Source of the DNA: Synechococcus sp. CC9902
GTDB lineage: Bacteria > Cyanobacteriota > Cyanobacteriia > PCC-6307 > Cyanobiaceae
DNA length: 64,000 nt
Reading direction: 5' to 3'
Assembly (NCBI RefSeq): GCF_000012505.1
Contig: NC_007513.1
Location: 1,674,001 to 1,738,000, forward strand
Shown: one piece after another, positions 1-64,000 of the stretch
How the letters are laid out: each line of letters starts with the position of its first letter
Numbering within the stretch: the first letter of the stretch is position 1
Translations under genes and position numbers: made by a program
The notes under the pieces: generated by a model
Told to the model about the DNA's origin: nothing
Seen by the model: only the letters and a program-made list of their open reading frames with translations
The model's database searches: none

Positions 1-495
1 TTGTACCCGTCTGCCAAACGCTGGTTTGCCTTCCCCCAGGCCGTTCTTGCCCTGTGCTGGGGATTTGCAGTGCTGATCCCATGGGCTGCTGCAGAAGGGC
101 AACTGAGCTGGAATCCAGCGCTGATCAGTTGCTGGATCGCAACCCTGCTATGGACCTTTGGATTCGACACGGTTTATGCCATGGCGGATCGAAGAGATGA
201 TGCCCAAATCGGCCTACGCAGCAGCGCCCTGAGCCTTGGGGAGTCCGCGACGTCAGTCGTTCGGATTTGTTATGCGCTCACCTGTTTTTCCATGGCCATC
301 GCAGCCACAACGGCCCAAGTCGCCGCTCCGTTTTGGCCCTTTTGGCTCATGGCCACGGTCTTGATGCAAGTCAGTTGCTCACCCCTAACGCGAGAAAAAG
401 CATCGATGGTGCTATTTGCCCGTCATTTCAGTCGGCAGGTCCAAGTGGGAAGTTTGTTATTGATCGGGCTGTGCCTGGCAAGGGCTTGGACCTGA
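1..495 (+). CDS. ubiA: UbiA-family prenyltransferase, C-terminal part (5' end outside window)
   Basis: C-terminal part of an integral-membrane aromatic prenyltransferase. In cyanobacteria this family attaches the solanesyl chain to 4-hydroxybenzoate for plastoquinone synthesis. The visible 164 residues hold several hydrophobic segments and the second Asp-rich motif, seen as YAMADRRDDAQIG, which binds prenyl diphosphate through Mg2+. The frame is open from base 1, so the TTG there is not a start and the N-terminal half with the first Asp motif lies upstream. The TGA stop shares one base with the ATG of the next gene. Family is clear; the exact substrate is inferred. Confidence 0.85.
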   Translation: MYPSAKRWFAFPQAVLALCWGFAVLIPWAAAEGQLSWNPALISCWIATLLWTFGFDTVYAMADRRDDAQIGLRSSALSLGESATSVVRICYALTCFSMAIAATTAQVAAPFWPFWLMATVLMQVSCSPLTREKASMVLFARHFSRQVQVGSLLLIGLCLARAWT

Positions 496-1406
496 TGGCC
501 AATCTCCAGCCGGCATCACCGTTGAGACCTGGCGATGCTGTGTCTTGCGTGGCGGCCAGTTCTGCCTTGAGCGGCGATGGGCGGTTGAACGAGGGGATCC
601 AAATCCTCGAAAGCTGGGGCCTAAGCGTGCATCCACAAGCTTTAAGCGAACGCCGCTGGGGTTACCTCGCAGGAAATGATCAAGAGCGACGGGCCGATTT
701 AGAACCGAAAGCGCAGACGGCCTTGTTGGCCTGTGCCCGCGGTGGATGGGGGGCGGCACGGTTGCTCGAAGAGAAGATTGCATGGAAACCGGGATGGCTG
801 CTGGGCTTCTCGGACGTCACGGCACTACTCCTAGCGAGGTTGGCCGCTGGCTTCGCAGGAGGCGTCCACGGTCCACTACTCACCACGCTTGCGGCGGAAC
901 CGAAATGGAGTCAAGAACGCTTACGGAGACTTCTATTCGGCGAAGCCATCCCTGATCTTCATGGCCGGGCCACAGGGGGCGCACAAGCGTCAGGGCCCTT
1001 AATTGTGGCGAATCTCACGGTGGCGACGCACCTTTTAGGCAGCACACATTTCCCAAACCTTCACAACGCCATTCTGATTTTTGAAGACGTTGGCGAAGCG
1101 CCATATCGCATCGATCGCATGTTGACCCAATGGCGGTTATGCGGGGCCTTGGATGAAATTGCAGGACTGGGCTTTGGACATTTTGAAGGCTGCGACGACG
1201 ACGCAACCAACGATCCAGACGACCAAGCACCGCCTCGGCGTTTCAGCCTGAATCAAGTGCTGGACGAACGCACAGCCGACCTCGGCATTCCAAGGGTTTT
1301 TGATCTCCCCGTGGGCCACCGATGCGGCAATGCAGCTCTTCCCTTAGGTGCTGAAGCTCACCTGGATGGCGAGGCAGGGCGACTCAGGGTGTCGTCCTTG
1401 AACTGA
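495..1406 (+). CDS. ldcA: Muramoyltetrapeptide LD-carboxypeptidase (S66 / MccF-like)
   Basis: Serine peptidase of family S66, 303 aa, expected to trim the terminal D-Ala from murein tetrapeptides during cell-wall recycling, or to act on related peptides as MccF does. The catalytic set is visible: Ser in GFSDVTA near residue 106, Glu in [14 protein letters not shown] near 197 and His in PVGHRCG near 275. The frame is open further upstream, but the ATG at 495 starts the conserved N-terminus and overlaps the ubiA stop as TGATG, so translational coupling is likely. The 3' end overlaps the convergent ispD by 23 bases. Confidence 0.88.
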
Positions 1407-2064
1407 GAACTGCTTCAGCCACCGTGAGATCAAAGGGGGTGGTCACCTTGATGTTCGAAGGGCCAGCATCCAGCACCTGCACCGACCAGCCCAAACGCTC
1501 AAAGAGCGATGCATCGTCCGTCACGCTCCACCCCTCCGCTTGAGCTCTCACATGACCCTGACGAAGCTGCTCCACCTCAAACCCTTGCGGAGTTTGTGCA
1601 GCCCAAAGCTCAGCACGATCAGGCGTGTCACGGATCATGCCGTGTTCATCCACCCGCTTAATGGTGTCGGTCACTGGGGTTGCAGCAATCAATGCCGCCC
1701 CAGCCTCCACAGCCACGGCACACCGATCAAAAAGGTCTGGTTGAACCAAACACCTGGCACCGTCATGAATCAGCACATGGCGTGCCCCCTCTGGCAGTCC
1801 GGCCAGACCCCGCAGCACGGATTCCTGGCGGGTCGCCCCCCCTTGAATCCAAACCAAAGGTTTCTTCACTGAGCCAAGAGCATCCAGGATCTCGGCTCGA
1901 TCGATGTCCTGGCCAACGATTCCAATCCAACTAATTTCAGTGGCCGTCAACGCTGCATCCACTGTCCAAGCGATCAAAGGCCGCCCCAAAAGAGGCAACA
2001 GCAGCTTGTTTCGATCCGCACCCATGCGGCGACCACTCCCCGCCGCAGCAATTAACAGATGCAC
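1384..2064 (-). CDS. ispD: 2-C-methyl-D-erythritol 4-phosphate cytidylyltransferase
   Basis: Third step of the MEP isoprenoid pathway: transfers CMP from CTP to methylerythritol phosphate. The nucleotide-binding signature [15 protein letters not shown] stands at the N-terminus and the HDGAR segment near the middle. The open frame runs further upstream, but GTG at 2064 is the chosen start: it puts the protein start directly before the LLIAAAGSG strand, gives 226 aa (normal size) and has an AGGAG ribosome site 7-8 bases upstream. It lies head-to-head with the next gene, only 73 bases apart. In this organism it feeds carotenoid, phytol and quinone synthesis. Confidence 0.93.
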
Positions 2065-2137
2065 AAGCGACTCCTGCCGCAAGCAGGCGGAAACGTTCTC
2101 CATACAATCAGCTCGCACCCTGGATCGCGGCGCATCG

Positions 2138-2971
2138 ATGCGAGTTCTTGCTCTCAGCCCTGGCTCGTCCCAAGACCAACTGGATCGTCTACCCGCCCTC
2201 GAGAGCCTCTGCCAGCAACTCGGCGCGTCCCTATTTGTGGCCTGTGACCCGGGAGTCAGCGCCGCCTGGCAGCTGCTGCCCTGCGTCGAAAAGGTATTCC
2301 CCTTCAGCTTCGAAGCCGGCCCCAGCCTCGCTGACTGGGCCAATTTGCTCGGCAATGTGCGAGAGCCAGATTTTCAAGTCTGCGTCAATTTCGCCGAGGG
2401 ACAGCAGGTCAACCTGATGCTGTCGATGAGCCACATCCCGAGTCGAATCGGGACATCAGGATTTGCATGCACTGAGCAAGTTCAAGCCGGGGATGGCTTT
2501 GCAGCCCAACGGCTTTCGACCTACCTCTCTCCGCTCGGCTGCAGCCTCGACGCCGATGCATTTCGCCTAGCCCTGCCAAGCCAAGAGCTCGAGGAAGCTC
2601 GCTCGAGCCAGCCCCCAGGGGATGGGCCGATGCTGATTCTTGCTCCATCCTCAGAGGATCAGGACTGGCCCCCAGAACGGTGGTTAGCACTTCCGAAGAG
2701 CATCTCCACCCGTCTTGCGACCCTGCGATCAAGCACCTTGGATCCGGGCCTACCGATGCGTCGACGGGCCGCTGCCGTGGCCTGCGCTGATGTGATTCTC
2801 AGCAGCTGTGCCATGACACAGCGCTTAGCTGTCTACTGCGGAATCCCCCTCGTGGCGTTGGGAGCAACCCCAACCGACTTCCCACCGCGCGGCGACATTC
2901 GCTGTTTAGGGGTGAGATCCGATCTGGCTTCACTTACTGAGCAGGAGGTGTTGGATGCCCTCGGCTTTTAA
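2138..2971 (+). CDS. Glycosyltransferase family 9-like (heptosyltransferase-like) protein
   Basis: 277 aa. It has the layout of heptosyltransferase-type GT9 proteins: an N-terminal Rossmann half beginning [11 protein letters not shown] and a C-terminal half with LILAPSS and [10 protein letters not shown] segments, where GT9 enzymes bind the nucleotide sugar. A late segment, [27 protein letters not shown], matches the GT9 donor-site region in layout. The start ATG at 2138 was chosen because upstream codons run antisense through ispD. Likely role is envelope glycan assembly, although picocyanobacteria lack canonical heptose cores, so the substrate is unknown. Confidence 0.65.
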
Positions 2972-2983
2972 ACGAGCACCGGC

Positions 2984-4842
<1,859 letters not shown>

Positions 4843-4846
4843 GCCA

Positions 4847-5029
4847 TCAAGAGTCGAGGGAGAGGGGCTGAGCCAGCTCGTCGCGGAGTCGACGGATCTG
4901 CTGAAGCAAGCGGAGACGGCGCAACCGTGCTGTCGCCGTCAAGAAAATGCGCAACGGCACATAAACAAGAGCCATCGTGGCGGCCAAACCCGCCAGAAGG
5001 ACAAACAACAGGGCTCCTGAATCGGCCAT
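4847..5029 (-). CDS. Conserved small membrane protein, unknown function
   Basis: 60 aa with one N-terminal transmembrane helix (roughly residues 6-30), then a basic amphipathic tail rich in Arg, Leu and Gln that ends in an acidic DELAQ segment. It sits 4 bases from the convergent fabG stop. The composition and helix-plus-coiled-tail layout look like a real protein, but no function is recognised. Confidence 0.6.
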   Translation of the reverse strand: MADSGALLFVLLAGLAATMALVYVPLRIFLTATARLRRLRLLQQIRRLRDELAQPLSLDS

Positions 5030-5150
5030 GCCAGAACCCTAATGAAACTGGCGCGAGAAGGCAGTTCAAATCGGCAAGGGATTCGGCTATCCCCACCAGG
5101 GTGCAGGTCTAAAAAGGCTGATGCTCTATGGGACAGTGACGAACGGCTGA

Positions 5151-6848
<1,698 letters not shown>

Positions 6849-7141
6849 TCTCGATTTAAGATTGCAAGCCATCAAATGATGACCCAACGGAAGCATTGCC
6901 TAAAGCAGCAAATGCTTTCGTTGGCCAGACATCCTGGATATCTTGAACAAAATTGAGCCGTAAAAAACTTTGAATCATCTTGAGAACACATCTCTCAAAA
7001 ATGATTCAGCATTTGTTGTGGAAGACCATTCTTTCAAAAAAGACAACAATGATCTAACCCATGCAGAGATTAAATAGCTAAAGGTTTGGGTCTTAAGCAG
7101 ATATCTAGCGACAACAGTATTCGATATTTAACTTGAGTTGG
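6849..7141. other. AT-rich intergenic stretch after groEL2
   Basis: No convincing gene. It holds one strong hairpin just after groEL2 (6884-6924) and then AT-rich sequence up to the convergent nanE stop. A 25-codon ATG frame near 6879 has no support. Confidence 0.6.
6884..6924 (+). terminator. Hairpin downstream of groEL2
   Basis: Fourteen-base arms (CCAACGGAAGCATT and AATGCTTTCGTTGG) pair with one G-U wobble around a 13-base loop, 36 bases after the groEL2 stop. No T-run follows, so this is either a factor-dependent terminator or an mRNA 3'-end stabiliser. Confidence 0.5.
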
Positions 7142-7831
7142 CTAAGCGATTAGCCCTCGGCAGTAGGCGGAAACTTGTAGGTCAATCCCTGTAATTGCGG
7201 TACCTACAACAACATTGTCTGCACCAGCATCAAGAGCTGATCTGGCTGCTCCTGGAGAGGCAATCCCCCCTTCGCAAATTAAACGCACCAATGGATCGAG
7301 CCCACGACGTAGATCCGGCAACAGTTCCAAACCTGGTGGCGTGCGATTCGATGTGGTCTCGGTATACCCATAAAGCGTGGTTCCAATCCAATCACAGCCC
7401 AAAGCGGCTGCTGTCAATCCGTTTTGAACGCTATCCACATCAGCCATCAATGGGGCCCTTAACTCCTGGCGAGCTCTCTGAATCAGATCTGCCAGCAATT
7501 GCCCCCCCGGGCGAACGCGCTCGGTGGCGTCCAAAGCGATCACATCAGCACCAGCCGACCACACCTCCTGGATCTCACGCCAGCCCGGCGTGATGTAAAC
7601 GCTGCTATCGGGAAACGTGCATTTCCACAAGCCAATAATCAAAGCCTCTGGGCAGCGGCGGCGTACGGCACCAATGTGTTCCGGACTTTCCAAGCGAACA
7701 CCAACAGCGCCATTGCGGAGGGATGCTTCCGCCATCGATGCGATCACATCTGGATCACGCATGGGAGAGCCCAAAGGAGCCTGAACAGAAACGATGAGCC
7801 CGTTGCTTAAAGCGTCAGCAGTCGGAATCAT
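7142..7831 (-). CDS. nanE: N-acylmannosamine-6-phosphate 2-epimerase family protein
   Basis: 229-aa TIM-barrel protein of the NanE family, which interconverts N-acetylmannosamine-6-P and N-acetylglucosamine-6-P. Visible family segments are NGLIVSVQAPLGSPM at the N-terminus, GADVIALDATERVRP, LMADVDSVQNG and CEGGIASPGAARSALDAGADNVVVGTAITG. The neighbourhood holds no other sialic-acid genes, so its role here may be amino-sugar recycling. The start is 6 bases from the stop of the next minus-strand gene, suggesting co-transcription. Confidence 0.88.
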   Translation of the reverse strand: MIPTADALSNGLIVSVQAPLGSPMRDPDVIASMAEASLRNGAVGVRLESPEHIGAVRRRCPEALIIGLWKCTFPDSSVYITPGWREIQEVWSAGADVIALDATERVRPGGQLLADLIQRARQELRAPLMADVDSVQNGLTAAALGCDWIGTTLYGYTETTSNRTPPGLELLPDLRRGLDPLVRLICEGGIASPGAARSALDAGADNVVVGTAITGIDLQVSAYCRGLIA

Positions 7832-7837
7832 GCTGAA

Positions 7838-8407
7838 TCAAGACGCCTGCGGGAAGCTCTGATCGGCACGGGGCAACCAGCGACGCAAGGAGCGAGGTGT
7901 GCTGATCGGTGGAGGCACCATGGCAACCAAAACGTTCTGGTCTTTTGCAGGCTCCACGGGAGTCTTAATGAACCCCTCTTCCGATAACAACTCTTGGACA
8001 ATCGAGTCTTCGGAGACCGTTGTTACTTCAGCCTCAGATTCAGCTAAGTCTTCTGAGGTTTGATTGATTGCCATAACCGCAGGGGTATCCCAGCTCTCCT
8101 CCGTTGGAGGCTCCAGCTCTTGGCCCCCTAAGTCGAGAGAGACCTCGAGTCCTTTTGTTTCAACCAGTTCTTCAGAAGGTTCGGCAACGTTTAAAACCGC
8201 ATCGGACTGGAGCTGTTCAAACGACTCAGCTGAGGCTTCAGAAGACGTTGCATAAGTGACTGGCAACGAATCGATGCCAAAACGATGCACCCACTGACCC
8301 ATCAACAGAACCAGCTGTCGCTCATCACCGACATGCTGCGCATCCTGAATCTGTGATGCCAGAACGTTCTGACGGGGTGACGGCTGCTGAAACGGGGAAG
8401 AAAGCAC
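7838..8407 (-). CDS. Hypothetical acidic protein
   Basis: 189 aa, no recognised domain. Residues 15-50 (DAQHVGDERQLVLLMGQWVHRFGIDSLP) look like a small helical module. A long Ser/Glu-rich acidic stretch (about 55-150) follows, probably disordered, and then a short C-terminal block RSLRRWLPRADQSFP. It lies between the ABC permease (4-base gap) and nanE in an apparent minus-strand operon. The order-disorder-order layout resembles that of the HTH protein at 51587-52357. Confidence 0.6.
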   Translation of the reverse strand: MLSSPFQQPSPRQNVLASQIQDAQHVGDERQLVLLMGQWVHRFGIDSLPVTYATSSEASAESFEQLQSDAVLNVAEPSEELVETKGLEVSLDLGGQELEPPTEESWDTPAVMAINQTSEDLAESEAEVTTVSEDSIVQELLSEEGFIKTPVEPAKDQNVLVAMVPPPISTPRSLRRWLPRADQSFPQAS

Positions 8408-8411
8408 GAAT

Positions 8412-9266
8412 TCAGGAAAGCTTGCGGTTAAGGAGCGGGCGGATCAAAAGAAACAACCCAATAGTGAGAACCAACAAAACCAAAAGGCATGTTTTACCTG
8501 TGAGATTCCCGTAGGGAGCCTCGAGTAAAACTGCCGAAAGATCGAGGGGGCCGCTGTAAGCAGCACGTATGGGCTCTATTGCGAAGGTAAGGGGATTTAG
8601 GGCTGCTAGCCAGCCCAACCAGGCAGGCATAAACGACAAGGGAGCTAAAGCCGTGCTTGCAAACAACAAAGGAAGATTCGCGACAAAGATCACCGCGATC
8701 AGTTCAATGTGTCCTGGAAGAGCGAATGCCAGGCCAAGACTCAACGCTGTTACGGCAAATACAAGGAGCAACAGTGTGGCCATCACCAGCACCAAACCAG
8801 CCGCACCAGGCCAGCCATACCCAAGCAGTGAGGCGGTAATCATGATCGCCAAACTCTGCACCAAACTCAATGCCGTGATGTAAATCACCGACGACAAAAC
8901 AATGGAACTTCGACTGCGTAATGGCGCCACGAGCAGTCGATTCAAAAAACCAAACTCCCGATCAAACATCACAGGGAGCCCAGCATTGAGTGCACCACTA
9001 AAAGCGGTAAAGACGATCACTCCCGCACCAAGAAAACGTCCGTAGCTCATCCCACCCGGGAGTAGGCCCTCTGGAGCATTCGCAAACAAAGCTCCAAACA
9101 AAATCAACCAGATCAATGGCTGCAAAACACCAGCCACCAAGGTGGATGGACGACGAACAAGTTGAAGAAACAGCCGGCGCGTTAGGGCAAGGGTTTCTTG
9201 GGTGAGCTCTGCCAGTGCGCCAGGAGAATTGGCTGACGGAGGCATCGGGGGGAGAGGGGATGTCAT
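8412..9266 (-). CDS. ABC-2 type transporter permease
   Basis: 284-aa membrane protein of the ABC-2/DrrB type: six hydrophobic helices, with the family segment MFDREFGFLNRLLVAPLRSRSSIV between helices 2 and 3 and a late LNPLTFAIEPIR motif before the last helix. It pairs with the ATPase encoded 10 bases upstream (9277-10290) to form an exporter of drug, lipid or polysaccharide type; the substrate is unknown. Start ATG 9266 (MTSPLPPMPP) was chosen because the longer frame overlaps the ATPase gene. Confidence 0.88.
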   Translation of the reverse strand: MTSPLPPMPPSANSPGALAELTQETLALTRRLFLQLVRRPSTLVAGVLQPLIWLILFGALFANAPEGLLPGGMSYGRFLGAGVIVFTAFSGALNAGLPVMFDREFGFLNRLLVAPLRSRSSIVLSSVIYITALSLVQSLAIMITASLLGYGWPGAAGLVLVMATLLLLVFAVTALSLGLAFALPGHIELIAVIFVANLPLLFASTALAPLSFMPAWLGWLAALNPLTFAIEPIRAAYSGPLDLSAVLLEAPYGNLTGKTCLLVLLVLTIGLFLLIRPLLNRKLS

Positions 9267-9276
9267 CGAATCAGCC

Positions 9277-10290
9277 TTATCGCATGGATTGACGCTTTTC
9301 CTGCTTGATGTCCCGCTGACCAGCAATGGCCAGCTCGGCATCCATCAGGGTGCGACCGGTGGCTTGAAGGTAAACGTCATCGAGGCTTGGCCGACTTTGT
9401 GCGAGTGCAAACACGGGAAGGCCAGCCCCTTCCAGCGAATGACGAAGACGCTCAATCACCGGCTCACCTTCGATCACCAAATTGAGCGAGAAACCCTGCG
9501 CTCGATTAATCACCACCTGTCGAACCCCTTCAACCGGTTCCAACACAGATCGCACCAGGGCAGCCTCTTTGGCATCACTGAACTCGCGAACGCGCAACGT
9601 CACACGATCTCCACCCAAGCGTTCCTTGAGATCTGTTGGGGTTCCCTCTGCGATCACCGCCCCTGCATCGATGATCGCCATCCGATCGGCCAGAGCCTCG
9701 ATCTCCTCGAGGTAATGACTGCTGAGCAACACGCTTGTGCCAGCTTCAACCAGTTGGTTCAACAACTGCCAAATCGCACTTCGACTTTCAATGTCCAAAC
9801 CCACCGTGGGTTCATCCAAAACCAGAAGTCGAGGACGATGCAATAGCCCAGCGGCCAAATCCAGTCGGCGGCGCATCCCACCGGAATAGGTGCCGCAGCG
9901 TCGATCGATCCACGGCTCCATTCCGAGACGATCAATCAAATCGTCAATTCGATAATCACGATCGGCCCGATTCAAGTGATAAAGGTCTCCTTGGAGCTGA
10001 AGAAGCTCACGACCGCTGAGGATCTTGTCGATCGCCACTTCCTGAGCGACGTAACCCAGCAAGCGCCGAACCTCCCTGGGATGCTTCAACGCATCAACAC
10101 CGTCCACCTGAACAGAACCACGATCGGGCGCCAGGAGAGTGGCCAGAATCCTCAATGTCGTGGTCTTTCCAGCGCCATTGGGACCCAGCAATCCGTAGAG
10201 ACAACCCTCAGGAACGCTCAGATCAAGATTGCTGAGGGCGGTGACCGCTCCATAGGCCTTGGACAGCTGCCTCAGTTCAATCATCGCCAT
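9277..10290 (-). CDS. ABC transporter ATP-binding protein (DrrA-type)
   Basis: 337-aa ATPase partner of the ABC-2 permease that follows. Walker A GPNGAGKTTT near residue 38, signature YSGGMRRRLDLAAGL near 138, Walker B LLVLDEPTVGLD near 157 and H-loop SSHYLEE near 190. A C-terminal domain of about 110 residues is typical of DrrA/CcmA-type exporters. In marine picocyanobacteria such pairs lie next to the ctaAB heme genes, as here; that adjacency does not by itself show a heme role. Confidence 0.92.
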   Translation of the reverse strand: MAMIELRQLSKAYGAVTALSNLDLSVPEGCLYGLLGPNGAGKTTTLRILATLLAPDRGSVQVDGVDALKHPREVRRLLGYVAQEVAIDKILSGRELLQLQGDLYHLNRADRDYRIDDLIDRLGMEPWIDRRCGTYSGGMRRRLDLAAGLLHRPRLLVLDEPTVGLDIESRSAIWQLLNQLVEAGTSVLLSSHYLEEIEALADRMAIIDAGAVIAEGTPTDLKERLGGDRVTLRVREFSDAKEAALVRSVLEPVEGVRQVVINRAQGFSLNLVIEGEPVIERLRHSLEGAGLPVFALAQSRPSLDDVYLQATGRTLMDAELAIAGQRDIKQEKRQSMR

Positions 10291-10341
10291 CGGGCAACGT
10301 CGGGGTCATGGACCTACATCAAATAGAAATCTAGGAAGAAT

Positions 10342-11322
10342 TCAGGCAACACTCAGCTGCATCAACATCGCGATCATCTGCTGATCCAGGTGAGCCGCCA
10401 AAGCTGAACGACTCAAGATCAGAAGAAGACAGATGCCGAATAAGTAGAGAATCGACCAACGGAACAGGCTTTTAGCGTTCGTGAGGCTGTCGGGATCAGC
10501 AGCAAGACGATGCACAAGTTGCAGCAATCGATTGTTGTAGGGGAGCAACATCAGGCCATAAAACAAGCCACCGGTTGGCAGCGCCAAAATCCCGAATCCA
10601 CTTAGGAGCACCGTGGCCCACCCATAGCGGCTGATAGCCCGTGCGGTGACAACCGGACCTTTCACTACAGGCAACATCGGAATACCGACGGCGCGGTAAT
10701 CCTCTCGAAGCAACAAGGCCAAAGCCCAAAAGTGAGCCGGAGTCCACACCATCACCAACGCGAACAACCACCACCCCCCCAAGCCGATGTGCCCCGTCGC
10801 AGCCGCAGCTCCAACCAAAGGAGGGATCGCGCCAGCAACACCACCAACCACGATGTTCTGGGTGGTGCGTGGCTTAAGCAGAGCGGTATAGAGCAGCACG
10901 TAACTGCACAAACCCAACAGAGACAGACCTGCGGCGAGACAGTTCACACCACTCACCAGCAGCATTGCCGCCACCAATGTGCAGGCAATTGCACCAATAA
11001 ATGCCGTGGTCGGCGACAGCCGCCCGGATGGAAGAGCACGGCCGCTTGTGCGGTTCATCCGACCGTCCAAGTCCTGCTCCCAAAGGCAATTGAGCACACC
11101 CGCCGCAGCTGAAGCCAAGGCCCCTCCTCCAAGGGTGCAGATCAATCTTGGAGATGAGAGAGGCCACCCCTCAGTGAGAGCCATCCCACCAAGGGTGGTC
11201 GCCAACAGCAGTGGAATGAGTCGCGGTTTCGCGACCTCAAGCCAAGCCGGTAATTTGACGCGCTTACGAGACGGAACAACATCCGCCCGAGTGAGAGCAA
11301 CAGTCGCGGTGACTTCAGCCAT
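10342..11322 (-). CDS. ctaB: Protoheme IX farnesyltransferase (heme O synthase)
   Basis: UbiA-superfamily membrane enzyme of 326 aa that farnesylates heme B to heme O on the way to heme A for the oxidase encoded nearby. The prenyl-diphosphate motif is visible as [15 protein letters not shown] near residue 90, followed by ALPSGRLSP; the second Asp-type motif [13 protein letters not shown] is near 220. ATG 11322 gives the usual length and overlaps the end of ctaA by 8 bases, so the pair is likely translationally coupled. The longer frame to 11406 reads antisense-like sequence within ctaA. Confidence 0.93.
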
Positions 11323-12241
11323 GACAGGTCTCCAGGGTGGTTCCGTCAACAACGACGGGAGAATGGGCGGGGGATTGATCGGGACATCGAGCGGCAAGCG
11401 CCGCAAGAACTGCCACCAGCAAGGCCGCTAAAAGCTGGTGGGAAATGGTGACGTAGGGCTGGGATAAACCCAGTCGGAATGTGGTGACCCCAAGGGCGAC
11501 TTGTCCGAGAACAAGAGCTGCAACGAAGCCCAACAGGGGCCACTGCCGACGAGCCCAGCCGCCAGCCAGAAGCGCCACAACCACAAACAGGAGCACAACT
11601 CCCGCAACTGGCATGGCTGTAGTGCGGTGCAACGAGACCCATTGGCAGTCACCTCCGCCACTCAGGCAACGTTGAGCAGACCAAGTGGTGGCCATCCGGG
11701 CACCGAGCAAGCTTTGGCCAATCACCGCAGCCAAAGCGAGCAGCGACAGGCCACGCCACCAAAACGGAGCCGATACACCAGACGATTGCTGGAGTCGCTG
11801 GGTTAAGCCACTTAGGAGAGCAACCAGGGTGAGTGCCAAGACCAAATGAGCCGTGACAATTCCGGATGGAAGCAGCTGGAGCACGGTGAGAGCACCCAAA
11901 CCGCCCTGCAGCGCAACCATGCCCACGAGAGCCAGGCTCAACCAGGGCATCCATCGAGGAAGGAGCCGTCTCCATAGGACGGAAACGATGGCCTGAACAA
12001 GCAGAGCCATGCCCACGATGAAAGCGTCCAGCCGGTGGAACCACTCGAGAAAAACCTGAGCATTCATTTGCTTGCCAGGCAAAAGCGTTCCGTAACAGAG
12101 CGGCCAGTCAGGACAGGCCAAACCGGCTTCCATGACCCGTGTCGCCCCACCGATCACAACGAGTGCAACAACGGCCACAACCAGGTGGGCCGAAAGTTGA
12201 ATCAAGCGTCGCCGAACAATTGGTAGAGAAAGAGATGTCAT
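11315..12241 (-). CDS. ctaA: Heme A synthase (heme O oxygenase)
   Basis: 308-aa membrane protein of the COX15/CtaA family, oxidising heme O to heme A. Eight hydrophobic helices; conserved segments [19 protein letters not shown] near residue 35, [11 protein letters not shown] near 70, and HRTTAMPV and [10 protein letters not shown] in the C-terminal half, whose His residues would ligate heme. ATG 12241 precedes the conserved start; the longer frame would run toward the divergent ctaC promoter. Head-to-head with ctaCDE across about 200 bases, so both sides of oxidase assembly may share control. Confidence 0.92.
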
Positions 12242-12442
12242 CGACCAGCTCCCGCCGGTGGGCTCGCAAGGGACCTGATTGGACCGTAGCGATGACATCC
12301 CAGGCGTCACCTTCTATGGACGAGTACGACATCTTTCAGCCGCCAATGGTGCACTTTTGCTGACAAGAGCGACGGCTTAACAATCACTTCATGGAGATGG
12401 CTTGGCTGCTCCATACGCTGTTGGAAGTAAGGGATTTAATCC
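12242..12442. promoter_or_regulatory. Divergent promoter region between ctaAB and ctaCDE
   Basis: 201 bases with no supported gene, between two divergently transcribed operons for the same enzyme. AAGGGA about 10 bases before the ctaC GTG is a plausible ribosome site. No specific promoter boxes could be assigned with confidence. Confidence 0.45.
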
Positions 12443-13270
12443 GTGCAGATCCCGTCCGCGATTCTCACGCTTGTGCTGGGGATGGCCTTAGTCCTTGGGG
12501 GACTGTGGATCGGACAAACGATCAATCTTCTGCCGATCGACGCCAGCATCAACGCTCCGATTTACGACGAACTTTTCAAGGTTCTGTTCACAATTGGAAC
12601 CATTCTGTTCGTTGGCATCACAGGTCTTCTGATTTTTAGCTTGATTCGTTTTCGACGACGAAGCGATCAAATCGGTGATGGAGTTGCCATTGAGGGCAAC
12701 CTTCCTCTTGAAATTTTTTGGACGGCAGTCCCTGCCATCGTTGTGCTCTTCGTAGGTCTCTACAGCTACGACATCTATGACCGCATGGGAGGAATGGTTC
12801 CTTTGGCCCATGACCACATGGGAGGCATGCACGAGGAAAGAATTTGGGGAGGAATCAGCTCAGGCTCTGTCGGTTCAGAGATGGTCCCCGATGTCTTACC
12901 CATCGAAGTGACAGCCATGCAATTTGCCTTCTTATTCCACTATCCAGACGGAGATATCACCGCAGGCGAACTTCATGTTCCCGCCGATCGTCCAATCACA
13001 CTCCGCATGGAATCGAAGGATGTCATTCATGCTTTCTGGGTTCCTGAATTCCGCTTAAAGCAAGACATCATTCCTGGCCAACCCACTCAATTGAGTTTCA
13101 CCGCAACGCGACCGGGGCGTTATCCGATCGTCTGCGCAGAACTTTGTGGGCCCTACCACGGGGGCATGCGCTCCACCGTTGTGGTGGATGAAGCCGATGA
13201 ATGGCAAACCTGGTTCAGCAGTAACGCCAAACCGACACCTACGACCGACGCAACAGTCGCCAACACTTGA
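12443..13270 (+). CDS. ctaC: Cytochrome c oxidase subunit II
   Basis: 275 aa, carries the CuA centre that receives electrons from cytochrome c or plastocyanin. Two N-terminal helices (about 5-25 and 48-70) are followed by a periplasmic cupredoxin domain with the CuA ligands in CAELCGPYHGGM near residue 232 and an upstream His in DVIHAFWVPEF. A His/Met-rich insert, AHDHMGGMHEE, around residue 120 is unusual and could bind copper. Start is GTG with an AAGGGA ribosome site. First gene of ctaCDE. Confidence 0.95.
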   Translation: MQIPSAILTLVLGMALVLGGLWIGQTINLLPIDASINAPIYDELFKVLFTIGTILFVGITGLLIFSLIRFRRRSDQIGDGVAIEGNLPLEIFWTAVPAIVVLFVGLYSYDIYDRMGGMVPLAHDHMGGMHEERIWGGISSGSVGSEMVPDVLPIEVTAMQFAFLFHYPDGDITAGELHVPADRPITLRMESKDVIHAFWVPEFRLKQDIIPGQPTQLSFTATRPGRYPIVCAELCGPYHGGMRSTVVVDEADEWQTWFSSNAKPTPTTDATVANT

Positions 13271-13271
13271 G

Positions 13272-14942
13272 ATGACTGTCACACTTCCTCCCAACAGCAC
13301 GGCCCCAGCCCCAAAACTTCAGCCCACGGGCTGGTTGCGGTACTTCAGTTTCAGCGTTGATCACAAAGTGATTGGCCTGCAATATCTCGTCTGCGGGTTT
13401 GTTTTTTACCTGATCGGTGGAGCTCTCGCTGGAGCCATCCGCACAGAACTGGCCAGCCCCGTCGCCGACTTCATGGCTCGGGACGTCTACAACCAAGTGC
13501 TCACCTTGCATGGCACGGTGATGATTTTTCTTTGGATCGTTCCTGTGGTGAACGGCGCCTTTGGAAACTATTTGATCCCGTTTTATGTGGGTGCTCGGGA
13601 CATGGCTTTCCCACGGCTGAATGCCGTTGCTTTTTGGCTGATTCCACCTGCTGGCCTGATGTTGGTGGCCAGCTATTTCATCACTGGAGCTGCCCAATCA
13701 GGCTGGACTGCTTATCCACCCCTCAGCATTACAACACCTGCTACTGGGCAAATCATATGGATCGTCAGTGTTCTTTTGTTAGGCGGCAGTTCAATTTTCG
13801 GTGGCATTAATTTCATCGCCACAATTCTGAAATTGCGTCGCCCAGGGCTCAAGTTGATGCAGATGCCGATGTACTGCTGGGCGATGCTTGGGACCAGCAT
13901 CCTGGTTGTCGCATCAACCCCTGTTCTTGCCGGAACATTAGTTCTTTTAAGTTTTGATATTGTTGCGCATACCGGATTTTTCAATCCATCACTTGGCGGG
14001 AATGTTGTTGTTTATCAACACTTGTTCTGGTTCTATTCACACCCAGCCGTTTACATCATGGTTTTACCAGCTTTTGGGCTGGTTAGTGAAATCCTTCCGA
14101 TTCATGCTCGCAAGCCACTATTTGGCTATGTGACGATGGTCTACTCAATCATGGCCATCGTTGTTCTCGGCTTGATTGTTTGGGCACACCACATGTTCAC
14201 CAGTGGAACACCACCCTGGATGCGCTTATTTTTTACAATTGCCACGGCATTTATTGCTGTTCCAACAGGAATCAAATTTTTTAATTGGCTCGCCACCTTG
14301 TGGGGCGGCAAAATCAGCTTGAACAGCGCGGTTCTCTTCTCCTGCGGATTCATCGTGAATTTCGTGCTCGGAGGTATCACTGGAGTTGCCTTAGCGCAGG
14401 TGCCTTTCGATATTCATGTGCATGACACTTACTTCGTCGTAGCCCACTTCCATTACATCGTTTTTGGAGGATCTGTTTTTGTCATTTTCGCCTCGATCTA
14501 TCACTGGTATCCCAAGTTCACAGGGCGCATGCTGAATGAAGATTTGGGACGCTTCCACTGCGCTCTCACGTTCATTGGCTTCAACTTTTGTTTTGGACCT
14601 CAGCACTGGCTTGGTCTCAATGGAATGCCAAGACGGGTTGCGGAATACGACCCTCAGTTCACTTTGATCAATCAGATCAGCTCCGTGGGCGCGTTGCTGA
14701 TGGCCATCAGCACCCTGCCCTTCCTGTGGAACGTGATTCACAGTGCTTTTTATGGAAAGGTCGCTGGAGATAATCCATGGAATGCACTCACGCCGGAATG
14801 GCTGACCAGTTCCCCCCCTCCAGTGGAGAACTGGGTGGGAGAAGCACCTCTGGTGAAAGAGCCCTATGCCTATGGCGTCCCCGTCGATGAAATCGACTTG
14901 TCCGCTACGAGCGGGCGTGATCTTTGGAGCAGTGGCAAATGA
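13272..14942 (+). CDS. ctaD: Cytochrome c oxidase subunit I
   Basis: Catalytic heme-copper subunit, 556 aa, 12 hydrophobic helices. CuB/heme a3 ligands are visible in FYSHPAVYIMVLPAFG (His-Tyr pair), WAHHMFTSG and HDTYFVVAHFHYIVFGG; the low-spin heme His is in VLTLHGTVMIF. ATG 13272 lies one base after the ctaC stop; the frame runs upstream within ctaC but only as a shadow. The Tyr and the K-channel region indicate an A-type oxidase. Acts in the respiratory membrane. Confidence 0.96.
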   Translation: MTVTLPPNSTAPAPKLQPTGWLRYFSFSVDHKVIGLQYLVCGFVFYLIGGALAGAIRTELASPVADFMARDVYNQVLTLHGTVMIFLWIVPVVNGAFGNYLIPFYVGARDMAFPRLNAVAFWLIPPAGLMLVASYFITGAAQSGWTAYPPLSITTPATGQIIWIVSVLLLGGSSIFGGINFIATILKLRRPGLKLMQMPMYCWAMLGTSILVVASTPVLAGTLVLLSFDIVAHTGFFNPSLGGNVVVYQHLFWFYSHPAVYIMVLPAFGLVSEILPIHARKPLFGYVTMVYSIMAIVVLGLIVWAHHMFTSGTPPWMRLFFTIATAFIAVPTGIKFFNWLATLWGGKISLNSAVLFSCGFIVNFVLGGITGVALAQVPFDIHVHDTYFVVAHFHYIVFGGSVFVIFASIYHWYPKFTGRMLNEDLGRFHCALTFIGFNFCFGPQHWLGLNGMPRRVAEYDPQFTLINQISSVGALLMAISTLPFLWNVIHSAFYGKVAGDNPWNALTPEWLTSSPPPVENWVGEAPLVKEPYAYGVPVDEIDLSATSGRDLWSSGK

Positions 14943-15568
14943 CTAGCACCCTTCCCGTTCAGCCCGACAGCACTGACAGCTCCGAAATCGAGAGCACTGA
15001 AAACCACGGCCATGCCGTTGAAGAGCATGGGGACTTCCGAATGTTCGGGTTAGCCACATTCCTCGTGGCTGACGCGATGACGTTCGCCGGTTTCTTTGCG
15101 GCCTATCTCACCTTCAAAGCGGTTAATCCCCTACCGAGCGGAGCCATTTATGAGCTCGAGCTTCCACTTCCCATCCTCAACACCGTGTTACTGCTTGTGA
15201 GCAGCGCCACTTTTCATAAGGCGGGGCAAGCCATTCGCAACAGCGACCATGCGCGGTGTCGGAGATGGCTTCTGATCACTGCATCCTTGGGGATCGCCTT
15301 TTTGATCAGCCAGATGGTGGAATATTTCACGCTGCCATTTGGACTCACCGACAACCTTTACGCCAGCACTTTCTTTGCGGTGACTGGCTTTCATGGTCTA
15401 CACGTCACCCTTGGGGCCGTCATGACCCTCATCGTGTGGTGGCAAGCTCGCGAATCCGGTGGACGCGTCACCGCTGAAAATCATTTCCCTCTTGAAGCGG
15501 CTGAGCTGTATTGGCATTTTGTTGATGGCATTTGGGTTGTTCTTTTTGTGATTCTTTATTTGCTCTGA
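14939..15568 (+). CDS. ctaE: Cytochrome c oxidase subunit III
   Basis: 209-aa, five-helix subunit III. Family segments visible: FRMFGLATFLVADAMTFAGFFAAYL near residue 35, TGFHGLHVTLGAVM near 150 and the C-terminal ELYWHFVDGIWVVLFVILYL. The acidic His-containing N-terminus (about 30 residues) is extra-membrane. ATG 14939 overlaps the ctaD stop as ATGA, so translation is coupled. Last gene of the ctaCDE operon. Confidence 0.95.
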   Translation: MTSTLPVQPDSTDSSEIESTENHGHAVEEHGDFRMFGLATFLVADAMTFAGFFAAYLTFKAVNPLPSGAIYELELPLPILNTVLLLVSSATFHKAGQAIRNSDHARCRRWLLITASLGIAFLISQMVEYFTLPFGLTDNLYASTFFAVTGFHGLHVTLGAVMTLIVWWQARESGGRVTAENHFPLEAAELYWHFVDGIWVVLFVILYLL

Positions 15569-15581
15569 TCCCTTGCCGGCA

Positions 15582-15593
15582 TTGAACGTTCAA
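15582..15593. promoter_or_regulatory. Perfect 12-bp palindrome upstream of cyAbrB
   Basis: TTGAACGTTCAA is self-complementary and lies 30 bases before the cyAbrB start and 14 bases after ctaE. Its size suits a dimeric regulator, possibly CyAbrB itself; this is inference. Confidence 0.35.
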
Positions 15594-15622
15594 GCCAAAA
15601 TTGATATGAATTGATTTCCAAA

Positions 15623-16039
15623 ATGCTGGTCGGCAAAGAGCTGCTTGACAAAGCCAGATCGCTCAGCAATCGGCCGGAAGACGATATTGCCCGCGGTTGT
15701 GGATACGTCGGCCCCAGTGGGCGACTGCTCAAAAAAAGTTTTTATCGGGCTCTCGTCGAAGCCAAAGCGAAAGCGCAAGGCTGGCAATTGCCCAAGAGCA
15801 GCACGTCATCCTCGTCAGGAACACGGGGGCGCCAAGCGGAGTTTCGAACCCGGGTTCATGGCAATGGAAATTTGCTTATTGGTCACGCCTACACGCGTCA
15901 ACTCGGCCTAATTCCGGGTCAAGAGTTTCGAATTGAGCTCCAAAAAGAGTCTGGGGTCATCGTTTTGGTGCAAATCGATCAAGACCAGCCATTGGAGGCC
16001 AACCAATCCACCGACAAGTCCGAAACAGGCTTGGCGTAA
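15623..16039 (+). CDS. CyAbrB-family transcriptional regulator
   Basis: 138-aa cyanobacterial AbrB-like protein. These small DNA-binding proteins tune carbon/nitrogen metabolism and other processes. N-terminal module: LVGKELLDKARSL, then ARGCGYVGPSGRLLKKSFYRALVEAKA; C-terminal DNA-binding swapped-hairpin region: VHGNGNLLIGHAYTRQLGLIPGQEF. A Ser-rich linker joins them. ATG 15623 was preferred to the in-frame TTG at 15611. The last 61 bases run antisense through the end of ribE. Confidence 0.85.
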   Translation: MLVGKELLDKARSLSNRPEDDIARGCGYVGPSGRLLKKSFYRALVEAKAKAQGWQLPKSSTSSSSGTRGRQAEFRTRVHGNGNLLIGHAYTRQLGLIPGQEFRIELQKESGVIVLVQIDQDQPLEANQSTDKSETGLA

Positions 16040-16635
16040 GTCTGCTTCGGAGAATCGATCAACAATCGCTCGGCATAACGCGCCAGTTGATCCACCTCAA
16101 GATTCACACGATCGCCTACGGCCAATCCCCGCAGGGTGGTTTCTTGCCAAGTGTGCGGAATCACCGCCAATGAAAACGTCACCCCTTCTGGGCAACAGTC
16201 CGCGACGGTGAGACTGATGCCATCCACGGCGATACTCGCTTTCTCACAGACATAACGACCGAATCGCGGCTCCAGCCAACGCATTTCCAAGAGCCAAGAC
16301 TGAGGCAAAGCCTCCAAGCGAATCACCTCACCTGGAGCATCAACGTGACCACTCACCAAATGACCGCCAAGGCGATCACTGAGACGGAGCGCAGGTTCCA
16401 AATTGACGGATCCGCCTTGTTCCGACTTGCGGCCAAGGGTGGTTCGGCGCAGTGTCTCTTCACTGACATCAGCACGAAAGCCGTCGGCCACTAACTCAGC
16501 AACCGTGAGGCACACCCCATCCACCGCAACACTGTCGCCTAATACAAGGGGCGCAAATGGCGAACAACCCGACACCACCACAGCCCCTGAACGACGCTGA
16601 ATGGTTCCAACCGACTGCACAAGGCCAGTAAACAT
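15979..16635 (-). CDS. ribE: Riboflavin synthase, alpha subunit
   Basis: 218-aa enzyme that dismutates two lumazine molecules to riboflavin. Two homologous barrels are visible: MFTGLVQSVG with SVAVDGVCLTV in the first, and GGHLVSGHVDAPG with SIAVDGISLTV in the second. ATG start at 16635 is the standard MFTGLV. Head-to-head with the DUF151 gene (50-base gap); tail-to-tail overlap with cyAbrB over 61 bases. Confidence 0.95.
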   Translation of the reverse strand: MFTGLVQSVGTIQRRSGAVVVSGCSPFAPLVLGDSVAVDGVCLTVAELVADGFRADVSEETLRRTTLGRKSEQGGSVNLEPALRLSDRLGGHLVSGHVDAPGEVIRLEALPQSWLLEMRWLEPRFGRYVCEKASIAVDGISLTVADCCPEGVTFSLAVIPHTWQETTLRGLAVGDRVNLEVDQLARYAERLLIDSPKQTYAKPVSDLSVDWLASNGWS

Positions 16636-16685
16636 CGCCTGCGCGATTCGCTTTAGCCATAATCGGACAACGTCGAGGCGTCGCC

Positions 16686-17258
16686 ATGGTTGAGATGAGC
16701 GTCGCTGGTATCGCTCTCGATGCCGCTAGCCGAAGCCCCATCGTCCTGCTCCGTGATCCAAGTGGACGACGTCAAGTACCGATTTGGATCGATCAAGCGC
16801 AAGCCCACAACATCATGGCGGGCCTCCAAGACACCCCTGCTCCTCGCCCCCTGAGCCACGACCTCATGGCAGCCCTGTTGGTGGCAGGTGGTCTGGAATT
16901 GGATCGGGTCATCGTGCATGCCATTGAAGACAGCACCTTTCATGCCGTGCTCAAACTTCGACCCGACTTGGACGACGACGAACTCGAGGACGAAGACGAC
17001 ATGGAGTTCATCGAAGTCGATTCCAGACCCAGCGACGCCATTGCTCTTGCAGTACGCACCGGGAGTGGGATATGGATGCTGGAAGAGGTGGTCGCTGAAG
17101 CGTCAATCGCAGTCGATGCTGAAGCCGACGCCGAAGATCAAAACGCTTTTAGCCGATTTGTCGATGAGCTCAGCCCTGCGGCCCTTGTGCGTCATTTGAA
17201 CAAACGAAGTGATACGGATGAGCCCTCCACAGACACCAACTCTCCGCCAGTCCCGTGA
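16686..17258 (+). CDS. Bifunctional nuclease family (DUF151) protein
   Basis: 190 aa. Core DUF151 fold: MVEMSVAGIALDAASRSPIVLL, RQVPIWIDQAQAHNI and the C-terminal EVDSRPSDAIALAVRTG, which contains the family's conserved SRPSDAIALA segment. An acidic insert (DDDELEDEDD, about residues 97-106) and an acidic tail are picocyanobacterial additions. Plant homologues have RNase/DNase activity, but the bacterial role is unclear. Its TGA stop overlaps the GTG start of the next gene (GTGA). Confidence 0.88.
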   Translation: MVEMSVAGIALDAASRSPIVLLRDPSGRRQVPIWIDQAQAHNIMAGLQDTPAPRPLSHDLMAALLVAGGLELDRVIVHAIEDSTFHAVLKLRPDLDDDELEDEDDMEFIEVDSRPSDAIALAVRTGSGIWMLEEVVAEASIAVDAEADAEDQNAFSRFVDELSPAALVRHLNKRSDTDEPSTDTNSPPVP

Positions 17259-18376
17259 AACGGCGGTCCTTTGGAACTGGGCGGCCCGTCAGCCTGTTCA
17301 CCCTTGGAACCATGCGGGCTATCGGTTCTGTAGACCAGATGGCCTCAGTTCTTGAAGCCGCGGCCAAGATCGGCATCAATCACTTAGAAACTGCACCCGC
17401 CTACGGACCGGCGGAGCAGTTTCTCGGAGAAGCACTCCAACACTGTTCCACCCTCCCCGAAGGTGGATGGGTGACGACCAGCAAGCTCTTGCCGGGTTTG
17501 AGCCTGGTCGAAGGTCAGCAGCAACTCGACGAAATCCTCCACCGGCTGGGCCTCAACACACTCGACAACCTCGCGGTCCACGGCATCAACCGAAAGGAGC
17601 ATTTGGAGTGGGCCCTGAGCGGTGACGGTGCCCAACTCCTGGAGTGGGCCGTGTCCAGCGGCCGAGTGATGCAGCTCGGCTTCAGCAGCCACGGAACGAA
17701 TGCATTGATCGAACAGGCACTCCGGAGCCAGCGATTCGACTTTTGCAGTCTCCACCTTCACCTGTTCGACCCTCAACGCTTACCACTGGCGCACTGGGCT
17801 TTGGAGAACGGGATTGGGGTCATGGCCATTTCTCCAGCCGACAAGGGGGGGCGGCTACAAGCACCAAGCCCAACGCTCAAAGACGATTGCCAACCCATCG
17901 ACCCACTCGTCCTCGCCTATCGCTTCCTAATAGCCCAAGGCGTATCGACGCTCACCCTCGGAGCAGCCTCCAGCGAAGATCTCACCACTGCTGCTCATTT
18001 AGCTGAAGCAGATGGGCCCCTCCAACAGGAGGAAACCGATGTACTGCATCAACTGGAGCAACGCCGACGGGAGCGCTTAGGCAACGATCTCTGCGGTCAG
18101 TGCCGTGCTTGCTTGCCATGCCCCAATCAGGTCCCAATTCCAAGTCTCCTCCGACTGCGCAATCTGACCCTTGGTCATGACCTCATCGAATACAGCCAAG
18201 AGCGATACAACCTGATCGGTCGAGCCGGTCATTGGTGGGACACCATTGATGCCTCCGCTTGTGGGAGTTGTGGCGATTGCCTGCCGCGCTGTCCCCATGG
18301 TCTGAACATTCCCCAACTCTTAGCGGACACCCATGCCCGACTGGTCGCGGCACCGCGCAGACGGTTATGGAGCTGA
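17255..18376 (+). CDS. Aldo/keto reductase with C-terminal two-[4Fe-4S] ferredoxin domain
   Basis: 373 aa. Residues 1-260 form an aldo/keto reductase barrel (MRAIGSVDQMASVLEAAAKIG, LETAPAYGPAE with catalytic-type Asp/Tyr positions modified, VHGINRKEHLEW). Residues 275-350 carry two Cys clusters, CGQCRACLPCPNQVPIP and CGSCGDCLPRCPHGLNIP, fitting a 2x[4Fe-4S] module. Such fusions are common in cyanobacteria; the substrate is unknown. GTG start chosen by coupling to the upstream stop. Overlaps the convergent lipoprotein gene by 12 bases. Confidence 0.87.
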   Translation: MKRRSFGTGRPVSLFTLGTMRAIGSVDQMASVLEAAAKIGINHLETAPAYGPAEQFLGEALQHCSTLPEGGWVTTSKLLPGLSLVEGQQQLDEILHRLGLNTLDNLAVHGINRKEHLEWALSGDGAQLLEWAVSSGRVMQLGFSSHGTNALIEQALRSQRFDFCSLHLHLFDPQRLPLAHWALENGIGVMAISPADKGGRLQAPSPTLKDDCQPIDPLVLAYRFLIAQGVSTLTLGAASSEDLTTAAHLAEADGPLQQEETDVLHQLEQRRRERLGNDLCGQCRACLPCPNQVPIPSLLRLRNLTLGHDLIEYSQERYNLIGRAGHWWDTIDASACGSCGDCLPRCPHGLNIPQLLADTHARLVAAPRRRLWS

Positions 18377-19372
18377 TGCCAGCCAACGTTGTTCCAAACT
18401 GATGCGCTGCTCAGGGCTCAAAGGCGGCAGCGACCAACAGCGGTTCCAAAGGTGGTCTGGCGGAAGCACCAAGGACCGCCAACGTTCTGGCAGCTGCAAA
18501 CGGTCAGCATCGAGAACTGCCGTTGGCAGAGGAGCTCGCCACCCCTCCTGGAGAAGTCGCCGGCGCATCGGTTCACGCCATGCCAGCTCAACCCATGGTT
18601 GAGGGAGAGGCTCCTTCGTGTCCTTCGGCCTGGCGAGCAGGGTCCAATGCAACGGCGCTCCTTGATTGGGCAGGATCACGTCCATTCGGGGATCTCGCCT
18701 CAGCAAGGACAAACAGCGTTGCAACGGCAAAACCACCACCTTGGCTGCCCCCTTCAGCAACCAATTCACCGCCTGACGATCATCAAAGGTGAGCGCTTGG
18801 CGACGCAAACGCTGCAACGCATCCGGTTGATCAAGGCGATCGGCCAAGTCGATCACCAGCCTCGGACTGGCAGGAAACACAATTTGGCCCTGCAGTTGAG
18901 GGTCGAGCAACATCTGCCACCCCAACCGCTTGTTCCCATCGGCAACAGAATCCCGTCGGATTAGCAGAACCCAAGGACTCACACCAACAGGCAGCACTTG
19001 GGACGCCAATGGACCCAGCGTTTTCAAAAACTGCTGCGCCAATGGATCGAGCTGCTGCCGCAGTGGAGCAGCCTCAATCGGCTGCAAAGCAACGGCGGAA
19101 AGGGTGCCGAGCCAACCATCGGTGCAGGCCAACAAATCCGCCTGAGCAGCATCCGCCTGGGTCCACTGGTCAAGGGCCTTGGCAGACGACAGCTGCCAAG
19201 GGTCAGGCAACTCCATCGTCCAAGTTTTGGGCAAAACACCTGCGGGAGCGAACAGGCGAGGTTTCACACCGCTAGCGCGACACCCAACCAAGCTGATCAA
19301 ACCAGCTCCACCAATCATCTTCAGGAGATGACGGCGACGAATTCCGCTAGACGGATCGAAAGGCATCGTCAT
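18365..19372 (-). CDS. Tat-type lipoprotein, ABC-type substrate-binding protein-like
   Basis: 335 aa. The N-terminus has a twin-arginine motif (RRRHLLK), a hydrophobic stretch and a lipobox ending VGC near residue 31, so it should be exported folded and lipidated. The mature part resembles extracellular solute-binding proteins of the spermidine/putrescine or Fe3+ type: LLDPQLQGQIVFPASPRLVIDL, NWLLKGAAKVVVLPLQ and a VILPNQGAPLHWTLLARP domain-closing segment. No permease or ATPase lies nearby. The start overlaps the cobT-like stop by 4 bases, so it ends a coupled operon that begins at topA. Confidence 0.75.
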   Translation of the reverse strand: MTMPFDPSSGIRRRHLLKMIGGAGLISLVGCRASGVKPRLFAPAGVLPKTWTMELPDPWQLSSAKALDQWTQADAAQADLLACTDGWLGTLSAVALQPIEAAPLRQQLDPLAQQFLKTLGPLASQVLPVGVSPWVLLIRRDSVADGNKRLGWQMLLDPQLQGQIVFPASPRLVIDLADRLDQPDALQRLRRQALTFDDRQAVNWLLKGAAKVVVLPLQRCLSLLRRDPRMDVILPNQGAPLHWTLLARPKDTKEPLPQPWVELAWREPMRRRLLQEGWRAPLPTAVLDADRLQLPERWRSLVLPPDHLWNRCWSLPPLSPEQRISLEQRWLASAP

Positions 19373-20568
19373 GGAATCGACGTTACGGGGCGACTTATGA
19401 GTTGGTCCATCGCTTGGTCGCAGTCATCCACTAACCCACGCCGACTAACCCCCTTCAGCTGAGCCAGGAGCAACAACCCACCAGCTCCGACCCCTTCCTT
19501 GACATATCCGAGCTCGTAGTCACGCAGGGCCTGATGGGCACTGGCATGGAAATGAACACCTGAGGCGAAGACGGCAAGCGATGCACCAAATCGTGCGCCG
19601 ATGGAATCGACCAGACGATCCAGTGGGGAGATGCCACCGTTGCTAGCGCCTTCATCAGCAAGCCAAGCCGTTGTGCCGACGAGAACCTGACGCAACAAGG
19701 ATGCACCAGCCGTTTTTGGCAGGGCATGCAAAGCCAACGCCAAAACGGCCAACATTTGACTGCCGCCCCCTAACAGCAACGGTTGCTGCGATTGAACAGC
19801 ACCCACCAGTAAGCCCGCTGCCACCACCTGAAACGGATCCCCAACCGCCGCCAACACAGCTTCTGCACCGCAGCCTCTGAGTAGGCCGGCCTTCCGCAAT
19901 CCCTGGGCGACCAACGCGGATTTCAGGCGATGGGGCGGTTGGCGCGCACTGCCGCTAATCAAGTCGCCAACCTCAAACCCCAAAGCGGTGAGAACGGCCT
20001 GGGCGGTGGTCGTTCCCCCTGGGACACATTCCGCCAAAACAAGGGGCCGCTGCAGTCCGGCACCCAGTTGTTCTCCTTGACGCCAGAGATAATTCACCCG
20101 CTCCAGTGGCATCGCAGCACCAGACGACAAGCATTCAGCCGGTCCGAGGTCGGGAGACTCAAGTCGCACATGGTCGAAATCTGGCTGGCACATCAACCCC
20201 ACGGCCGCCACCTGAGGTTGCAAGCCCAAACGCGCCACCACAGCGTGACTCAGCAAAGCCGGGGAAACACCTGCTGGAAGCATCGGCAACGGCCAACGTG
20301 GAGCCACCGATGGACCCTTCAACAACAACTCGGCATCGGCCACAGCCGTTGTCCGGCGTGCGGCAGCGGTCGCACCTGCCGCAGAAATCCCCTCCTGTTC
20401 TGCCGTTCGCGTCGCAGCCAAAACCAGCAACACATCTGGAAGCACGGCCTGATCTAGCCAGGGCGCCATCGCGGCGATTGAAGCAGCGGCATCCCCCTGC
20501 GGACCCACACGCCGGCACCCTTCGGGCCATGCCAGCCCTTCAGAGGGGGTCAAGGGCAACAAGGGCAT
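19369..20568 (-). CDS. cobT: CobT-like nicotinate-nucleotide phosphoribosyltransferase
   Basis: 399 aa, resembling the cyanobacterial/archaeal CobT-like family (TIGR00303), which transfers phosphoribosyl from NaMN to a base to build the lower ligand of cobamides. Family-type segments: AAGATAAARRTTAVADAELLLKG, LAECVPGGTTTAQAVLTALG, LGGGSQMLAVLALA and FASGVHFHASAHQALRDYELGYVKEGVGAGG. ATG 20568 was chosen; it overlaps the upstream membrane-protein gene by 29 bases, and an even longer frame is open. Since marine Synechococcus are known to make pseudocobalamin, the acceptor base may be adenine (inference). Confidence 0.72.
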   Translation of the reverse strand: MPLLPLTPSEGLAWPEGCRRVGPQGDAAASIAAMAPWLDQAVLPDVLLVLAATRTAEQEGISAAGATAAARRTTAVADAELLLKGPSVAPRWPLPMLPAGVSPALLSHAVVARLGLQPQVAAVGLMCQPDFDHVRLESPDLGPAECLSSGAAMPLERVNYLWRQGEQLGAGLQRPLVLAECVPGGTTTAQAVLTALGFEVGDLISGSARQPPHRLKSALVAQGLRKAGLLRGCGAEAVLAAVGDPFQVVAAGLLVGAVQSQQPLLLGGGSQMLAVLALALHALPKTAGASLLRQVLVGTTAWLADEGASNGGISPLDRLVDSIGARFGASLAVFASGVHFHASAHQALRDYELGYVKEGVGAGGLLLLAQLKGVSRRGLVDDCDQAMDQLISRPVTSIP

Positions 20569-21193
20569 GCAACAACGGAGGTGGCTCAGGAATGGGTGAG
20601 CGCAATCGCGGGAAAATCCAATAGGCCAGTGCATGGAGAGACAGCACATAAATCACCTCCTGCACAATCACCAACAAGAAAGCCATCACTTGAACCTGCG
20701 TTAAATCAGGGGTGATGGGGAGATGCAGCACAGCGATCAGTCGATCCAATAATCCAGCCCCCGCACGCGTAATCACAACCCAAAGGTTTTCTCCCACCAG
20801 AAGGGACAAGACCACCACCCGAACTAAAAAACCGAAGGTCCCCAGGACCACTCCCACGCCCCAACTCAACCACCAGCTCCATCCGCGACACCAACTCCAA
20901 CCGAGCCATAACGCCAACAGTCCATAGGGAAACAGCAAGAGAGGTCCACGAACTGGACCCATGAGCGCCGTCAGAAGAAGAACGGCCAGAAGAAGACCCT
21001 CAGCCCCAGATCTGCCCCCACGACGCAACTGGAGAAGGGTGAGAGGGAGTGGGAGCGCCAATCGAAACAGCGCTCCGCCAACAGGGAGGTAATACAAGGC
21101 CAACCAGATCAAGCCGGTTGTTGCCGCGAGATAAGCCCCCTCCACTAACCGCAAAGCTTGCTGACGGCTCAGGGGTTGTGGATCCAAGCTCAT
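20540..21193 (-). CDS. Multi-pass membrane protein (DUF2232-like)
   Basis: 217 aa with about six hydrophobic helices, beginning RLVEGAYLAATTGLIWLALYYLP and ending with a conserved-looking VQVMAFLLVIVQEVIYVLSLHALAYWIF segment. The layout fits DUF2232-type proteins, some of which resemble small S-component transporters. It sits between a lipoprotein (4-base overlap) and the cobT-like gene (29-base overlap), so it is probably co-translated with them. A role in vitamin or precursor uptake is only inference. Confidence 0.7.
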   Translation of the reverse strand: MSLDPQPLSRQQALRLVEGAYLAATTGLIWLALYYLPVGGALFRLALPLPLTLLQLRRGGRSGAEGLLLAVLLLTALMGPVRGPLLLFPYGLLALWLGWSWCRGWSWWLSWGVGVVLGTFGFLVRVVVLSLLVGENLWVVITRAGAGLLDRLIAVLHLPITPDLTQVQVMAFLLVIVQEVIYVLSLHALAYWIFPRLRSPIPEPPPLLHALVALDPL

Positions 21194-21678
21194 GGTTGGA
21201 TCCGCTCGATGCGTTCCACGGCAAAACTCACATCAGCATTCCGCAACACACGCGTAACGGCCTCCGCAGGAGCAGCCGGGTCAGCACCGGAGAGTCGAAT
21301 CGTGATCCGATAAGGCTCCTGGGGCTGATTCGAGCGAGGGGGATTGGGTTGTATTGAATTAGCGGCTGTTGGATTGAGGGGCGACTCCTCTGAAGGGGTG
21401 GATGTTTCAAGGGCGACGGATGGTTCAGATGCTGTGGATGTCGCAGTCCCCTCCTTCAACACCCCATCGGGATTACTCAGATCAGGCCGGACTGCTGCAG
21501 GGCTCGCAGAATCCTTAATTTTTAAACCGGTAGTAGTTACGAGGTCCGATCGAGCCGGTTGCGTCTCAACACCTGTTTCCGCTGCTCCAAAACTCGTCTC
21601 CAACCGTTCGGCCAACGGAGTCCCGGCACACCCCTGGAGCAAAACCAAAGGGACCAACCACGTCAGGCGCTGCACCAT
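21190..21678 (-). CDS. Putative lipoprotein, unknown function
   Basis: 162 aa. Short signal peptide with lipobox LLQGC at residues 13-17, then a long low-complexity Ser/Thr/Pro/Glu linker (about 35-110), then a compact C-terminal domain (YRITIRLSGADPAAPAEAVTRVLRNADVSFAVERIERI) that looks like a ferredoxin-like alpha/beta fold. The start ATG shares one base with the topA TAA stop (TAATG), and its stop overlaps the next gene by 4 bases. Function unknown. Confidence 0.7.
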   Translation of the reverse strand: MVQRLTWLVPLVLLQGCAGTPLAERLETSFGAAETGVETQPARSDLVTTTGLKIKDSASPAAVRPDLSNPDGVLKEGTATSTASEPSVALETSTPSEESPLNPTAANSIQPNPPRSNQPQEPYRITIRLSGADPAAPAEAVTRVLRNADVSFAVERIERIQP

Positions 21679-24377
21679 TAGCTATTTCCCGGCTTAATCA
21701 CCCGCACGGCACTCGCCCGAAGCCGACCCGTTTTTGTTGTGGCTGGGGCCTTTTTCGCTGCAGGTTTCTTGGCTGCAGGCTTCTTCGCCGCCGGTTTCTT
21801 CGCCGTTGATTTACGGCTGGCCTTCTTGGCTGAGGCCTTCGCTGCCAACAATTCGACGGCTTCTTCAAGGGTGACGTCTTCAGCGCCCTTGCCTTCCGGC
21901 AGCGACGCATTCACCTTGCCCTGCTTGACATACAAGCCGTAGGGACCGTCATAGACCTGGATGGTCTCCTCACTTCCCTCTGGCTTGCCCAAGTCTTTCA
22001 GGGCCGTCCTTCCGCCGCGGCCACGTTTGGGCATCGCCAAGAGCTCCAAAGCCCTGGAAAGCCCAACCATCAGCACGTCGTCTTCCCCCTTTAAGGAGCG
22101 GTAATCCTTCTCGCTTTTGCCCTTATCCCAAACGACGTAGGGGCCAAAACGACCGAGGCCAGCCTGGATACGACCACCATCGGGATGCTCTCCCAAAAGC
22201 CGCGGTAACCGCAACAGACCCAAAGCGTCGTCGAGCTTGAGATCTTCAGGCTTGACGCCTTTTGGCAGCGAGGCGCGCTTGGGCTTGGGATTTTCATCAC
22301 TGACCTGCCCACGCTGGACGTAGGGGCCGTATTGGCCGAAGAGCAGGTAAACCAAGTCGCCCGTTTCCGGATCTTCCCCTAAGGCCTCAGGTCCATCCGC
22401 TTTCTGTTTGAGGATTAATTCAGCTTGATCTTGATCCAGATCCGCTGGGGTGATTTCGCGGGGAAGTGTTGCCTTGATCAACTCCTCCTCACCGTCGTCA
22501 CTCACCCGCTTCGATTCGAGGTAAGCGCCAAACCGACCAATGCGAACAACGCAGGTCAGTCCCTCCAGATCAATCGTTCGGGAGGCGCCTGGATCAATGT
22601 CCCCCTCCCGCTGTTGCACTTGGGTTTCAAGGCCTTCTTCGCCCTTGTAGAAGCCTTCGAGATAAGGGAGCCACTGCACCTTGCCGTGGGAGATCTCATC
22701 GAGGGTGTTCTCCATCCGAGCCGTGAAGCTGGTGTCCACCAGGTCGGGGAAATGCTCCTCCAACAGGGCTGTTACAGCAAAAGCGGTAAAGCTCGGGGTC
22801 AAGGCATTGCCTTGAATCGTTGCGTAGCCACGATCAACGATGGTGCCAATGATCGAGGCATAGGTGGATGGTCGTCCAATGCCTTCTTTTTCCAACATTT
22901 TCACCAACGACGCCTCGCTAAATCGAGCGGGCGGCTGGGTTTGATGTCCCAAGGCATCCACATCTTTTGGCTGAGGCTTATCCCCGATCGCGAGGGACGG
23001 CAGCAACACCTCTTGCCCTTCTAAAGCGGCGTCGGGATCATCACTTCCCTCGACATAAGCCCGGAAAAACCCAGGAAAATCGATGCGCTTGCCATTGGCT
23101 CGGAAACTCGCGTCAGCTGAGCTCAAATCCACTGAGAGCATCGTGAGCCTCGCCTCAGCCATCTGACTGGCGACGGTTCGCTTCCAAATCAACTCATACA
23201 ACGCCAGATCACGACCATCGAGACCGGTGTCTCCAGGGGTACGAAAGCTTTCTCCCGCAGGACGAATCGCCTCATGTGCTTCTTGGGCATTGCGTGCCTT
23301 CGTGCTGAATTGACGTGGTCCGGGGCTCAAATAATCCTTGCCATAAAGGCTTTGGACGCAGCTCCTTGATGCACTAATGGCCTGGTCGGAGAGATGAACG
23401 GAATCCGTCCGCATGTAGGTGATGAAGCCGCGCTCATACAGGCCTTGAGCGCAACGCATGGTTTCCCGAGCCGAGAGGCGCAACTTGCGGTTGGACTCCT
23501 GCTGAAGCGTGCTGGTCGTGAAAGGAGGAACCGGCTTGCGCACGGTCGGCTTTTCTTCCACCGCATCCACCGTCCAAGGACTCTGCTGAACTTTGTCGGC
23601 CAAAGCCCTGGCCTCACTTTCCTGAAGCAATTGCACATTGGCTCCAGATTTCAAGCCGCCGGTGCTCTCGTCAAAGTCACTACCGCTGGCAATCCGCCGT
23701 CCAGCAACGTGGGTGAGCTTCGCTTCAAATCCCCGACCACCCTGCTCCAACTTGGCTTTTAGATCCCAATAGCTGCCACTGCAGAAAGCCCGTCGAGCCC
23801 GTTCACGCTGCACGAGAAGACGCACCGAAACGGATTGAACCCGTCCGGCAGAGAGGCCCCAGGCCACTTTTTTCCAAAGCAGCGGTGACAGCGTGTAACC
23901 GACGAGGCGGTCGAGAATCCGACGGGTTTCCTGAGCGTGCACCAGCTCCATGTCGAGGTCCCTGGTCTGATCCAGCGCCTTGCCAATGGCCTCTTTGGTG
24001 ATCTCGTGAAACACCATGCGCTTCACGGGCACCTTGGGGGCCAAAAGCTGAAGCAGGTGCCAGCTGATGCTTTCTCCCTCCCGGTCTTCATCCGTGGCCA
24101 GGAGCAACTGATCGGCGCCTTTCAGAGCATCTTTTAATTCTCGGACAATTTTCTTTTTGTCCTTCGGAACCACGTACAGCGGCTCAAATTCAGCCTCGGT
24201 GTTCACCCCGAGGTTGGCCCATTTTTGGCCCTTTGCTGCAGCAGGAATTTCGCTGGCGTTGTTAGGCAAATCCCGGACATGGCCCATGGATGCCTCGACC
24301 TTGAATCCCTTTGGAAGGAAGCCGCGAATGGTGCGGGCCTTCGTAGGGCTTTCAACGATGACGAGGGTGTGCGCCAC
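21678..24377 (-). CDS. topA: DNA topoisomerase I
   Basis: 899-aa type IA topoisomerase relaxing negative supercoils. TOPRIM domain from residue 3 ([13 protein letters not shown]) with the acidic motif ATDEDREGE near 95; active-site Tyr in [10 protein letters not shown] near 320; [10 protein letters not shown] near 490. After about residue 600, repeated Toprim-associated C-terminal modules follow ([45 protein letters not shown]). The end is a Lys/Ala-rich tail (about 845-885). First gene of a five-gene overlapping operon; divergent from ndhB. Confidence 0.96.
21735..21820 (-). repeat. 15-bp repeats encoding the Lys/Ala-rich TopA tail
   Basis: Several near-identical 15-base units encode successive KKPAA blocks. 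The encoded basic, histone H1-like tail probably increases non-specific DNA binding. Unit number is likely to vary between strains. Confidence 0.7.
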
Positions 24378-24491
24378 AGGCGGCCAATAAACCGATCACC
24401 TTCTTTATCGCACCGCGGAACGTTCTGCACATCCAATCGGGCTGGATGGGCGCCGCTACAGTCGACCCAGCGCAACGAAATTCAGGCCGTC

Positions 24492-26063
24492 ATGCCCGAG
24501 ATGGGTGCTCTTCTCCTCGCCACCCAGGCCATGGCCGCCCCTGGTGAGTTGCTGAATCTTTCCTTGAACGCCTCGGCAGTCCTGCCGGAAGGGGCCGTTC
24601 TGCTGGCGATGATCGCCACGCTGTTGGTGGATCTCGCCGGCGAAAAGGTAGCTGCACGCTGGGTTCCGCCGATTTGCTACATCGGGCTAGGCAGCGCTCT
24701 CGTCCTACTGGCACTCCAATGGAATGCCCCCCTGGAACCTTCTTTCCTCGGGGCGTTTTTAGCGGACAACCTCGCCGTTGCTTTCCGCGCAGTCATTGCC
24801 ACATCAACGCTGCTGTCACTACTGATCAGTTGGCGATATGCCGAAAAGAGCGGAACGCCTGTCGGCGAATACGCCGCGATTCTTTTAGCCGCGACTCTCG
24901 GGGCGATGCTCCTTTGCGGGGCAACGGATCTGGTCAGCATCTTTATCTCGCTGGAGACCCTCTCTGTCGCGAGTTACCTGCTGTCGGGATACATGAAACG
25001 CGATGCCCGCAGCTCTGAAGCGGCGCTCAAATATCTCTTGGTGGGCTCAGCAGCAGCAGCAGTATTTCTTTACGGAGCCTCGCTGCTGTACGGCCTCAGC
25101 GGCAGCACCAGCCTCGAAGTGATTGGCGTCGCCTTACAAACCAGCACCACGCCGATAGCGGCTTTGTCTTTGGTTTTTGTGCTGGCGACCGTGGCCTTCA
25201 AAATCGCAGCCGTCCCGTTTCACCAATGGACTCCCGACGTCTACGAAGGGTCACCCACTCCAGTGGTGGCCTTTCTATCGGTGGGCTCGAAAGCCGCAGG
25301 ATTCGCACTGGCCTTGCGCATTTTGGTGGGCTGTTTTGGAGCCTTCGACGACCAGTGGAAGTTGCTGTTCACGGTCCTCGCCGTGCTGAGCATGACTTTG
25401 GGCAACGTCGTCGCGCTTGCACAGACGTCGATGAAGCGAATGCTGGCTTACAGCTCGATTGGCCAAGCCGGGTTCGTCATGATCGGAATGGTGTGCGGAA
25501 CCGAAGATGGTTTCGCTGCCATGGTTTTGTATATGGCCGCTTATTTATTCATGAACCTTGGTGCATTTGCATGCATCATCCTGTTCTCGATTCGTACTGG
25601 TAGCGATCGAATTTCTGATTATGCAGGCCTCTATCAAAAAGATCCTCTCATTACACTTGGCCTGAGTCTTTGCTTGCTATCACTGGGAGGAATCCCTCCG
25701 ATGCTGGGATTCTTTGGAAAAATCTATCTCTTCTTTGCCGGCTGGGCTAATCACGAATACTTGCTCGTAGTTGTCGGGTTGATTACATCAGTTATCTCCA
25801 TTTACTACTACATCTCTGTGATCAAGATGATGGTTGTGAAGGAGCCCCATGAAGCATCTGATGTTGTCAAAAACTATCCAGATGTCGATTGGTCCCTCAT
25901 GGGAATGCAGCCTCTCCGCGTTGCTCTGATCGGTTGTGTTGGCGTTACCGCCATTGGTGGAATCCTCTCCAATCCACTTTTTCAATGGGCAAACGAAGCT
26001 GTCGCTGAAACACCGTTGCTCCAACAAGCCATCGCCCTAGTCGGAGAGAGAGGTCTTGGTTGA
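24492..26063 (+). CDS. ndhB: NAD(P)H-quinone oxidoreductase subunit 2
   Basis: 523-aa proton-pumping subunit of the cyanobacterial NDH-1 complex (respiration, cyclic electron flow, CO2 uptake), in the thylakoid. About 14 hydrophobic helices. Signature segments: [22 protein letters not shown] near 145, [25 protein letters not shown] near 240 (with the Lys and His of the proton path) and [16 protein letters not shown] near 315. ATG 24492 gives the N-terminus [19 protein letters not shown]. The codon frame is open upstream but runs antisense to topA. Confidence 0.96.
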
Positions 26064-26802
26064 GGCTGATCCCAAACCGATTGCTGAACTAAGCGGTGTC
26101 AGCAAAATTTATGGATCTGGCGACTTAGCCGTTAAAGCGCTTGATCAGCTCGACCTTGTTATTCGAGAAGGTGACTACCTGGCCGTAATGGGTGCCAGTG
26201 GATCCGGAAAGAGCACGGCGATGAATATTCTCGGCTGCCTCGACCGACCCACTCAAGGGAGTTATCGCCTTAATGACATGGCGATTGATCAACTGGATGA
26301 CGATGCTTTAGCTGAAGTTCGAAACCGGTCATTGGGTTTTGTTTTTCAGCAGTTCCATCTCCTTCCCAATGCAACGGCCATGGACAACGTGATGTTGCCG
26401 ATGATCTACGCCGGAATCGAACCGGAAGAGCGACGGGCAAGGGCACGATCCGCACTCGAGAGGGTTGGACTAGGGCAACGCTTAGACAACCGGCCAAACC
26501 AACTTTCGGGAGGCCAGCAGCAACGGGTAGCTATCGCACGGGCGATTATTAATCAGCCAAGCTTGCTCTTGGCCGATGAGCCAACGGGCGCCCTTGATTC
26601 CCAAACCACAAGAGAAGTTCTGGAATTATTCGACGAGCTGCATCAACAGGGAATCACCCTTGTACTCGTCACCCACGAAGACGACGTAGCTGCCCGAGCA
26701 CGACAAATCGCTCGCTTTCAGGATGGTCGCATCCTTGAAATCAACCAATCCGATGGAGGTTTAGATCACTCCGAGGTCGATCAATCCGCGGGGGCAATCT
26801 GA
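26056..26802 (+). CDS. ABC transporter ATP-binding protein (MacB/DevA/LolD-type)
   Basis: 248-aa ATPase of the MacB/LolD class: Walker [10 protein letters not shown] near 45, [19 protein letters not shown] near 97, signature [14 protein letters not shown] near 150, Walker [14 protein letters not shown] near 170. No permease or membrane-fusion partner adjoins it. The only available start is TTG at 26056, overlapping the ndhB end by 8 bases, so initiation probably depends on coupling to ndhB. In cyanobacteria DevA-type ATPases serve MacB-like exporters; the partner is unknown. Confidence 0.85.
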
Positions 26803-26822
26803 ACAGCAAACAAGCTCGATAG

Positions 26823-27221
26823 ATGGATGAAGCCATGCAGAAATCGAATGGTGTACTTGCCGTAGCGATCGTTGAAGACGATCCCCGTATTCAACAACTG
26901 TTGCTTGCCGAAATCCAAGACGAAGGACACAACGGGGTGATCTTCAACTCAGCCGAAGAATTTCTAGAGAACTCCAGTGCTCAATCGTTTGATCTTGTTT
27001 TGCTTGATTTGATGCTCCCTGGCATCGATGGACTGGCTTGCTTAACAAGAATTCAAGACAAAGCCGTTCATGCATCACCGCCTCGCGTGGTGATCATGAC
27101 AGCTCTCAATGACGCGACAAAAAAGCAGGAAGCTCTAATGAACGGCGCCGAAGATTACGTCATCAAACCTGATCTTTTTGAGCGTTTACCGGAACTTCTC
27201 CATCCCGCGCAGCGGGGCTAA
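26823..27221 (+). CDS. Stand-alone response-regulator receiver protein (CheY-like)
   Basis: 132 aa, one receiver domain with no output domain: acidic pair EDD near 18, phospho-acceptor Asp in VLLDLMLPGIDG near 61, Thr/Ser in VVIMTALND and Lys in DYVIKP near 115. The start ATG is 20 bases after the ABC ATPase. Its last 59 bases run antisense to the 3' end of the histidine kinase gene, so the two mRNAs could pair. It may be a second output or phosphate sink for that kinase (inference). Confidence 0.87.
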   Translation: MDEAMQKSNGVLAVAIVEDDPRIQQLLLAEIQDEGHNGVIFNSAEEFLENSSAQSFDLVLLDLMLPGIDGLACLTRIQDKAVHASPPRVVIMTALNDATKKQEALMNGAEDYVIKPDLFERLPELLHPAQRG

Positions 27222-28341
27222 TGGGCAACGTCAGCAACGCTGTGGTGAGGGAGCCATCCATCACAGCGCTTTGCTCAAGGATCAACGTGCCCTCCCAAGC
27301 CATCACGAGTTCACGGGCTAACGCCAATCCAAGACCAGCTCCCTCAACCTGACGGCCATCGCGGCGAAGCCTTCCCCGAATAAACGGATTCAGCCAACTC
27401 TTCAGGATCGATTCCGAGACGGGAACACCGGCTCCATGGTTTGTGATCGAAATCTGAACACAGCTCTGTTGGTCCAATCGGCGCAACTGAAGCTGAATTG
27501 GATTGGTCCCATCTCCATAACGCAGGGCGTTGTCCAACAAAAGATCCAAAACCAGCAGCAGAGCATTGGGATCCAAACCCACCATGCATGGAGTGATCTC
27601 CAATTGCTCCAACCCATCGAGACCGATGGCAGGCTCCTCCAACGCCTCAGTCCAACGCTTTATGAGCGAGAGCAGATCATGCTCGCCAAATGCAAGCAGT
27701 GCTGGATCCACTTTGAGGCGAGTTAACAGCGAAAGATGCTCGATCAAACGACGAATGCGATCCACCTCCTCACCCGCCATCGCCAAGCGAGATCGTGCCG
27801 CTGAAGGCAGACCCTTGAATCGTGACAACCGCTGCAGATTGCCATTCACTATCGCGAGCGGCGTTCGTAGTTCATGGGTGAGATCAGTCATAAATCTCTG
27901 CTGCTGAATCAACGCCTGCTCATCAGGACTGAGATCACGAAACGTGAGCAGTAAAAATTGGGCCTGAATTAATTCGACCGGTCGCCAGCGCAGCAAAAGC
28001 GAAGCAGATTGTTTACCGCCGTTGAGCGCAATACGGCATCGACCTTCCCCAGACGCGTTCGGTAGGGGATGGCGACGATCCAGCAAGACCGCCATGGCTT
28101 TGGCATCAACTTGCTCAGGTTTCAGGGCCATGAGGTCGTCCAGCTTGCGATTGGCAAGCTGGATCGGGACGCCACCAAGCAGCAACTCAGCCGCGGCCTG
28201 ATTGGCCCAGTGAACCTGACGTTCTGCGTCGACGATCAACATGGCTTCTGTTGCAGCATCGAACGCCACTTGAAGCATTCCAAGGGACTGACGAAGCTGC
28301 TGGATTAATGCGTTGTCGCTTGAATTTGCGGACTGACTCAC
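27163..28341 (-). CDS. PAS-containing sensor histidine kinase
   Basis: 392 aa, no clear transmembrane helix. Residues about 25-135 form a PAS domain (AATEAMLIVDAERQVHWANQAAAELL). The HisKA box has the phospho-acceptor His in LTHELRTPLAIV near 178. The HATPase_c domain shows LLLDNALRYGDG (N box) and GAGLGLALARELV (G box). GTG 28341 was chosen because it follows the upstream PAS gene's stop by 13 bases; the longer frame would overlap that gene. Together with the divergent OmpR-type regulator it makes a complete two-component pair. It resembles PhoR/SphS-type kinases, but the signal is unknown. Confidence 0.85.
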   Translation of the reverse strand: MSQSANSSDNALIQQLRQSLGMLQVAFDAATEAMLIVDAERQVHWANQAAAELLLGGVPIQLANRKLDDLMALKPEQVDAKAMAVLLDRRHPLPNASGEGRCRIALNGGKQSASLLLRWRPVELIQAQFLLLTFRDLSPDEQALIQQQRFMTDLTHELRTPLAIVNGNLQRLSRFKGLPSAARSRLAMAGEEVDRIRRLIEHLSLLTRLKVDPALLAFGEHDLLSLIKRWTEALEEPAIGLDGLEQLEITPCMVGLDPNALLLVLDLLLDNALRYGDGTNPIQLQLRRLDQQSCVQISITNHGAGVPVSESILKSWLNPFIRGRLRRDGRQVEGAGLGLALARELVMAWEGTLILEQSAVMDGSLTTALLTLPISPAARDGEVPVNAQKDQV

Positions 28342-28354
28342 ATCGGCGGCCTGA

Positions 28355-28744
28355 TCAAGTTGTGAAAGTGAGTGGACGCAATGTGGCCGCGAATGACCAA
28401 CTCCCATCCTCTTTTTTTTCAGCCACGATGAAATGTTCGCTGTCGATGGCTCGACCATCACTGCAATACGTCGCCAGTTTTAAAGGGTGATTTAAGACCT
28501 TAGAAACTTCCGTCAGCTGGAACCGAGCAAATCCTGCGTGATGAGAATCTCGAAAACTCGGAGGAAGGATAAGTCCCAAAGACTCACCAATCAGCTCGTC
28601 ATCCCTCCAGCCATAGACCTCGTGGAAGCGATGATTGATTTCTTGAACAATTCCGGCGGAGTCGGCCCGAACAAAAGGCAAATTCTCTTGCTCTCGTAAA
28701 ACTTGAATCCGCTCTTCCGTCCAAACCTCTTGGCTCGACATCAC
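28355..28744 (-). CDS. Single-domain PAS sensor protein
   Basis: 129 aa, essentially one PAS fold: NLPFVRADSAGIVQEINHRFHEVYGWRDDELIGESLGLILPPSFR, ending in a PAC-like EKKEDGSWSFAATLRPL strand. There is no output domain. It is encoded directly upstream of the histidine kinase on the same strand and probably supplies an extra input to it. Only 85 bases separate its start from the divergent response regulator. Confidence 0.8.
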   Translation of the reverse strand: MMSSQEVWTEERIQVLREQENLPFVRADSAGIVQEINHRFHEVYGWRDDELIGESLGLILPPSFRDSHHAGFARFQLTEVSKVLNHPLKLATYCSDGRAIDSEHFIVAEKKEDGSWSFAATLRPLTFTT

Positions 28745-28829
28745 CCACTTGCAATGCCACTAAATCTAGGGGAAATGTCGACCCAGACCCCTTCTCGGGT
28801 CTAGTGTCAACTCTCATTCCTGGGTTCGG

Positions 28830-29564
28830 ATGTCGTTGGAAACAAAACCTCGACTCCGCGTCCTCGTTGTTGATGACGAGCAGAAGCTGACGGACTTGCT
28901 TCGCCTTGAGCTCGACGTTGAGGGCTATGACGTCCAAGTTGCTGGCGACGGGGCCAGTGGTCTAATCCAAAGCCAGACCAATCCAACTCCAGACCTGATC
29001 ATCCTCGACTGGAATCTTCCGGACTTCAGTGGAATCGATATTTGTCAACGCATCCGTGCCCACGGTGTGACCACACCCATCTTGATGCTCACCGGACATG
29101 ACGAGGTTACTGATCGCGTAAAGGCGCTCGATGCAGGGGTTGATGATTACCTGATCAAGCCATTTTCTATTGATGAATTGATGGCACGTTTACGCGCCAT
29201 GCATCGAAGAATGGCAACCTTCGCAAGCCCATCTAATGATGGATCGGTACAAACAGAACTTCTTCAAGTAGCCGATTTGAGTATGAACACACGCACCCGC
29301 GACGTGCGACGTGGGGATAAATCTATCCATCTATCTGTCAAAGAGTACGACCTTTTGAACTTTATAATGCGTCGTTCGGGTCGGGTTCTCGAGCGCCAAG
29401 AAATCATGCGCGGCGTTTGGGGGGAAAACTTTTTTGGAGACGACAATCTGCTTGATGTGTATATCCGCTACCTAAGACAAAAAATTGAAATCGACAGCAA
29501 TCTCACCTTAATTCACACGATCCGCGGTGTTGGATTTATTTTGCGAGCTCAAGAAGCCAACTAA
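28830..29564 (+). CDS. OmpR/PhoB-family response regulator
   Basis: 244 aa. Receiver domain: VVDDE near 15, phospho-Asp in IILDWNLPDFSG near 64, Lys in YLIKPF near 112. Winged-helix DNA-binding domain: LSVKEYDLLNFIMRRSGRVLERQEIMRGVWG and YIRYLRQKIE near the end. Divergent from the PAS-kinase pair, so it likely autoregulates the shared 85-base promoter region. It resembles RpaB- or PhoB-type regulators of cyanobacteria, but assignment to a named one is not possible from sequence alone. Confidence 0.9.
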   Translation: MSLETKPRLRVLVVDDEQKLTDLLRLELDVEGYDVQVAGDGASGLIQSQTNPTPDLIILDWNLPDFSGIDICQRIRAHGVTTPILMLTGHDEVTDRVKALDAGVDDYLIKPFSIDELMARLRAMHRRMATFASPSNDGSVQTELLQVADLSMNTRTRDVRRGDKSIHLSVKEYDLLNFIMRRSGRVLERQEIMRGVWGENFFGDDNLLDVYIRYLRQKIEIDSNLTLIHTIRGVGFILRAQEAN

Positions 29565-29567
29565 CGC

Positions 29568-30455
29568 CTAATCATGGCGCTTGAGGCTCTCCAGAAGTTG
29601 AGACATTAAAAGTGACACTGGATCCTCGCCAGGTGACATCAATCCCGCCAAATCAAAGTCTCCGGGATCCACGGCATACCAAGACTTTGCTGTCGGCAGG
29701 CGAAGTTCAAAGTGCAAATGCGGACCTGTGCTCAAACCGGTGCTCCCGACTCGTCCAATCACGTCGCCCTGTTGCACCGTTTGACCAGCCTTCACATAGA
29801 GCTCTGAGAGGTGGCCGTACAAGGTTCGACGCCTCGGCTCGCGATGATCCAACTCAATGGCAATGCCATAGCCACCGGCCAAACCACTGCTTAAGACGGT
29901 GCCGGAGAGTGCCGCCACCACTGGGGCACCCTCGGGGGCTGCAAAATCGCGACCGGCGTGCATTAACCAGCTCCCCAGTAAGGGATGAAGCCGCCAACCA
30001 AACCCACTGCTTGTGAACGCCTGTCCAATAATTGGAAATAGCAAGGCTCGATTGCCATTCCCTTGCACGGGCAAAGGCCTCGGCGTCACGGCAAAAACAG
30101 ACTCCAAACGGAAGCCTCCCCTTCCTCCGGCCAGCAATGCCGATACCGGAACCCGAACGGGTTGAGAGCGGGAGCGCTGGAACGTCACCCGCGGGGGCCC
30201 CGATCGTGTGACTACGCCCGACGCACACTCCTCTCGGGACAGCGCTCCATCACGACAAGCCTTCGATCGATAGTTGGATCGAATCGGAACACCCACACGA
30301 CCGGTTTCCAAGCCCAGCCTCTCCTGCGGTGTGATCACCCGTTGCCGCTCCAATCCCTCGAGAGACTGATCAAAACCCAAGGGTGGTTGCGGAAGCGGGG
30401 CAGGAACATTGAGCAACCAAATCAGCGAAAACCAGTGCAGCACTTGAACTGGCAT
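29568..30455 (-). CDS. M23-family peptidoglycan endopeptidase, secreted
   Basis: 295 aa. N-terminal hydrophobic signal (VLHWFSLIWLLNVPAPLP), a middle region of unclear fold, then the LytM/M23 zinc peptidase domain: HPLLGSWLMHAGRDFAAPEGAPV gives the first His and Asp, YGHLSEL and the terminal HLHFELR supply the remaining His ligands. It should cut peptide cross-links or act as an amidase activator in the cell wall. Start 30455 was chosen over longer frames because it places the signal peptide at the N-terminus and clears the birA stop by 34 bases. Confidence 0.85.
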   Translation of the reverse strand: MPVQVLHWFSLIWLLNVPAPLPQPPLGFDQSLEGLERQRVITPQERLGLETGRVGVPIRSNYRSKACRDGALSREECASGVVTRSGPPRVTFQRSRSQPVRVPVSALLAGGRGGFRLESVFAVTPRPLPVQGNGNRALLFPIIGQAFTSSGFGWRLHPLLGSWLMHAGRDFAAPEGAPVVAALSGTVLSSGLAGGYGIAIELDHREPRRRTLYGHLSELYVKAGQTVQQGDVIGRVGSTGLSTGPHLHFELRLPTAKSWYAVDPGDFDLAGLMSPGEDPVSLLMSQLLESLKRHD

Positions 30456-30489
30456 GGGCAACAGCCCCTGAAGTGTATGGAGCAGTGGC

Positions 30490-31218
30490 TCATGAAGACC
30501 AGCGACGCCACTCCTCGGTTCGGGTCCCATGGTGTAGCTGAAGCGCTCCATCGGAGGCCACTCCAGAAATCATCCAGATCCGACCATCTCTGGGATGCCG
30601 AATTTGCTTTGCCCAAAGCAGCCTTTTCAAGGCTGGCAGGCACCAGCTGCCATCACCTCCGATCCGATGGCAACGATCGAGGGCTAGGAGAACCTCGGCA
30701 GTCCAATGGGCTGGATCAAGGGAACCAACTCGTTCGAGCTGATCAAGAGCAATGCCTTCGACCGGCACTGGATTGCAGATATTGAGGCCAAAGCCAATAC
30801 GGAGCAGGCGCACCCTCGATCCACGCTGAACGACGCTGGGCAGTAACCCCGCCAACTTTCTGCCGTACAAAACAAGATCATTGGGCCATTTGATCCGGAC
30901 AGGGAGGCCATGGCGCTCCAAGCGTTCGGCGAAGGCCACAGCAACGGCTAACCCCAAGAGGCCAGCACGGCCTGATCCCTCCCCCTGCCAAGGAAGAGCG
31001 GCACTGAGCCAAACACCACCCCGCGGTGATGACCAGCGTCGTCCCCACTGACCCGTGCCCCAACGTTGGTGAGCCGCCACCACGGCACAGGGCTGATCGA
31101 ACTCAACCGGCCCTTTCAACCAACGATGCAGGAGCACTTCCGTGCTGCTGCACACCGGAACTGAACGCAGCAACCAGGGCTGAGCAGCAGCCCCAGCCAT
31201 ACGGCGGTAATTCCACAT
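30490..31218 (-). CDS. birA: Biotin--[acetyl-CoA carboxylase] ligase
   Basis: 242-aa biotin protein ligase without the N-terminal repressor HTH. It activates biotin with ATP and attaches it to the carboxylase carrier protein AccB. Catalytic segments visible: SSTEVLL, AAHQRWGTGQWGRRWSS (the biotinyl-AMP loop, a variant of the usual GRGRRG), RIKWPNDLVLYGRKLAG and IGFGLNI. ATG 31218 was chosen because it lies just after the aminotransferase stop, with a 34-base gap. Confidence 0.9.
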   Translation of the reverse strand: MWNYRRMAGAAAQPWLLRSVPVCSSTEVLLHRWLKGPVEFDQPCAVVAAHQRWGTGQWGRRWSSPRGGVWLSAALPWQGEGSGRAGLLGLAVAVAFAERLERHGLPVRIKWPNDLVLYGRKLAGLLPSVVQRGSRVRLLRIGFGLNICNPVPVEGIALDQLERVGSLDPAHWTAEVLLALDRCHRIGGDGSWCLPALKRLLWAKQIRHPRDGRIWMISGVASDGALQLHHGTRTEEWRRWSS

Positions 31219-31252
31219 CACTCGACCACCCCGGCGGCCTGGTCGACAGAGC

Positions 31253-32443
31253 TCACTCATCCAAAGCATCCATCAGTCGCTGGGCCGCCAGTTCGAGTTC
31301 CTCAACGGGTCGCACCAATGCCATCCGCAACCAATCGCGACCCGCGGTGCCAAAACCAGACCCTGGAGTTAGGGCAACACCACTGCGCTGCAGTAATTCC
31401 GACGCAGTTTGTTCATCAGACCAACCGCGGGCCAGGGCCGCAGCAGGCAAAGGCATCCAGAGATACATGGCCATATCTGGAGTGGCGACGTTCCAACCCC
31501 GATTGGAGAGCGAATCCACAACACGATCCCGACGCTCCCGAAAAATTGGATGCAACTGTGCTGGCCAATGCGCAAACTCTTGCAAAGCCTGAATTCCTCC
31601 CTGCTGCAAGGCGAGCGACTGATTGAAATCAATGACGGCCTTTGTTTGCCGTAACGCTGCAATGAGCGGTGCCGCTCCGACGGCAAAACCGAGACGAAAA
31701 CCGCCGAGGCACCACCCCTTCGACAAGGAGAAGAATTCAATGCCCCAGTCCCTCCATCCGCTGGCCTGCAACAAGGTCGGAGCCACGCCGTCGAGGGCAA
31801 GATCCACATAGGGATTGTCGTGAGCAATCACGAGCTGATGCCGCGTCCCCAACCCCATGATTCGATTCAAATCCTCTTGATCGCCCACGCGAGCGGTTGG
31901 ATTGTGGGGATAACCAAGCACAAACAACTTCAACTGATCCCACTGCGACGCTCGAATGCGTTGCAAATCTGGTCGCCAGTTGTGTTCCTGTGAGAGAGGA
32001 AGCTTCTGAACCGCCGCACCCGCCAGGTGAAGTCCCCCTGAATGCGATGGATAACAGGGATCAAGATGCAGGGCCGCATCTCCATGGTCCAGAACGGCAA
32101 GAGGAAGATGAGCCGTGCCTTCCTGAGAACCCACGAGGAGTTGAACTTCTCTGTCGGGGTCGACGACAACTCCAAAACGCTGCCGGCACCAATCAGCAAC
32201 AGCTCGATGAAAGGGCTTGACCCCTGCCTGCAGGCAGTAACTCGTACTGGAGGGCTGAAGAACAGCTGTGGCTATCGACTGCAGTACCTCTTTTGGTGGA
32301 GCGAGATCGGAAGATCCAATGGAAAGATCAACCAGAGCTGGGCCGCCCCTCTGTGAGGTTGTCTCTCTGTACGTCTGCTTGGCAGCATCGCTTCGAGCGA
32401 AGACACCACTGCCAAGTGCACTTAACCGTTTAGAGATTGGCAT
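31253..32443 (-). CDS. Class I/II aminotransferase (DapL/AlaA-like), PLP-dependent
   Basis: 396-aa fold-type I aminotransferase. Features: SIGSSDLAPP near the N-terminus, GSQEGTAHLPLAVLDHGDAAL, NPTARV near 190, DNPYVDL near 220 and the PLP lysine in SLSKGWCLGGFRLGF near 255. It resembles LL-diaminopimelate/succinyl-DAP aminotransferases, but substrate assignment needs phylogeny. ATG 32443 overlaps the thioredoxin gene's end by 14 bases, so the two are probably co-translated. Confidence 0.82.
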   Translation of the reverse strand: MPISKRLSALGSGVFARSDAAKQTYRETTSQRGGPALVDLSIGSSDLAPPKEVLQSIATAVLQPSSTSYCLQAGVKPFHRAVADWCRQRFGVVVDPDREVQLLVGSQEGTAHLPLAVLDHGDAALHLDPCYPSHSGGLHLAGAAVQKLPLSQEHNWRPDLQRIRASQWDQLKLFVLGYPHNPTARVGDQEDLNRIMGLGTRHQLVIAHDNPYVDLALDGVAPTLLQASGWRDWGIEFFSLSKGWCLGGFRLGFAVGAAPLIAALRQTKAVIDFNQSLALQQGGIQALQEFAHWPAQLHPIFRERRDRVVDSLSNRGWNVATPDMAMYLWMPLPAAALARGWSDEQTASELLQRSGVALTPGSGFGTAGRDWLRMALVRPVEELELAAQRLMDALDE

Positions 32444-32756
32444 CCAGGAAGGCTTGAAGTTGGGGCTTAGCGATCGCCCCTTCGTGCCGCGCCACCAGCT
32501 CCCCATCACGGAACAGAATCAACGTGGGAATCCCCTGAACCTGGTACGCATCTCGCGTTGAGGGATTTCCATCAACCTCGATCTTTCCCACCCTCAGCTG
32601 GTCGCCATAGGTTTCCGCCGCCCAAGTCATCAAGGGAGCGATCAGACGACAAGGGCCACACCAGGGGGCCCAAAAATCCACCAACACGGTGCCGGAAGCT
32701 TTCAACACCTCCGTTTCAAAACCGGCATCCGTGAAATCAACAACTGAGGGCGCCAA
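32430..32756 (-). CDS. trxA: Thioredoxin
   Basis: 108-aa thiol-disulfide reductant with the active site WCGPC at residues 32-36 in VDFWAPWCGPCRLIAPLM, the cis-Pro motif QGIPTLILF near 76 and the usual single-domain length. The only start that gives the full N-terminal strand is TTG at 32756, a rare start. It overlaps the aminotransferase gene by 14 bases. Confidence 0.93.
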   Translation of the reverse strand: MAPSVVDFTDAGFETEVLKASGTVLVDFWAPWCGPCRLIAPLMTWAAETYGDQLRVGKIEVDGNPSTRDAYQVQGIPTLILFRDGELVARHEGAIAKPQLQAFLDANL

Positions 32757-32811
32757 GACAATTCAGTGACTCAACCAATGTTATGGAGCTCCCCAGAAAA
32801 AACCGTGCAAA

Positions 32812-33585
32812 TCAAAGCTTGTCGATGGAACGCTTCAGATCCTCGAGGTCAGCGTCGACTTCTTCCACTTGCACCGGCTTGACCTGGTCTGAAGCCTCCG
32901 CCGCTGGGAGTGCTACCGCCTCCGGACCACCTTTGAGTTGGTTTCGCAGAGCTTCCAGATCGTCATCCACATCATTGCCACCCTCTAAGGCTGCGAATTG
33001 ACTCTCGAGATCCGTTCCCGCCAACTCGGCGGCAGCTTGCCCTGTGGCCTCCATTGCCTCGACTTTTTCCTCCATCCGCTCAAAGGCAGCCATGGCTGAA
33101 TTGGTGCCGATGCTTCCAACTGCACTTTGAAGTTGCTGCTGGGCCTGAGCCGCCTGAGCACGAGCCTTGAGCATGTCTTTTTTGGTCTTGGCCTCGGCAA
33201 TTTTTCCCTCCAAAGCCACCAGACTTTTTTTGAGCGTGTCCACTTGACCCACTTGGGACTGGACTTGGGCTCCCAGGGATGTCGCCGTTTCTTGGAACGT
33301 CTTACGGCGGGTTAGCGCCTCACGCGCTAGGTCTTCTTCACCTTTTTTCAAGGCAAGCTCAGCCCGCTCGTACCACGTTTTCGCTTGGGCTTCAGCCTGT
33401 TCCGATTGGTTACTGAGACGCTTCTGGCTCGCGATCGCCAACGCAACCGCTTGGCGCAATTTGACCAAATCGGACTGCATGTCCGCGACCGACTGATCCA
33501 GGATCTTGACCGGATCCTCCATGCCACTGACAGCAGCGTTGGCATTGGCACGAACCAGTCGGCTCAGCCGATTGAAGAAACCCAT
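32812..33585 (-). CDS. vipp1: Membrane-associated PspA/IM30 protein (Vipp1)
   Basis: 257 aa, almost all coiled coil, with the N-terminal amphipathic helix MGFFNRLSRLVRANANAAV that binds membranes, then LDQSVADMQSDLVKLRQAVALAIASQKRL. In cyanobacteria this ESCRT-III-like protein supports thylakoid biogenesis and membrane repair. The C-terminal tail is acidic and Pro/Ala-rich (about 205-257), consistent with the Vipp1 extension. ATG 33585 sets the canonical MGFFNRLSR start; the longer frame is not needed. Confidence 0.92.
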   Translation of the reverse strand: MGFFNRLSRLVRANANAAVSGMEDPVKILDQSVADMQSDLVKLRQAVALAIASQKRLSNQSEQAEAQAKTWYERAELALKKGEEDLAREALTRRKTFQETATSLGAQVQSQVGQVDTLKKSLVALEGKIAEAKTKKDMLKARAQAAQAQQQLQSAVGSIGTNSAMAAFERMEEKVEAMEATGQAAAELAGTDLESQFAALEGGNDVDDDLEALRNQLKGGPEAVALPAAEASDQVKPVQVEEVDADLEDLKRSIDKL

Positions 33586-33651
33586 TGCGAGAAGAAGGAT
33601 CCGGCTGGAGATTAGCGAGATCTGAAGCATTTCTCTGCCTAAGGTCTTGGG

Positions 33652-34218
33652 ATGGCAGTGGCTCCCGATTCCCAGCGTCGACGTCTTCCTGGCCTGGAGT
33701 TGCTCCAGGCGCCCCAGAGAAAGAGCCCTGAGCAACTCAAAAATTGCCTTGGTTCACTGCAGCGGGACTGGCGTCGTGATGACCATCTAGCGGCCCTTTG
33801 GCAAGACTGGCCATCGATTGCTGGAGAGCGCCTCGCACCCCATTGCAGGCCCCTGGCACTCCAGCGCGGCATCCTCACCGTCGGCGCCAGTCATCCTCAA
33901 TGGCGACAGGCTCTTCTCTACAACCGCCCCCAGCTCCTGAGCGCACTCACCAGAGCTGGCCATGCCATTCGGGACTTGCGTATCCAACAACATCACGCCA
34001 TCGCTTCGCCTCAACTTGAAGACGAAGCCACCATTTGGGCGCGACACCCGAGCCGAATCGATGTCCACGGAATGGGGACATGCCCCAGTTGCCAGAGACC
34101 GGCTCCGAATGGAGAAATCAAGTTATGGGAGCACTGCGGGTTTTGCCACCGTCAAAAGCTCGCTGAGCAACTCTCAGAGCCCCTGGATCCCGATCAAAAT
34201 CGCTCGGGTCTGGGCTGA
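33652..34218 (+). CDS. DUF721 (DciA-like) protein with C-terminal zinc-ribbon-like Cys pairs
   Basis: 188 aa. Residues 25-120 match the DUF721/DciA layout: LGSLQRDWRRDDHLAALWQDWPSIAGERLAPHCRPLALQRGILTVGASHPQWRQALLYNRPQLL. DciA proteins load the replicative helicase DnaB in many bacteria. Residues 143-170 add a Cys-x2-Cys ... Cys-x2-Cys set (CPSCQRPAP and HCGFC) that could bind zinc. Convergent with the ArnT-like gene, overlapping 25 bases. A replication role here is inferred from the family. Confidence 0.8.
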   Translation: MAVAPDSQRRRLPGLELLQAPQRKSPEQLKNCLGSLQRDWRRDDHLAALWQDWPSIAGERLAPHCRPLALQRGILTVGASHPQWRQALLYNRPQLLSALTRAGHAIRDLRIQQHHAIASPQLEDEATIWARHPSRIDVHGMGTCPSCQRPAPNGEIKLWEHCGFCHRQKLAEQLSEPLDPDQNRSGLG

Positions 34219-36005
34219 CGCCAGTCCGGCCTAACTCCATTGACTTTCAACGCATCAGCTCGCTGTTCCAAACGCTTCCGATCAACCCGCCAGAGGTTGT
34301 AGATCCCAAAACGACCGAGATCAATCGGGCTAAGACCAAGCCAATGGTCTTGAGAAGACGTCCCTCGATCGATAGCAATCAAAACGGTGTCGGAGGCCTC
34401 CTTCGTTCCAAGGGGATGCCCAACCCAGCCACGGCGTTGTTCATTGGCCAATCGATCCGCCAGGTTCACCAAGGCCCCGTCGGAACGCCCCTCAAAAACA
34501 ATCACTTGGCCTGTATAAAAATGCAGTGATGGCTTCATGGCACCAACCATCGCCAAGGGTTCGCCTGGACGGTGTTGCGTCTTCATCTGGTCCGCAACTT
34601 GCCTCACCGGAACCTGACGAAGTTGATCCGCCAGTTCCGCGATCGGAATTAAAGCGCTGATATGAAACAACAGCAAAGGAATTTGCATACTGAGCAAGCC
34701 GATCGCTGCCGATTTGCGCTGGATCAACACCACAGCGCTCAACACCGCCGCGACACTGAACCAGAACGCTGCTCGCCAAACCAAACCGCTGCCCAAGAGG
34801 TCGGAAGCAAGGCTGGGCATCTCGGGATCACGAATCCAAACAACCCACACCGGTGACAACCAAAAAATGACGGCCAAGCAAGCCACCAATCCAATCGAGG
34901 CGCCCCAAGCCCAACGTTGCAGACGGTCTCGACGTGTTGTCGCCAGTGCGATCAGAAGCGCCGCTGCTGGAGTTGCCGGCAACCAGTAACTCGGAAGTTT
35001 GGTGGCTGCTGCCGTAAACAACAACAAAACGGACACCAACCAACAGGACGCAAATTGCTGAAGTGAATGTTCAGAAGGCACACGCCATCGCGGCACTCGA
35101 GCCAACCCAAGCAACAGCAAGGGAGTAAAAGGCAACGCCGCCACCACCATCACCGGCCCGAAAAACCACCACGGCTGGAGATGGTCATTCACAACCGAGG
35201 TAAAGCGCTGGAGGTTGTGATATCCAAAAAAGCTGTCCCAGAAGGCTTGTCCCTCGACCCAAAGTTCAAGCGCGTACCAAGGAAGACTGATCAGGGCTGT
35301 GATCAACAAACCTGGCAGCGGACGCAAGCGCCTCCAAGGAGTTTGCAGATCGCGTCGTAAAGCACTGAACAAAAGCAACGCCAAACCAGACAACACAACG
35401 GCCACAGGTCCTTTCACCAGCACGGCGAGCCCAAGAACAATCCATGCAGGCCACCAGGACTCATGGATTGGATCGGCAAACCGTCTCCACTGCAACAGCA
35501 AGCTGATCCCCAGCAATCCACACAACAACGAATCACTAACGGCCGTCCGACTCCACACCAAGACAAGGGGGGACAACCCGAAGGCAAGGGCTGAGATCAC
35601 AGCTGTTGCCCTTGGCCGCTCATCATCTGGCTGAGGCCAACGCAGCAGGGTGTCCGCAAGGGTGACCATCAGCGCGATCGAAGCCAGGGCCGATGGCAAC
35701 CGCGCAGCCCAACTCCCCAGCGGATCCCAGACATCACGCATTGGCAAGGAATAGCCAAGCCCCATCAGCCAATACACAAGAGGCGGCTTGTCGTATCGCG
35801 GCAAACCATTCACTCGTGGGGTCAGCCAATCACCCGTTTCAGCCATGGCACGTCCAGCCGCAGCAAACAAAGGCGGCGTCTCGTCCATCACCCCAGTCGC
35901 ACCAAGGCCCCACAGGGTGATCAACACCCCAAGAGCAAGCACGAGCGCAAGGACCTGTCGTCGCTGGCGGCAGGACACAGTCACCGGCAAGGCCCTTCCA
36001 TGCAT
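34194..36005 (-). CDS. ArnT/PMT-type lipid-linked glycosyltransferase (GT-C)
   Basis: 603-aa integral membrane protein with about 12 helices. The N-terminal periplasmic loop carries the typical DETPPLFAAAGRAMAETGDWLTPRVNGLPRYDKPPLVYWLMG pattern (acidic catalytic pair and KPPL). The C-terminal periplasmic domain holds YTGQVIVFEGRSDGALVNLADRL. Such enzymes move a sugar from a polyprenyl phosphate donor onto lipids or proteins. It starts one base past the stop of the upstream GT4 gene, so they are likely one operon for envelope glycan synthesis. Confidence 0.88.
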   Translation of the reverse strand: MHGRALPVTVSCRQRRQVLALVLALGVLITLWGLGATGVMDETPPLFAAAGRAMAETGDWLTPRVNGLPRYDKPPLVYWLMGLGYSLPMRDVWDPLGSWAARLPSALASIALMVTLADTLLRWPQPDDERPRATAVISALAFGLSPLVLVWSRTAVSDSLLCGLLGISLLLQWRRFADPIHESWWPAWIVLGLAVLVKGPVAVVLSGLALLLFSALRRDLQTPWRRLRPLPGLLITALISLPWYALELWVEGQAFWDSFFGYHNLQRFTSVVNDHLQPWWFFGPVMVVAALPFTPLLLLGLARVPRWRVPSEHSLQQFASCWLVSVLLLFTAAATKLPSYWLPATPAAALLIALATTRRDRLQRWAWGASIGLVACLAVIFWLSPVWVVWIRDPEMPSLASDLLGSGLVWRAAFWFSVAAVLSAVVLIQRKSAAIGLLSMQIPLLLFHISALIPIAELADQLRQVPVRQVADQMKTQHRPGEPLAMVGAMKPSLHFYTGQVIVFEGRSDGALVNLADRLANEQRRGWVGHPLGTKEASDTVLIAIDRGTSSQDHWLGLSPIDLGRFGIYNLWRVDRKRLEQRADALKVNGVRPDWRQPRPERF

Positions 36006-37106
36006 CTAACTGATGCTGACATCTGCCTCCAATCCATCACGAATCCAGGCGTCCACCCGAGCGCTGAAGACCTCGCATGTGGCATTCCTTTCCGCCCACG
36101 CTCGACATTGAAAACGGTCAATTTGATCGACATGACGCAACGCTGTCACGAGCGCTTGCACGTCGTCTGGCGGCACTAGCCAACCGGTTTCACCAGAGAT
36201 GACGAGCTCCCCAGGTCCGCCGCGGTCATAGGCCACCACTGGGACTCCACAGGCCAAAGCCTCCACCACCACATTCCCGTATGCCTCGTTCCACTTGGGT
36301 GTATTGATTAGGGCACGGCAGGAACCCAACTGCTGCTGCAACGCATGGGTGGGCTGAAATCCCCTCCACTGGATCGTTCCAGACGGAACCATCGCTTCTA
36401 CAGCAGCGGCGTAGGCAGGGTCTTCGCGCAAGCCCCACACCAGCAGCGACTCGCCAAGAGCAGCGGCGGCGCGAGCCGCATCCTCCAATCCTTTTTCTGG
36501 AGCGATGCGCCCGGCCCAGCCCAAGGGGCCATCACAGGACGGTTGCAAGGAGTAACGGCTGAGATCAAACCCATTCCCTACCACTCTTGCGGTTCCAGGA
36601 AGCTGAAAATCTGCAGCTTGACGGTGGGTATGAAAGGCCAATCGTTGGGGGTGACTGGAGGCCACAGATTCAATGGCCTCACGCATCACGTGGGCCACAT
36701 CCCCCATGCTGATCAAATGAAAAAGGCGGGGTTGAACCCAAGGCGTGAGCCAAAGCGGAAGCCAGTCGTAACCGCAGTTGATCACTGCATCCGCACTCGT
36801 CCCATGGTGTAAAGCCGCCTCCCACAACGCTGGCAACAACCCATTCCTTGGAATCGAAACCGGAGCATCGGGATCAGCGTGCTGCCAGCTGGGTTGATCA
36901 ACACCCTCCACCTCCACCAGGGTCGCGCCGGTGCATCCGGAAGGGAGCGTCGATCCCTTGGCTGAAACGAGGGTTACACGATGGTTTTGACGCACCAATC
37001 CCTGGATCAGCGAGGCAAGAGTGAGTTCCACGCCCCCTCCGCGGCCACTCCCAAGAGCACCGATGGGGGTATTCACCAGCACAAGCTGAAGGGAACGCAC
37101 AGGCAT
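36006..37106 (-). CDS. Glycosyltransferase family 4 (GT-B) protein
   Basis: 366 aa. N-terminal GSGRGGGVELTLASLIQGLVRQNH acceptor half; C-terminal GWAGRIAPEKGLEDAARAAAAL and the donor-site EX7E motif in NEAYGNVVVEALACGVPVVAYDRGGPGELV near 285. Retaining sugar transferase of the cytosolic face. Its stop directly abuts the ArnT-like start, and the transporter gene lies 9 bases upstream. Confidence 0.88.
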   Translation of the reverse strand: MPVRSLQLVLVNTPIGALGSGRGGGVELTLASLIQGLVRQNHRVTLVSAKGSTLPSGCTGATLVEVEGVDQPSWQHADPDAPVSIPRNGLLPALWEAALHHGTSADAVINCGYDWLPLWLTPWVQPRLFHLISMGDVAHVMREAIESVASSHPQRLAFHTHRQAADFQLPGTARVVGNGFDLSRYSLQPSCDGPLGWAGRIAPEKGLEDAARAAAALGESLLVWGLREDPAYAAAVEAMVPSGTIQWRGFQPTHALQQQLGSCRALINTPKWNEAYGNVVVEALACGVPVVAYDRGGPGELVISGETGWLVPPDDVQALVTALRHVDQIDRFQCRAWAERNATCEVFSARVDAWIRDGLEADVSIS

Positions 37107-37115
37107 CGAAACCGT

Positions 37116-38084
37116 TTAAGAGGAAAGTTCGGGAGTGGGTTCCCACAGCCGGCGACGCTGACTCACGCAGATCACCGACAACAAGACCAACATCACGCCG
37201 ACCCACTGCAATGGATCCAAACGCTCGTCCAACAGCCAGCCGCCCGTCGCCAAGGCAAAAACCGGCGTCAAGAATCCCAAGCTGCTGAAGCTTGTGAGGT
37301 CTCGGCGATTGGCAAACCAAAAAAAGAGCCCATAGGCCAAAGCACTGCCCAACAAACTTGCAAATCCCATCCGGCCCCAGTCGGCAACAGACCATCCGAT
37401 GGGCTCTACACCATTTTCAAAGCCGAATAAAAGGAGCAAAGGAATCCCTCCCAAGACCATGTGCCAAGCGGTTACGGCGACGGGATCACTGTGACGCGAT
37501 GCGAAGCGTATGAGAACAGTCCCGATGGCCATGGCGAGAGAGGCAAGCAACATCCAAACTTCGCCAGGCTGCAACAACTGCTGAACGGCTGGGGGATCAG
37601 CCAACAACCACCAATGGTTGAGAAATTCGCCAGGAACCCCGAGACAAAAAATTCCAGCTAAGCCAAGACCCAGGCCAACCCAGCCGACAGGGTTGATCAA
37701 CTCAGCAAATAACCCTCGCGCCAAGAGAGCCACAAGCAACGGCTGCGAATCGATCAAGACCGACCCGAGGCCAGCACCGGTTCCATCCAGACCAATGGCC
37801 AAAAGGCCTTGAAACAAGCAGGCATCCACCACAGTGAATAGGGCAAACCAGCCCCAATCGCGGCCATCAATCCAGACGGATCGTCCCGTCCAAGCAACCC
37901 ACAACAGAAGAACCAAGCCCGCAGGGAAAAGCCGTAATCCCGCAACAAGCCATGGCCCACCTGTCGCCAAAAGCGGTGCCATCGCTGTCATGGCGGTGCC
38001 CCATAGAGCGAAGGGCAACACCATCAGCAACCAGAGCCAAATGGACGGCATGAAGAACGCTCGAAGGCCCCTTTTTAAGATCAT
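37116..38084 (-). CDS. EamA/DMT-family transporter
   Basis: 322 aa with ten hydrophobic helices in two repeats, each an EamA domain (LPFALWGTAMTAMAPLLATGGPWLVAGLRL in the first; RFASRHSDPVAVTAWHMVLGGIPLLLLFG in the second). Exporter of unknown metabolites. Start could be ATG 38084 (MILKRGL) or ATG 38051 (MPSIWLW); the first is shown because a weak CAGGT lies about 11 bases upstream. Divergent from sppA, whose start is 21 bases away. Confidence 0.85.
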   Translation of the reverse strand: MILKRGLRAFFMPSIWLWLLMVLPFALWGTAMTAMAPLLATGGPWLVAGLRLFPAGLVLLLWVAWTGRSVWIDGRDWGWFALFTVVDACLFQGLLAIGLDGTGAGLGSVLIDSQPLLVALLARGLFAELINPVGWVGLGLGLAGIFCLGVPGEFLNHWWLLADPPAVQQLLQPGEVWMLLASLAMAIGTVLIRFASRHSDPVAVTAWHMVLGGIPLLLLFGFENGVEPIGWSVADWGRMGFASLLGSALAYGLFFWFANRRDLTSFSSLGFLTPVFALATGGWLLDERLDPLQWVGVMLVLLSVICVSQRRRLWEPTPELSS

Positions 38085-38104
38085 GGTGTCTAGACCTGCG
38101 CGAC

Positions 38105-38917
38105 ATGATCTGGCCCCTCCGCCGAAAATCACACCGCCGAATGGCGCGCATTGTTGTGGAGGGACCGATTAACGGCGCCACACGACAGCGCGTTCTCAAG
38201 GCTCTACTGGAGGTGAAGCGGCGTGAATTCCCCGCACTTCTTCTACGAATTGACAGTCCTGGTGGCACGGTTGGCGATAGCCAGGAAATCCATGCGGCGC
38301 TGCTGAGACTGAGGGAAAAGGGCTGTCGCGTGGTGGCCAGCTTCGGCAATATTTCCGCTTCTGGCGGGGTCTACATCGGTGTGGGCGCGGAAAAAATTGT
38401 GTCAAATCCAGGCACGATTACCGGCTCGATTGGCGTGATCTTGCGGGGCAATGATCTGTCCCGCGTGTTTGAACGCATCGGCATTCGCTTTGACACCGTG
38501 AAGAGCGGGAAATTTAAAGACATCTTGTCCCCCGATCGAGCACTGAATCCTGAGGAACGCGCCCTCCTTCAAGGCTTAATCGACAGCAGCTACAGCCAAT
38601 TTGTGGGCGTTGTAGCGAAAGGGCGAAACCTCACCGAGGAGACGGTGAAAACCTTTGCAGACGGAAGAGTTTTCAGTGGAGAACAGGCGTTATCGCTTGG
38701 TCTAGTGGATGAACTAGGTGACGAAGACCATGCACTCCGTTTAGCCGCCCAGCTGGCAGACCTGGATCAAGACGACATTCGACCGATCACCCTGGGGAAA
38801 CCTCGCCGCAAAGTGAGCAACTTGCTACCGGGCTCTCAGCTGTTCAGCCAACTTCAGCAATGGCTAACGATGGAGCTCATGGGGAGTGGTCAGGTGCTTT
38901 GGCTGTATCGCCCATGA
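38105..38917 (+). CDS. sppA: Signal peptide peptidase SppA-type (S49)
   Basis: 270-aa short-form SppA. S49 motifs: LLLRIDSPGGTVGDSQEIHAAL near 55, the nucleophile Ser in NISASGGVYIGVGAEKIVSNPGTITGSIGV near 86, and Lys in VKSGKFKDILSPDR near 140. The usual N-terminal membrane anchor is missing: the N-terminus is only a short basic stretch (RRKSHRRM), so it may be peripheral or cytosolic. Its stop overlaps aroH by 4 bases. Confidence 0.88.
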   Translation: MIWPLRRKSHRRMARIVVEGPINGATRQRVLKALLEVKRREFPALLLRIDSPGGTVGDSQEIHAALLRLREKGCRVVASFGNISASGGVYIGVGAEKIVSNPGTITGSIGVILRGNDLSRVFERIGIRFDTVKSGKFKDILSPDRALNPEERALLQGLIDSSYSQFVGVVAKGRNLTEETVKTFADGRVFSGEQALSLGLVDELGDEDHALRLAAQLADLDQDDIRPITLGKPRRKVSNLLPGSQLFSQLQQWLTMELMGSGQVLWLYRP

Positions 38918-39297
38918 GCGACACCACACTGAAATTGGTCGGCCTTCGAGGAGCAACAACAAGCGCTGCCAACACCACAGCAGCCATTCAATCCGCCGTT
39001 CGCGACCTGATTGACGCCCTCGTCGAAGAGAACGACTTATCCCCTGAACAAATCGTTTCAGTGACGTTTTCAGTCACAGCCGATCTCGACGCCTGTTTCC
39101 CTGCAGCCATAGCCCGTCAACGTCCTGGCTGGGACGGCGTTGCCCTGTTGGATTGCCAGCAAATGGCCGTTCAAGGAGACCTTGAACGCTGCATCCGAGT
39201 CCTGGCTCACGCCTGGATGCCACCCACACGAGAGCCTAGACACCCCTATCGGAGCGAGGCTCAACGCTTACGCCCGGACAGATCTCGTTACAACTGA
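38914..39297 (+). CDS. aroH: Chorismate mutase, AroH type
   Basis: 127-aa monofunctional chorismate mutase of the trimeric Bacillus AroH class, making prephenate for Phe/Tyr. Visible: LRGATTSAANTTAAI (active-site Arg), VSVTFSVTADLDACFPAAIARQRPGW, and the C-terminal LAHAW region. ATGA overlap with sppA, although the two functions are unrelated. Confidence 0.93.
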   Translation: MSDTTLKLVGLRGATTSAANTTAAIQSAVRDLIDALVEENDLSPEQIVSVTFSVTADLDACFPAAIARQRPGWDGVALLDCQQMAVQGDLERCIRVLAHAWMPPTREPRHPYRSEAQRLRPDRSRYN

Positions 39298-39375
39298 CAG
39301 ATGAGACGCCGACCCCTAAAGGCGTCGCCCTGTGGCTGGACTCAGGAGAATTAGAGAAATACAAAGCGTTACCCC

Positions 39376-39951
39376 ATGCCCCGTTCGCTTCTGCAACGCC
39401 TCATGCCATGCGCAGCGACCGCGAGTGCACTGCTGGTTGGAGCATGCCTGAGCAGCACCGCACCAACTCCATCAACCGCTCAAGGCACGTCGGGCCTTAT
39501 GGAGTTTCGGTGGGATAACAACGATGGTTACAAGAAGCTGTACTACTACCAAACCTCTGCGCTTCAGGACGACCGCGCCGATTGGTATCTCACCCTCCGA
39601 GAAAAAGATCGCAAGACAGCCATGCTCAAGTTGACGGTGACGGTGCCTGACTTTTTCGACGCCAAACTCAAACCAGAACGCATGTCCCTCTGCCGCACAT
39701 CTCGGGGCAGCATGATGAGTCGCTCAAAGTGCCTTGAAGAGGTTCCCGCCACCATCGAGGTGAATGAGGATCAAACAGCTATCGAAGTGTTCCCCGACCA
39801 GCCCGTGCCCATGGAGGGGGACTACTCGCTCCGCATCAAGCTGTTCAACCCCAAAGGGAAGCGGATGTATCAACTCAACGCCTTGATCCAAGCTCCTGGC
39901 GACGTCCCAATGTCTGGTTACGTCGGCAGTTGGCTGATCGACATGGACTGA
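39376..39951 (+). CDS. DUF2808-type secreted protein
   Basis: 191 aa. N-terminal signal peptide with a lipobox-like VGAC at residues 21-24, then a beta-rich domain: GLMEFRWDNNDGYKKLYYYQTS, KLTVTVPDFFDAKLKPERMSLCR and YSLRIKLFNPKGKRMYQLNALIQ, matching the cyanobacterial DUF2808 pattern. Probably surface-exposed in the periplasm; function unknown. Sits alone between aroH and rpmH. Confidence 0.75.
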   Translation: MPRSLLQRLMPCAATASALLVGACLSSTAPTPSTAQGTSGLMEFRWDNNDGYKKLYYYQTSALQDDRADWYLTLREKDRKTAMLKLTVTVPDFFDAKLKPERMSLCRTSRGSMMSRSKCLEEVPATIEVNEDQTAIEVFPDQPVPMEGDYSLRIKLFNPKGKRMYQLNALIQAPGDVPMSGYVGSWLIDMD

Positions 39952-39997
39952 CTGATAAAATCGTTAGCTCAGATCGGCCGGACGCCAAACAACCCAT

Positions 39998-40135
39998 ATG
40001 ACAAAGCGCACTCTCGGTGGAACAAGCCGTAAAAGAAAGCGGGTTTCAGGATTTCGTGTTCGCATGCGGTCCCATACCGGACGTCGGGTGATTCGCACCC
40101 GGCGGAAACGGGGACGGACTCGTCTAGCCGTTTAA
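39998..40135 (+). CDS. rpmH: 50S ribosomal protein L34
   Basis: 45 aa, highly basic, read directly from the bases: begins [20 protein letters not shown] and contains the L34 signature [20 protein letters not shown]. First gene of the usual rpmH-rnpA-yidC order. A structured 88-base gap separates it from rnpA. Confidence 0.97.
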
Positions 40136-40158
40136 TCCCAGCGACTGCCTGAGGGTTG

Positions 40159-40196
40159 ATGAGGTGTATGCGATGACTTCGCCTCATTCGAATGAG
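40159..40196 (+). promoter_or_regulatory. Mutually exclusive hairpins between rpmH and rnpA
   Basis: ATGAGGTG (40159-40166) can pair with CGCCTCAT (40180-40187). The same CTCAT can instead form the perfect stem CTCATTCGAATGAG (40183-40196). Only one can form at a time. The structure ends 27 bases before the rnpA start and could set the L34 to RnpA ratio. Confidence 0.4.
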
Positions 40197-40223
40197 CTTT
40201 ATCCATAGTTGGCTAGTTGGCTG

Positions 40224-40610
40224 ATGGTGCTTCCAGCTTCCATGCGTTTGCGTGGACATCGATGCTTCAGCCGTTTACACCGTTCTCAACGTCGTCACCA
40301 CGGCAAATGGATGGTGCTTCGCCAAATCAAGCGAGATCGGACTTTGCTTCGATCGGAGCTTCGCAGTCAACACGACACAACTTGCCGCTGTGCCTTGGTG
40401 ATCAGTAACAAAGTGAGCAAGCGAGCTGTGCGTCGCAACCGCCTCAGACGCTTGCTGCATAACCACCTTCGACAACGCCTCGAACAGCGCACCGATTTGG
40501 CGGGGACATGGTTGTTATTCAGCCTCCGACCCGATGCCGCGGAAGCCGAACCCGCGCAATTGCTCGAAGAATGCGACAGTCTCTTGAAAATTGCAGGTCT
40601 GGAACGATGA
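40224..40610 (+). CDS. rnpA: Ribonuclease P protein component
   Basis: 128-aa basic protein that helps the RNase P RNA trim tRNA 5' leaders. The family core is visible: RLRGHRCFSRLHRSQRRHHGKWMVL at the N-terminus and the RNR motif in SKRAVRRNRLRRLLHNHLRQ near 75. ATG 40224 chosen; an upstream in-frame ATG at 40209 is too far out. ATGA overlap with the next gene. Confidence 0.93.
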   Translation: MVLPASMRLRGHRCFSRLHRSQRRHHGKWMVLRQIKRDRTLLRSELRSQHDTTCRCALVISNKVSKRAVRRNRLRRLLHNHLRQRLEQRTDLAGTWLLFSLRPDAAEAEPAQLLEECDSLLKIAGLER

Positions 40611-41014
40611 CCACGATCCAGGAAGACGTTCACTACGAGGGCGGTCCAGCGAAGGGAGATCTCATCCTGAATGTGCTGCTGGGCTTCACCTTGATTGGCT
40701 TGCCGTTCACGATTGGAGCCATTGTTCGAGCCGTTTGGCTTCGCTTTCGGATTACAAGCCGGCGCATCTCAGTTTGCGGTGGATGGATGGGGAACGACAA
40801 AACTCAAGTGGTGTATTCCCAAATCAGCGAAGTAAGAACCGTCCCGAGGGGCTTTGGTGCCTGGGGCGACATGGTGCTCGTTCTGAACGACGGTGCGCGA
40901 CTGGAGATGCGCTCCTTGCCCCGATTCAGGGAAGTGGAGGCCTACATCCTTGAACGCATCAACAAGCGTTCATCCACATCAACTGACAAGTCGGTCGAAG
41001 GCTTCGCCGTCTAA
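40607..41014 (+). CDS. PH-domain membrane protein
   Basis: 135 aa. A hydrophobic helix pair near residues 20-48 (LILNVLLGFTLIGLPFTIGAIVRAVW) is followed by a bacterial PH-like domain (RFRITSRRISVCGGWMGNDKTQVVYSQISEVRTVPRGFGAWGDMVLVLNDGARLEMRSLPR). It is coupled to rnpA and lies just before yidC, a conserved cyanobacterial order; its partner may be the membrane-insertion machinery (inference). Confidence 0.85.
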   Translation: MTTIQEDVHYEGGPAKGDLILNVLLGFTLIGLPFTIGAIVRAVWLRFRITSRRISVCGGWMGNDKTQVVYSQISEVRTVPRGFGAWGDMVLVLNDGARLEMRSLPRFREVEAYILERINKRSSTSTDKSVEGFAV

Positions 41015-41068
41015 CCACCTGTTCGTGCACACTGGCGTCAGAACGTCACCAACCCCGGGTTTCTCAAC

Positions 41069-42211
41069 GTGATCGGATACATCTCCGACAACCTTCTCAT
41101 TCCAATCCTGGATTTTTTCTACGGATTGGTTCCCAGCTACGGCTTAGCCATCGTGGCTTTGACGCTGGTGATTCGAGTGGCGCTTTATCCCCTAAGTGCT
41201 GGATCGATTCGTAGCGCTCGACGGATGCGGATCGCGCAACCCGTGATGCAAAAGCGGCAAGCCGATATCAAAGCCCGTTACGCGAGCAATCCACAGAAGC
41301 AACAGGAGGAACTCGGCAAAGTCATGAAGGAGTTCGGCAGCCCCCTCGCAGGTTGCTTGCCACTGCTGGTGCAGATGCCGATCCTCTTCGCATTGTTCGC
41401 AACCCTCCGGGGATCACCCTTTGCGGATGTGCCCTACACGCTGAACATGAAGGTGCTTCCGGCTGATCAAATCGCAGCCGTTGAACCTAAACCCTTCAAC
41501 AGTGCCAGTCACTCAATTTTTATCGGTGAAACCGATCACGTCCCCGTAATAGCAAGCCTGCCCAGGGGCACCAAAATTGGCGTCGGGGAGTCAGCCAGCG
41601 TCAATTTGCACACCAAAGACGGGAGAGCCTTTTCCGACGTTCTCACGGAACTTGAGAACCCTGGGAAATTCTCCCCAGCCTGGTCCGTCACGAAGGGTGA
41701 TGACATCGTCCGTGTCACGGAAGACGGAACCATCACAGCGATCGCTGCCGGTGACGCCACTGTCGAAGCCAAAATTCCTGGATTAGCAGCCCGCAGCGGC
41801 TTCTTATTCATCAAAGCCCTCGGACAGGTGGGCTTCTATGCCGACGGAGCCGTCAACTGGGATATCGCAATTCTGGTGGGTGGATTCGGCTTAACGCTGT
41901 TCCTTTCTCAGTTGCTATCCGGCATGGGAATGCCAGCGAACCCCCAACAGGCCACCGCCAATAAAATCACCCCGGTGATGATTACGGGAATGTTCCTGTT
42001 TTTCCCACTACCAGCTGGAGTGTTGCTCTACATGGTGATCGCCAATATTTTCCAAGCCCTACAAACGTTCATCCTCACGAAAGAAGCCTTGCCTGAGAAC
42101 TTGCAAAAGATTCTTGATCAGCAGGCGTCTCAACAAACAGTGACGGCAACGGCAACAGCTGGTGGCTCGAGTGACTCACGACTGCCCTTCGAACCCAAAG
42201 GCGGCAAATGA
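41069..42211 (+). CDS. yidC: Membrane protein insertase YidC/Alb3
   Basis: 380-aa insertase that places proteins into plasma and thylakoid membranes. Core helices and the cytosolic hairpin are visible ([49 protein letters not shown]). Helices 4-5 follow near 270-340. Between helices 3 and 4 lies an inserted periplasmic domain (about 118-255) with a Big2/Ig-like stretch ([24 protein letters not shown]). GTG start; stop overlaps the next gene by 4 bases. Confidence 0.93.
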
Positions 42212-42726
42212 TCCCAGAGCTGGAGCCAGTTGCTCTTCAAGAGCTACGGGCCCTTGGCAGTCCAAAAACATGGGAGTTTGAGGGTCATCTCGATGCTCTT
42301 CCGTCGTTAACACCCGTGCGCGGTGAGATCCAGGCTGAACATCGCGGCAATGTGCTTGCTGTGGAAGCAGAGCTCAGCACAATCGTGACTCTTAGCTGTG
42401 ACCGTTGCCTTGGACAGTTCAATCATCAGTTGTCGTCCTCCCCTTCTGAGCTGATCTGGTTGGGCGACCAACCACCAACAGAAGACCAATTGCAGTTATC
42501 CGAGGAGATCTCCGAACTGGAGGGACTCGTCGAGACCCTCGACCCACGCGGTAATTTCGATCCCCAGCAATGGGCTTTCGAGCAACTGAATTTGCAGCTA
42601 CCCGTTGTGAACGACTGCGGTGAGTCGTGCCCTGGAGCGCCAACATTTAATCAAGAGATTGTCGCCAACCTCGAGCCACCGACAGATCCACGTTGGGAAG
42701 CGCTGAGGCGCCTTAGTGACCCATGA
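42208..42726 (+). CDS. YceD/DUF177 protein
   Basis: 172 aa. DUF177 signature: [22 protein letters not shown] with the CxxC near 65-68 and a second Cys pair in [13 protein letters not shown] near 138-142. The family is linked to 23S rRNA and large-subunit accumulation in plants and bacteria. Flanked by 4-base overlaps with yidC and the AAA protein. Confidence 0.85.
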
Positions 42727-44213
42727 GCAGTACGGACTGGAGTCATCAACTTGATCTTCTGATTCGAGCGCGAACACCGCTGATCTGGATTCGAAGTAGC
42801 GAAGAGGTTCGGGTTGAAACCCTGTTATGCCAGGCCGCAGTCCGTTTACAGAGTCAGCTGACCAGTTGGAACTTCATCGATGGCCTGAGCGGCACGTTGA
42901 ACGCAGAGGGAGTCGGTAGTCGTCAACCAATGGCCATGTTGCAGTGGTTGCAGAATCTCGATCCAAGTCGTCCCACCCTGCTTCTGGCGAAGGACTTTCA
43001 CAGATTCTGTGATGACCCTGGCGTGGCGAGGATGCTGCGGAACCTCGAAACGTCACTACGCAGCACTCCCCATAACTTGATTCTCTGCTCCGGGCAGTGG
43101 ACGCCCCCAGCGGATCTCGACGAAGCGCTGACGTTGCTGGACCTTCCGCTACCAGATGCCGATGACCTCCGTCAGCTCATCAGCAGCATCGGTTTAAACA
43201 GCGGAAGTTCCCTCGAGCCTGCTGTTCTTGATGAGCTCACCCAGGCCTGTAGTGGTCTTAGTGAGATGCGTGTTCGTCAGGTCGCAGCGCGTGCCCTTGC
43301 TCGACGCGGCAGCATCGGCGCAGAGGATCTTGCGGAGGTTCTGGAGGAAAAACGTCAGGCCATCGCCCGAAGTGAGGTATTGGAGTTCTGCCGCAGCGAT
43401 TCAGGCACCGAAGCCATCGGCGGCCACGATTCTCTCAAGAGCTGGCTTCAACAGCGACATCGCGCCTTCTCTGAGGAGGCACGACGCTTTGGACTTCCTC
43501 TGCCGAGAGGAGTCCTTTTGGTTGGCCCTCAGGGAACCGGAAAATCCCTCACTGCAAAGGCCATCGCCCGCAGCTGGTCGATGCCTTTACTGCGTCTCGA
43601 CGTCGGGCGGCTCTTTGCTGGATTGGTTGGTGCGAGTGAAGCGCGCACCCGAGACATGATCCAGCTCGCCGAAGCCATGGCACCTTGTGTCCTGTGGATC
43701 GATGAAATTGAAAAGGGCTTTGGCGGCGATGGCCGAAGCGACGGCGGCACGAGTCAACGGGTGCTGGCCAATGTGCTCACATGGATGGCCGAAAAACGCT
43801 CTCCTGTTTTCGTTGTTGCCACCGCCAATGGGGTGGATCAACTTCCACCAGAACTGCTGCGCAAAGGGCGTTTCGATGAAATCTTTCTGCTGGATTTACC
43901 AAGCGAAAGCGAACGAAACAGCATCCTTGAGCTCCACTTAAAACAACGTCGTCCAGGCGTGACTCTTCCACTGGAAACCGTTGTGAGTCGCTGTGAAGGG
44001 TTTTCTGGAGCCGAACTCGAGCAAACGGTGATTGAAGCCATGCATTTGGCCTTCGCCGAACACCGTGAACTCAGCGAGACAGATTTAATTCGAGCAGCAT
44101 CTCAACTGATCCCCCTCTCCCGCACCGCCAGCGAATCACTGGAGCGCCTCAAAGAATGGGCCGCTGGAGGCCGAGCACGACAGGCTTCTATTGCTGGACG
44201 TAACGAAGCCTGA
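42723..44213 (+). CDS. ycf46: AAA+ ATPase, Ycf46-like
   Basis: 496 aa. N-terminal half lacks a Walker A motif (degenerate). The C-terminal AAA+ module has Walker A GPQGTGKSLTAKAIA near 262, Walker B CVLWIDEIEKGFGG near 320, arginine-finger-like LLRKGRFDEIFLLDLPS near 380 and a helical lid GFSGAELEQTVIEA. Matches plastid Ycf46, whose cyanobacterial homologue has been linked to CO2 use. Last member of the coupled rnpA-yidC group. Confidence 0.88.
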   Translation: MSSTDWSHQLDLLIRARTPLIWIRSSEEVRVETLLCQAAVRLQSQLTSWNFIDGLSGTLNAEGVGSRQPMAMLQWLQNLDPSRPTLLLAKDFHRFCDDPGVARMLRNLETSLRSTPHNLILCSGQWTPPADLDEALTLLDLPLPDADDLRQLISSIGLNSGSSLEPAVLDELTQACSGLSEMRVRQVAARALARRGSIGAEDLAEVLEEKRQAIARSEVLEFCRSDSGTEAIGGHDSLKSWLQQRHRAFSEEARRFGLPLPRGVLLVGPQGTGKSLTAKAIARSWSMPLLRLDVGRLFAGLVGASEARTRDMIQLAEAMAPCVLWIDEIEKGFGGDGRSDGGTSQRVLANVLTWMAEKRSPVFVVATANGVDQLPPELLRKGRFDEIFLLDLPSESERNSILELHLKQRRPGVTLPLETVVSRCEGFSGAELEQTVIEAMHLAFAEHRELSETDLIRAASQLIPLSRTASESLERLKEWAAGGRARQASIAGRNEA

Positions 44214-44292
44214 CGGGGCGTAAAGATGCGGTTCATGAAGCAAGCATCACTGAGCAGTGCTCCCTACGGTCCGTCCATCTGATGGTTAATTC

Positions 44293-44454
44293 ATGGAGCG
44301 TCAAAACGACATCGTCATGCAGCTTTGCGTGGCTTGCCTTGGCGCCGGCGTGATTACCACGGTGGCCGTTGCCCAAGGCCAAAATCCCCTGACAGCTCTT
44401 GGCATCACTGTGTTCTCAGCCGTTGCCGCCGTGATGGTTGGCCAGGTGCTCTGA
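44293..44454 (+). CDS. Small two-segment membrane protein
   Basis: 53-aa frame read directly (begins MERQNDIVMQLCVACLGAGV). Two hydrophobic segments, about 8-27 and 36-53, are joined by a short QGQNPLTA turn, so it is a likely helical hairpin in the membrane. It lies alone between ycf46 and serS on the same strand. Codon use looks protein-like. Unknown function. Confidence 0.7.
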   Translation: MERQNDIVMQLCVACLGAGVITTVAVAQGQNPLTALGITVFSAVAAVMVGQVL

Positions 44455-44495
44455 ACGGGCTGCCATAGGCTGCCGGCGCTGCTGTTCCAGGAACC

Positions 44496-45773
44496 GTGAT
44501 CGACCAGCGCCTTGTGCGTGACAACCCCGAAGTCATCGCTCAACAACTAAAGCGTCGGGGTAAATCCATTGATCTCACTGGCCTTCAGCTGATTGCGAGG
44601 CAGCAGCGAGGTTTAGAAGAAGAACGCAGCACCCTGCAAGCCGATGGCAATCGCGTCGGCAAAGAGGTGGGCTTAAAAATCAAAGGTGGAGCAGATCCCA
44701 ACGGAGAGGAGGTTGCCGCTCTCCGACAACAGGGCAATGCCATCAAACAAAAGGTGGCGGTGTTCGAAGAGGAGGAGAAAGCTCTTTCCAGCCAACTCCG
44801 CGACCAACTGCTCAGCCTTCCGAATCTTCCTTCGCCACTCTGTCCAGATGGGAAGAGCGAGGACGACAACGTCGAGGTGCGTCGCTGGGGGACGCCTCGC
44901 ATCGAGGAAGGATTGGAGGAGCACTGGCAAATCGCTCAACGGCTGAACCTGTTCGACACCGAACGGTCGGTTCGCATTGCCCAGAGCCGCTTTGTCACCC
45001 TGATGGGCCAAGGAGCCCGCTTGGAGCGAGCTCTGATCAATTTCATGCTGGATCTCCACACCAGCAAGGGTTACAGGGAGGTGATGCCACCGGTTTTGGT
45101 CAACACCGCCAGCCTCACTGGCTCAGGCCAGTTGCCGAAATTCGCCGAAGAAAGCTTCCGCTGCGCAGACGACGACCTCTGGCTTACGCCGACGGCGGAA
45201 GTTCCCGTGACATCGCTGCATCGCGACGAAATCATTCCAGCCGATCAACTTCCTCTCCGCTATTCGGCCTACAGCCCTTGTTTCCGTCGAGAGGCGGGGA
45301 GTTACGGACGGGATACGCGCGGCCTCATCCGTCTCCACCAATTCAACAAAGTGGAGTTGTACTGGTTTGTGCACCCCGACCAATCCGAAGAGGCACACCA
45401 ACAAATCACCGCCGATGCCGAAGCGGTGCTGCAGGCCCTCGACCTGCCTTACAGGGTTTTGGATCTATGCACGGGTGATTTGGGCTTCTCGGCGCAGCGC
45501 ACCTACGACTTGGAAGTGTGGCTACCAGGGGCTGGAGCCTTTCGTGAAATCTCGAGCTGCAGCGTTTGCGGCGATTTCCAGGCCCGCCGATCTGCCATCA
45601 GAACCAAAGACGGCAAACAAACCAAGCTGGTTCACACCCTGAATGGGTCGGGTCTCGCCGTAGGGCGCACCATGGCTGCTTTGTTGGAGACGGGGCAGCA
45701 ACCAGACGGAAGCATTCTCCTTCCCAAACCATTGGTGCCATACGTCGGGTTTGAACGGCTCCAGCCAGAATGA
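44496..45773 (+). CDS. serS: Seryl-tRNA synthetase
   Basis: 425-aa class II synthetase. N-terminal long coiled-coil arm (about 30-105) for tRNA-Ser. Motif 1 in [20 protein letters not shown], motif 2 [26 protein letters not shown] near 260, motif 3 [15 protein letters not shown] near 387. GTG start at 44496 ([12 protein letters not shown]). 41 bases after the 53-aa gene. Confidence 0.96.
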
Positions 45774-45797
45774 GCTGACTGAGCAGCATTCGGCTGG

Positions 45798-46880
45798 ATG
45801 AACGTATTTGCGGCCCTCTTGGTGCTTGCTCTCTTGATCGTGGTGCATGAAGCAGGTCATTTTCTTGCCGCCACGCTTCAAGGCATCCGCGTTAGTGGCT
45901 TCTCCATTGGCTTCGGACCCGCGTTGATTAAACGTCAACGCAAAGGGGTCACCTACGCCCTGAGACTCCTCCCCCTGGGTGGTTTTGTGGCCTTCCCCGA
46001 TGACGACGAAGACAGCACGATCCCTCTAGACGATCCCGACCTACTGCGCAATCGTCCGATTCCTCAGCGCGCTCTGGTGATCGCCGCCGGAATTCTTGCC
46101 AACCTTGCGTTGGCGTTGGTTATTTTGCTCGGCCAGGCAGCGATTGTTGGGCTTCCAGCCGATCCAGATCCAGGGGTTCTTGTGGTGAATGTGCAGCCCG
46201 ATGGCGCAGCTGCTCGTGCTGGCTTCAGGGCTGGAGATCAAATCCTCTCAATCAACTCCAACAAACTTGGTGCCGGACAAGCCGGCGTTGAGTCGATGGT
46301 GAAGCTGGTGAAGGCAGCACCCAGCACAACCCTCTCCGTTGAACGGGTTCGCCAGAGCCAACTTGAGCAAATTGAACTCAAACCATCAAATGTCGATGGA
46401 CAGGGGCGAATCGGAGCGCAGCTGCAAGCCAATCTCAATGGCGCCAGCCGGCCCGTCAACGGTCTTGGTGAACTGGTCCAACACACCGGAGGCCAGTTCG
46501 TGCGTCTGGTGGGACAAACAGCGGCTGGCTATGGCGGGCTGATTACCAACTTCAAAGCCACAGCTGGACAGGTAAGCGGCCCAGTCAAAATTGTGGAGAT
46601 GGGTGCCCAGCTGAGTCGTCAGGGCGGAAGCGGTTTGGTGTTGTTCATGGCGTTGATCTCGATCAACTTGGCCGTCCTCAACGCGTTGCCCTTGCCACTA
46701 CTAGATGGCGGCCAAATGGCGCTTCTTCTTATTGAAGGGGTCCGAGGCAAACCCGTCCCGGAACGCTTTCAACTGGCGTTCGCCCAATCCGGATTTCTTC
46801 TCCTCGTGGGATTAACAGTGGTCCTGGTCATTCGCGACACCAGCCAGTTGACCTTCGTTCAGCAGTTGCTTGGGCGCTAA
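45798..46880 (+). CDS. rseP: RseP-type site-2 protease (M50)
   Basis: 360-aa intramembrane zinc metalloprotease: HEAGH motif at residues 15-19 in VVHEAGHFLAA, a periplasmic PDZ domain near 110-195 (VQPDGAAARAGFRAGDQILSINSNKL) and the second metal motif NALPLPLLDGG near 297. Expected to release sigma factors or clear signal peptides by cutting membrane proteins. An acidic loop (PDDDEDSTIPLDDPD) follows the first helices. Confidence 0.93.
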   Translation: MNVFAALLVLALLIVVHEAGHFLAATLQGIRVSGFSIGFGPALIKRQRKGVTYALRLLPLGGFVAFPDDDEDSTIPLDDPDLLRNRPIPQRALVIAAGILANLALALVILLGQAAIVGLPADPDPGVLVVNVQPDGAAARAGFRAGDQILSINSNKLGAGQAGVESMVKLVKAAPSTTLSVERVRQSQLEQIELKPSNVDGQGRIGAQLQANLNGASRPVNGLGELVQHTGGQFVRLVGQTAAGYGGLITNFKATAGQVSGPVKIVEMGAQLSRQGGSGLVLFMALISINLAVLNALPLPLLDGGQMALLLIEGVRGKPVPERFQLAFAQSGFLLLVGLTVVLVIRDTSQLTFVQQLLGR

Positions 46881-46939
46881 TGGTTTAAGGGCCTTGGAAT
46901 GTAGAATTCACCATCTGTTGAAACGCTGCCCTCAGCTGC

Positions 46940-47242
46940 ATGGCTAAAAAGTCGATGATTGCCCGCGACGTGAAGCGCAAAAAGATGGCAGAGCGCTACG
47001 CAGCCAAGCGCTCTGCACTAATGGCAGCATTTAATTCGGCAGCCGATCCGATGTCTCGGCTCGAGATTCATCGCAAAATTCAGGCCCTGCCACGCAACAG
47101 TGCCCCAACTCGGATCCGCAACCGTTGCTGGGCCACTGGCAAACCCCGTGGTGTGTATCGCGACTTTGGACTTTGCCGTAACCAACTGCGCGAACGGGCC
47201 CACAAGGGAGAACTGCCAGGCGTTGTGAAGTCCAGCTGGTAA
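46940..47242 (+). CDS. rpsN: 30S ribosomal protein S14
   Basis: 100-aa long-form S14: [16 protein letters not shown] at the N-terminus and [43 protein letters not shown] at the C-terminus. Lacks the CxxC pairs of zinc-binding S14, as expected for the long form. A large hairpin follows, 22 bases after the stop. Confidence 0.97.
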
Positions 47243-47264
47243 GAAGACTGATCCTTCGACATTG

Positions 47265-47308
47265 ATCGACAAGAAAGGGGAGGCGAAAGCCTCCCCTTTC
47301 TTGTCGAT
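47265..47308 (+). terminator. Perfect 20-bp hairpin between rpsN and pnp
   Basis: Arms 47265-47284 and 47289-47308 are exact inverted repeats around a GAAA tetraloop. There is no T-run after the stem. It lies in the pnp leader (50 bases before the GTG), so it may stabilise the rpsN 3' end or be a processing site rather than a plain terminator. Confidence 0.6.
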
Positions 47309-47358
47309 GGAAACCATGAAATGTCAAAATAACAATTGACAAAAGGACATAAGCCGTC

Positions 47359-49524
47359 GTGCAAGGAAAAACACAGTCGATCTCGTTTGACGGACGCGAG
47401 ATAAGACTGACCACAGGGCGTTTTGCTCCCCAAGCGGGTGGTTCCGTCTTGGTCGAATGCGGCGACACAGCCGTACTTGTTACAGCAACACGATCAAAGG
47501 GACGCGATGGAATCGATTTCCTCCCACTGATCTGCGATTACGAGGAGCGCCTTTATGCCGCGGGACGGATTCCTGGTAGCTACATGCGTCGGGAAGCTCG
47601 TCCCCCCGAACGCGCAACACTGACCTGTCGCTTGATCGACAGGCCCATGCGGCCGTTATTCCCCAGTTGGATGCGCGACGACTTGCAAGTTGTTGCCACA
47701 TGCCTATCGCTCGACGAACGCGTCCCTTCCGATGTCCTGGCAGTGACAGGCGCATCCATCGCAACGCTTCTGGCCGGCATTCCCTTCAATGGGCCCATGG
47801 CTGCTGTGCGTGTCGGCCTGCTTGGAGACGACTTCGTTCTCAACCCCAGCTACAGGGAGATTGAACGCGGAGATTTAGACCTCGTCGTCGCTGGCACAGC
47901 GGATGGTGTGGTGATGGTTGAGGCAGGCGCCAACCAACTCCCCGAAGGAGACGTCATTGAGGCGATTGATTTCGGCTATGAGGCGATCCAGGAGCTGATC
48001 AAAGCCCAGGAAACGCTGCTGAAAGACCTCGGCATTAAGCAGGTCAAGCCGGAAGCGCCCAAAGAAGACACCACAGTTCCTGCTTACCTTGAAAAGCAGT
48101 GCACAAAAGCGATCAGCGCTGTGCTCAGCAAATTTGAGCAAAGCAAAGAAGATCGCGATAACGGTCTCGAAGCCGTGAAAGCGGATGCAGCAGAGGCCAT
48201 CGCAGCGCTGAAGGAAGACGACGCCGTTCGTCAGGCCGTCTCCAGCAGTTCGAAATTGCTTGGCAACAGCTTCAAGGCGCTGACCAAGAAACTGATGCGT
48301 CAGCAGATCTTGAAGGATGGCAAACGCGTCGATGGACGTGGCTTGGATGAAGTCCGTCAAATCAGCGCAATGGCAGGGGTTCTTCCCCGTCGCGTCCATG
48401 GCTCAGGCCTCTTCCAGCGGGGATTAACGCAGGTTCTGTCCACGGCGACCTTGGGAACCCCCAGCGATGCCCAAGAAATGGATGACCTCCATCCCAACAC
48501 CGAGAAGCTGTATCTCCATCACTACAACTTCCCCCCCTACTCCGTTGGCGAAACCCGTCCAATGCGATCCCCCGGCCGTCGCGAAATCGGCCATGGCGCT
48601 TTGGCGGAGCGAGCCATCCTTCCCGTCTTGCCCGAGAAAGACACCTTCCCTTATGTCGTACGGGTCGTGAGCGAAGTGCTGAGCTCCAATGGCTCCACGT
48701 CCATGGGCTCCGTTTGCGGCAGCACGTTGGCTCTCATGGATGCCGGTGTGCCCTTAAAAGCCCCTGTGAGTGGCGCCGCGATGGGTCTGATCAAAGAGGG
48801 TAAGGACATCAAAATCCTCACCGATATTCAGGGCATTGAAGACTTCCTTGGCGACATGGATTTCAAGGTGGCTGGTAGTGAGAAAGGCATCACAGCTCTT
48901 CAAATGGACATGAAAATCACTGGTTTACCAGTGAAGGTTATGGCTGAAGCTGTGAATCAAGCCCGTCCAGCTCGCCTGCATATCCTCGAGAAAATGCTCG
49001 AGGCGATTGACAAGCCCCGTGAAACGCTGTCGCCCCATGCACCGCGCCTGCTGAGCTTCCGTATCGATCCTGAATTGATTGGAACAGTGATCGGTCCTGG
49101 TGGTCGCACCATCAAGGGCATCACCGAACGCACCAACACCAAGATCGATATCGAAGACAGTGGAATTGTCACCATTGCCTCCCACGATGGTGCGGCTGCA
49201 GAGGAAGCACAAAAGATCATTGAAGGCCTCACCCGCAAGGTGAACGAGGGCGAAATGTTCTCAGGCTCAATCACGCGGATTATTCCGATCGGCGCCTTCG
49301 TGGAGATTCTTCCTGGCAAGGAAGGAATGATCCACATTTCTCAGCTCTCCGAAGCTCGGGTTGAAAAGGTTGAAGATGTCGTCAAAGTCGGCGATGAAGT
49401 CACCGTGCGCGTTCGCGAAATCGATAACCGCGGTCGGATCAACCTCACCCTGCGTGGCGTTCCTCAAAGCGGCGAATCCACCGAGGTGGAACCACAGCCC
49501 ACCCCAGTTGCGCCCCTCAGCTGA
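47359..49524 (+). CDS. pnp: Polyribonucleotide nucleotidyltransferase (PNPase)
   Basis: 721-aa phosphorolytic 3'-5' exoribonuclease and polymerase. Two RNase PH-like domains (first starts [22 protein letters not shown]; second contains [16 protein letters not shown] and [15 protein letters not shown]), a helical linker (about 235-310), a KH domain ([19 protein letters not shown] near 570) and an S1 domain ([29 protein letters not shown]) at the end. Start is GTG 47359, with AAGGACA about 10 bases upstream. Stop abuts the convergent cysQ-like gene. Confidence 0.96.
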
Positions 49525-50442
49525 TTACACCTGAAAGCCGGGATCAATCTCGGCCATCGCCCGCGTCGCACGCTCTCCGAGCGCGACGTGGGCTTTTCCA
49601 TGGCTGGCAATCAAACAGCCAGCCTGACGAACATCGCCCGTGTTGTAGGTGAGGTCGCCGAGATCAGCGTGGGTAAATCGTCCACCAGCCGCCAACAAAA
49701 CAGCCTCCGGTGCAGCCATATCCCAATCCTTTGGAGCACTACGGCCCGAGAGAGAGATGTAGAGATCGGTTTCTCCACGAAGAATCGTGGCCACCTTGCA
49801 GCCCACACTGCCAACCGCCTTCGACCCACCGAGTTGCAGTTCACCGATCAATTTCTCAAGCCGGTCATCGCGATGACTACGGCTCGCCACTAGTAGCAGG
49901 TCGGACAATTCCTCGCGTTGGCTGAAGCGAACGGGTGAACGCGTTCCTTCACGGTCTTCACACCAGGCGCCATCACCCACTAAGCCAATCCATAGCTCAT
50001 CGGCTTCGGGTAACAACACCACCCCTAAAACAGGCCGATTCCCCCGCACCAAAGCGAGGTGCACCGCATATTCCCCAGTCCCTTGGAGAAAATCCTTGGT
50101 GCCATCAAGCGGATCAAGGATCCACAACCATTCGGCGGGCAGAGGCTCACCTTCGGTGAGCTGTTCTTTGGCGGTTTCCTCACTAAGCAGAGTCCAACCA
50201 GCATCGGGGAAAGCCCCCGATAAACCCTCGAGAAGCCATTGGTTCACGGCCAGATCAGCCGCGGAAACAGGCCCCTCTCCACCGTTATCGACACTCAAGG
50301 CTTTCTGAAAGCCATGGGGAGGCTGTTCGCCACGGGCATACGCACGAAGAATGTCGGCTGCCCCCCAACTCAATCGTCTCAACTCGGTCAACAAAGCTTC
50401 TTTGCTGACACCAGCAGGGAGAATGGCGGAGTTGGACATCAT
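49525..50442 (-). CDS. cysQ: Inositol monophosphatase-family phosphatase, CysQ-like
   Basis: 305 aa. Metal-site motifs: SEET near 95, DPLDGTKDF near 119 and the C-terminal DWDMAAPEAVLLAAGG near 250. The family hydrolyses PAP (3'-phosphoadenosine 5'-phosphate) or inositol phosphates; the CysQ role in sulfate assimilation is a reasonable guess. Starts at the MM pair at 50442/50439. Divergent from rsmI across 26 bases. Confidence 0.82.
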   Translation of the reverse strand: MMSNSAILPAGVSKEALLTELRRLSWGAADILRAYARGEQPPHGFQKALSVDNGGEGPVSAADLAVNQWLLEGLSGAFPDAGWTLLSEETAKEQLTEGEPLPAEWLWILDPLDGTKDFLQGTGEYAVHLALVRGNRPVLGVVLLPEADELWIGLVGDGAWCEDREGTRSPVRFSQREELSDLLLVASRSHRDDRLEKLIGELQLGGSKAVGSVGCKVATILRGETDLYISLSGRSAPKDWDMAAPEAVLLAAGGRFTHADLGDLTYNTGDVRQAGCLIASHGKAHVALGERATRAMAEIDPGFQV

Positions 50443-50468
50443 GATTAAGAGGGGCGCTGGCCATTGTG

Positions 50469-51326
50469 ATGCAGCGGGATGAACCAGCCGCCGGAAGTCT
50501 TTACCTCGTCGGCACTCCGATCGGTCATATGGGAGACCTCTCCCCTCGGGCCAGCCATCTTCTAACAACGGTGGATGTCATCGCATGTGAAGACACACGC
50601 CATAGCGGACAGTTGCTGAGCAATCTCCAGGCCCGCGGTCGCAGAGTCTCCTTTCATCAGCACAACATTCGTACGCGATTGCCCCAGCTTTTAGAGCTTC
50701 TGGCAGAAGGCCAAAGCCTTGCTGTGATCAGTGATGCGGGCCTGCCAGGCATCAGCGACCCCGGCGAAGAGCTGGCCACTGCTGCACGCCAGGCGGGGTA
50801 TCCCGTGCTGTGTATTCCTGGTCCTTGTGCGGCCACAACAGCTCTGGTGAGCAGTGGACTGCCCAGTGGACGCTTTTGTTTTGAAGGGTTTTTACCCACG
50901 AAAGGGAAAGAACGACGACAGCGTTTGGAACAGCTTTCGAGCGAACATCGGACCACCGTGCTTTATGAAGCGCCACATCGATTACTCACGTTGCTGGGCG
51001 AACTTTCCAGTTGTTGCGGCCCCGATCGTCCGATCCAAGTAGCGCGAGAACTCACCAAACGCCATGAAGAGCAGGTGGGGCCCACGGTGGAAGCAGCGCT
51101 CGCTCATTTTCAACAAACCCGCCCCCAGGGGGAATTCACCCTGGTTTTAGGAGGTGCCACACCCATTGCACAGCCAGCCCCCAATGACGCCGAACTCACA
51201 GAGCAGCTGCAACAGCTGATGGCGGAGGGAGTCAGTGCCAGCGATGCTGCAAGACAACTCGCCGCAACAACCGGACTCTCCCGGCGAAGGCTCTACGCAT
51301 TGCTGCACCAAGACGAGTCAGACTGA
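50469..51326 (+). CDS. rsmI: 16S rRNA (cytidine-2'-O)-methyltransferase
   Basis: 285-aa tetrapyrrole-methylase-fold enzyme that methylates C1402 of 16S rRNA in the ribosomal P site. Visible: SLYLVGTPIGHMGDLSPRAS, ACEDTRHSGQLLSNL, AVISDAGLPGISDPGEEL, IPGPCAATTALVSSGLP and a C-terminal HTH-like SASDAARQLAATTGLSRRRLYALL. ATG 50469 used; an in-frame GTG lies three bases upstream. Confidence 0.93.
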   Translation: MQRDEPAAGSLYLVGTPIGHMGDLSPRASHLLTTVDVIACEDTRHSGQLLSNLQARGRRVSFHQHNIRTRLPQLLELLAEGQSLAVISDAGLPGISDPGEELATAARQAGYPVLCIPGPCAATTALVSSGLPSGRFCFEGFLPTKGKERRQRLEQLSSEHRTTVLYEAPHRLLTLLGELSSCCGPDRPIQVARELTKRHEEQVGPTVEAALAHFQQTRPQGEFTLVLGGATPIAQPAPNDAELTEQLQQLMAEGVSASDAARQLAATTGLSRRRLYALLHQDESD

Positions 51327-51334
51327 AAAAAATA

Positions 51335-51586
51335 ATGGATTCTTTGCTGCCTCGCTTACGACTACTGCTCTGGAGTTTTGGAGGGGGTGCCCTGCTGATG
51401 CTTCTGCTTTGCCTTGGCGCACAAAACTTGCAACAGCGTCATCAACTCCAAATCGGGTCGGTTCGTCTTGTGCCACTTCCAACGGGATTTCTCGTTGGCA
51501 TTTCTCTGGTACTGGGCGTGATTAGTGGAGGGAGTGTGGCCGCGGTTTTGATGCCAGAGCAACAAGAAACCAACCTCGATCCTTAA
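51335..51586 (+). CDS. LapA-like two-helix membrane protein
   Basis: 83 aa with hydrophobic segments at about 10-29 and 48-72, joined by a short basic loop (QQRHQLQIGSVRLVPLP). The pattern is that of LapA/DUF1049 proteins, which in E. coli help control lipopolysaccharide synthesis. It starts 8 bases after rsmI and ends directly against the convergent HTH gene. Confidence 0.7.
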   Translation: MDSLLPRLRLLLWSFGGGALLMLLLCLGAQNLQQRHQLQIGSVRLVPLPTGFLVGISLVLGVISGGSVAAVLMPEQQETNLDP

Positions 51587-52357
51587 TCAGGCATCGAGGG
51601 CAACCACCGTGCCTTCCATCACCAGCCGTGTGATGCCGCGTTTCAACAAGTAAGAACTCGTTCGCTCAAAAACAGTGGTGTCAGGCACCTTGATCACACG
51701 CTGGCTGCGACCACATTGGCGTTTCGCGGCCCGAGGGTTGGCAAACAAAAACAAGCCCTGACGATCCTGATCAACGGTGTCCAACGGACCCAATTCAGGA
51801 AAATCCCTCAAAGGGCGAGCATCCAACTCCACAACTTTGTCGACCAACATATAAACGCTGTCTGGAAGAACACCGGGGCTGAGGGGCTGCGTTTCCATCG
51901 GTGCGGTGCCACTTAGTCCCGCAACACCAATCAAGGGCACTAACTCCGTGAACACGTCCATGGGGACAAACTCCTCCAACGCTGAGCCCTGATCGTCCGA
52001 CGCCTCTGCAAAATCAGCGGCATCATCAAGCGCAAGGCTGGTCGATTCATCCTCAGAGAGCTCCTCAGCCGAAGACTCTGGTGTGGCGGTTTCGGCCGAT
52101 GCCGCATCCACGCTTGAAGGCACGTCCAACGGTGGACTCTCAAGCAAGGGTTGCGCCGCGACGGCAGCCGTTCCGCCCTTCTGCCGGCTGGCTTTCAATG
52201 CGGCGTAAGCCTCTGGCGGCAACAGAGCTTTAACCGTACGGCTCACCGTATTTGGGCTACAGCCAAATGACTCAGCCAGCGCTGCAGTGGATTCACCTGC
52301 CTTGTAACGGCCAACAAGATCTTGCTTCTCGCTATCGCTAAGACGACGCGCTGCCAT
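51587..52357 (-). CDS. HTH protein with long acidic linker, unknown function
   Basis: 256 aa in three parts: an N-terminal helix-turn-helix (RLSDSEKQDLVGRYKAGESTAALAESFGCSPNTVSRTVKALL, residues 4-46), an acidic low-complexity linker (about 75-135), and a C-terminal domain (LPDSVYMLVDKVVELDARPLRDFPELG ... RSQRVIKVPDTTVFERTSSYLLKRGITRLVMEG). The HTH resembles transposase/Sir-like recognition helices. Likely DNA-binding regulator specific to cyanobacteria; targets unknown. Confidence 0.75.
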   Translation of the reverse strand: MAARRLSDSEKQDLVGRYKAGESTAALAESFGCSPNTVSRTVKALLPPEAYAALKASRQKGGTAAVAAQPLLESPPLDVPSSVDAASAETATPESSAEELSEDESTSLALDDAADFAEASDDQGSALEEFVPMDVFTELVPLIGVAGLSGTAPMETQPLSPGVLPDSVYMLVDKVVELDARPLRDFPELGPLDTVDQDRQGLFLFANPRAAKRQCGRSQRVIKVPDTTVFERTSSYLLKRGITRLVMEGTVVALDA

Positions 52358-52445
52358 CCAATGCTGTTACACAGTGACCAAGTTTAGAAGCCAATGGCCA
52401 GGATTCATCCCGACCTCTTAGCCCGTGCTGTCAAAATGAGATTGT

Positions 52446-52519
52446 GCTCCCTTAGCTCAGCTGGATAGAGCAACTGCCTTCTAAGCAGTCGGTCGTGTGT
52501 TCGAATCACACAGGGGGCG
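52446..52519 (+). tRNA. tRNA-Arg (anticodon UCU)
   Basis: 74 bases with a complete cloverleaf: acceptor GCTCCCT paired to AGGGGGC (one G-U), D arm GCTC...GAGC, anticodon stem ACTGC/GCAGT around loop CTTCTAA (TCT at 34-36), T arm GTGTG/CACAC around TTCGAAT. CCA is not encoded. Reads AGA codons. Confidence 0.97.
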
Positions 52520-52653
52520 TTCATCCAACCCAGTAACAAAAAGCGTTCTGGGACAGCTCTTTGCACATAAAAGATCAGTCAGTAAGTGGTGACTTGAGCT
52601 GTAGATCAATTGAGCACTAGCTAACAAAGGATTGACCTTGCCTTCAGCCAACC

Positions 52654-52971
52654 ATGCAGATGTATCTTGCGGACTGCATCTTTCCAGATATCGAGGGTCA
52701 ACTCGCTGCATACAAGAGTTTTTGCGAGTTGTGGGATTCAGGTGAGATGGCAAAAGCAGATAATTTCCCTGGATTTGAAATGCTATTTCGCGTCCATGCA
52801 CCAGGAGCTGGTCGTGTGACGTGTTTGTTCAAAGCCGAAAGCGATGCACAGATTTTTGAACATTTCGCTCCTTGGCGCGCTCAATACGGCATTGAAATGG
52901 ACTTCACCCCAGTCATCGGCTGCCAAGACGTTGTAGACCATCACAAAAAACTGTTCGCAAAGATGGCCTAG
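52654..52971 (+). CDS. DUF3303-like protein
   Basis: 105 aa, small alpha/beta protein: MQMYLADCIFPDIEGQLAAYKSFCELW, then FEMLFRVHAPGAGRVTCLFKAESDAQIFEHFAPWRAQYGIEMDFTPVIGCQDV. The pattern fits DUF3303, a ferredoxin-like fold found in marine picocyanobacteria. No catalytic residues are obvious. First gene after the tRNA in the small-protein region. Confidence 0.72.
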   Translation: MQMYLADCIFPDIEGQLAAYKSFCELWDSGEMAKADNFPGFEMLFRVHAPGAGRVTCLFKAESDAQIFEHFAPWRAQYGIEMDFTPVIGCQDVVDHHKKLFAKMA

Positions 52972-53082
52972 ACGCTTCTGTCATGCAACCGGCCGCCATC
53001 ACAGCCGTAGCAGCTCAATCGTGCCGGTGCATCCACTCTCTACAGCGCCAACGATGCTGGAGCATGTATCTCAGCTGGCTGA

Positions 53083-53220
53083 TCAGACAGGGATCTCGGC
53101 TTCGATTTCCCAGCCCTCCTCAATGAGCTCGCTAGCAACCTGAGAGGCGTTTTGAGAGGCAACATCCACGAGTAGAAACTCCTCTTGGTGGTTGCAATAA
53201 ATCCTGGTTAGTCCGATCAC
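53083..53220 (-). CDS. Small acidic protein
   Basis: 45-aa frame read from the bases, beginning at GTG 53220. Sequence features: an N-terminal IGLTRIYC strand and a C-terminal helix-strand rich in Glu (QVASELIEEGWEIEAEIPV). The protein-like composition and EEGWEIEAEI ending suggest a genuine small protein. Only the GTG start supports it. Confidence 0.5.
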   Translation of the reverse strand: MIGLTRIYCNHQEEFLLVDVASQNASQVASELIEEGWEIEAEIPV

Positions 53221-53717
53221 GGCGGGGGCTCCCGGGCGTCGATACCGCCATGATTACTCGGCTCAGCGGATCAAGCAATCAACGTCATGCCATTCATGCC
53301 GTTATTCGCATAGGAATAATGCGGTGGGATCAACCTGGCTATGCCTCAACAGCAAAAAATGTTCGGCGCCCACATCTCCGAATGACTGGAAACCTTCACG
53401 GCGATGCCGAAACGCTTCATAAGACTGTGATTACGTACCAATTAGGCAATTAAATAATCAAACAAGTCAATAAACATATTGCAAAATTTCAACAAGAGCA
53501 GCAAATAAGTATTGTCAATTGGACCTGAACTAATTCATAGCCCCCTAAGGAATCTAAACATCAGAACGATGAGTTTTGCGATTTAGAAATCATGATTTCC
53601 CAACAACTACTAATTTTATAATCGTTTACTTCAGCAGCTGTTCCGACATTGGATGCAATACAAAACGCTGACCACAAAACTAAGCAACTGCGTGCAATCT
53701 TAAGTCTTTTACTTTAA
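53221..53717. other. Stretch without a supported gene
   Basis: About 500 bases, AT-rich after 53455. A 67-aa ATG frame at 53250-53453 (plus strand) is open but its composition (many Arg, His, Asn) is not protein-like enough to call. No repeats or strong hairpins were found. Confidence 0.5.
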
Positions 53718-53813
53718 CTAACCCTGTGGCGCACGATTCATTTTGTATATATTCAGGGCGAAACATGCAGTCCCGAAACTGACAAGCAGAACCAGAAGGT
53801 CTTGAGTAGTCAT
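53718..53813 (-). CDS. 31-aa single-helix membrane protein
   Basis: Begins MTTQDLLVLLVSFGTACFAL; one transmembrane helix (about 5-23) and a short polar C-terminus (NIYKMNRAPQG). Its size and layout resemble the tiny photosystem or cytochrome b6f subunits, but it matches none I know. It follows the 40-aa gene below on the same strand, 33 bases downstream. Confidence 0.55.
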   Translation of the reverse strand: MTTQDLLVLLVSFGTACFALNIYKMNRAPQG

Positions 53814-53846
53814 TGTTTGAACCTCAAATAATGGGGAAAAGGTTGA

Positions 53847-53969
53847 TCAACCTTGGGTTTTCTTGATAACAGGCAGATCTGTCGGCTGAGCCAGCACAAA
53901 GACAACTGCGGCCGTGAGCACGGAGGTGATTGCAATGAGGGCGAAGATGGCGCCTGAATAATCAGTCAT
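53847..53969 (-). CDS. 40-aa single-helix membrane protein
   Basis: Begins MTDYSGAIFALIAITSVLTA; one helix of about 22 residues, then a Gln-Pro-Thr-Asp turn and a basic tail (LPVIKKTQG). The start at 53969 was chosen inside a longer open frame because the upstream part is unlike protein. Together with the next gene it forms a minus-strand pair of tiny membrane proteins. No family recognised. Confidence 0.58.
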   Translation of the reverse strand: MTDYSGAIFALIAITSVLTAAVVFVLAQPTDLPVIKKTQG

Positions 53970-54180
53970 CTGTGCCAAGCTATGAAGTTCTGTAACGAAT
54001 ACTAGGCGAGTTGTAACAGGTTGTAAACACCTCTCAGCTTCTAGGTGCTCGGTGGGCGGTTTCGGGCGACCCCATCCAGGCCAAAGGGCGCGGGAGCAGG
54101 CATGGCTAAAAGCTCGTGAGTTTCTACGGATGCGCATCTATTGCTCAAAACGCAGAATGCAATGAGCGGAACGGATCGCA

Positions 54181-54351
54181 ATGAAATCACTTGCACTCAA
54201 AACATCTGCCTTCCTTGAGAATTTTTTAATTCAGACCTTACTTTATTTAGTTTTACTCCCCCTTAAATTTATTTATCGCGCGCCACAACCCACCTGGAAT
54301 GCCTGGTTTGCAAATCAAAGGCTCTGCCAGATCGATGGTCGTTATTGCTGA
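54181..54351 (+). CDS. 56-aa membrane-associated small protein
   Basis: Frame read directly (begins MKSLALKTSAFLENFLIQTL). One hydrophobic helix near 14-30, then a Trp- and Cys-containing tail (APQPTWNAWFANQRLCQ). Protein-like composition; no family recognised. 54 bases before the next gene. Confidence 0.5.
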   Translation: MKSLALKTSAFLENFLIQTLLYLVLLPLKFIYRAPQPTWNAWFANQRLCQIDGRYC

Positions 54352-54405
54352 AATTCACCAGTCGACCAATCCACAATTTCCACCTCATCACAACGAAGGA
54401 TTGAC

Positions 54406-54588
54406 ATGGCTCCATCAGCTCCGCAAACCACAGCTCATAACAACTCCTCTGAGCTACTGGAACACCTGATGGCCGAGGAGATCTCCCTTCAAGTTCAAAA
54501 GATTGCTGAGGGTCTCCAGCGAGAAGGTTGGCCTATGGCATTGGTTAAACGCTTCATGCACGTTGCTGTTGAGGATTTACCCGAGTGA
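54406..54588 (+). CDS. 60-aa small protein
   Basis: Helical: NSSELLEHLMAEEISLQVQKIAEGLQREGWPMALVKRFMHVAVEDLPE. Amphipathic helices with alternating charge suggest a protein-protein module. ATG 54406. No family recognised. A terminator-like hairpin lies 30 bases after its stop. Confidence 0.62.
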   Translation: MAPSAPQTTAHNNSSELLEHLMAEEISLQVQKIAEGLQREGWPMALVKRFMHVAVEDLPE

Positions 54589-54618
54589 TCGCTGTCGAAA
54601 GCACCATTGACCATTAAG

Positions 54619-54652
54619 GGCCTGCAGTCCTTGAAGGCGCTACAGGTCTTTT
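54619..54652 (+). terminator. Rho-independent terminator-like hairpin
   Basis: Arms GGCCTGCAG and CTACAGGTC pair with one mismatch and one G-U across a 12-base loop, followed by four T. It lies downstream of the 60-aa gene on the plus strand. Confidence 0.5.
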
Positions 54653-54813
54653 GACTGGTTACTGGGTCGGAGGGATCATGCCCTAGGCATCTTTCATTCG
54701 ATCTCAGTGAGCCCCACTCGGACAGCGATCACAGTTTGAAGCTTCGCGAAGTGTCTAAAGTTTTTGCAGCAGGTCTTACAGCAACCATCCAGAAGATGTG
54801 CAAGGTTTATTGA

Positions 54814-54960
54814 ATGAGTCCTATTTTTCGCTGCCTGGGTTGCGGCCAGTACATCGAGAGGTCTTTAGCGACCTATAAAAAACACAAGGGGAAAATTTTT
54901 TGCTCAACCTGCAATGATCGCAAAAGAGTTGAGTCAGCTTCTGATTCGACAAAGACGTAG
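54814..54960 (+). CDS. 48-aa zinc-ribbon protein
   Basis: Frame read directly. CLGC near residues 7-10 and CSTC near 30-33 are two Cys-x2-Cys knuckles about 20 residues apart, the spacing of a small zinc ribbon; Lys/Arg are frequent between them. Likely binds nucleic acid or protein (inference). No homologue identified. Confidence 0.58.
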   Translation: MSPIFRCLGCGQYIERSLATYKKHKGKIFCSTCNDRKRVESASDSTKT

Positions 54961-55051
54961 CACTCGGTCAGCAATAACCCTTTCAAGCACTTTGAATGTG
55001 TTGTCCAACATCTCGCAAAGCGTATTGATCGCGCGGGATCAACGATTGGAT

Positions 55052-55252
55052 TCAGTGCATCAAAAGCCAAGCAAGAAGGCCACCAACACCCACACCCTTG
55101 GAGAACTGAACCCAAGTCAACCCATAGGTATCAAGTTGAAGTGTTCTCATCATCAAATTCAAAACCTCCTTGTGCTTCCGCACAAAAAGCGAACTATCAG
55201 CCGTATTGAGCTGTTGAATCTGCTTGAGCTTGATCTCACCGAGCTTGGCCAT
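55052..55252 (-). CDS. 66-aa hypothetical protein
   Basis: Basic helical N-terminus (MAKLGEIKLKQIQQLNTADSSLFVRKHKEVLNLMMRTLQL), then an aromatic segment and a hydrophobic C-terminal end (GVGVGGLLAWLLMH). Composition is acceptable; no family recognised. The opposite strand has an overlapping 118-aa frame that looks less protein-like. Confidence 0.42.
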   Translation of the reverse strand: MAKLGEIKLKQIQQLNTADSSLFVRKHKEVLNLMMRTLQLDTYGLTWVQFSKGVGVGGLLAWLLMH

Positions 55253-55558
55253 TTGCCTCGCGCTTACTAAGTGACTGTAGTCCCAAACAAATCGCCTAGC
55301 TGATCAATCGATCAAGAAGGCCCGAGACTTGCGTGGAAATAAGACAGGTTTAACAATCATGAAAGCAACAGACGAAATCATGCAGACTAACGTCAATACA
55401 AATACTGACATAGCCGATATAAAGAGAAGCAAACACTAAAGATGCGATACAGACAAGAAAAATAAATTCACACGAAGAAAAATATGTTTGAGTGATCAGT
55501 AGCCATCTGCCATCACAATCCATAGTCAAAATGTTTTTCAATACCATTAAAAAAGCCA
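55253..55558. other. AT-rich stretch without a supported gene
   Basis: Contains a 26-codon plus frame at 55359 and a T-rich minus frame at 55350-55559 that is hydrophobic mainly because of base composition. Neither is convincing. Confidence 0.45.
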
Positions 55559-55807
55559 CTAGGGCTCAGCATCATTCCCCCATAGCGGTGGCGTCGGAGC
55601 CCATCCCTTACGAACAAGCTCTAGCCAAAGTTTTCTGGCTTCTGCATCCCGGAGATATCGACGCGACTTCAGCAACGCCGGCTCACCATTGGGCATCTCG
55701 CGGCCTTGATCCACAAAGACACGAGGGTCCTGCGCCCAAGACCGGGCATCACGATGGAAGCGACATGCCCAGTACCGCTCGCTGTCCGTCAACCAACCCT
55801 CCCCCAT
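55559..55807 (-). CDS. DUF1651-family protein
   Basis: 82 aa with the family's recurrent pattern: GWLTDSERYWACRFHRDARSWAQDPRVFVDQGREMPNGEPALLKSRRYLRDAEARKLWLELVRKGWAPTPPLWG. This small family is, as far as I know, confined to marine picocyanobacteria and has no known function. A palindrome matching the cyanobacterial LexA box lies 18 bases upstream of its start. Confidence 0.82.
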   Translation of the reverse strand: MGEGWLTDSERYWACRFHRDARSWAQDPRVFVDQGREMPNGEPALLKSRRYLRDAEARKLWLELVRKGWAPTPPLWGNDAEP

Positions 55808-55824
55808 GCCTCGCCTTCACTACA

Positions 55825-55838
55825 AGTACATCTGTACT
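55825..55838. promoter_or_regulatory. LexA-box-like palindrome
   Basis: AGTACATCTGTACT is an exact match to the reported cyanobacterial LexA consensus RGTACNNNDGTWCB. It sits in the leader/promoter of the DUF1651 gene and inside a larger imperfect hairpin (55809-55854). Binding is inferred. Confidence 0.5.
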
Positions 55839-55962
55839 AGCAGTGGAAGTGAGGTTCGTCAAGCGGCCTTGAGATGATTGATTGAGAAGCGTGCACCCAT
55901 TGACCGATCACCCATAAAACGAGCGCTTAATCTTCTTAAAGCGTGGCTCCACTGGGGCAAGG

Positions 55963-56190
55963 ATGATGGGTCTTCAACTCCACTCAGCGGATTTTCTCCA
56001 TGACGATGGGGTCACCTATTGCATTAAGCGTGAGTCTCTTGATCAAGACTTCACCATTTATGAGAAACGAGATTGTCAATGGATTGATAGCGGTCTTGAT
56101 CAAGCAGTGAAAGACCTCAACTTCGCTGAATTCAAACGACTAGGACTTTTGATCAAGACGATCATGGATGCCGACCAATGGATCGCATAA
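55963..56190 (+). CDS. 75-aa hypothetical protein
   Basis: Begins with a Met pair; contains HSADFLHDDGVTYCIKRESLDQDFTIYEKRDCQWIDSGLDQAVKDLNFAEFKRLGLLIKTIMDADQWIA, an alpha/beta-looking small domain. The composition is strongly protein-like. No family recognised. The last codons and stop lie in a 15-bp tandem duplication (56180-56207). Confidence 0.6.
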   Translation: MMGLQLHSADFLHDDGVTYCIKRESLDQDFTIYEKRDCQWIDSGLDQAVKDLNFAEFKRLGLLIKTIMDADQWIA

Positions 56191-56207
56191 CAAGGGATCG
56201 CATAACA
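56180..56207. repeat. Short tandem duplication across a stop codon
   Basis: GGATCGCATAACA occurs at 56180-56192 and again at 56195-56207, a 15-base period. The first copy contains the TAA stop of the 75-aa gene, the second lies just after it. Confidence 0.7.
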
Positions 56208-56393
56208 CCGTCTGACCTCAACCATTAAAAATGTCAAACAAAATCGTCATATCAATCGTGGCTTGCTGGCTAGAGCAAAGCAGCCATGCCCTAATCTCTA
56301 GCTTAAGGGATTCAATTAGAACCTGAAGCCGTCAAACCTATCCCTGCAACTAGCAAAAATATACTTCCATTCTTCAACCAAAGCGATTCTCAT
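56191..56393. other. Stretch without a gene
   Basis: AT-rich; only a 31-codon ATG frame without support. Holds the second unit of the tandem duplication. Confidence 0.5.
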
Positions 56394-56573
56394 TTAACAC
56401 CAACAGAATGCATCAAAATCCAGCGACAGGGGTTGATGAAAAATCATGCGAGAGGCTCCAGCAACACCGAACACATACCCAAAGGTTTTATCAACTTTGC
56501 TCTTGGTGCCATCAGCAGCCTCGACATGAACACGCCCCATGGCGTTCGCTGCATTGCCAAAAGCTTGGATCAC
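56394..56573 (-). CDS. 59-aa hypothetical protein
   Basis: Read from GTG 56573; an internal ATG at 56540 gives a shorter form. Contains QAFGNAANAMGRVHVEAADG and DKTFGYVFGVAGASRMIFHQP, a protein-like run. It is in frame with, and 21 bases after, the stop of the frameshifted gene upstream, so it may be a separate small gene or the rest of the same decayed one. Confidence 0.35.
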   Translation of the reverse strand: MIQAFGNAANAMGRVHVEAADGTKSKVDKTFGYVFGVAGASRMIFHQPLSLDFDAFCWC

Positions 56574-56594
56574 CGCGATCTCTGGACTGCAAGA

Positions 56595-56781
56595 TCACCC
56601 AAGAAATCCGATTGGCGCCAATGTTCCGATAGCGAAGCCAATCAATCCAACCCCAATGGGCCCTAGGCTCGCCCCCATTATTGAAAAGAAAACCGATCAG
56701 CGCAGGGCTGGCAATCATCGCTAACATAGAAAAGATCACCACAAAGCAATAGATGAATGGGAAGATACTTGTTGGTGGCAT
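56595..56781 (-). pseudogene. Frameshifted small membrane-protein gene
   Basis: Starts MPPTSIFPFIYCFVVIFSML and runs as two hydrophobic helices, but the frame breaks in a run of five C on the plus strand (56672-56676). Dropping one base there continues as NNGASLGPIGVGLIGFAIGT and ends at a TGA at 56595: 61 aa, fully hydrophobic and Gly-rich like the first half. The span is 187 bases, one over a multiple of three. Either a recent loss or a sequencing error. Confidence 0.5.
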
Positions 56782-56845
56782 CGTAATCTTTTTTATTTTA
56801 TTCTTTGTTTACGAGAGCTGGCTCATGAGAGGCCTGCCACACTAA
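56753..56845 (+). CDS. 30-aa possible membrane peptide
   Basis: Begins MNGKILVGGIVIFFILFFVY; one strong helix and a short tail (ESWLMRGLPH). It overlaps the start of the minus-strand frameshifted gene by 29 bases. Low support: size and T-rich composition could give this by chance. Confidence 0.3.
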   Translation: MNGKILVGGIVIFFILFFVYESWLMRGLPH

Positions 56846-56930
56846 TCACCATTGTGAGACAGTTCTATCAGGCTGGCGACATATTCAAGGCTAATCACCC
56901 GAACACAGGCGACTTAATCCATCAACTTCA

Positions 56931-57107
56931 ATGGATACAAAACAAACACCAGAGAGCAAAACTCTCAGCACAAAAAAAATCACCTCCAGCGCATGGAAAA
57001 GATTTCTGGATCGAATCAGACGACGCATCGCTTTTGTTCCATCCGTTGATGACACCGTCAAATCGCTAAAGGACGTGGGGATTGAATTAAAAGACAATCA
57101 ACCCTGA
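56931..57107 (+). CDS. 58-aa basic hypothetical protein
   Basis: Read directly: a Thr/Lys/Ser-rich N-terminus (MDTKQTPESKTLSTKKITSS), a basic helix WKRFLDRIRRRIAFVP and an acidic-basic helix VDDTVKSLKDVGIELKDNQP. More protein-like than the longer overlapping frame at 56854. No family recognised. Confidence 0.42.
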   Translation: MDTKQTPESKTLSTKKITSSAWKRFLDRIRRRIAFVPSVDDTVKSLKDVGIELKDNQP

Positions 57108-57389
57108 ACACTTTCCCCAAGCATCTTACATCGATTATCGCGATTCAGCTGACGAATAAAATACAATCAGTTATGCAATGCGGGGCTGCAGTGGTTAGAA
57201 GCAGTGCGGATAAACAATAACCATACATCCATAATAAAAGTAACAGCTCCACCTATCGCTCATTCTTTTATCGGAAATCAAAAGCGCTTAGAACTCATAG
57301 AGTCACAGATGATGGCGAAGCAAGTCATCTGCATTCAAGATCACCTTTCACCTCTGAAAAAGAAGAGCACAACCACAGCCCGGCATAAA

Positions 57390-57701
57390 TTAATTACATA
57401 AACGCCTTAGAAAACCTGGAGTTCTCGCCTTCTGAAACGTTATCTCTGAGATCATATTATTGATCTTATTGATAACATGAACTTCAATCTTAGTAACGAC
57501 ACTATACATTTTCCATAGCCCTACCTGGTTCTCTGATCTGGCATAAGTGACTTGCCAGGAATCCCCAACAGGGGTAACAGTAATTTGCGTCCAAAAAACT
57601 TTATTGCCATCCCCAGGGAAGAGGAAGTACTTAATAGAACCATCTTCTTTTTTTTCTTTGTCGAATCCAAGATCCTTCAGTTGACGGTCGAGGTCTTGCA
57701 T
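57390..57701 (-). CDS. 103-aa hypothetical protein
   Basis: MQDLDRQLKDLGFDKEKKED, then beta-rich FLFPGDGNKVFWTQITVTPVGDSWQVTYARSENQ and a helical tail. The frame stays open to 57827; an in-frame MACGSS upstream resembles a lipobox, but the preceding residues are too polar for a signal peptide, so ATG 57701 was chosen. Function unknown. Confidence 0.58.
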   Translation of the reverse strand: MQDLDRQLKDLGFDKEKKEDGSIKYFLFPGDGNKVFWTQITVTPVGDSWQVTYARSENQVGLWKMYSVVTKIEVHVINKINNMISEITFQKARTPGFLRRLCN

Positions 57702-58089
57702 AGCAACGGATCTACTTGAATCACTCTGGCGATGAACGGATGATCCGCATGCCATTAATGCCAAATCAAACAATTTGCTCTTGGAGCCCTTGGAGTGGCA
57801 GCGCACCGCCAACCCACAGCAGACCACGCCGTTGTTATTCCAAAAGTCGATAGTCAGCCATCATTCGACGAGAGTTACACCACTGCAAAGCTTCTCAGTG
57901 TTGGATCATTTCAAACCTGCTTATCAAATCACCAAAAATGTCTACAAGCTCTAAGGAGCAAAAAATATTCCTCAAGAAATACTCAGAAGAGTTTAATCAT
58001 TGACGAGAATTTATATCTATAAATTATTGACAACAAGAGGTATGCATACAACGCAATCTAACTCTTTGCAACTCGAAGAGTAAGGGTGA
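57702..58089. other. Stretch without a firmly supported gene
   Basis: Includes the possible N-terminal extension of the 103-aa gene up to 57827 and a plus frame 57795-58022 (75 aa) of unconvincing composition. AT-rich after 57990. Confidence 0.45.
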
Positions 58090-58359
58090 CTAGCTCGAGG
58101 CCACAGCATCCGCATGGATTCCTTGCATCGTATTTTCTAGTTGGGCAACATCCTGCAGACCATTGGCATCGAACCATGGTGCTGTAGCCCAATCAAAACC
58201 CTCACCAAAGGTGTTGTCCGGTGCCACAACGTACCAATGACAACTGACGTCGGGGACATCAACAGCGCATTTCGACCAATCGGCTTTCCACTGGGGTACT
58301 TGAACCCACATGACAGCCGCAAAAACCAGTGAAAAGAGGCTTCGCAGCATGAAACTCAT
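58090..58359 (-). CDS. 89-aa secreted small protein
   Basis: Signal peptide MSFMLRSLFSLVFAAVMWVQ, then an 65-residue mature part with two Cys (KCAVDVPDVSCHWYVVAPDNTFGEGFDWATAPWFDANGLQDVAQLENTM). The Cys pair could form a disulfide in the periplasm. ATG 58359 was used; a second ATG nine bases on also fits. No family recognised. Confidence 0.65.
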   Translation of the reverse strand: MSFMLRSLFSLVFAAVMWVQVPQWKADWSKCAVDVPDVSCHWYVVAPDNTFGEGFDWATAPWFDANGLQDVAQLENTMQGIHADAVASS

Positions 58360-58497
58360 TAGATCGATGCCGGACCTTAGTCGAAATCCCTGATATGGGA
58401 AAGCCTGAACAACGACTAAAAACACCGGAGTTCAGTCCGCTTGAGATTGATGGGACAGCAAGATTCGCTAAGCCATCGCACATATCCATCGCTCAAT

Positions 58498-58647
58498 CTA
58501 TTTCTTAGGCGGTGGCTTGATCAACTCGCCCGTTTGCAGCGACACCACACCGAAACTGACCACAAACACCAATGCAACTAAACCAAGAAAACCAGCGGTG
58601 AGATTACTAATTTCCAACTCACCCAGCATGAATCCAAAAAACTGCAT
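58498..58647 (-). CDS. 49-aa single-helix membrane protein
   Basis: Read from the bases: MQFFGFMLGELEISNLTAGF, one hydrophobic helix (about 18-38) and a tail SLQTGELIKPPPKK. The helix-plus-TGELI pattern resembles small photosynthetic membrane subunits, but no match is recognised. It follows the 44-aa gene on the same strand with a 30-base gap. Confidence 0.6.
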   Translation of the reverse strand: MQFFGFMLGELEISNLTAGFLGLVALVFVVSFGVVSLQTGELIKPPPKK

Positions 58648-58677
58648 AGCTGTCCTGAAAGATCCCTTTAAAGCGAA

Positions 58678-58812
58678 CTAGCGACGAATTAAACGCACCA
58701 CCACCACAGCTGCCAAAGCCGCAAGAGGCCAGATCAGCCAACTGAGTGGCGGAAAGGCAATCGCCAGAACAAGTCCCGCAGCGAAAAAAAGTAAAAATCG
58801 TCCAAGGGTCAT
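58678..58812 (-). CDS. 44-aa membrane protein
   Basis: Read from the bases: MTLGRFLLFFAAGLVLAIAF, a Pro-Pro turn, a second hydrophobic stretch (LSWLIWPLAALAAVVVV) and a basic end (RLIRR). Two short helices are likely. Upstream partner of the 49-aa gene on the minus strand. Confidence 0.6.
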   Translation of the reverse strand: MTLGRFLLFFAAGLVLAIAFPPLSWLIWPLAALAAVVVVRLIRR

Positions 58813-58950
58813 AGACAGGATTTAATTCGTCGAAACAAAGCCTACGCAGCTGCTTCGGAAAAGGCTATTGAGCAATTCCACTCGCTTGACAGCACCGTTC
58901 GCCAGGCTTTTGATCGGCATATTCTCCAGTCTCAAAGCCGCTATCACAGG

Positions 58951-59109
58951 ATGAACGAAACCACATTCGACGTAATCCCCACTCAGGACGAATCTGGTTA
59001 TTGGGTCAGGATTTGTTCCAATGATCATTGCTGTGATGCATTTGTTTCCTCGATGCATCTCACTGAGGACAAAAAGCCCCAGCTCATGAAATGCATTCGT
59101 AAAAGCTGA
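58951..59109 (+). CDS. 52-aa Cys-containing small protein
   Basis: Read directly: MNETTFDVIPTQDESGYWVR then ICSNDHCCDAFVSSMHLTEDKKPQLMKCIRKS. Four Cys and two His could bind a metal or form disulfides. Preferred over the minus-strand frame covering the same bases because its composition is far more protein-like. Confidence 0.55.
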   Translation: MNETTFDVIPTQDESGYWVRICSNDHCCDAFVSSMHLTEDKKPQLMKCIRKS

Positions 59110-59126
59110 GATGCCCCATGTATCGA

Positions 59127-59357
59127 TTAGTCCTCAAACAACGTAATTCCACTCGCCTGCTCCTCGAGATGCTCTGCCCTGTCTAAAACGGCTTTCAGTA
59201 CATCTTCCGGACCAGGAAGAATAGAAAGCTGTTCCAACATGTACGCCACATCCCTAGTTGCCGTAAGAACCGCGGGTGAAACCTGCTCTAAAGGGATCGA
59301 TCGAGATTTTTGACGCTTGTGCTGGGACTCCACTTTGGGTTTAACGCGCTTCGTCAT
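59127..59357 (-). CDS. 76-aa hypothetical protein
   Basis: Basic N-terminus (MTKRVKPKVESQHKRQKSRS, possibly disordered), then an acidic helical domain PLEQVSPAVLTATRDVAYMLEQLSILPGPEDVLKAVLDRAEHLEEQ. Convergent with the 52-aa gene (17-base gap). No family recognised. Confidence 0.6.
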   Translation of the reverse strand: MTKRVKPKVESQHKRQKSRSIPLEQVSPAVLTATRDVAYMLEQLSILPGPEDVLKAVLDRAEHLEEQASGITLFED

Positions 59358-59444
59358 TTCTGCGATGATTTTTTCTATTCTGATAGCCCAACCGGTCGAT
59401 CAGTGAAATCGCGCCATAACTGGGACGAAAGATGGAATAACTCC

Positions 59445-59702
59445 TTATTGATCACCATAGAAACGGCAGTAGCTCAACATTTCTAGATTCGAAATTCCTG
59501 TCCATCGCTCCGCTTGAACCAAGGCGTTGGACTCTTCAGCACTGCCATCTGGTGCTCCCCAATACACAGCACAAAGCGAGCGCATTCGATCGTTATGAGC
59601 ATCACGAGCGTCCATTCGCACTGCAACAATCGTCACCAACGCTACGCAAACCGCAACTGTGACGTGAAAAACGGATTTGATCTCATTGCGTAAAGAGCCC
59701 AT
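59445..59702 (-). CDS. 85-aa membrane-anchored protein
   Basis: One helix near residues 10-29 (VFHVTVAVCVALVTIVAVRM), then an extracytoplasmic domain with two Cys (SLCAVYWGAPDGSAEESNALVQAERWTGISNLEMLSYCRFYGDQ). Divergent from the SPFH gene; the shared region holds an 11-base inverted repeat. No family recognised. Confidence 0.6.
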   Translation of the reverse strand: MGSLRNEIKSVFHVTVAVCVALVTIVAVRMDARDAHNDRMRSLCAVYWGAPDGSAEESNALVQAERWTGISNLEMLSYCRFYGDQ

Positions 59703-59719
59703 CGCAGCAAATTGGAAGG

Positions 59720-59785
59720 AATGATGTCGGTTTCGATGTGAGTTCGCTGAAACGACACGTTCTCATCAACAAATCCGACATCATT
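59720..59785. promoter_or_regulatory. Spaced inverted repeat between divergent genes
   Basis: AATGATGTCGG (59720-59730) and CCGACATCATT (59775-59785) are perfect inverted repeats, 44 bases apart, lying between the 85-aa gene and the SPFH gene. The arms could be two half-operators or a loose stem. Confidence 0.4.
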
Positions 59786-59805
59786 AAAGTATCGAACTGG
59801 TGGTA

Positions 59806-60600
59806 ATGCAGACCCCAAGACCCGTCAACGACCCCGCGAACACAGTGATTGTGCTTGTAGCCATCGTGCTCAGCGCTCTCTTACTTGTCGGTCAAGCTCT
59901 ATTTATTGTCCCGGCAGGCAAAGTTGCCGTGGTGACCACGTTAGGGAAAGTGAGTGGAGGGTCTCGCCTCCCTGGACTCAATCTCAAAATTCCGCTGATC
60001 CAGTCCGTCAATCCTTTCGACGTTCGCACCCAAGTGCGACCTGAAGAATTCTCAACTCTTACGAAAGATCTTCAGGTGATTGAGGCCACTGCAACAGTGA
60101 AATACGCGGTTCGATCGGAAGAAGCTGGCAGAATTTACAGAACTATCGCAAGCAACGATCGTGATATCTATCCACGAATTATTCAACCTTCACTTCTCAA
60201 AGCTCTTAAATCAGTTTTCTCCCAATACGAACTCATTACGATTGCAACTGAGTGGAATGATATCTCTGCAATCGTTGAACGTACTGTCGCGGAAGAATTG
60301 AACAAGTTTGATTATGTAGAGGTTAGAAGTCTTGACCTCACCGGACTACAAATCGCCAAAGAATATCGTGCGGCGATCGAACAAAAGCAGATTGCAGAGC
60401 AGCAACTTCTTCGCGCCCAAACTGAGGTGAAGATTGCAGAACAAGAAGCGATCCGTTACGACACCCTCAATCGCAGCCTTGATGATCAAGTGTTGTTCAA
60501 GCTTTTTATCGACAAGTGGGATGGCAGAACAGAGGTTGTACCGGCACTGCCTGGGAGCGCCGGCGGCACCCCTCCAGTCATTGTTGGGCGTCGAAATTAA
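59806..60600 (+). CDS. SPFH/prohibitin-family membrane protein
   Basis: 264 aa. One N-terminal helix (about 10-32), then the SPFH domain: VPAGKVAVVTTLGKVSGGSRLPGLNLKIPLIQSVNPFDVRTQ, and a helical coiled region IAKEYRAAIEQKQIAEQQLLRAQTEVKIAEQEAI typical of prohibitins. Scaffold for membrane microdomains or a chaperone for membrane complexes and FtsH. ATG 59806 used; GTG 59800 is also in frame. 12 bases before the DUF389 gene. Confidence 0.88.
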   Translation: MQTPRPVNDPANTVIVLVAIVLSALLLVGQALFIVPAGKVAVVTTLGKVSGGSRLPGLNLKIPLIQSVNPFDVRTQVRPEEFSTLTKDLQVIEATATVKYAVRSEEAGRIYRTIASNDRDIYPRIIQPSLLKALKSVFSQYELITIATEWNDISAIVERTVAEELNKFDYVEVRSLDLTGLQIAKEYRAAIEQKQIAEQQLLRAQTEVKIAEQEAIRYDTLNRSLDDQVLFKLFIDKWDGRTEVVPALPGSAGGTPPVIVGRRN

Positions 60601-60612
60601 GCCGGTAAATCT

Positions 60613-61815
60613 TTGATAGCGAATCAAGAGCAGCTTCTTGAGGAGGGTGACCGCCTCGACAAGCTGCGCCGCAGTTACGACGGAGATGATGCTGTCGATG
60701 AGTCGTATGTGGTTTTAACGATTGGCGCCAGCCTGATCGCAACCCTTGGACTCCTCGCCAACAACGCTGCAGTCGTAATCGGTGCAATGGTTGTCGCCCC
60801 GTGGATTCTTCCCTTGCGAGCCCTGGTGTTCGGAAGCTTGATCGGCGATAGAAAACTGTTATTACGCGCGGTGGCCACCCTTGCCATCGGAGTGGCGATT
60901 ACCACGTTGTTGTCGATGGGGCTCGGCCTGATCGCCGGCAACATGGACCTACTAAGGGTTGTTCCAAAAGAAATCACTGCTCGCCTGCAACCCAATCTTT
61001 TGGATCTCGGCATTGCTCTCGCCGCGGGAGCCATCGCCACTTACGCCAAGGTGAACCCTGGGGCGGTGAGTTCCATGGCCGGCACAGCCATTGCGGTTGC
61101 CCTCGTACCTCCAGTCTGCGTGATGGGAATCATGCTCGCGGCTGGTGAATTAGACGACGCCCAAGGAGCGGGTTTGTTGTTTTCTGCCAACTTATTGGGA
61201 ATTTTAATCGGCGGAATCATTGTTCTTGCAACCCGCGAGCCCTACTTCCGGGAAAAACTTCGAACGCAAAACCGTTCACGCTTGCCATTGCTGATTGCAC
61301 TCGTCTTAGCTATTTCCGTAGGTGAAAAGCTTTACGGACGCCTGAAACGACACGTGTATGCAGTGAAAATCGAAGATGCGAAGGTACGCATTGAAGGTGG
61401 CATCCGATCCTATTTAAAACGACAAACGACTACTTTTGGAAATAACAAATCATTGGATGTTGCCAGTATTTCTTTCGACTGGCCAGATTATTGGGAACGA
61501 CATCGTTCTCCTCAGCTGCAAGTTGTTGTGCGAGTCACAGACCCAACAACGCCGAGCTACAAGCAAGTGCAATACATCCAGGATCGTATCAACGAAAAAA
61601 TGGGAAAAAACTTCCCTAATCTTAAACTTCAGATGAAAGTTCTACGAATCAATATGACAGTTGTGTCGGGGAAAGACGTCACTCCTGAGTCTACAAAATT
61701 CAATCTTCAACGAATCTTGGGACAAGACACGATTCAAGACATATCACTACCAGAAACTGACATTGAAGGAGAACACAAAGGCAAACTTGAATCTCCCACA
61801 ACAAAGCTCCAATGA
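60613..61815 (+). CDS. DUF389-family membrane protein
   Basis: 400 aa. Five to six hydrophobic helices with the family core NNAAVVIGAMVVAPWILPLRAL near 55 and AVSSMAGTAIAVALVPPVCVMGI near 155. The C-terminal 170 residues are soluble (KIEDAKVRIEGGIRSYLK, LQVVVRVTDPTTPSYKQVQYIQD). Function of DUF389 is unknown. Only TTG 60613 gives the full N-terminus, so translation may depend on the upstream SPFH gene. Confidence 0.82.
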   Translation: MIANQEQLLEEGDRLDKLRRSYDGDDAVDESYVVLTIGASLIATLGLLANNAAVVIGAMVVAPWILPLRALVFGSLIGDRKLLLRAVATLAIGVAITTLLSMGLGLIAGNMDLLRVVPKEITARLQPNLLDLGIALAAGAIATYAKVNPGAVSSMAGTAIAVALVPPVCVMGIMLAAGELDDAQGAGLLFSANLLGILIGGIIVLATREPYFREKLRTQNRSRLPLLIALVLAISVGEKLYGRLKRHVYAVKIEDAKVRIEGGIRSYLKRQTTTFGNNKSLDVASISFDWPDYWERHRSPQLQVVVRVTDPTTPSYKQVQYIQDRINEKMGKNFPNLKLQMKVLRINMTVVSGKDVTPESTKFNLQRILGQDTIQDISLPETDIEGEHKGKLESPTTKLQ

Positions 61816-61974
61816 TTTGAGGCAGAGGTCTTCTGTAAATCAAGATGTTCTTCCAGACCGACTTAACTCCTCCGATCTTCTCTTGCGAATTCGAAGATTT
61901 TAGCAGGAGCGAACAACCAAGCTCCGCACCCTCCATAATCAAGCCATCTCCAAACAAATTAGAGATGTTTAAAT

Positions 61975-62181
61975 CTATTTACGCGTCAGAATAATGAACA
62001 AAGCATGAATCACGGCTGCTGGCCACATCCCGAACAGCACAGGGAAGCCAAATCCACCGACTGCAAACAAATAGATCAGTAGATTGATCCAAAAATCTCT
62101 CCCCAGCCCAACTTGGGTAAACACACCCAGCGGCGGAATAAACAGCGCAATGATGATGCGAAAAATGTCGCCGAACGTCAT
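61975..62181 (-). CDS. Pmp3/YqaE-family small membrane protein
   Basis: 68 aa, two helices: RIIIALFIPPLGVFTQVGLGRDFWINLLIYLFAVGGFGFPVLFGMWPAAVIHALFII. The IALFIPPLGVF segment is the Pmp3 (UPF0057) hallmark. These stress-induced proteolipids affect membrane potential and ion tolerance in other organisms. Confidence 0.85.
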   Translation of the reverse strand: MTFGDIFRIIIALFIPPLGVFTQVGLGRDFWINLLIYLFAVGGFGFPVLFGMWPAAVIHALFIILTRK

Positions 62182-62251
62182 TAGTCCTGCTCAAGGGTTC
62201 CCATTGATCAATAGCAATGCTTCAAACAAAACGACAACACACGTCTGAGCT

Positions 62252-63181
62252 TCACTCATAGGGCCCAAAACGAGTTGCACATGCAGCGCCAAGCTGACAT
62301 CCCAGCTCAATGGCTCTCTCTAACGGCCACTGGGCCGCAAGACCAGCAAAGACACCCGCGGCAAAACTATCGCCGCACCCATAGGTTTCGATCAACGGGC
62401 CCGGCAGGGCACTGGCGCTGTAGCGATCACCGGTACTGATCATCCCCCCCGCTTCACCTTCCGTGGAAATCTGAATCGCTGGGAGAGGCGACAACGCTCC
62501 TGGTTCCACGATCTCTGCTGGATCCAGTCCGCTCCCAATTAAGGCATCGATTTGGACGCCAGCGGATCTCAACACCGCCAAACCAACCCGCGGCGTTGCT
62601 GCCAGTACGGGCACGGTCCTAGCGATCTGCACCAAAGCGGCATCGGCCGCCGTGACGAACGCACCATCACATTCACGCAAAACATCCCAAGGCAAGGGAT
62701 CGCTCGAAACAGGAGTCAGACGATCACCAATCACCGTGATTCCTCGATCTCCTCCTTCATCCACCAAGCTGATGCCACGACGGGTGGGAGCGTCGCGCCA
62801 CGCCACATGGACTTCAACACCTCTCTCCTGAAGACGCTGAACACAGGCTTCTCCAACGGAATCACGTCCCAGGGCCGTGAAGAAATGCACAGGCCGATCC
62901 ACAAGTTGTGCCAACTGAACAGCAATCACGGCTCCAGCACCTGCCGGCTCCTCAAGCCGCTGTTGGGCATGACTAATCAAGCCCGGTTGAGGCCAATGAT
63001 CCACGGCAAGAAAATCAACCCATTCGATATGACCAACAACGGCTAAACAAAGCTGTTGGAGCTTCGGAGGCGACTCAAGTTCCAAAGGCTGATTCAAAAC
63101 AACAGGAGCTGGGTGAGTGCAAGCTTCGTATCCAACTCCAGTGCCCGTCTTGATGAGACCAAAGGCCGTAGATGGATTCAT
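62252..63181 (-). CDS. PfkB-family carbohydrate kinase
   Basis: 309 aa. C-terminal ATP/anion-hole motif ETYGCGDSFAAGVFAGLA near 265, with Cys in place of the usual Ala in GAGD; N-terminal sugar site DHWPQPGLISHAQQRLEEPAGAGAVIAVQLAQL. Substrate unknown (ribokinase or fructokinase type). Start uncertain: ATG 63181 is only 14 bases below the psbA terminator and its first 40 residues are unlike PfkB; TTG 63085 would give a more usual N-terminus. Confidence 0.78.
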   Translation of the reverse strand: MNPSTAFGLIKTGTGVGYEACTHPAPVVLNQPLELESPPKLQQLCLAVVGHIEWVDFLAVDHWPQPGLISHAQQRLEEPAGAGAVIAVQLAQLVDRPVHFFTALGRDSVGEACVQRLQERGVEVHVAWRDAPTRRGISLVDEGGDRGITVIGDRLTPVSSDPLPWDVLRECDGAFVTAADAALVQIARTVPVLAATPRVGLAVLRSAGVQIDALIGSGLDPAEIVEPGALSPLPAIQISTEGEAGGMISTGDRYSASALPGPLIETYGCGDSFAAGVFAGLAAQWPLERAIELGCQLGAACATRFGPYE

Positions 63182-63190
63182 CTAGCTGCC

Positions 63191-63223
63191 AACAAAAAGC
63201 CCCCGCTGTGAGGCGGGGGCTTT
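63191..63223 (-). terminator. psbA rho-independent terminator
   Basis: On the minus strand AAAGCCCCCGC pairs perfectly with GCGGGGGCTTT around a 6-base loop and continues into a T-rich run. It ends about 10 bases before the ATG of the downstream kinase. Confidence 0.85.
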
Positions 63224-63224
63224 G

Positions 63225-63287
63225 CGATTCAGTTGATCTGAATCGTTTTTGCTGTTCCAGAAGGAACAGGTTGATTCCAGATCAACC
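63225..63287 (-). promoter_or_regulatory. Three further hairpins in the psbA 3' region
   Basis: Perfect stems at 63225-63245 (CGATTCAG/CTGAATCG), 63252-63269 (CTGTTCC/GGAACAG) and 63269-63287 (GGTTGAT/ATCAACC, which includes the psbA stop codon). With the terminator they form an almost continuous stack of four stems. Confidence 0.6.
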
Positions 63288-64000
63288 GATTGCAGGTGCT
63301 TGCAGTGCCACAGGTGTGGACTCAGCAGCTGCCAGGTCGAGGGGGAAGTTGTGAGCGTTGCGCTCGTGCATGACTTCCATGCCGAGGCCTGCACGGTTCA
63401 ACACGTCGGCCCAGGTGTTCAGGACGCGGCCCTGACCATCAAGGATGGACTGGTTGAAGTTGAAGCCGTTCAGGTTGAAGGCCATGGTTGACACGCCAAG
63501 GGCGGTGAACCAGATGCCGACAACGGGCCAGGCAGCCAGGAAGAAGTGGAGGCTACGGCTGTTGTTGAAGGAGGCGTATTGGAAGATCAGGCGACCGAAG
63601 TAGCCGTGAGCAGCCACGATGTTGTACGTCTCTTCTTCTTGGCCGAATTTGTAGCCGTAGTTCTGGGACTCGCTTTCGGTGGTTTCACGCACCAAGGAGG
63701 AGGTCACCAGTGAGCCGTGCATGGCGGAGAACAAGCTGCCGCCGAAGACGCCTGCAACACCCAGCATGTGGAAGGGGTGCATCAGGATGTTGTGCTCAGC
63801 CTGGAACACCAACATGTAGTTGAAGGTTCCAGAGATGCCCAGGGGCATTGCATCAGAGAACGAACCCTGACCGAAGGGGTAGACGAGGAAGACTGCAGAT
63901 GCAGCAGCGACAGGTGCGCTGTATGCAACACAGATCCAAGGGCGCATGCCCAAGCGGTAAGAGAGTTCCCACTCACGACCCATGTAGGCGTAGATGCCGA
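63282..64000 (-). CDS. psbA: Photosystem II D1 protein, C-terminal part (5' end outside window)
   Basis: Reaction-centre core protein of photosystem II. The window holds residues from about 122 to 359. Codon 130 (63972-63974) is GAG, so this copy encodes Glu130, the D1:2-type (high-light) isoform. Visible: Tyr161 and His190 region ([27 protein letters not shown]), [20 protein letters not shown], and the processing site: the C-terminal 15 residues ([15 protein letters not shown]) are removed after Ala344. Marine Synechococcus carry several copies. Confidence 0.97.

Follow-up and report, generated by a model that had tools for sequence, protein, structure and literature searches.

Two undescribed families of small single-helix proteins associated with hli genes and HLR1-like promoters in Synechococcus and related Cyanobiaceae

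Two very short reading frames on the minus strand of a 64,000-nt stretch of Synechococcus sp. CC9902 DNA (the window; its source genome is one 2.23-Mb contig) raise the question of whether such small frames are genuine genes and, if so, which process their products serve. Here they are called A and B; A comes first and a gap of 33 nt separates it from B. The features of the locus are as follows.

53847..53969, minus strand: A gene, 40-aa single-helix protein, ATG at 53969 and stop at 53847 (hydropathy, AlphaFold2, selection)
53718..53813, minus strand: B gene, 31-aa single-helix protein, ATG at 53813 and stop at 53718 (hydropathy, AlphaFold2, selection)
53822..53825, minus strand: GAGG, putative Shine-Dalgarno-like element 8 nt before the B ATG (read from the sequence)
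54010..54027, minus strand: HLR1-like direct repeat TTTACAAC-CT-GTTACAAC, candidate RpaB site, 14 of 16 positions
54022..54027, minus strand: candidate -35 hexamer TTTACA, overlapping the HLR1-like repeat
53999..54004, minus strand: candidate -10 hexamer TAGTAT (promoter scan; orthologue alignment)

The A gene translates to MTDYSGAIFALIAITSVLTAAVVFVLAQPTDLPVIKKTQG (40 aa, also abbreviated MTDYSGAIF...QPTDLPVIKKTQG) and the B gene to MTTQDLLVLLVSFGTACFALNIYKMNRAPQG (31 aa). The A frame stays open 5' of its ATG, giving 96 aa in the list of open reading frames; its homologues share the same start position, and several have a stop just 5' of it. Comparison of the locus with its orthologues in three genome pairs gave pS values of 0.55–0.65 and pN values of 0.024–0.067 for A, and of 0.47–0.85 and 0.08–0.12 for B, so that pN/pS at the A-B locus is 0.04–0.17, each comparison covering at most 90 nt. 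Pooling in a second genus (g57) gave a pN/pS of 0.10 over 44 pairs for A and of 0.09 over 36 pairs for B, the latter leaving aside L164, which has a different start. Alignment of three orthologous loci showed that the promoter, A and B are conserved, and that the flanks, about 100 nt per side in this alignment, show little conservation. A and B are therefore genuine genes under purifying selection. The preliminary description had placed frames of 40 and 31 aa, 33 bases apart, on the minus strand, and both coordinates and translations agree with it; the equal rates of synonymous and non-synonymous change that it had named as evidence against them were not observed.

The predicted shape of the two proteins is simple. 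By hydropathy, 98 of 100 A members and 44 of 55 B members (about 30–48 aa long in both families) reach the usual membrane-segment threshold, and the C-terminal side is the more positive one in 70 of 100 A members and 46 of 55 B members. AlphaFold2 models A with a helix at residues 5–27 (mean pLDDT 87.4) and B with a helix at residues 3–27 (mean pLDDT 84.6); the models predict one helix each and hold little information beyond that. Two further tiny hydrophobic frames of 42 and 30 aa, both without a Pfam match, lie near the pair in the window (55304–55432, minus strand, and 56753–56845, plus strand).

Database searches did not connect either protein with a known family. When 31 A and 18 B members were scanned against Pfam, no E-value fell below 0.003, the curated cut-offs being applied to the window protein and the other members being judged on their best E-values (0.003 and worse). 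DUF5665, the commonest of these weak matches, was hit by 5 of the 31 A members (best E 0.0032), with 13.1 bits for the window A against a cut-off of 27, and was rejected as a match of helix composition; window B had no Pfam match, and neither window protein matched NCBIfam. The weak and scattered PHROGs matches (best E 0.005) were set aside on the same grounds, as were the PDB matches of the A profile to 8k9e_I (E 1.5, the best for A) and PsbZ (E 1.7) and that of the B profile to a stretch of a MATE transporter (E 0.034, the best for B). Known small subunits of the photosystem, b6f and NDH-1 complexes gave no A or B match in Pfam or NCBIfam at curated cut-off or in the PDB. Rfam at gathering scores found only a tRNA-Arg in window positions 52000–55500. 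A literature search, drawing mostly on journals free of subscription, returned from the portions of text available no description of the A and B families or of a small hli-linked gene of this kind, and the accessible parts of PMC3441193 and PMC1242208 do not describe any either. Cyanorak or RefSeq may list the frames as hypothetical proteins. As judged from these searches, A and B appear to be two undescribed protein families. The preliminary description had likewise given each protein one helix and found no match that it recognised; hydropathy and AlphaFold2 bear out the former, and the lack of a convincing Pfam, NCBIfam or PDB relative the latter.

Both sequences were searched against picocyanobacterial genomes, as had been proposed at the outset, and both recur in multiple copies among Cyanobiaceae. 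In a first sample of 59 genomes, A matched 29 and B 25, all in the genus of the window and at up to five places per genome. A profile search of 400 Cyanobiaceae genomes found A in 171 of them (18 of 59 genera), with one to seven copies per matching genome, and B in 72 (11 of 59 genera), many of the weaker B matches possibly being due to chance. The 229 genomes with no A match include some that are incomplete; the 11 genomes listed for genus g40 (1.6–1.7 Mb) had no A match. Samples of the whole class revealed nothing convincing beyond Cyanobiaceae, for A in two samples of 291 genomes each and for B in 242 genomes: the profile matches outside the family (3 of 20, 3 of 20 and 2 of 12 matching genomes) had E-values of 0.0017–0.0076, several lay within much longer frames, and they were treated as chance. 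At the sensitivity used, A and B thus appear as multi-copy families of Cyanobiaceae only. Phage records and viral contigs held no relative of either. Tandem B-like genes occur at two loci of genus g57 (L168 and L171), the second copy being more divergent, and one genome (G347) has eight B matches.

The HLR1 consensus consists of two (G/T)TTACA(T/A)(T/A) repeats placed 2 nt apart. The available text of PMC6331805 gives examples of such repeats. It also links an HLR1 lying inside the core promoters of Synechocystis genes induced by high light to a particular behaviour: RpaB represses these genes under normal or low light, and the repression is lifted when the light is high. Ahead of A, the window has a sigma-70-like candidate promoter (TTTACA-17-TAGTAT, 54027–53999), although the scan that found it gave no excess of sites overall (2 vs 2.1 in shuffles). 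The HLR1-like site (54010–54027, as one string TTTACAACCTGTTACAAC) overlaps the predicted -35 hexamer, so that repression from within the core promoter would be the mode expected here. At the corresponding position of two orthologous loci (L003 and L002) the scores are 13 and 14, respectively. Within the window alone the HLR1 motif is no rarer than chance, with 4 matches at up to three mismatches vs 4.63 expected, and the two other A copies of the same genome (L061 and L062) score 11.

Across the families we scored 16 informative positions in the 150 nt 5' of A and B genes, at least 13 counting as positive; the scan kept 155 of 158 distinct members (two lacked a usable start codon and one had undetermined bases). 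A positive site was found for 50 of the 87 A genes without hli just upstream and for 26 of the 40 B genes without A or hli directly upstream, that is, for 76 of the 127 genes with an upstream region of their own. Genes preceded by a partner had none (0/28), whether the 13 A genes behind hli, the 14 B genes behind A or the single B gene behind hli. The controls reached the same score in 3 of 247 other ORFs of these loci and in 1.3–1.4% of dinucleotide shuffles. Because the members are related, the upstream sequences were clustered; the site is then present in at least half of the members in 34 of 64 clusters (25 of 46 for A, 9 of 18 for B). A TTACA-TTACA spacing of exactly 10 bp occurs in 26 of the 64 cluster representatives vs 2.2 in mononucleotide shuffles, the second commonest TTACA-like spacing being 21 bp (9 representatives). 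Scores below 13 were obtained for 37 of the 87 A and 14 of the 40 B genes that would be expected to have their own promoter. Besides, 3 of the 9 hli-like genes of the window's own genome score at least 13. The window pair, with its candidate site, fits the promoter signature of an HLR1/RpaB regulon.

The gene order at many loci also leads to hli, the genes of the chlorophyll-protecting high-light-inducible proteins (Hlips). Among 134 distinct A loci, a non-random sample limited to members whose start codon lies close to where it is expected and which have 60 nt or more of upstream sequence, A directly follows hli, recognised as a frame with the Hlip motif, in 32, at offsets of -9 to +4 from the hli stop; 12 of these overlap by 1 or 4 nt and 20 are spaced by 3–9 nt. 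Each upstream stop was tested in this count, and keeping only the longest upstream frame misses some hli genes. The 32 loci span 16 genera (g1, g28, g46, g47, g48, g53, g55, g57, g58, g60, g68, g70, g71, g74, g77 and g82), and in a control set of 653 other ORFs from these loci (100 aa or longer, many probably spurious) 4 are placed in this way. As the members are related and the loci non-random, the raw counts overstate independence. No hli lies directly upstream in the other 102 A loci, that of the window included. Three of these hli frames were tested, and they pass the PF00504 cut-off. The hli that heads A/B operons has an HLR1-like site within 200 nt in 8 of 14 cases of a first set and in 12 of 16 cases from more distant genera, figures that stand without a shuffle control and count one locus (L191, identical to L219) in both sets.

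B follows A within 80 nt at 16 of 56 distinct loci by a looser rule (five pairs by a strict pattern), and at 15 of these the distance is 31–36 nt. The window's own genus contains an hli-A-B operon (L017) in which A overlaps hli by 1 nt, B overlaps A by 4 nt, and TTTACATTCCGTAACGAA stands ahead of hli. At another locus (L036) one B gene directly follows hli; linkage of B to hli amounts to these two loci, together with its pairing with A.

Other small frames were seen in similar positions. In the window's own genome, near 2132032–2132300 on the plus strand (L245), an hli with a 15/16 HLR1-like site is followed about 30 nt later by a small hydrophobic frame, MLIERLEQIAAVVVTAGLVAGNFFLF..., which is unlike A or B; small membrane proteins may often be encoded just behind hli. 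In genus g1, A overlaps the stop of another small frame (..AFFGGTVIIAIMVMAAFANVANAGGCS.., with variants) at L010, L012, L065, L066 and L069, a second type of overlapping pair; at L005, L009, L018, L072 and L079 a conserved frame around HWYVTAPDNTFGEGFSWENAPWFSAEGLRDVG, or variants of it, lies upstream of A.

The frames are conserved, a single helix is predicted for each, HLR1-like sites recur, and the orders hli-A and hli-A-B are present. Taken together, these observations lead us to favour, with some confidence, the reading that A and B are Hlip-linked small single-helix membrane proteins of the RpaB/HLR1 high-light regulon, probably located in the thylakoid. From the genome data we infer that in low light RpaB would bind the HLR1 site in the core promoter and repress the A-B bicistron, and that a shift to high light would derepress it together with the hli genes. 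The two proteins would then sit as physical partners beside Hlips in the thylakoid membrane; their most likely site would be on intermediates of photosystem II assembly or repair, where they may tune the duration or location of Hlip binding. Marine Synechococcus would also have spread A and B as separate HLR1-driven units, the window pair among them. A bolder form, which we put forward only tentatively, is that in Cyanobiaceae the Hlips have A and B as their dedicated, non-pigment partner subunits, with hli-A-B producing a three-helix high-light complex from tightly packed genes; marine Synechococcus would then have split off HLR1-driven A/B cassettes, making partner dose independent of the Hlip.

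The high-light regulon could also be shared with hli without any contact between the proteins, A and B acting like SliP4 as a high-light-induced bridge of NDH-1 with photosystem I or II in cyclic electron flow. SliP4, or HliR1, is a 37-aa protein controlled by RpaB and induced by high light, according to the available text of PMC12850537, with one predicted membrane segment (PMC5126843, likewise seen in part), and the promoter signature is shared. The hli-A order in 16 genera points instead to the Hlips, and the accessible portion of PMC5126843 reports no homologues of SliP4 beyond Synechocystis, so that we regard this explanation as unlikely. It is still harder to see A and B as accessory subunits that are present constitutively in a photosystem, b6f or NDH-1 complex of Synechococcus-type cyanobacteria. 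Their size, their single helix and their presence here only in cyanobacteria would suit such subunits, and the preliminary description had in fact noted the layout of small photosystem and b6f subunits. That likeness gained no sequence support in Pfam, NCBIfam or the PDB; what stands of it is the single helix and a link to photosynthesis, now made by genome context. The variable copy number and patchy occurrence of A among Cyanobiaceae genomes, some of them incomplete, as well as the stress-type promoter, also argue against constitutive subunits. The broader wording of undescribed small subunits or regulators survives, with the HLR1-type promoters and hli operons pointing away from photosystem or b6f subunit likeness. 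Finally, A and B could be peptides resembling type I toxins or bacteriocins that have spread in cassettes: they are small, hydrophobic, multi-copy and dispersed, with some tandem B copies, but the recurrent hli context, the HLR1-like promoters and the lack of relatives in the phage and viral collections searched make this very improbable.

Marine Synechococcus is a major primary producer of the ocean. If A and B are Hlip-linked proteins of the high-light regulon, they may be unrecognised parts of the protection of photosynthesis in these organisms, encoded by genes short enough for annotation and proteomics to miss. For the question of how Hlips are placed and removed in marine Synechococcus, A and B now offer named targets for tagging and deletion; if the reading is confirmed, Hlip accessory factors would differ between alpha- and beta-cyanobacteria.

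Known systems resemble A and B to different degrees. SliP4, which joins NDH-1 with the photosystems (available text of PMC12850537) and was earlier named HliR1 (PMC5126843, in part), shares with them its small size, one predicted helix and an RpaB-controlled induction by high light, the latter being predicted for A and B. According to the accessible part of PMC5126843, its gene lies upstream of sodB, unlike A and B, and the protein ends implied by the published primers, the only part compared, are also unlike theirs. Norf4 of Synechocystis, with 31 aa, one helix and the start MTADQLL deduced from a primer, is somewhat like B, although the same partial source reports it absent from alpha-cyanobacteria; a pattern search for Norf4 gave four matches and no 31-aa frame. 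The Hlip/Scp proteins are likewise small, single-helix and HLR1-linked, and stress induction of several hli genes is reported for WH7803 in the available portion of PMC7393227. In the alignments, A and B nevertheless lack the Hlip NGRxAM motif, and with no PF00504 match at E<=1 among 31 A and 18 B members they do not belong to the Hlip/Scp family.

Psb35 is a small single-helix protein. In Synechocystis, the photosystem II assembly proteins Psb35 and Psb34 (Ssl1498), neither of them an Hlip, modulate how Hlips bind to photosystem II intermediates that contain CP47; Psb34 has no chlorophyll-binding domain, and its long N-terminal tail resembles the tail of HliA/B, as given in the accessible parts of PMC9458560 and PMC11449106. 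With about 30–48 aa, A and B differ from Psb34 and its long tail, and a search of PDB chains at large, rather than of Psb34 and Psb35 by name, found no chain under E=0.03 for the A and B profiles. By analogy, A and B may function in the manner of Psb34, Psb35 or SliP4, although the comparison with PDB chains and with the primer-implied ends of SliP4 revealed no kinship in sequence. The likeness to Psb34 and Psb35 that we propose lies in their way of working; A and B stand apart from them as multi-copy genes placed in hli operons or behind HLR1-like promoters.
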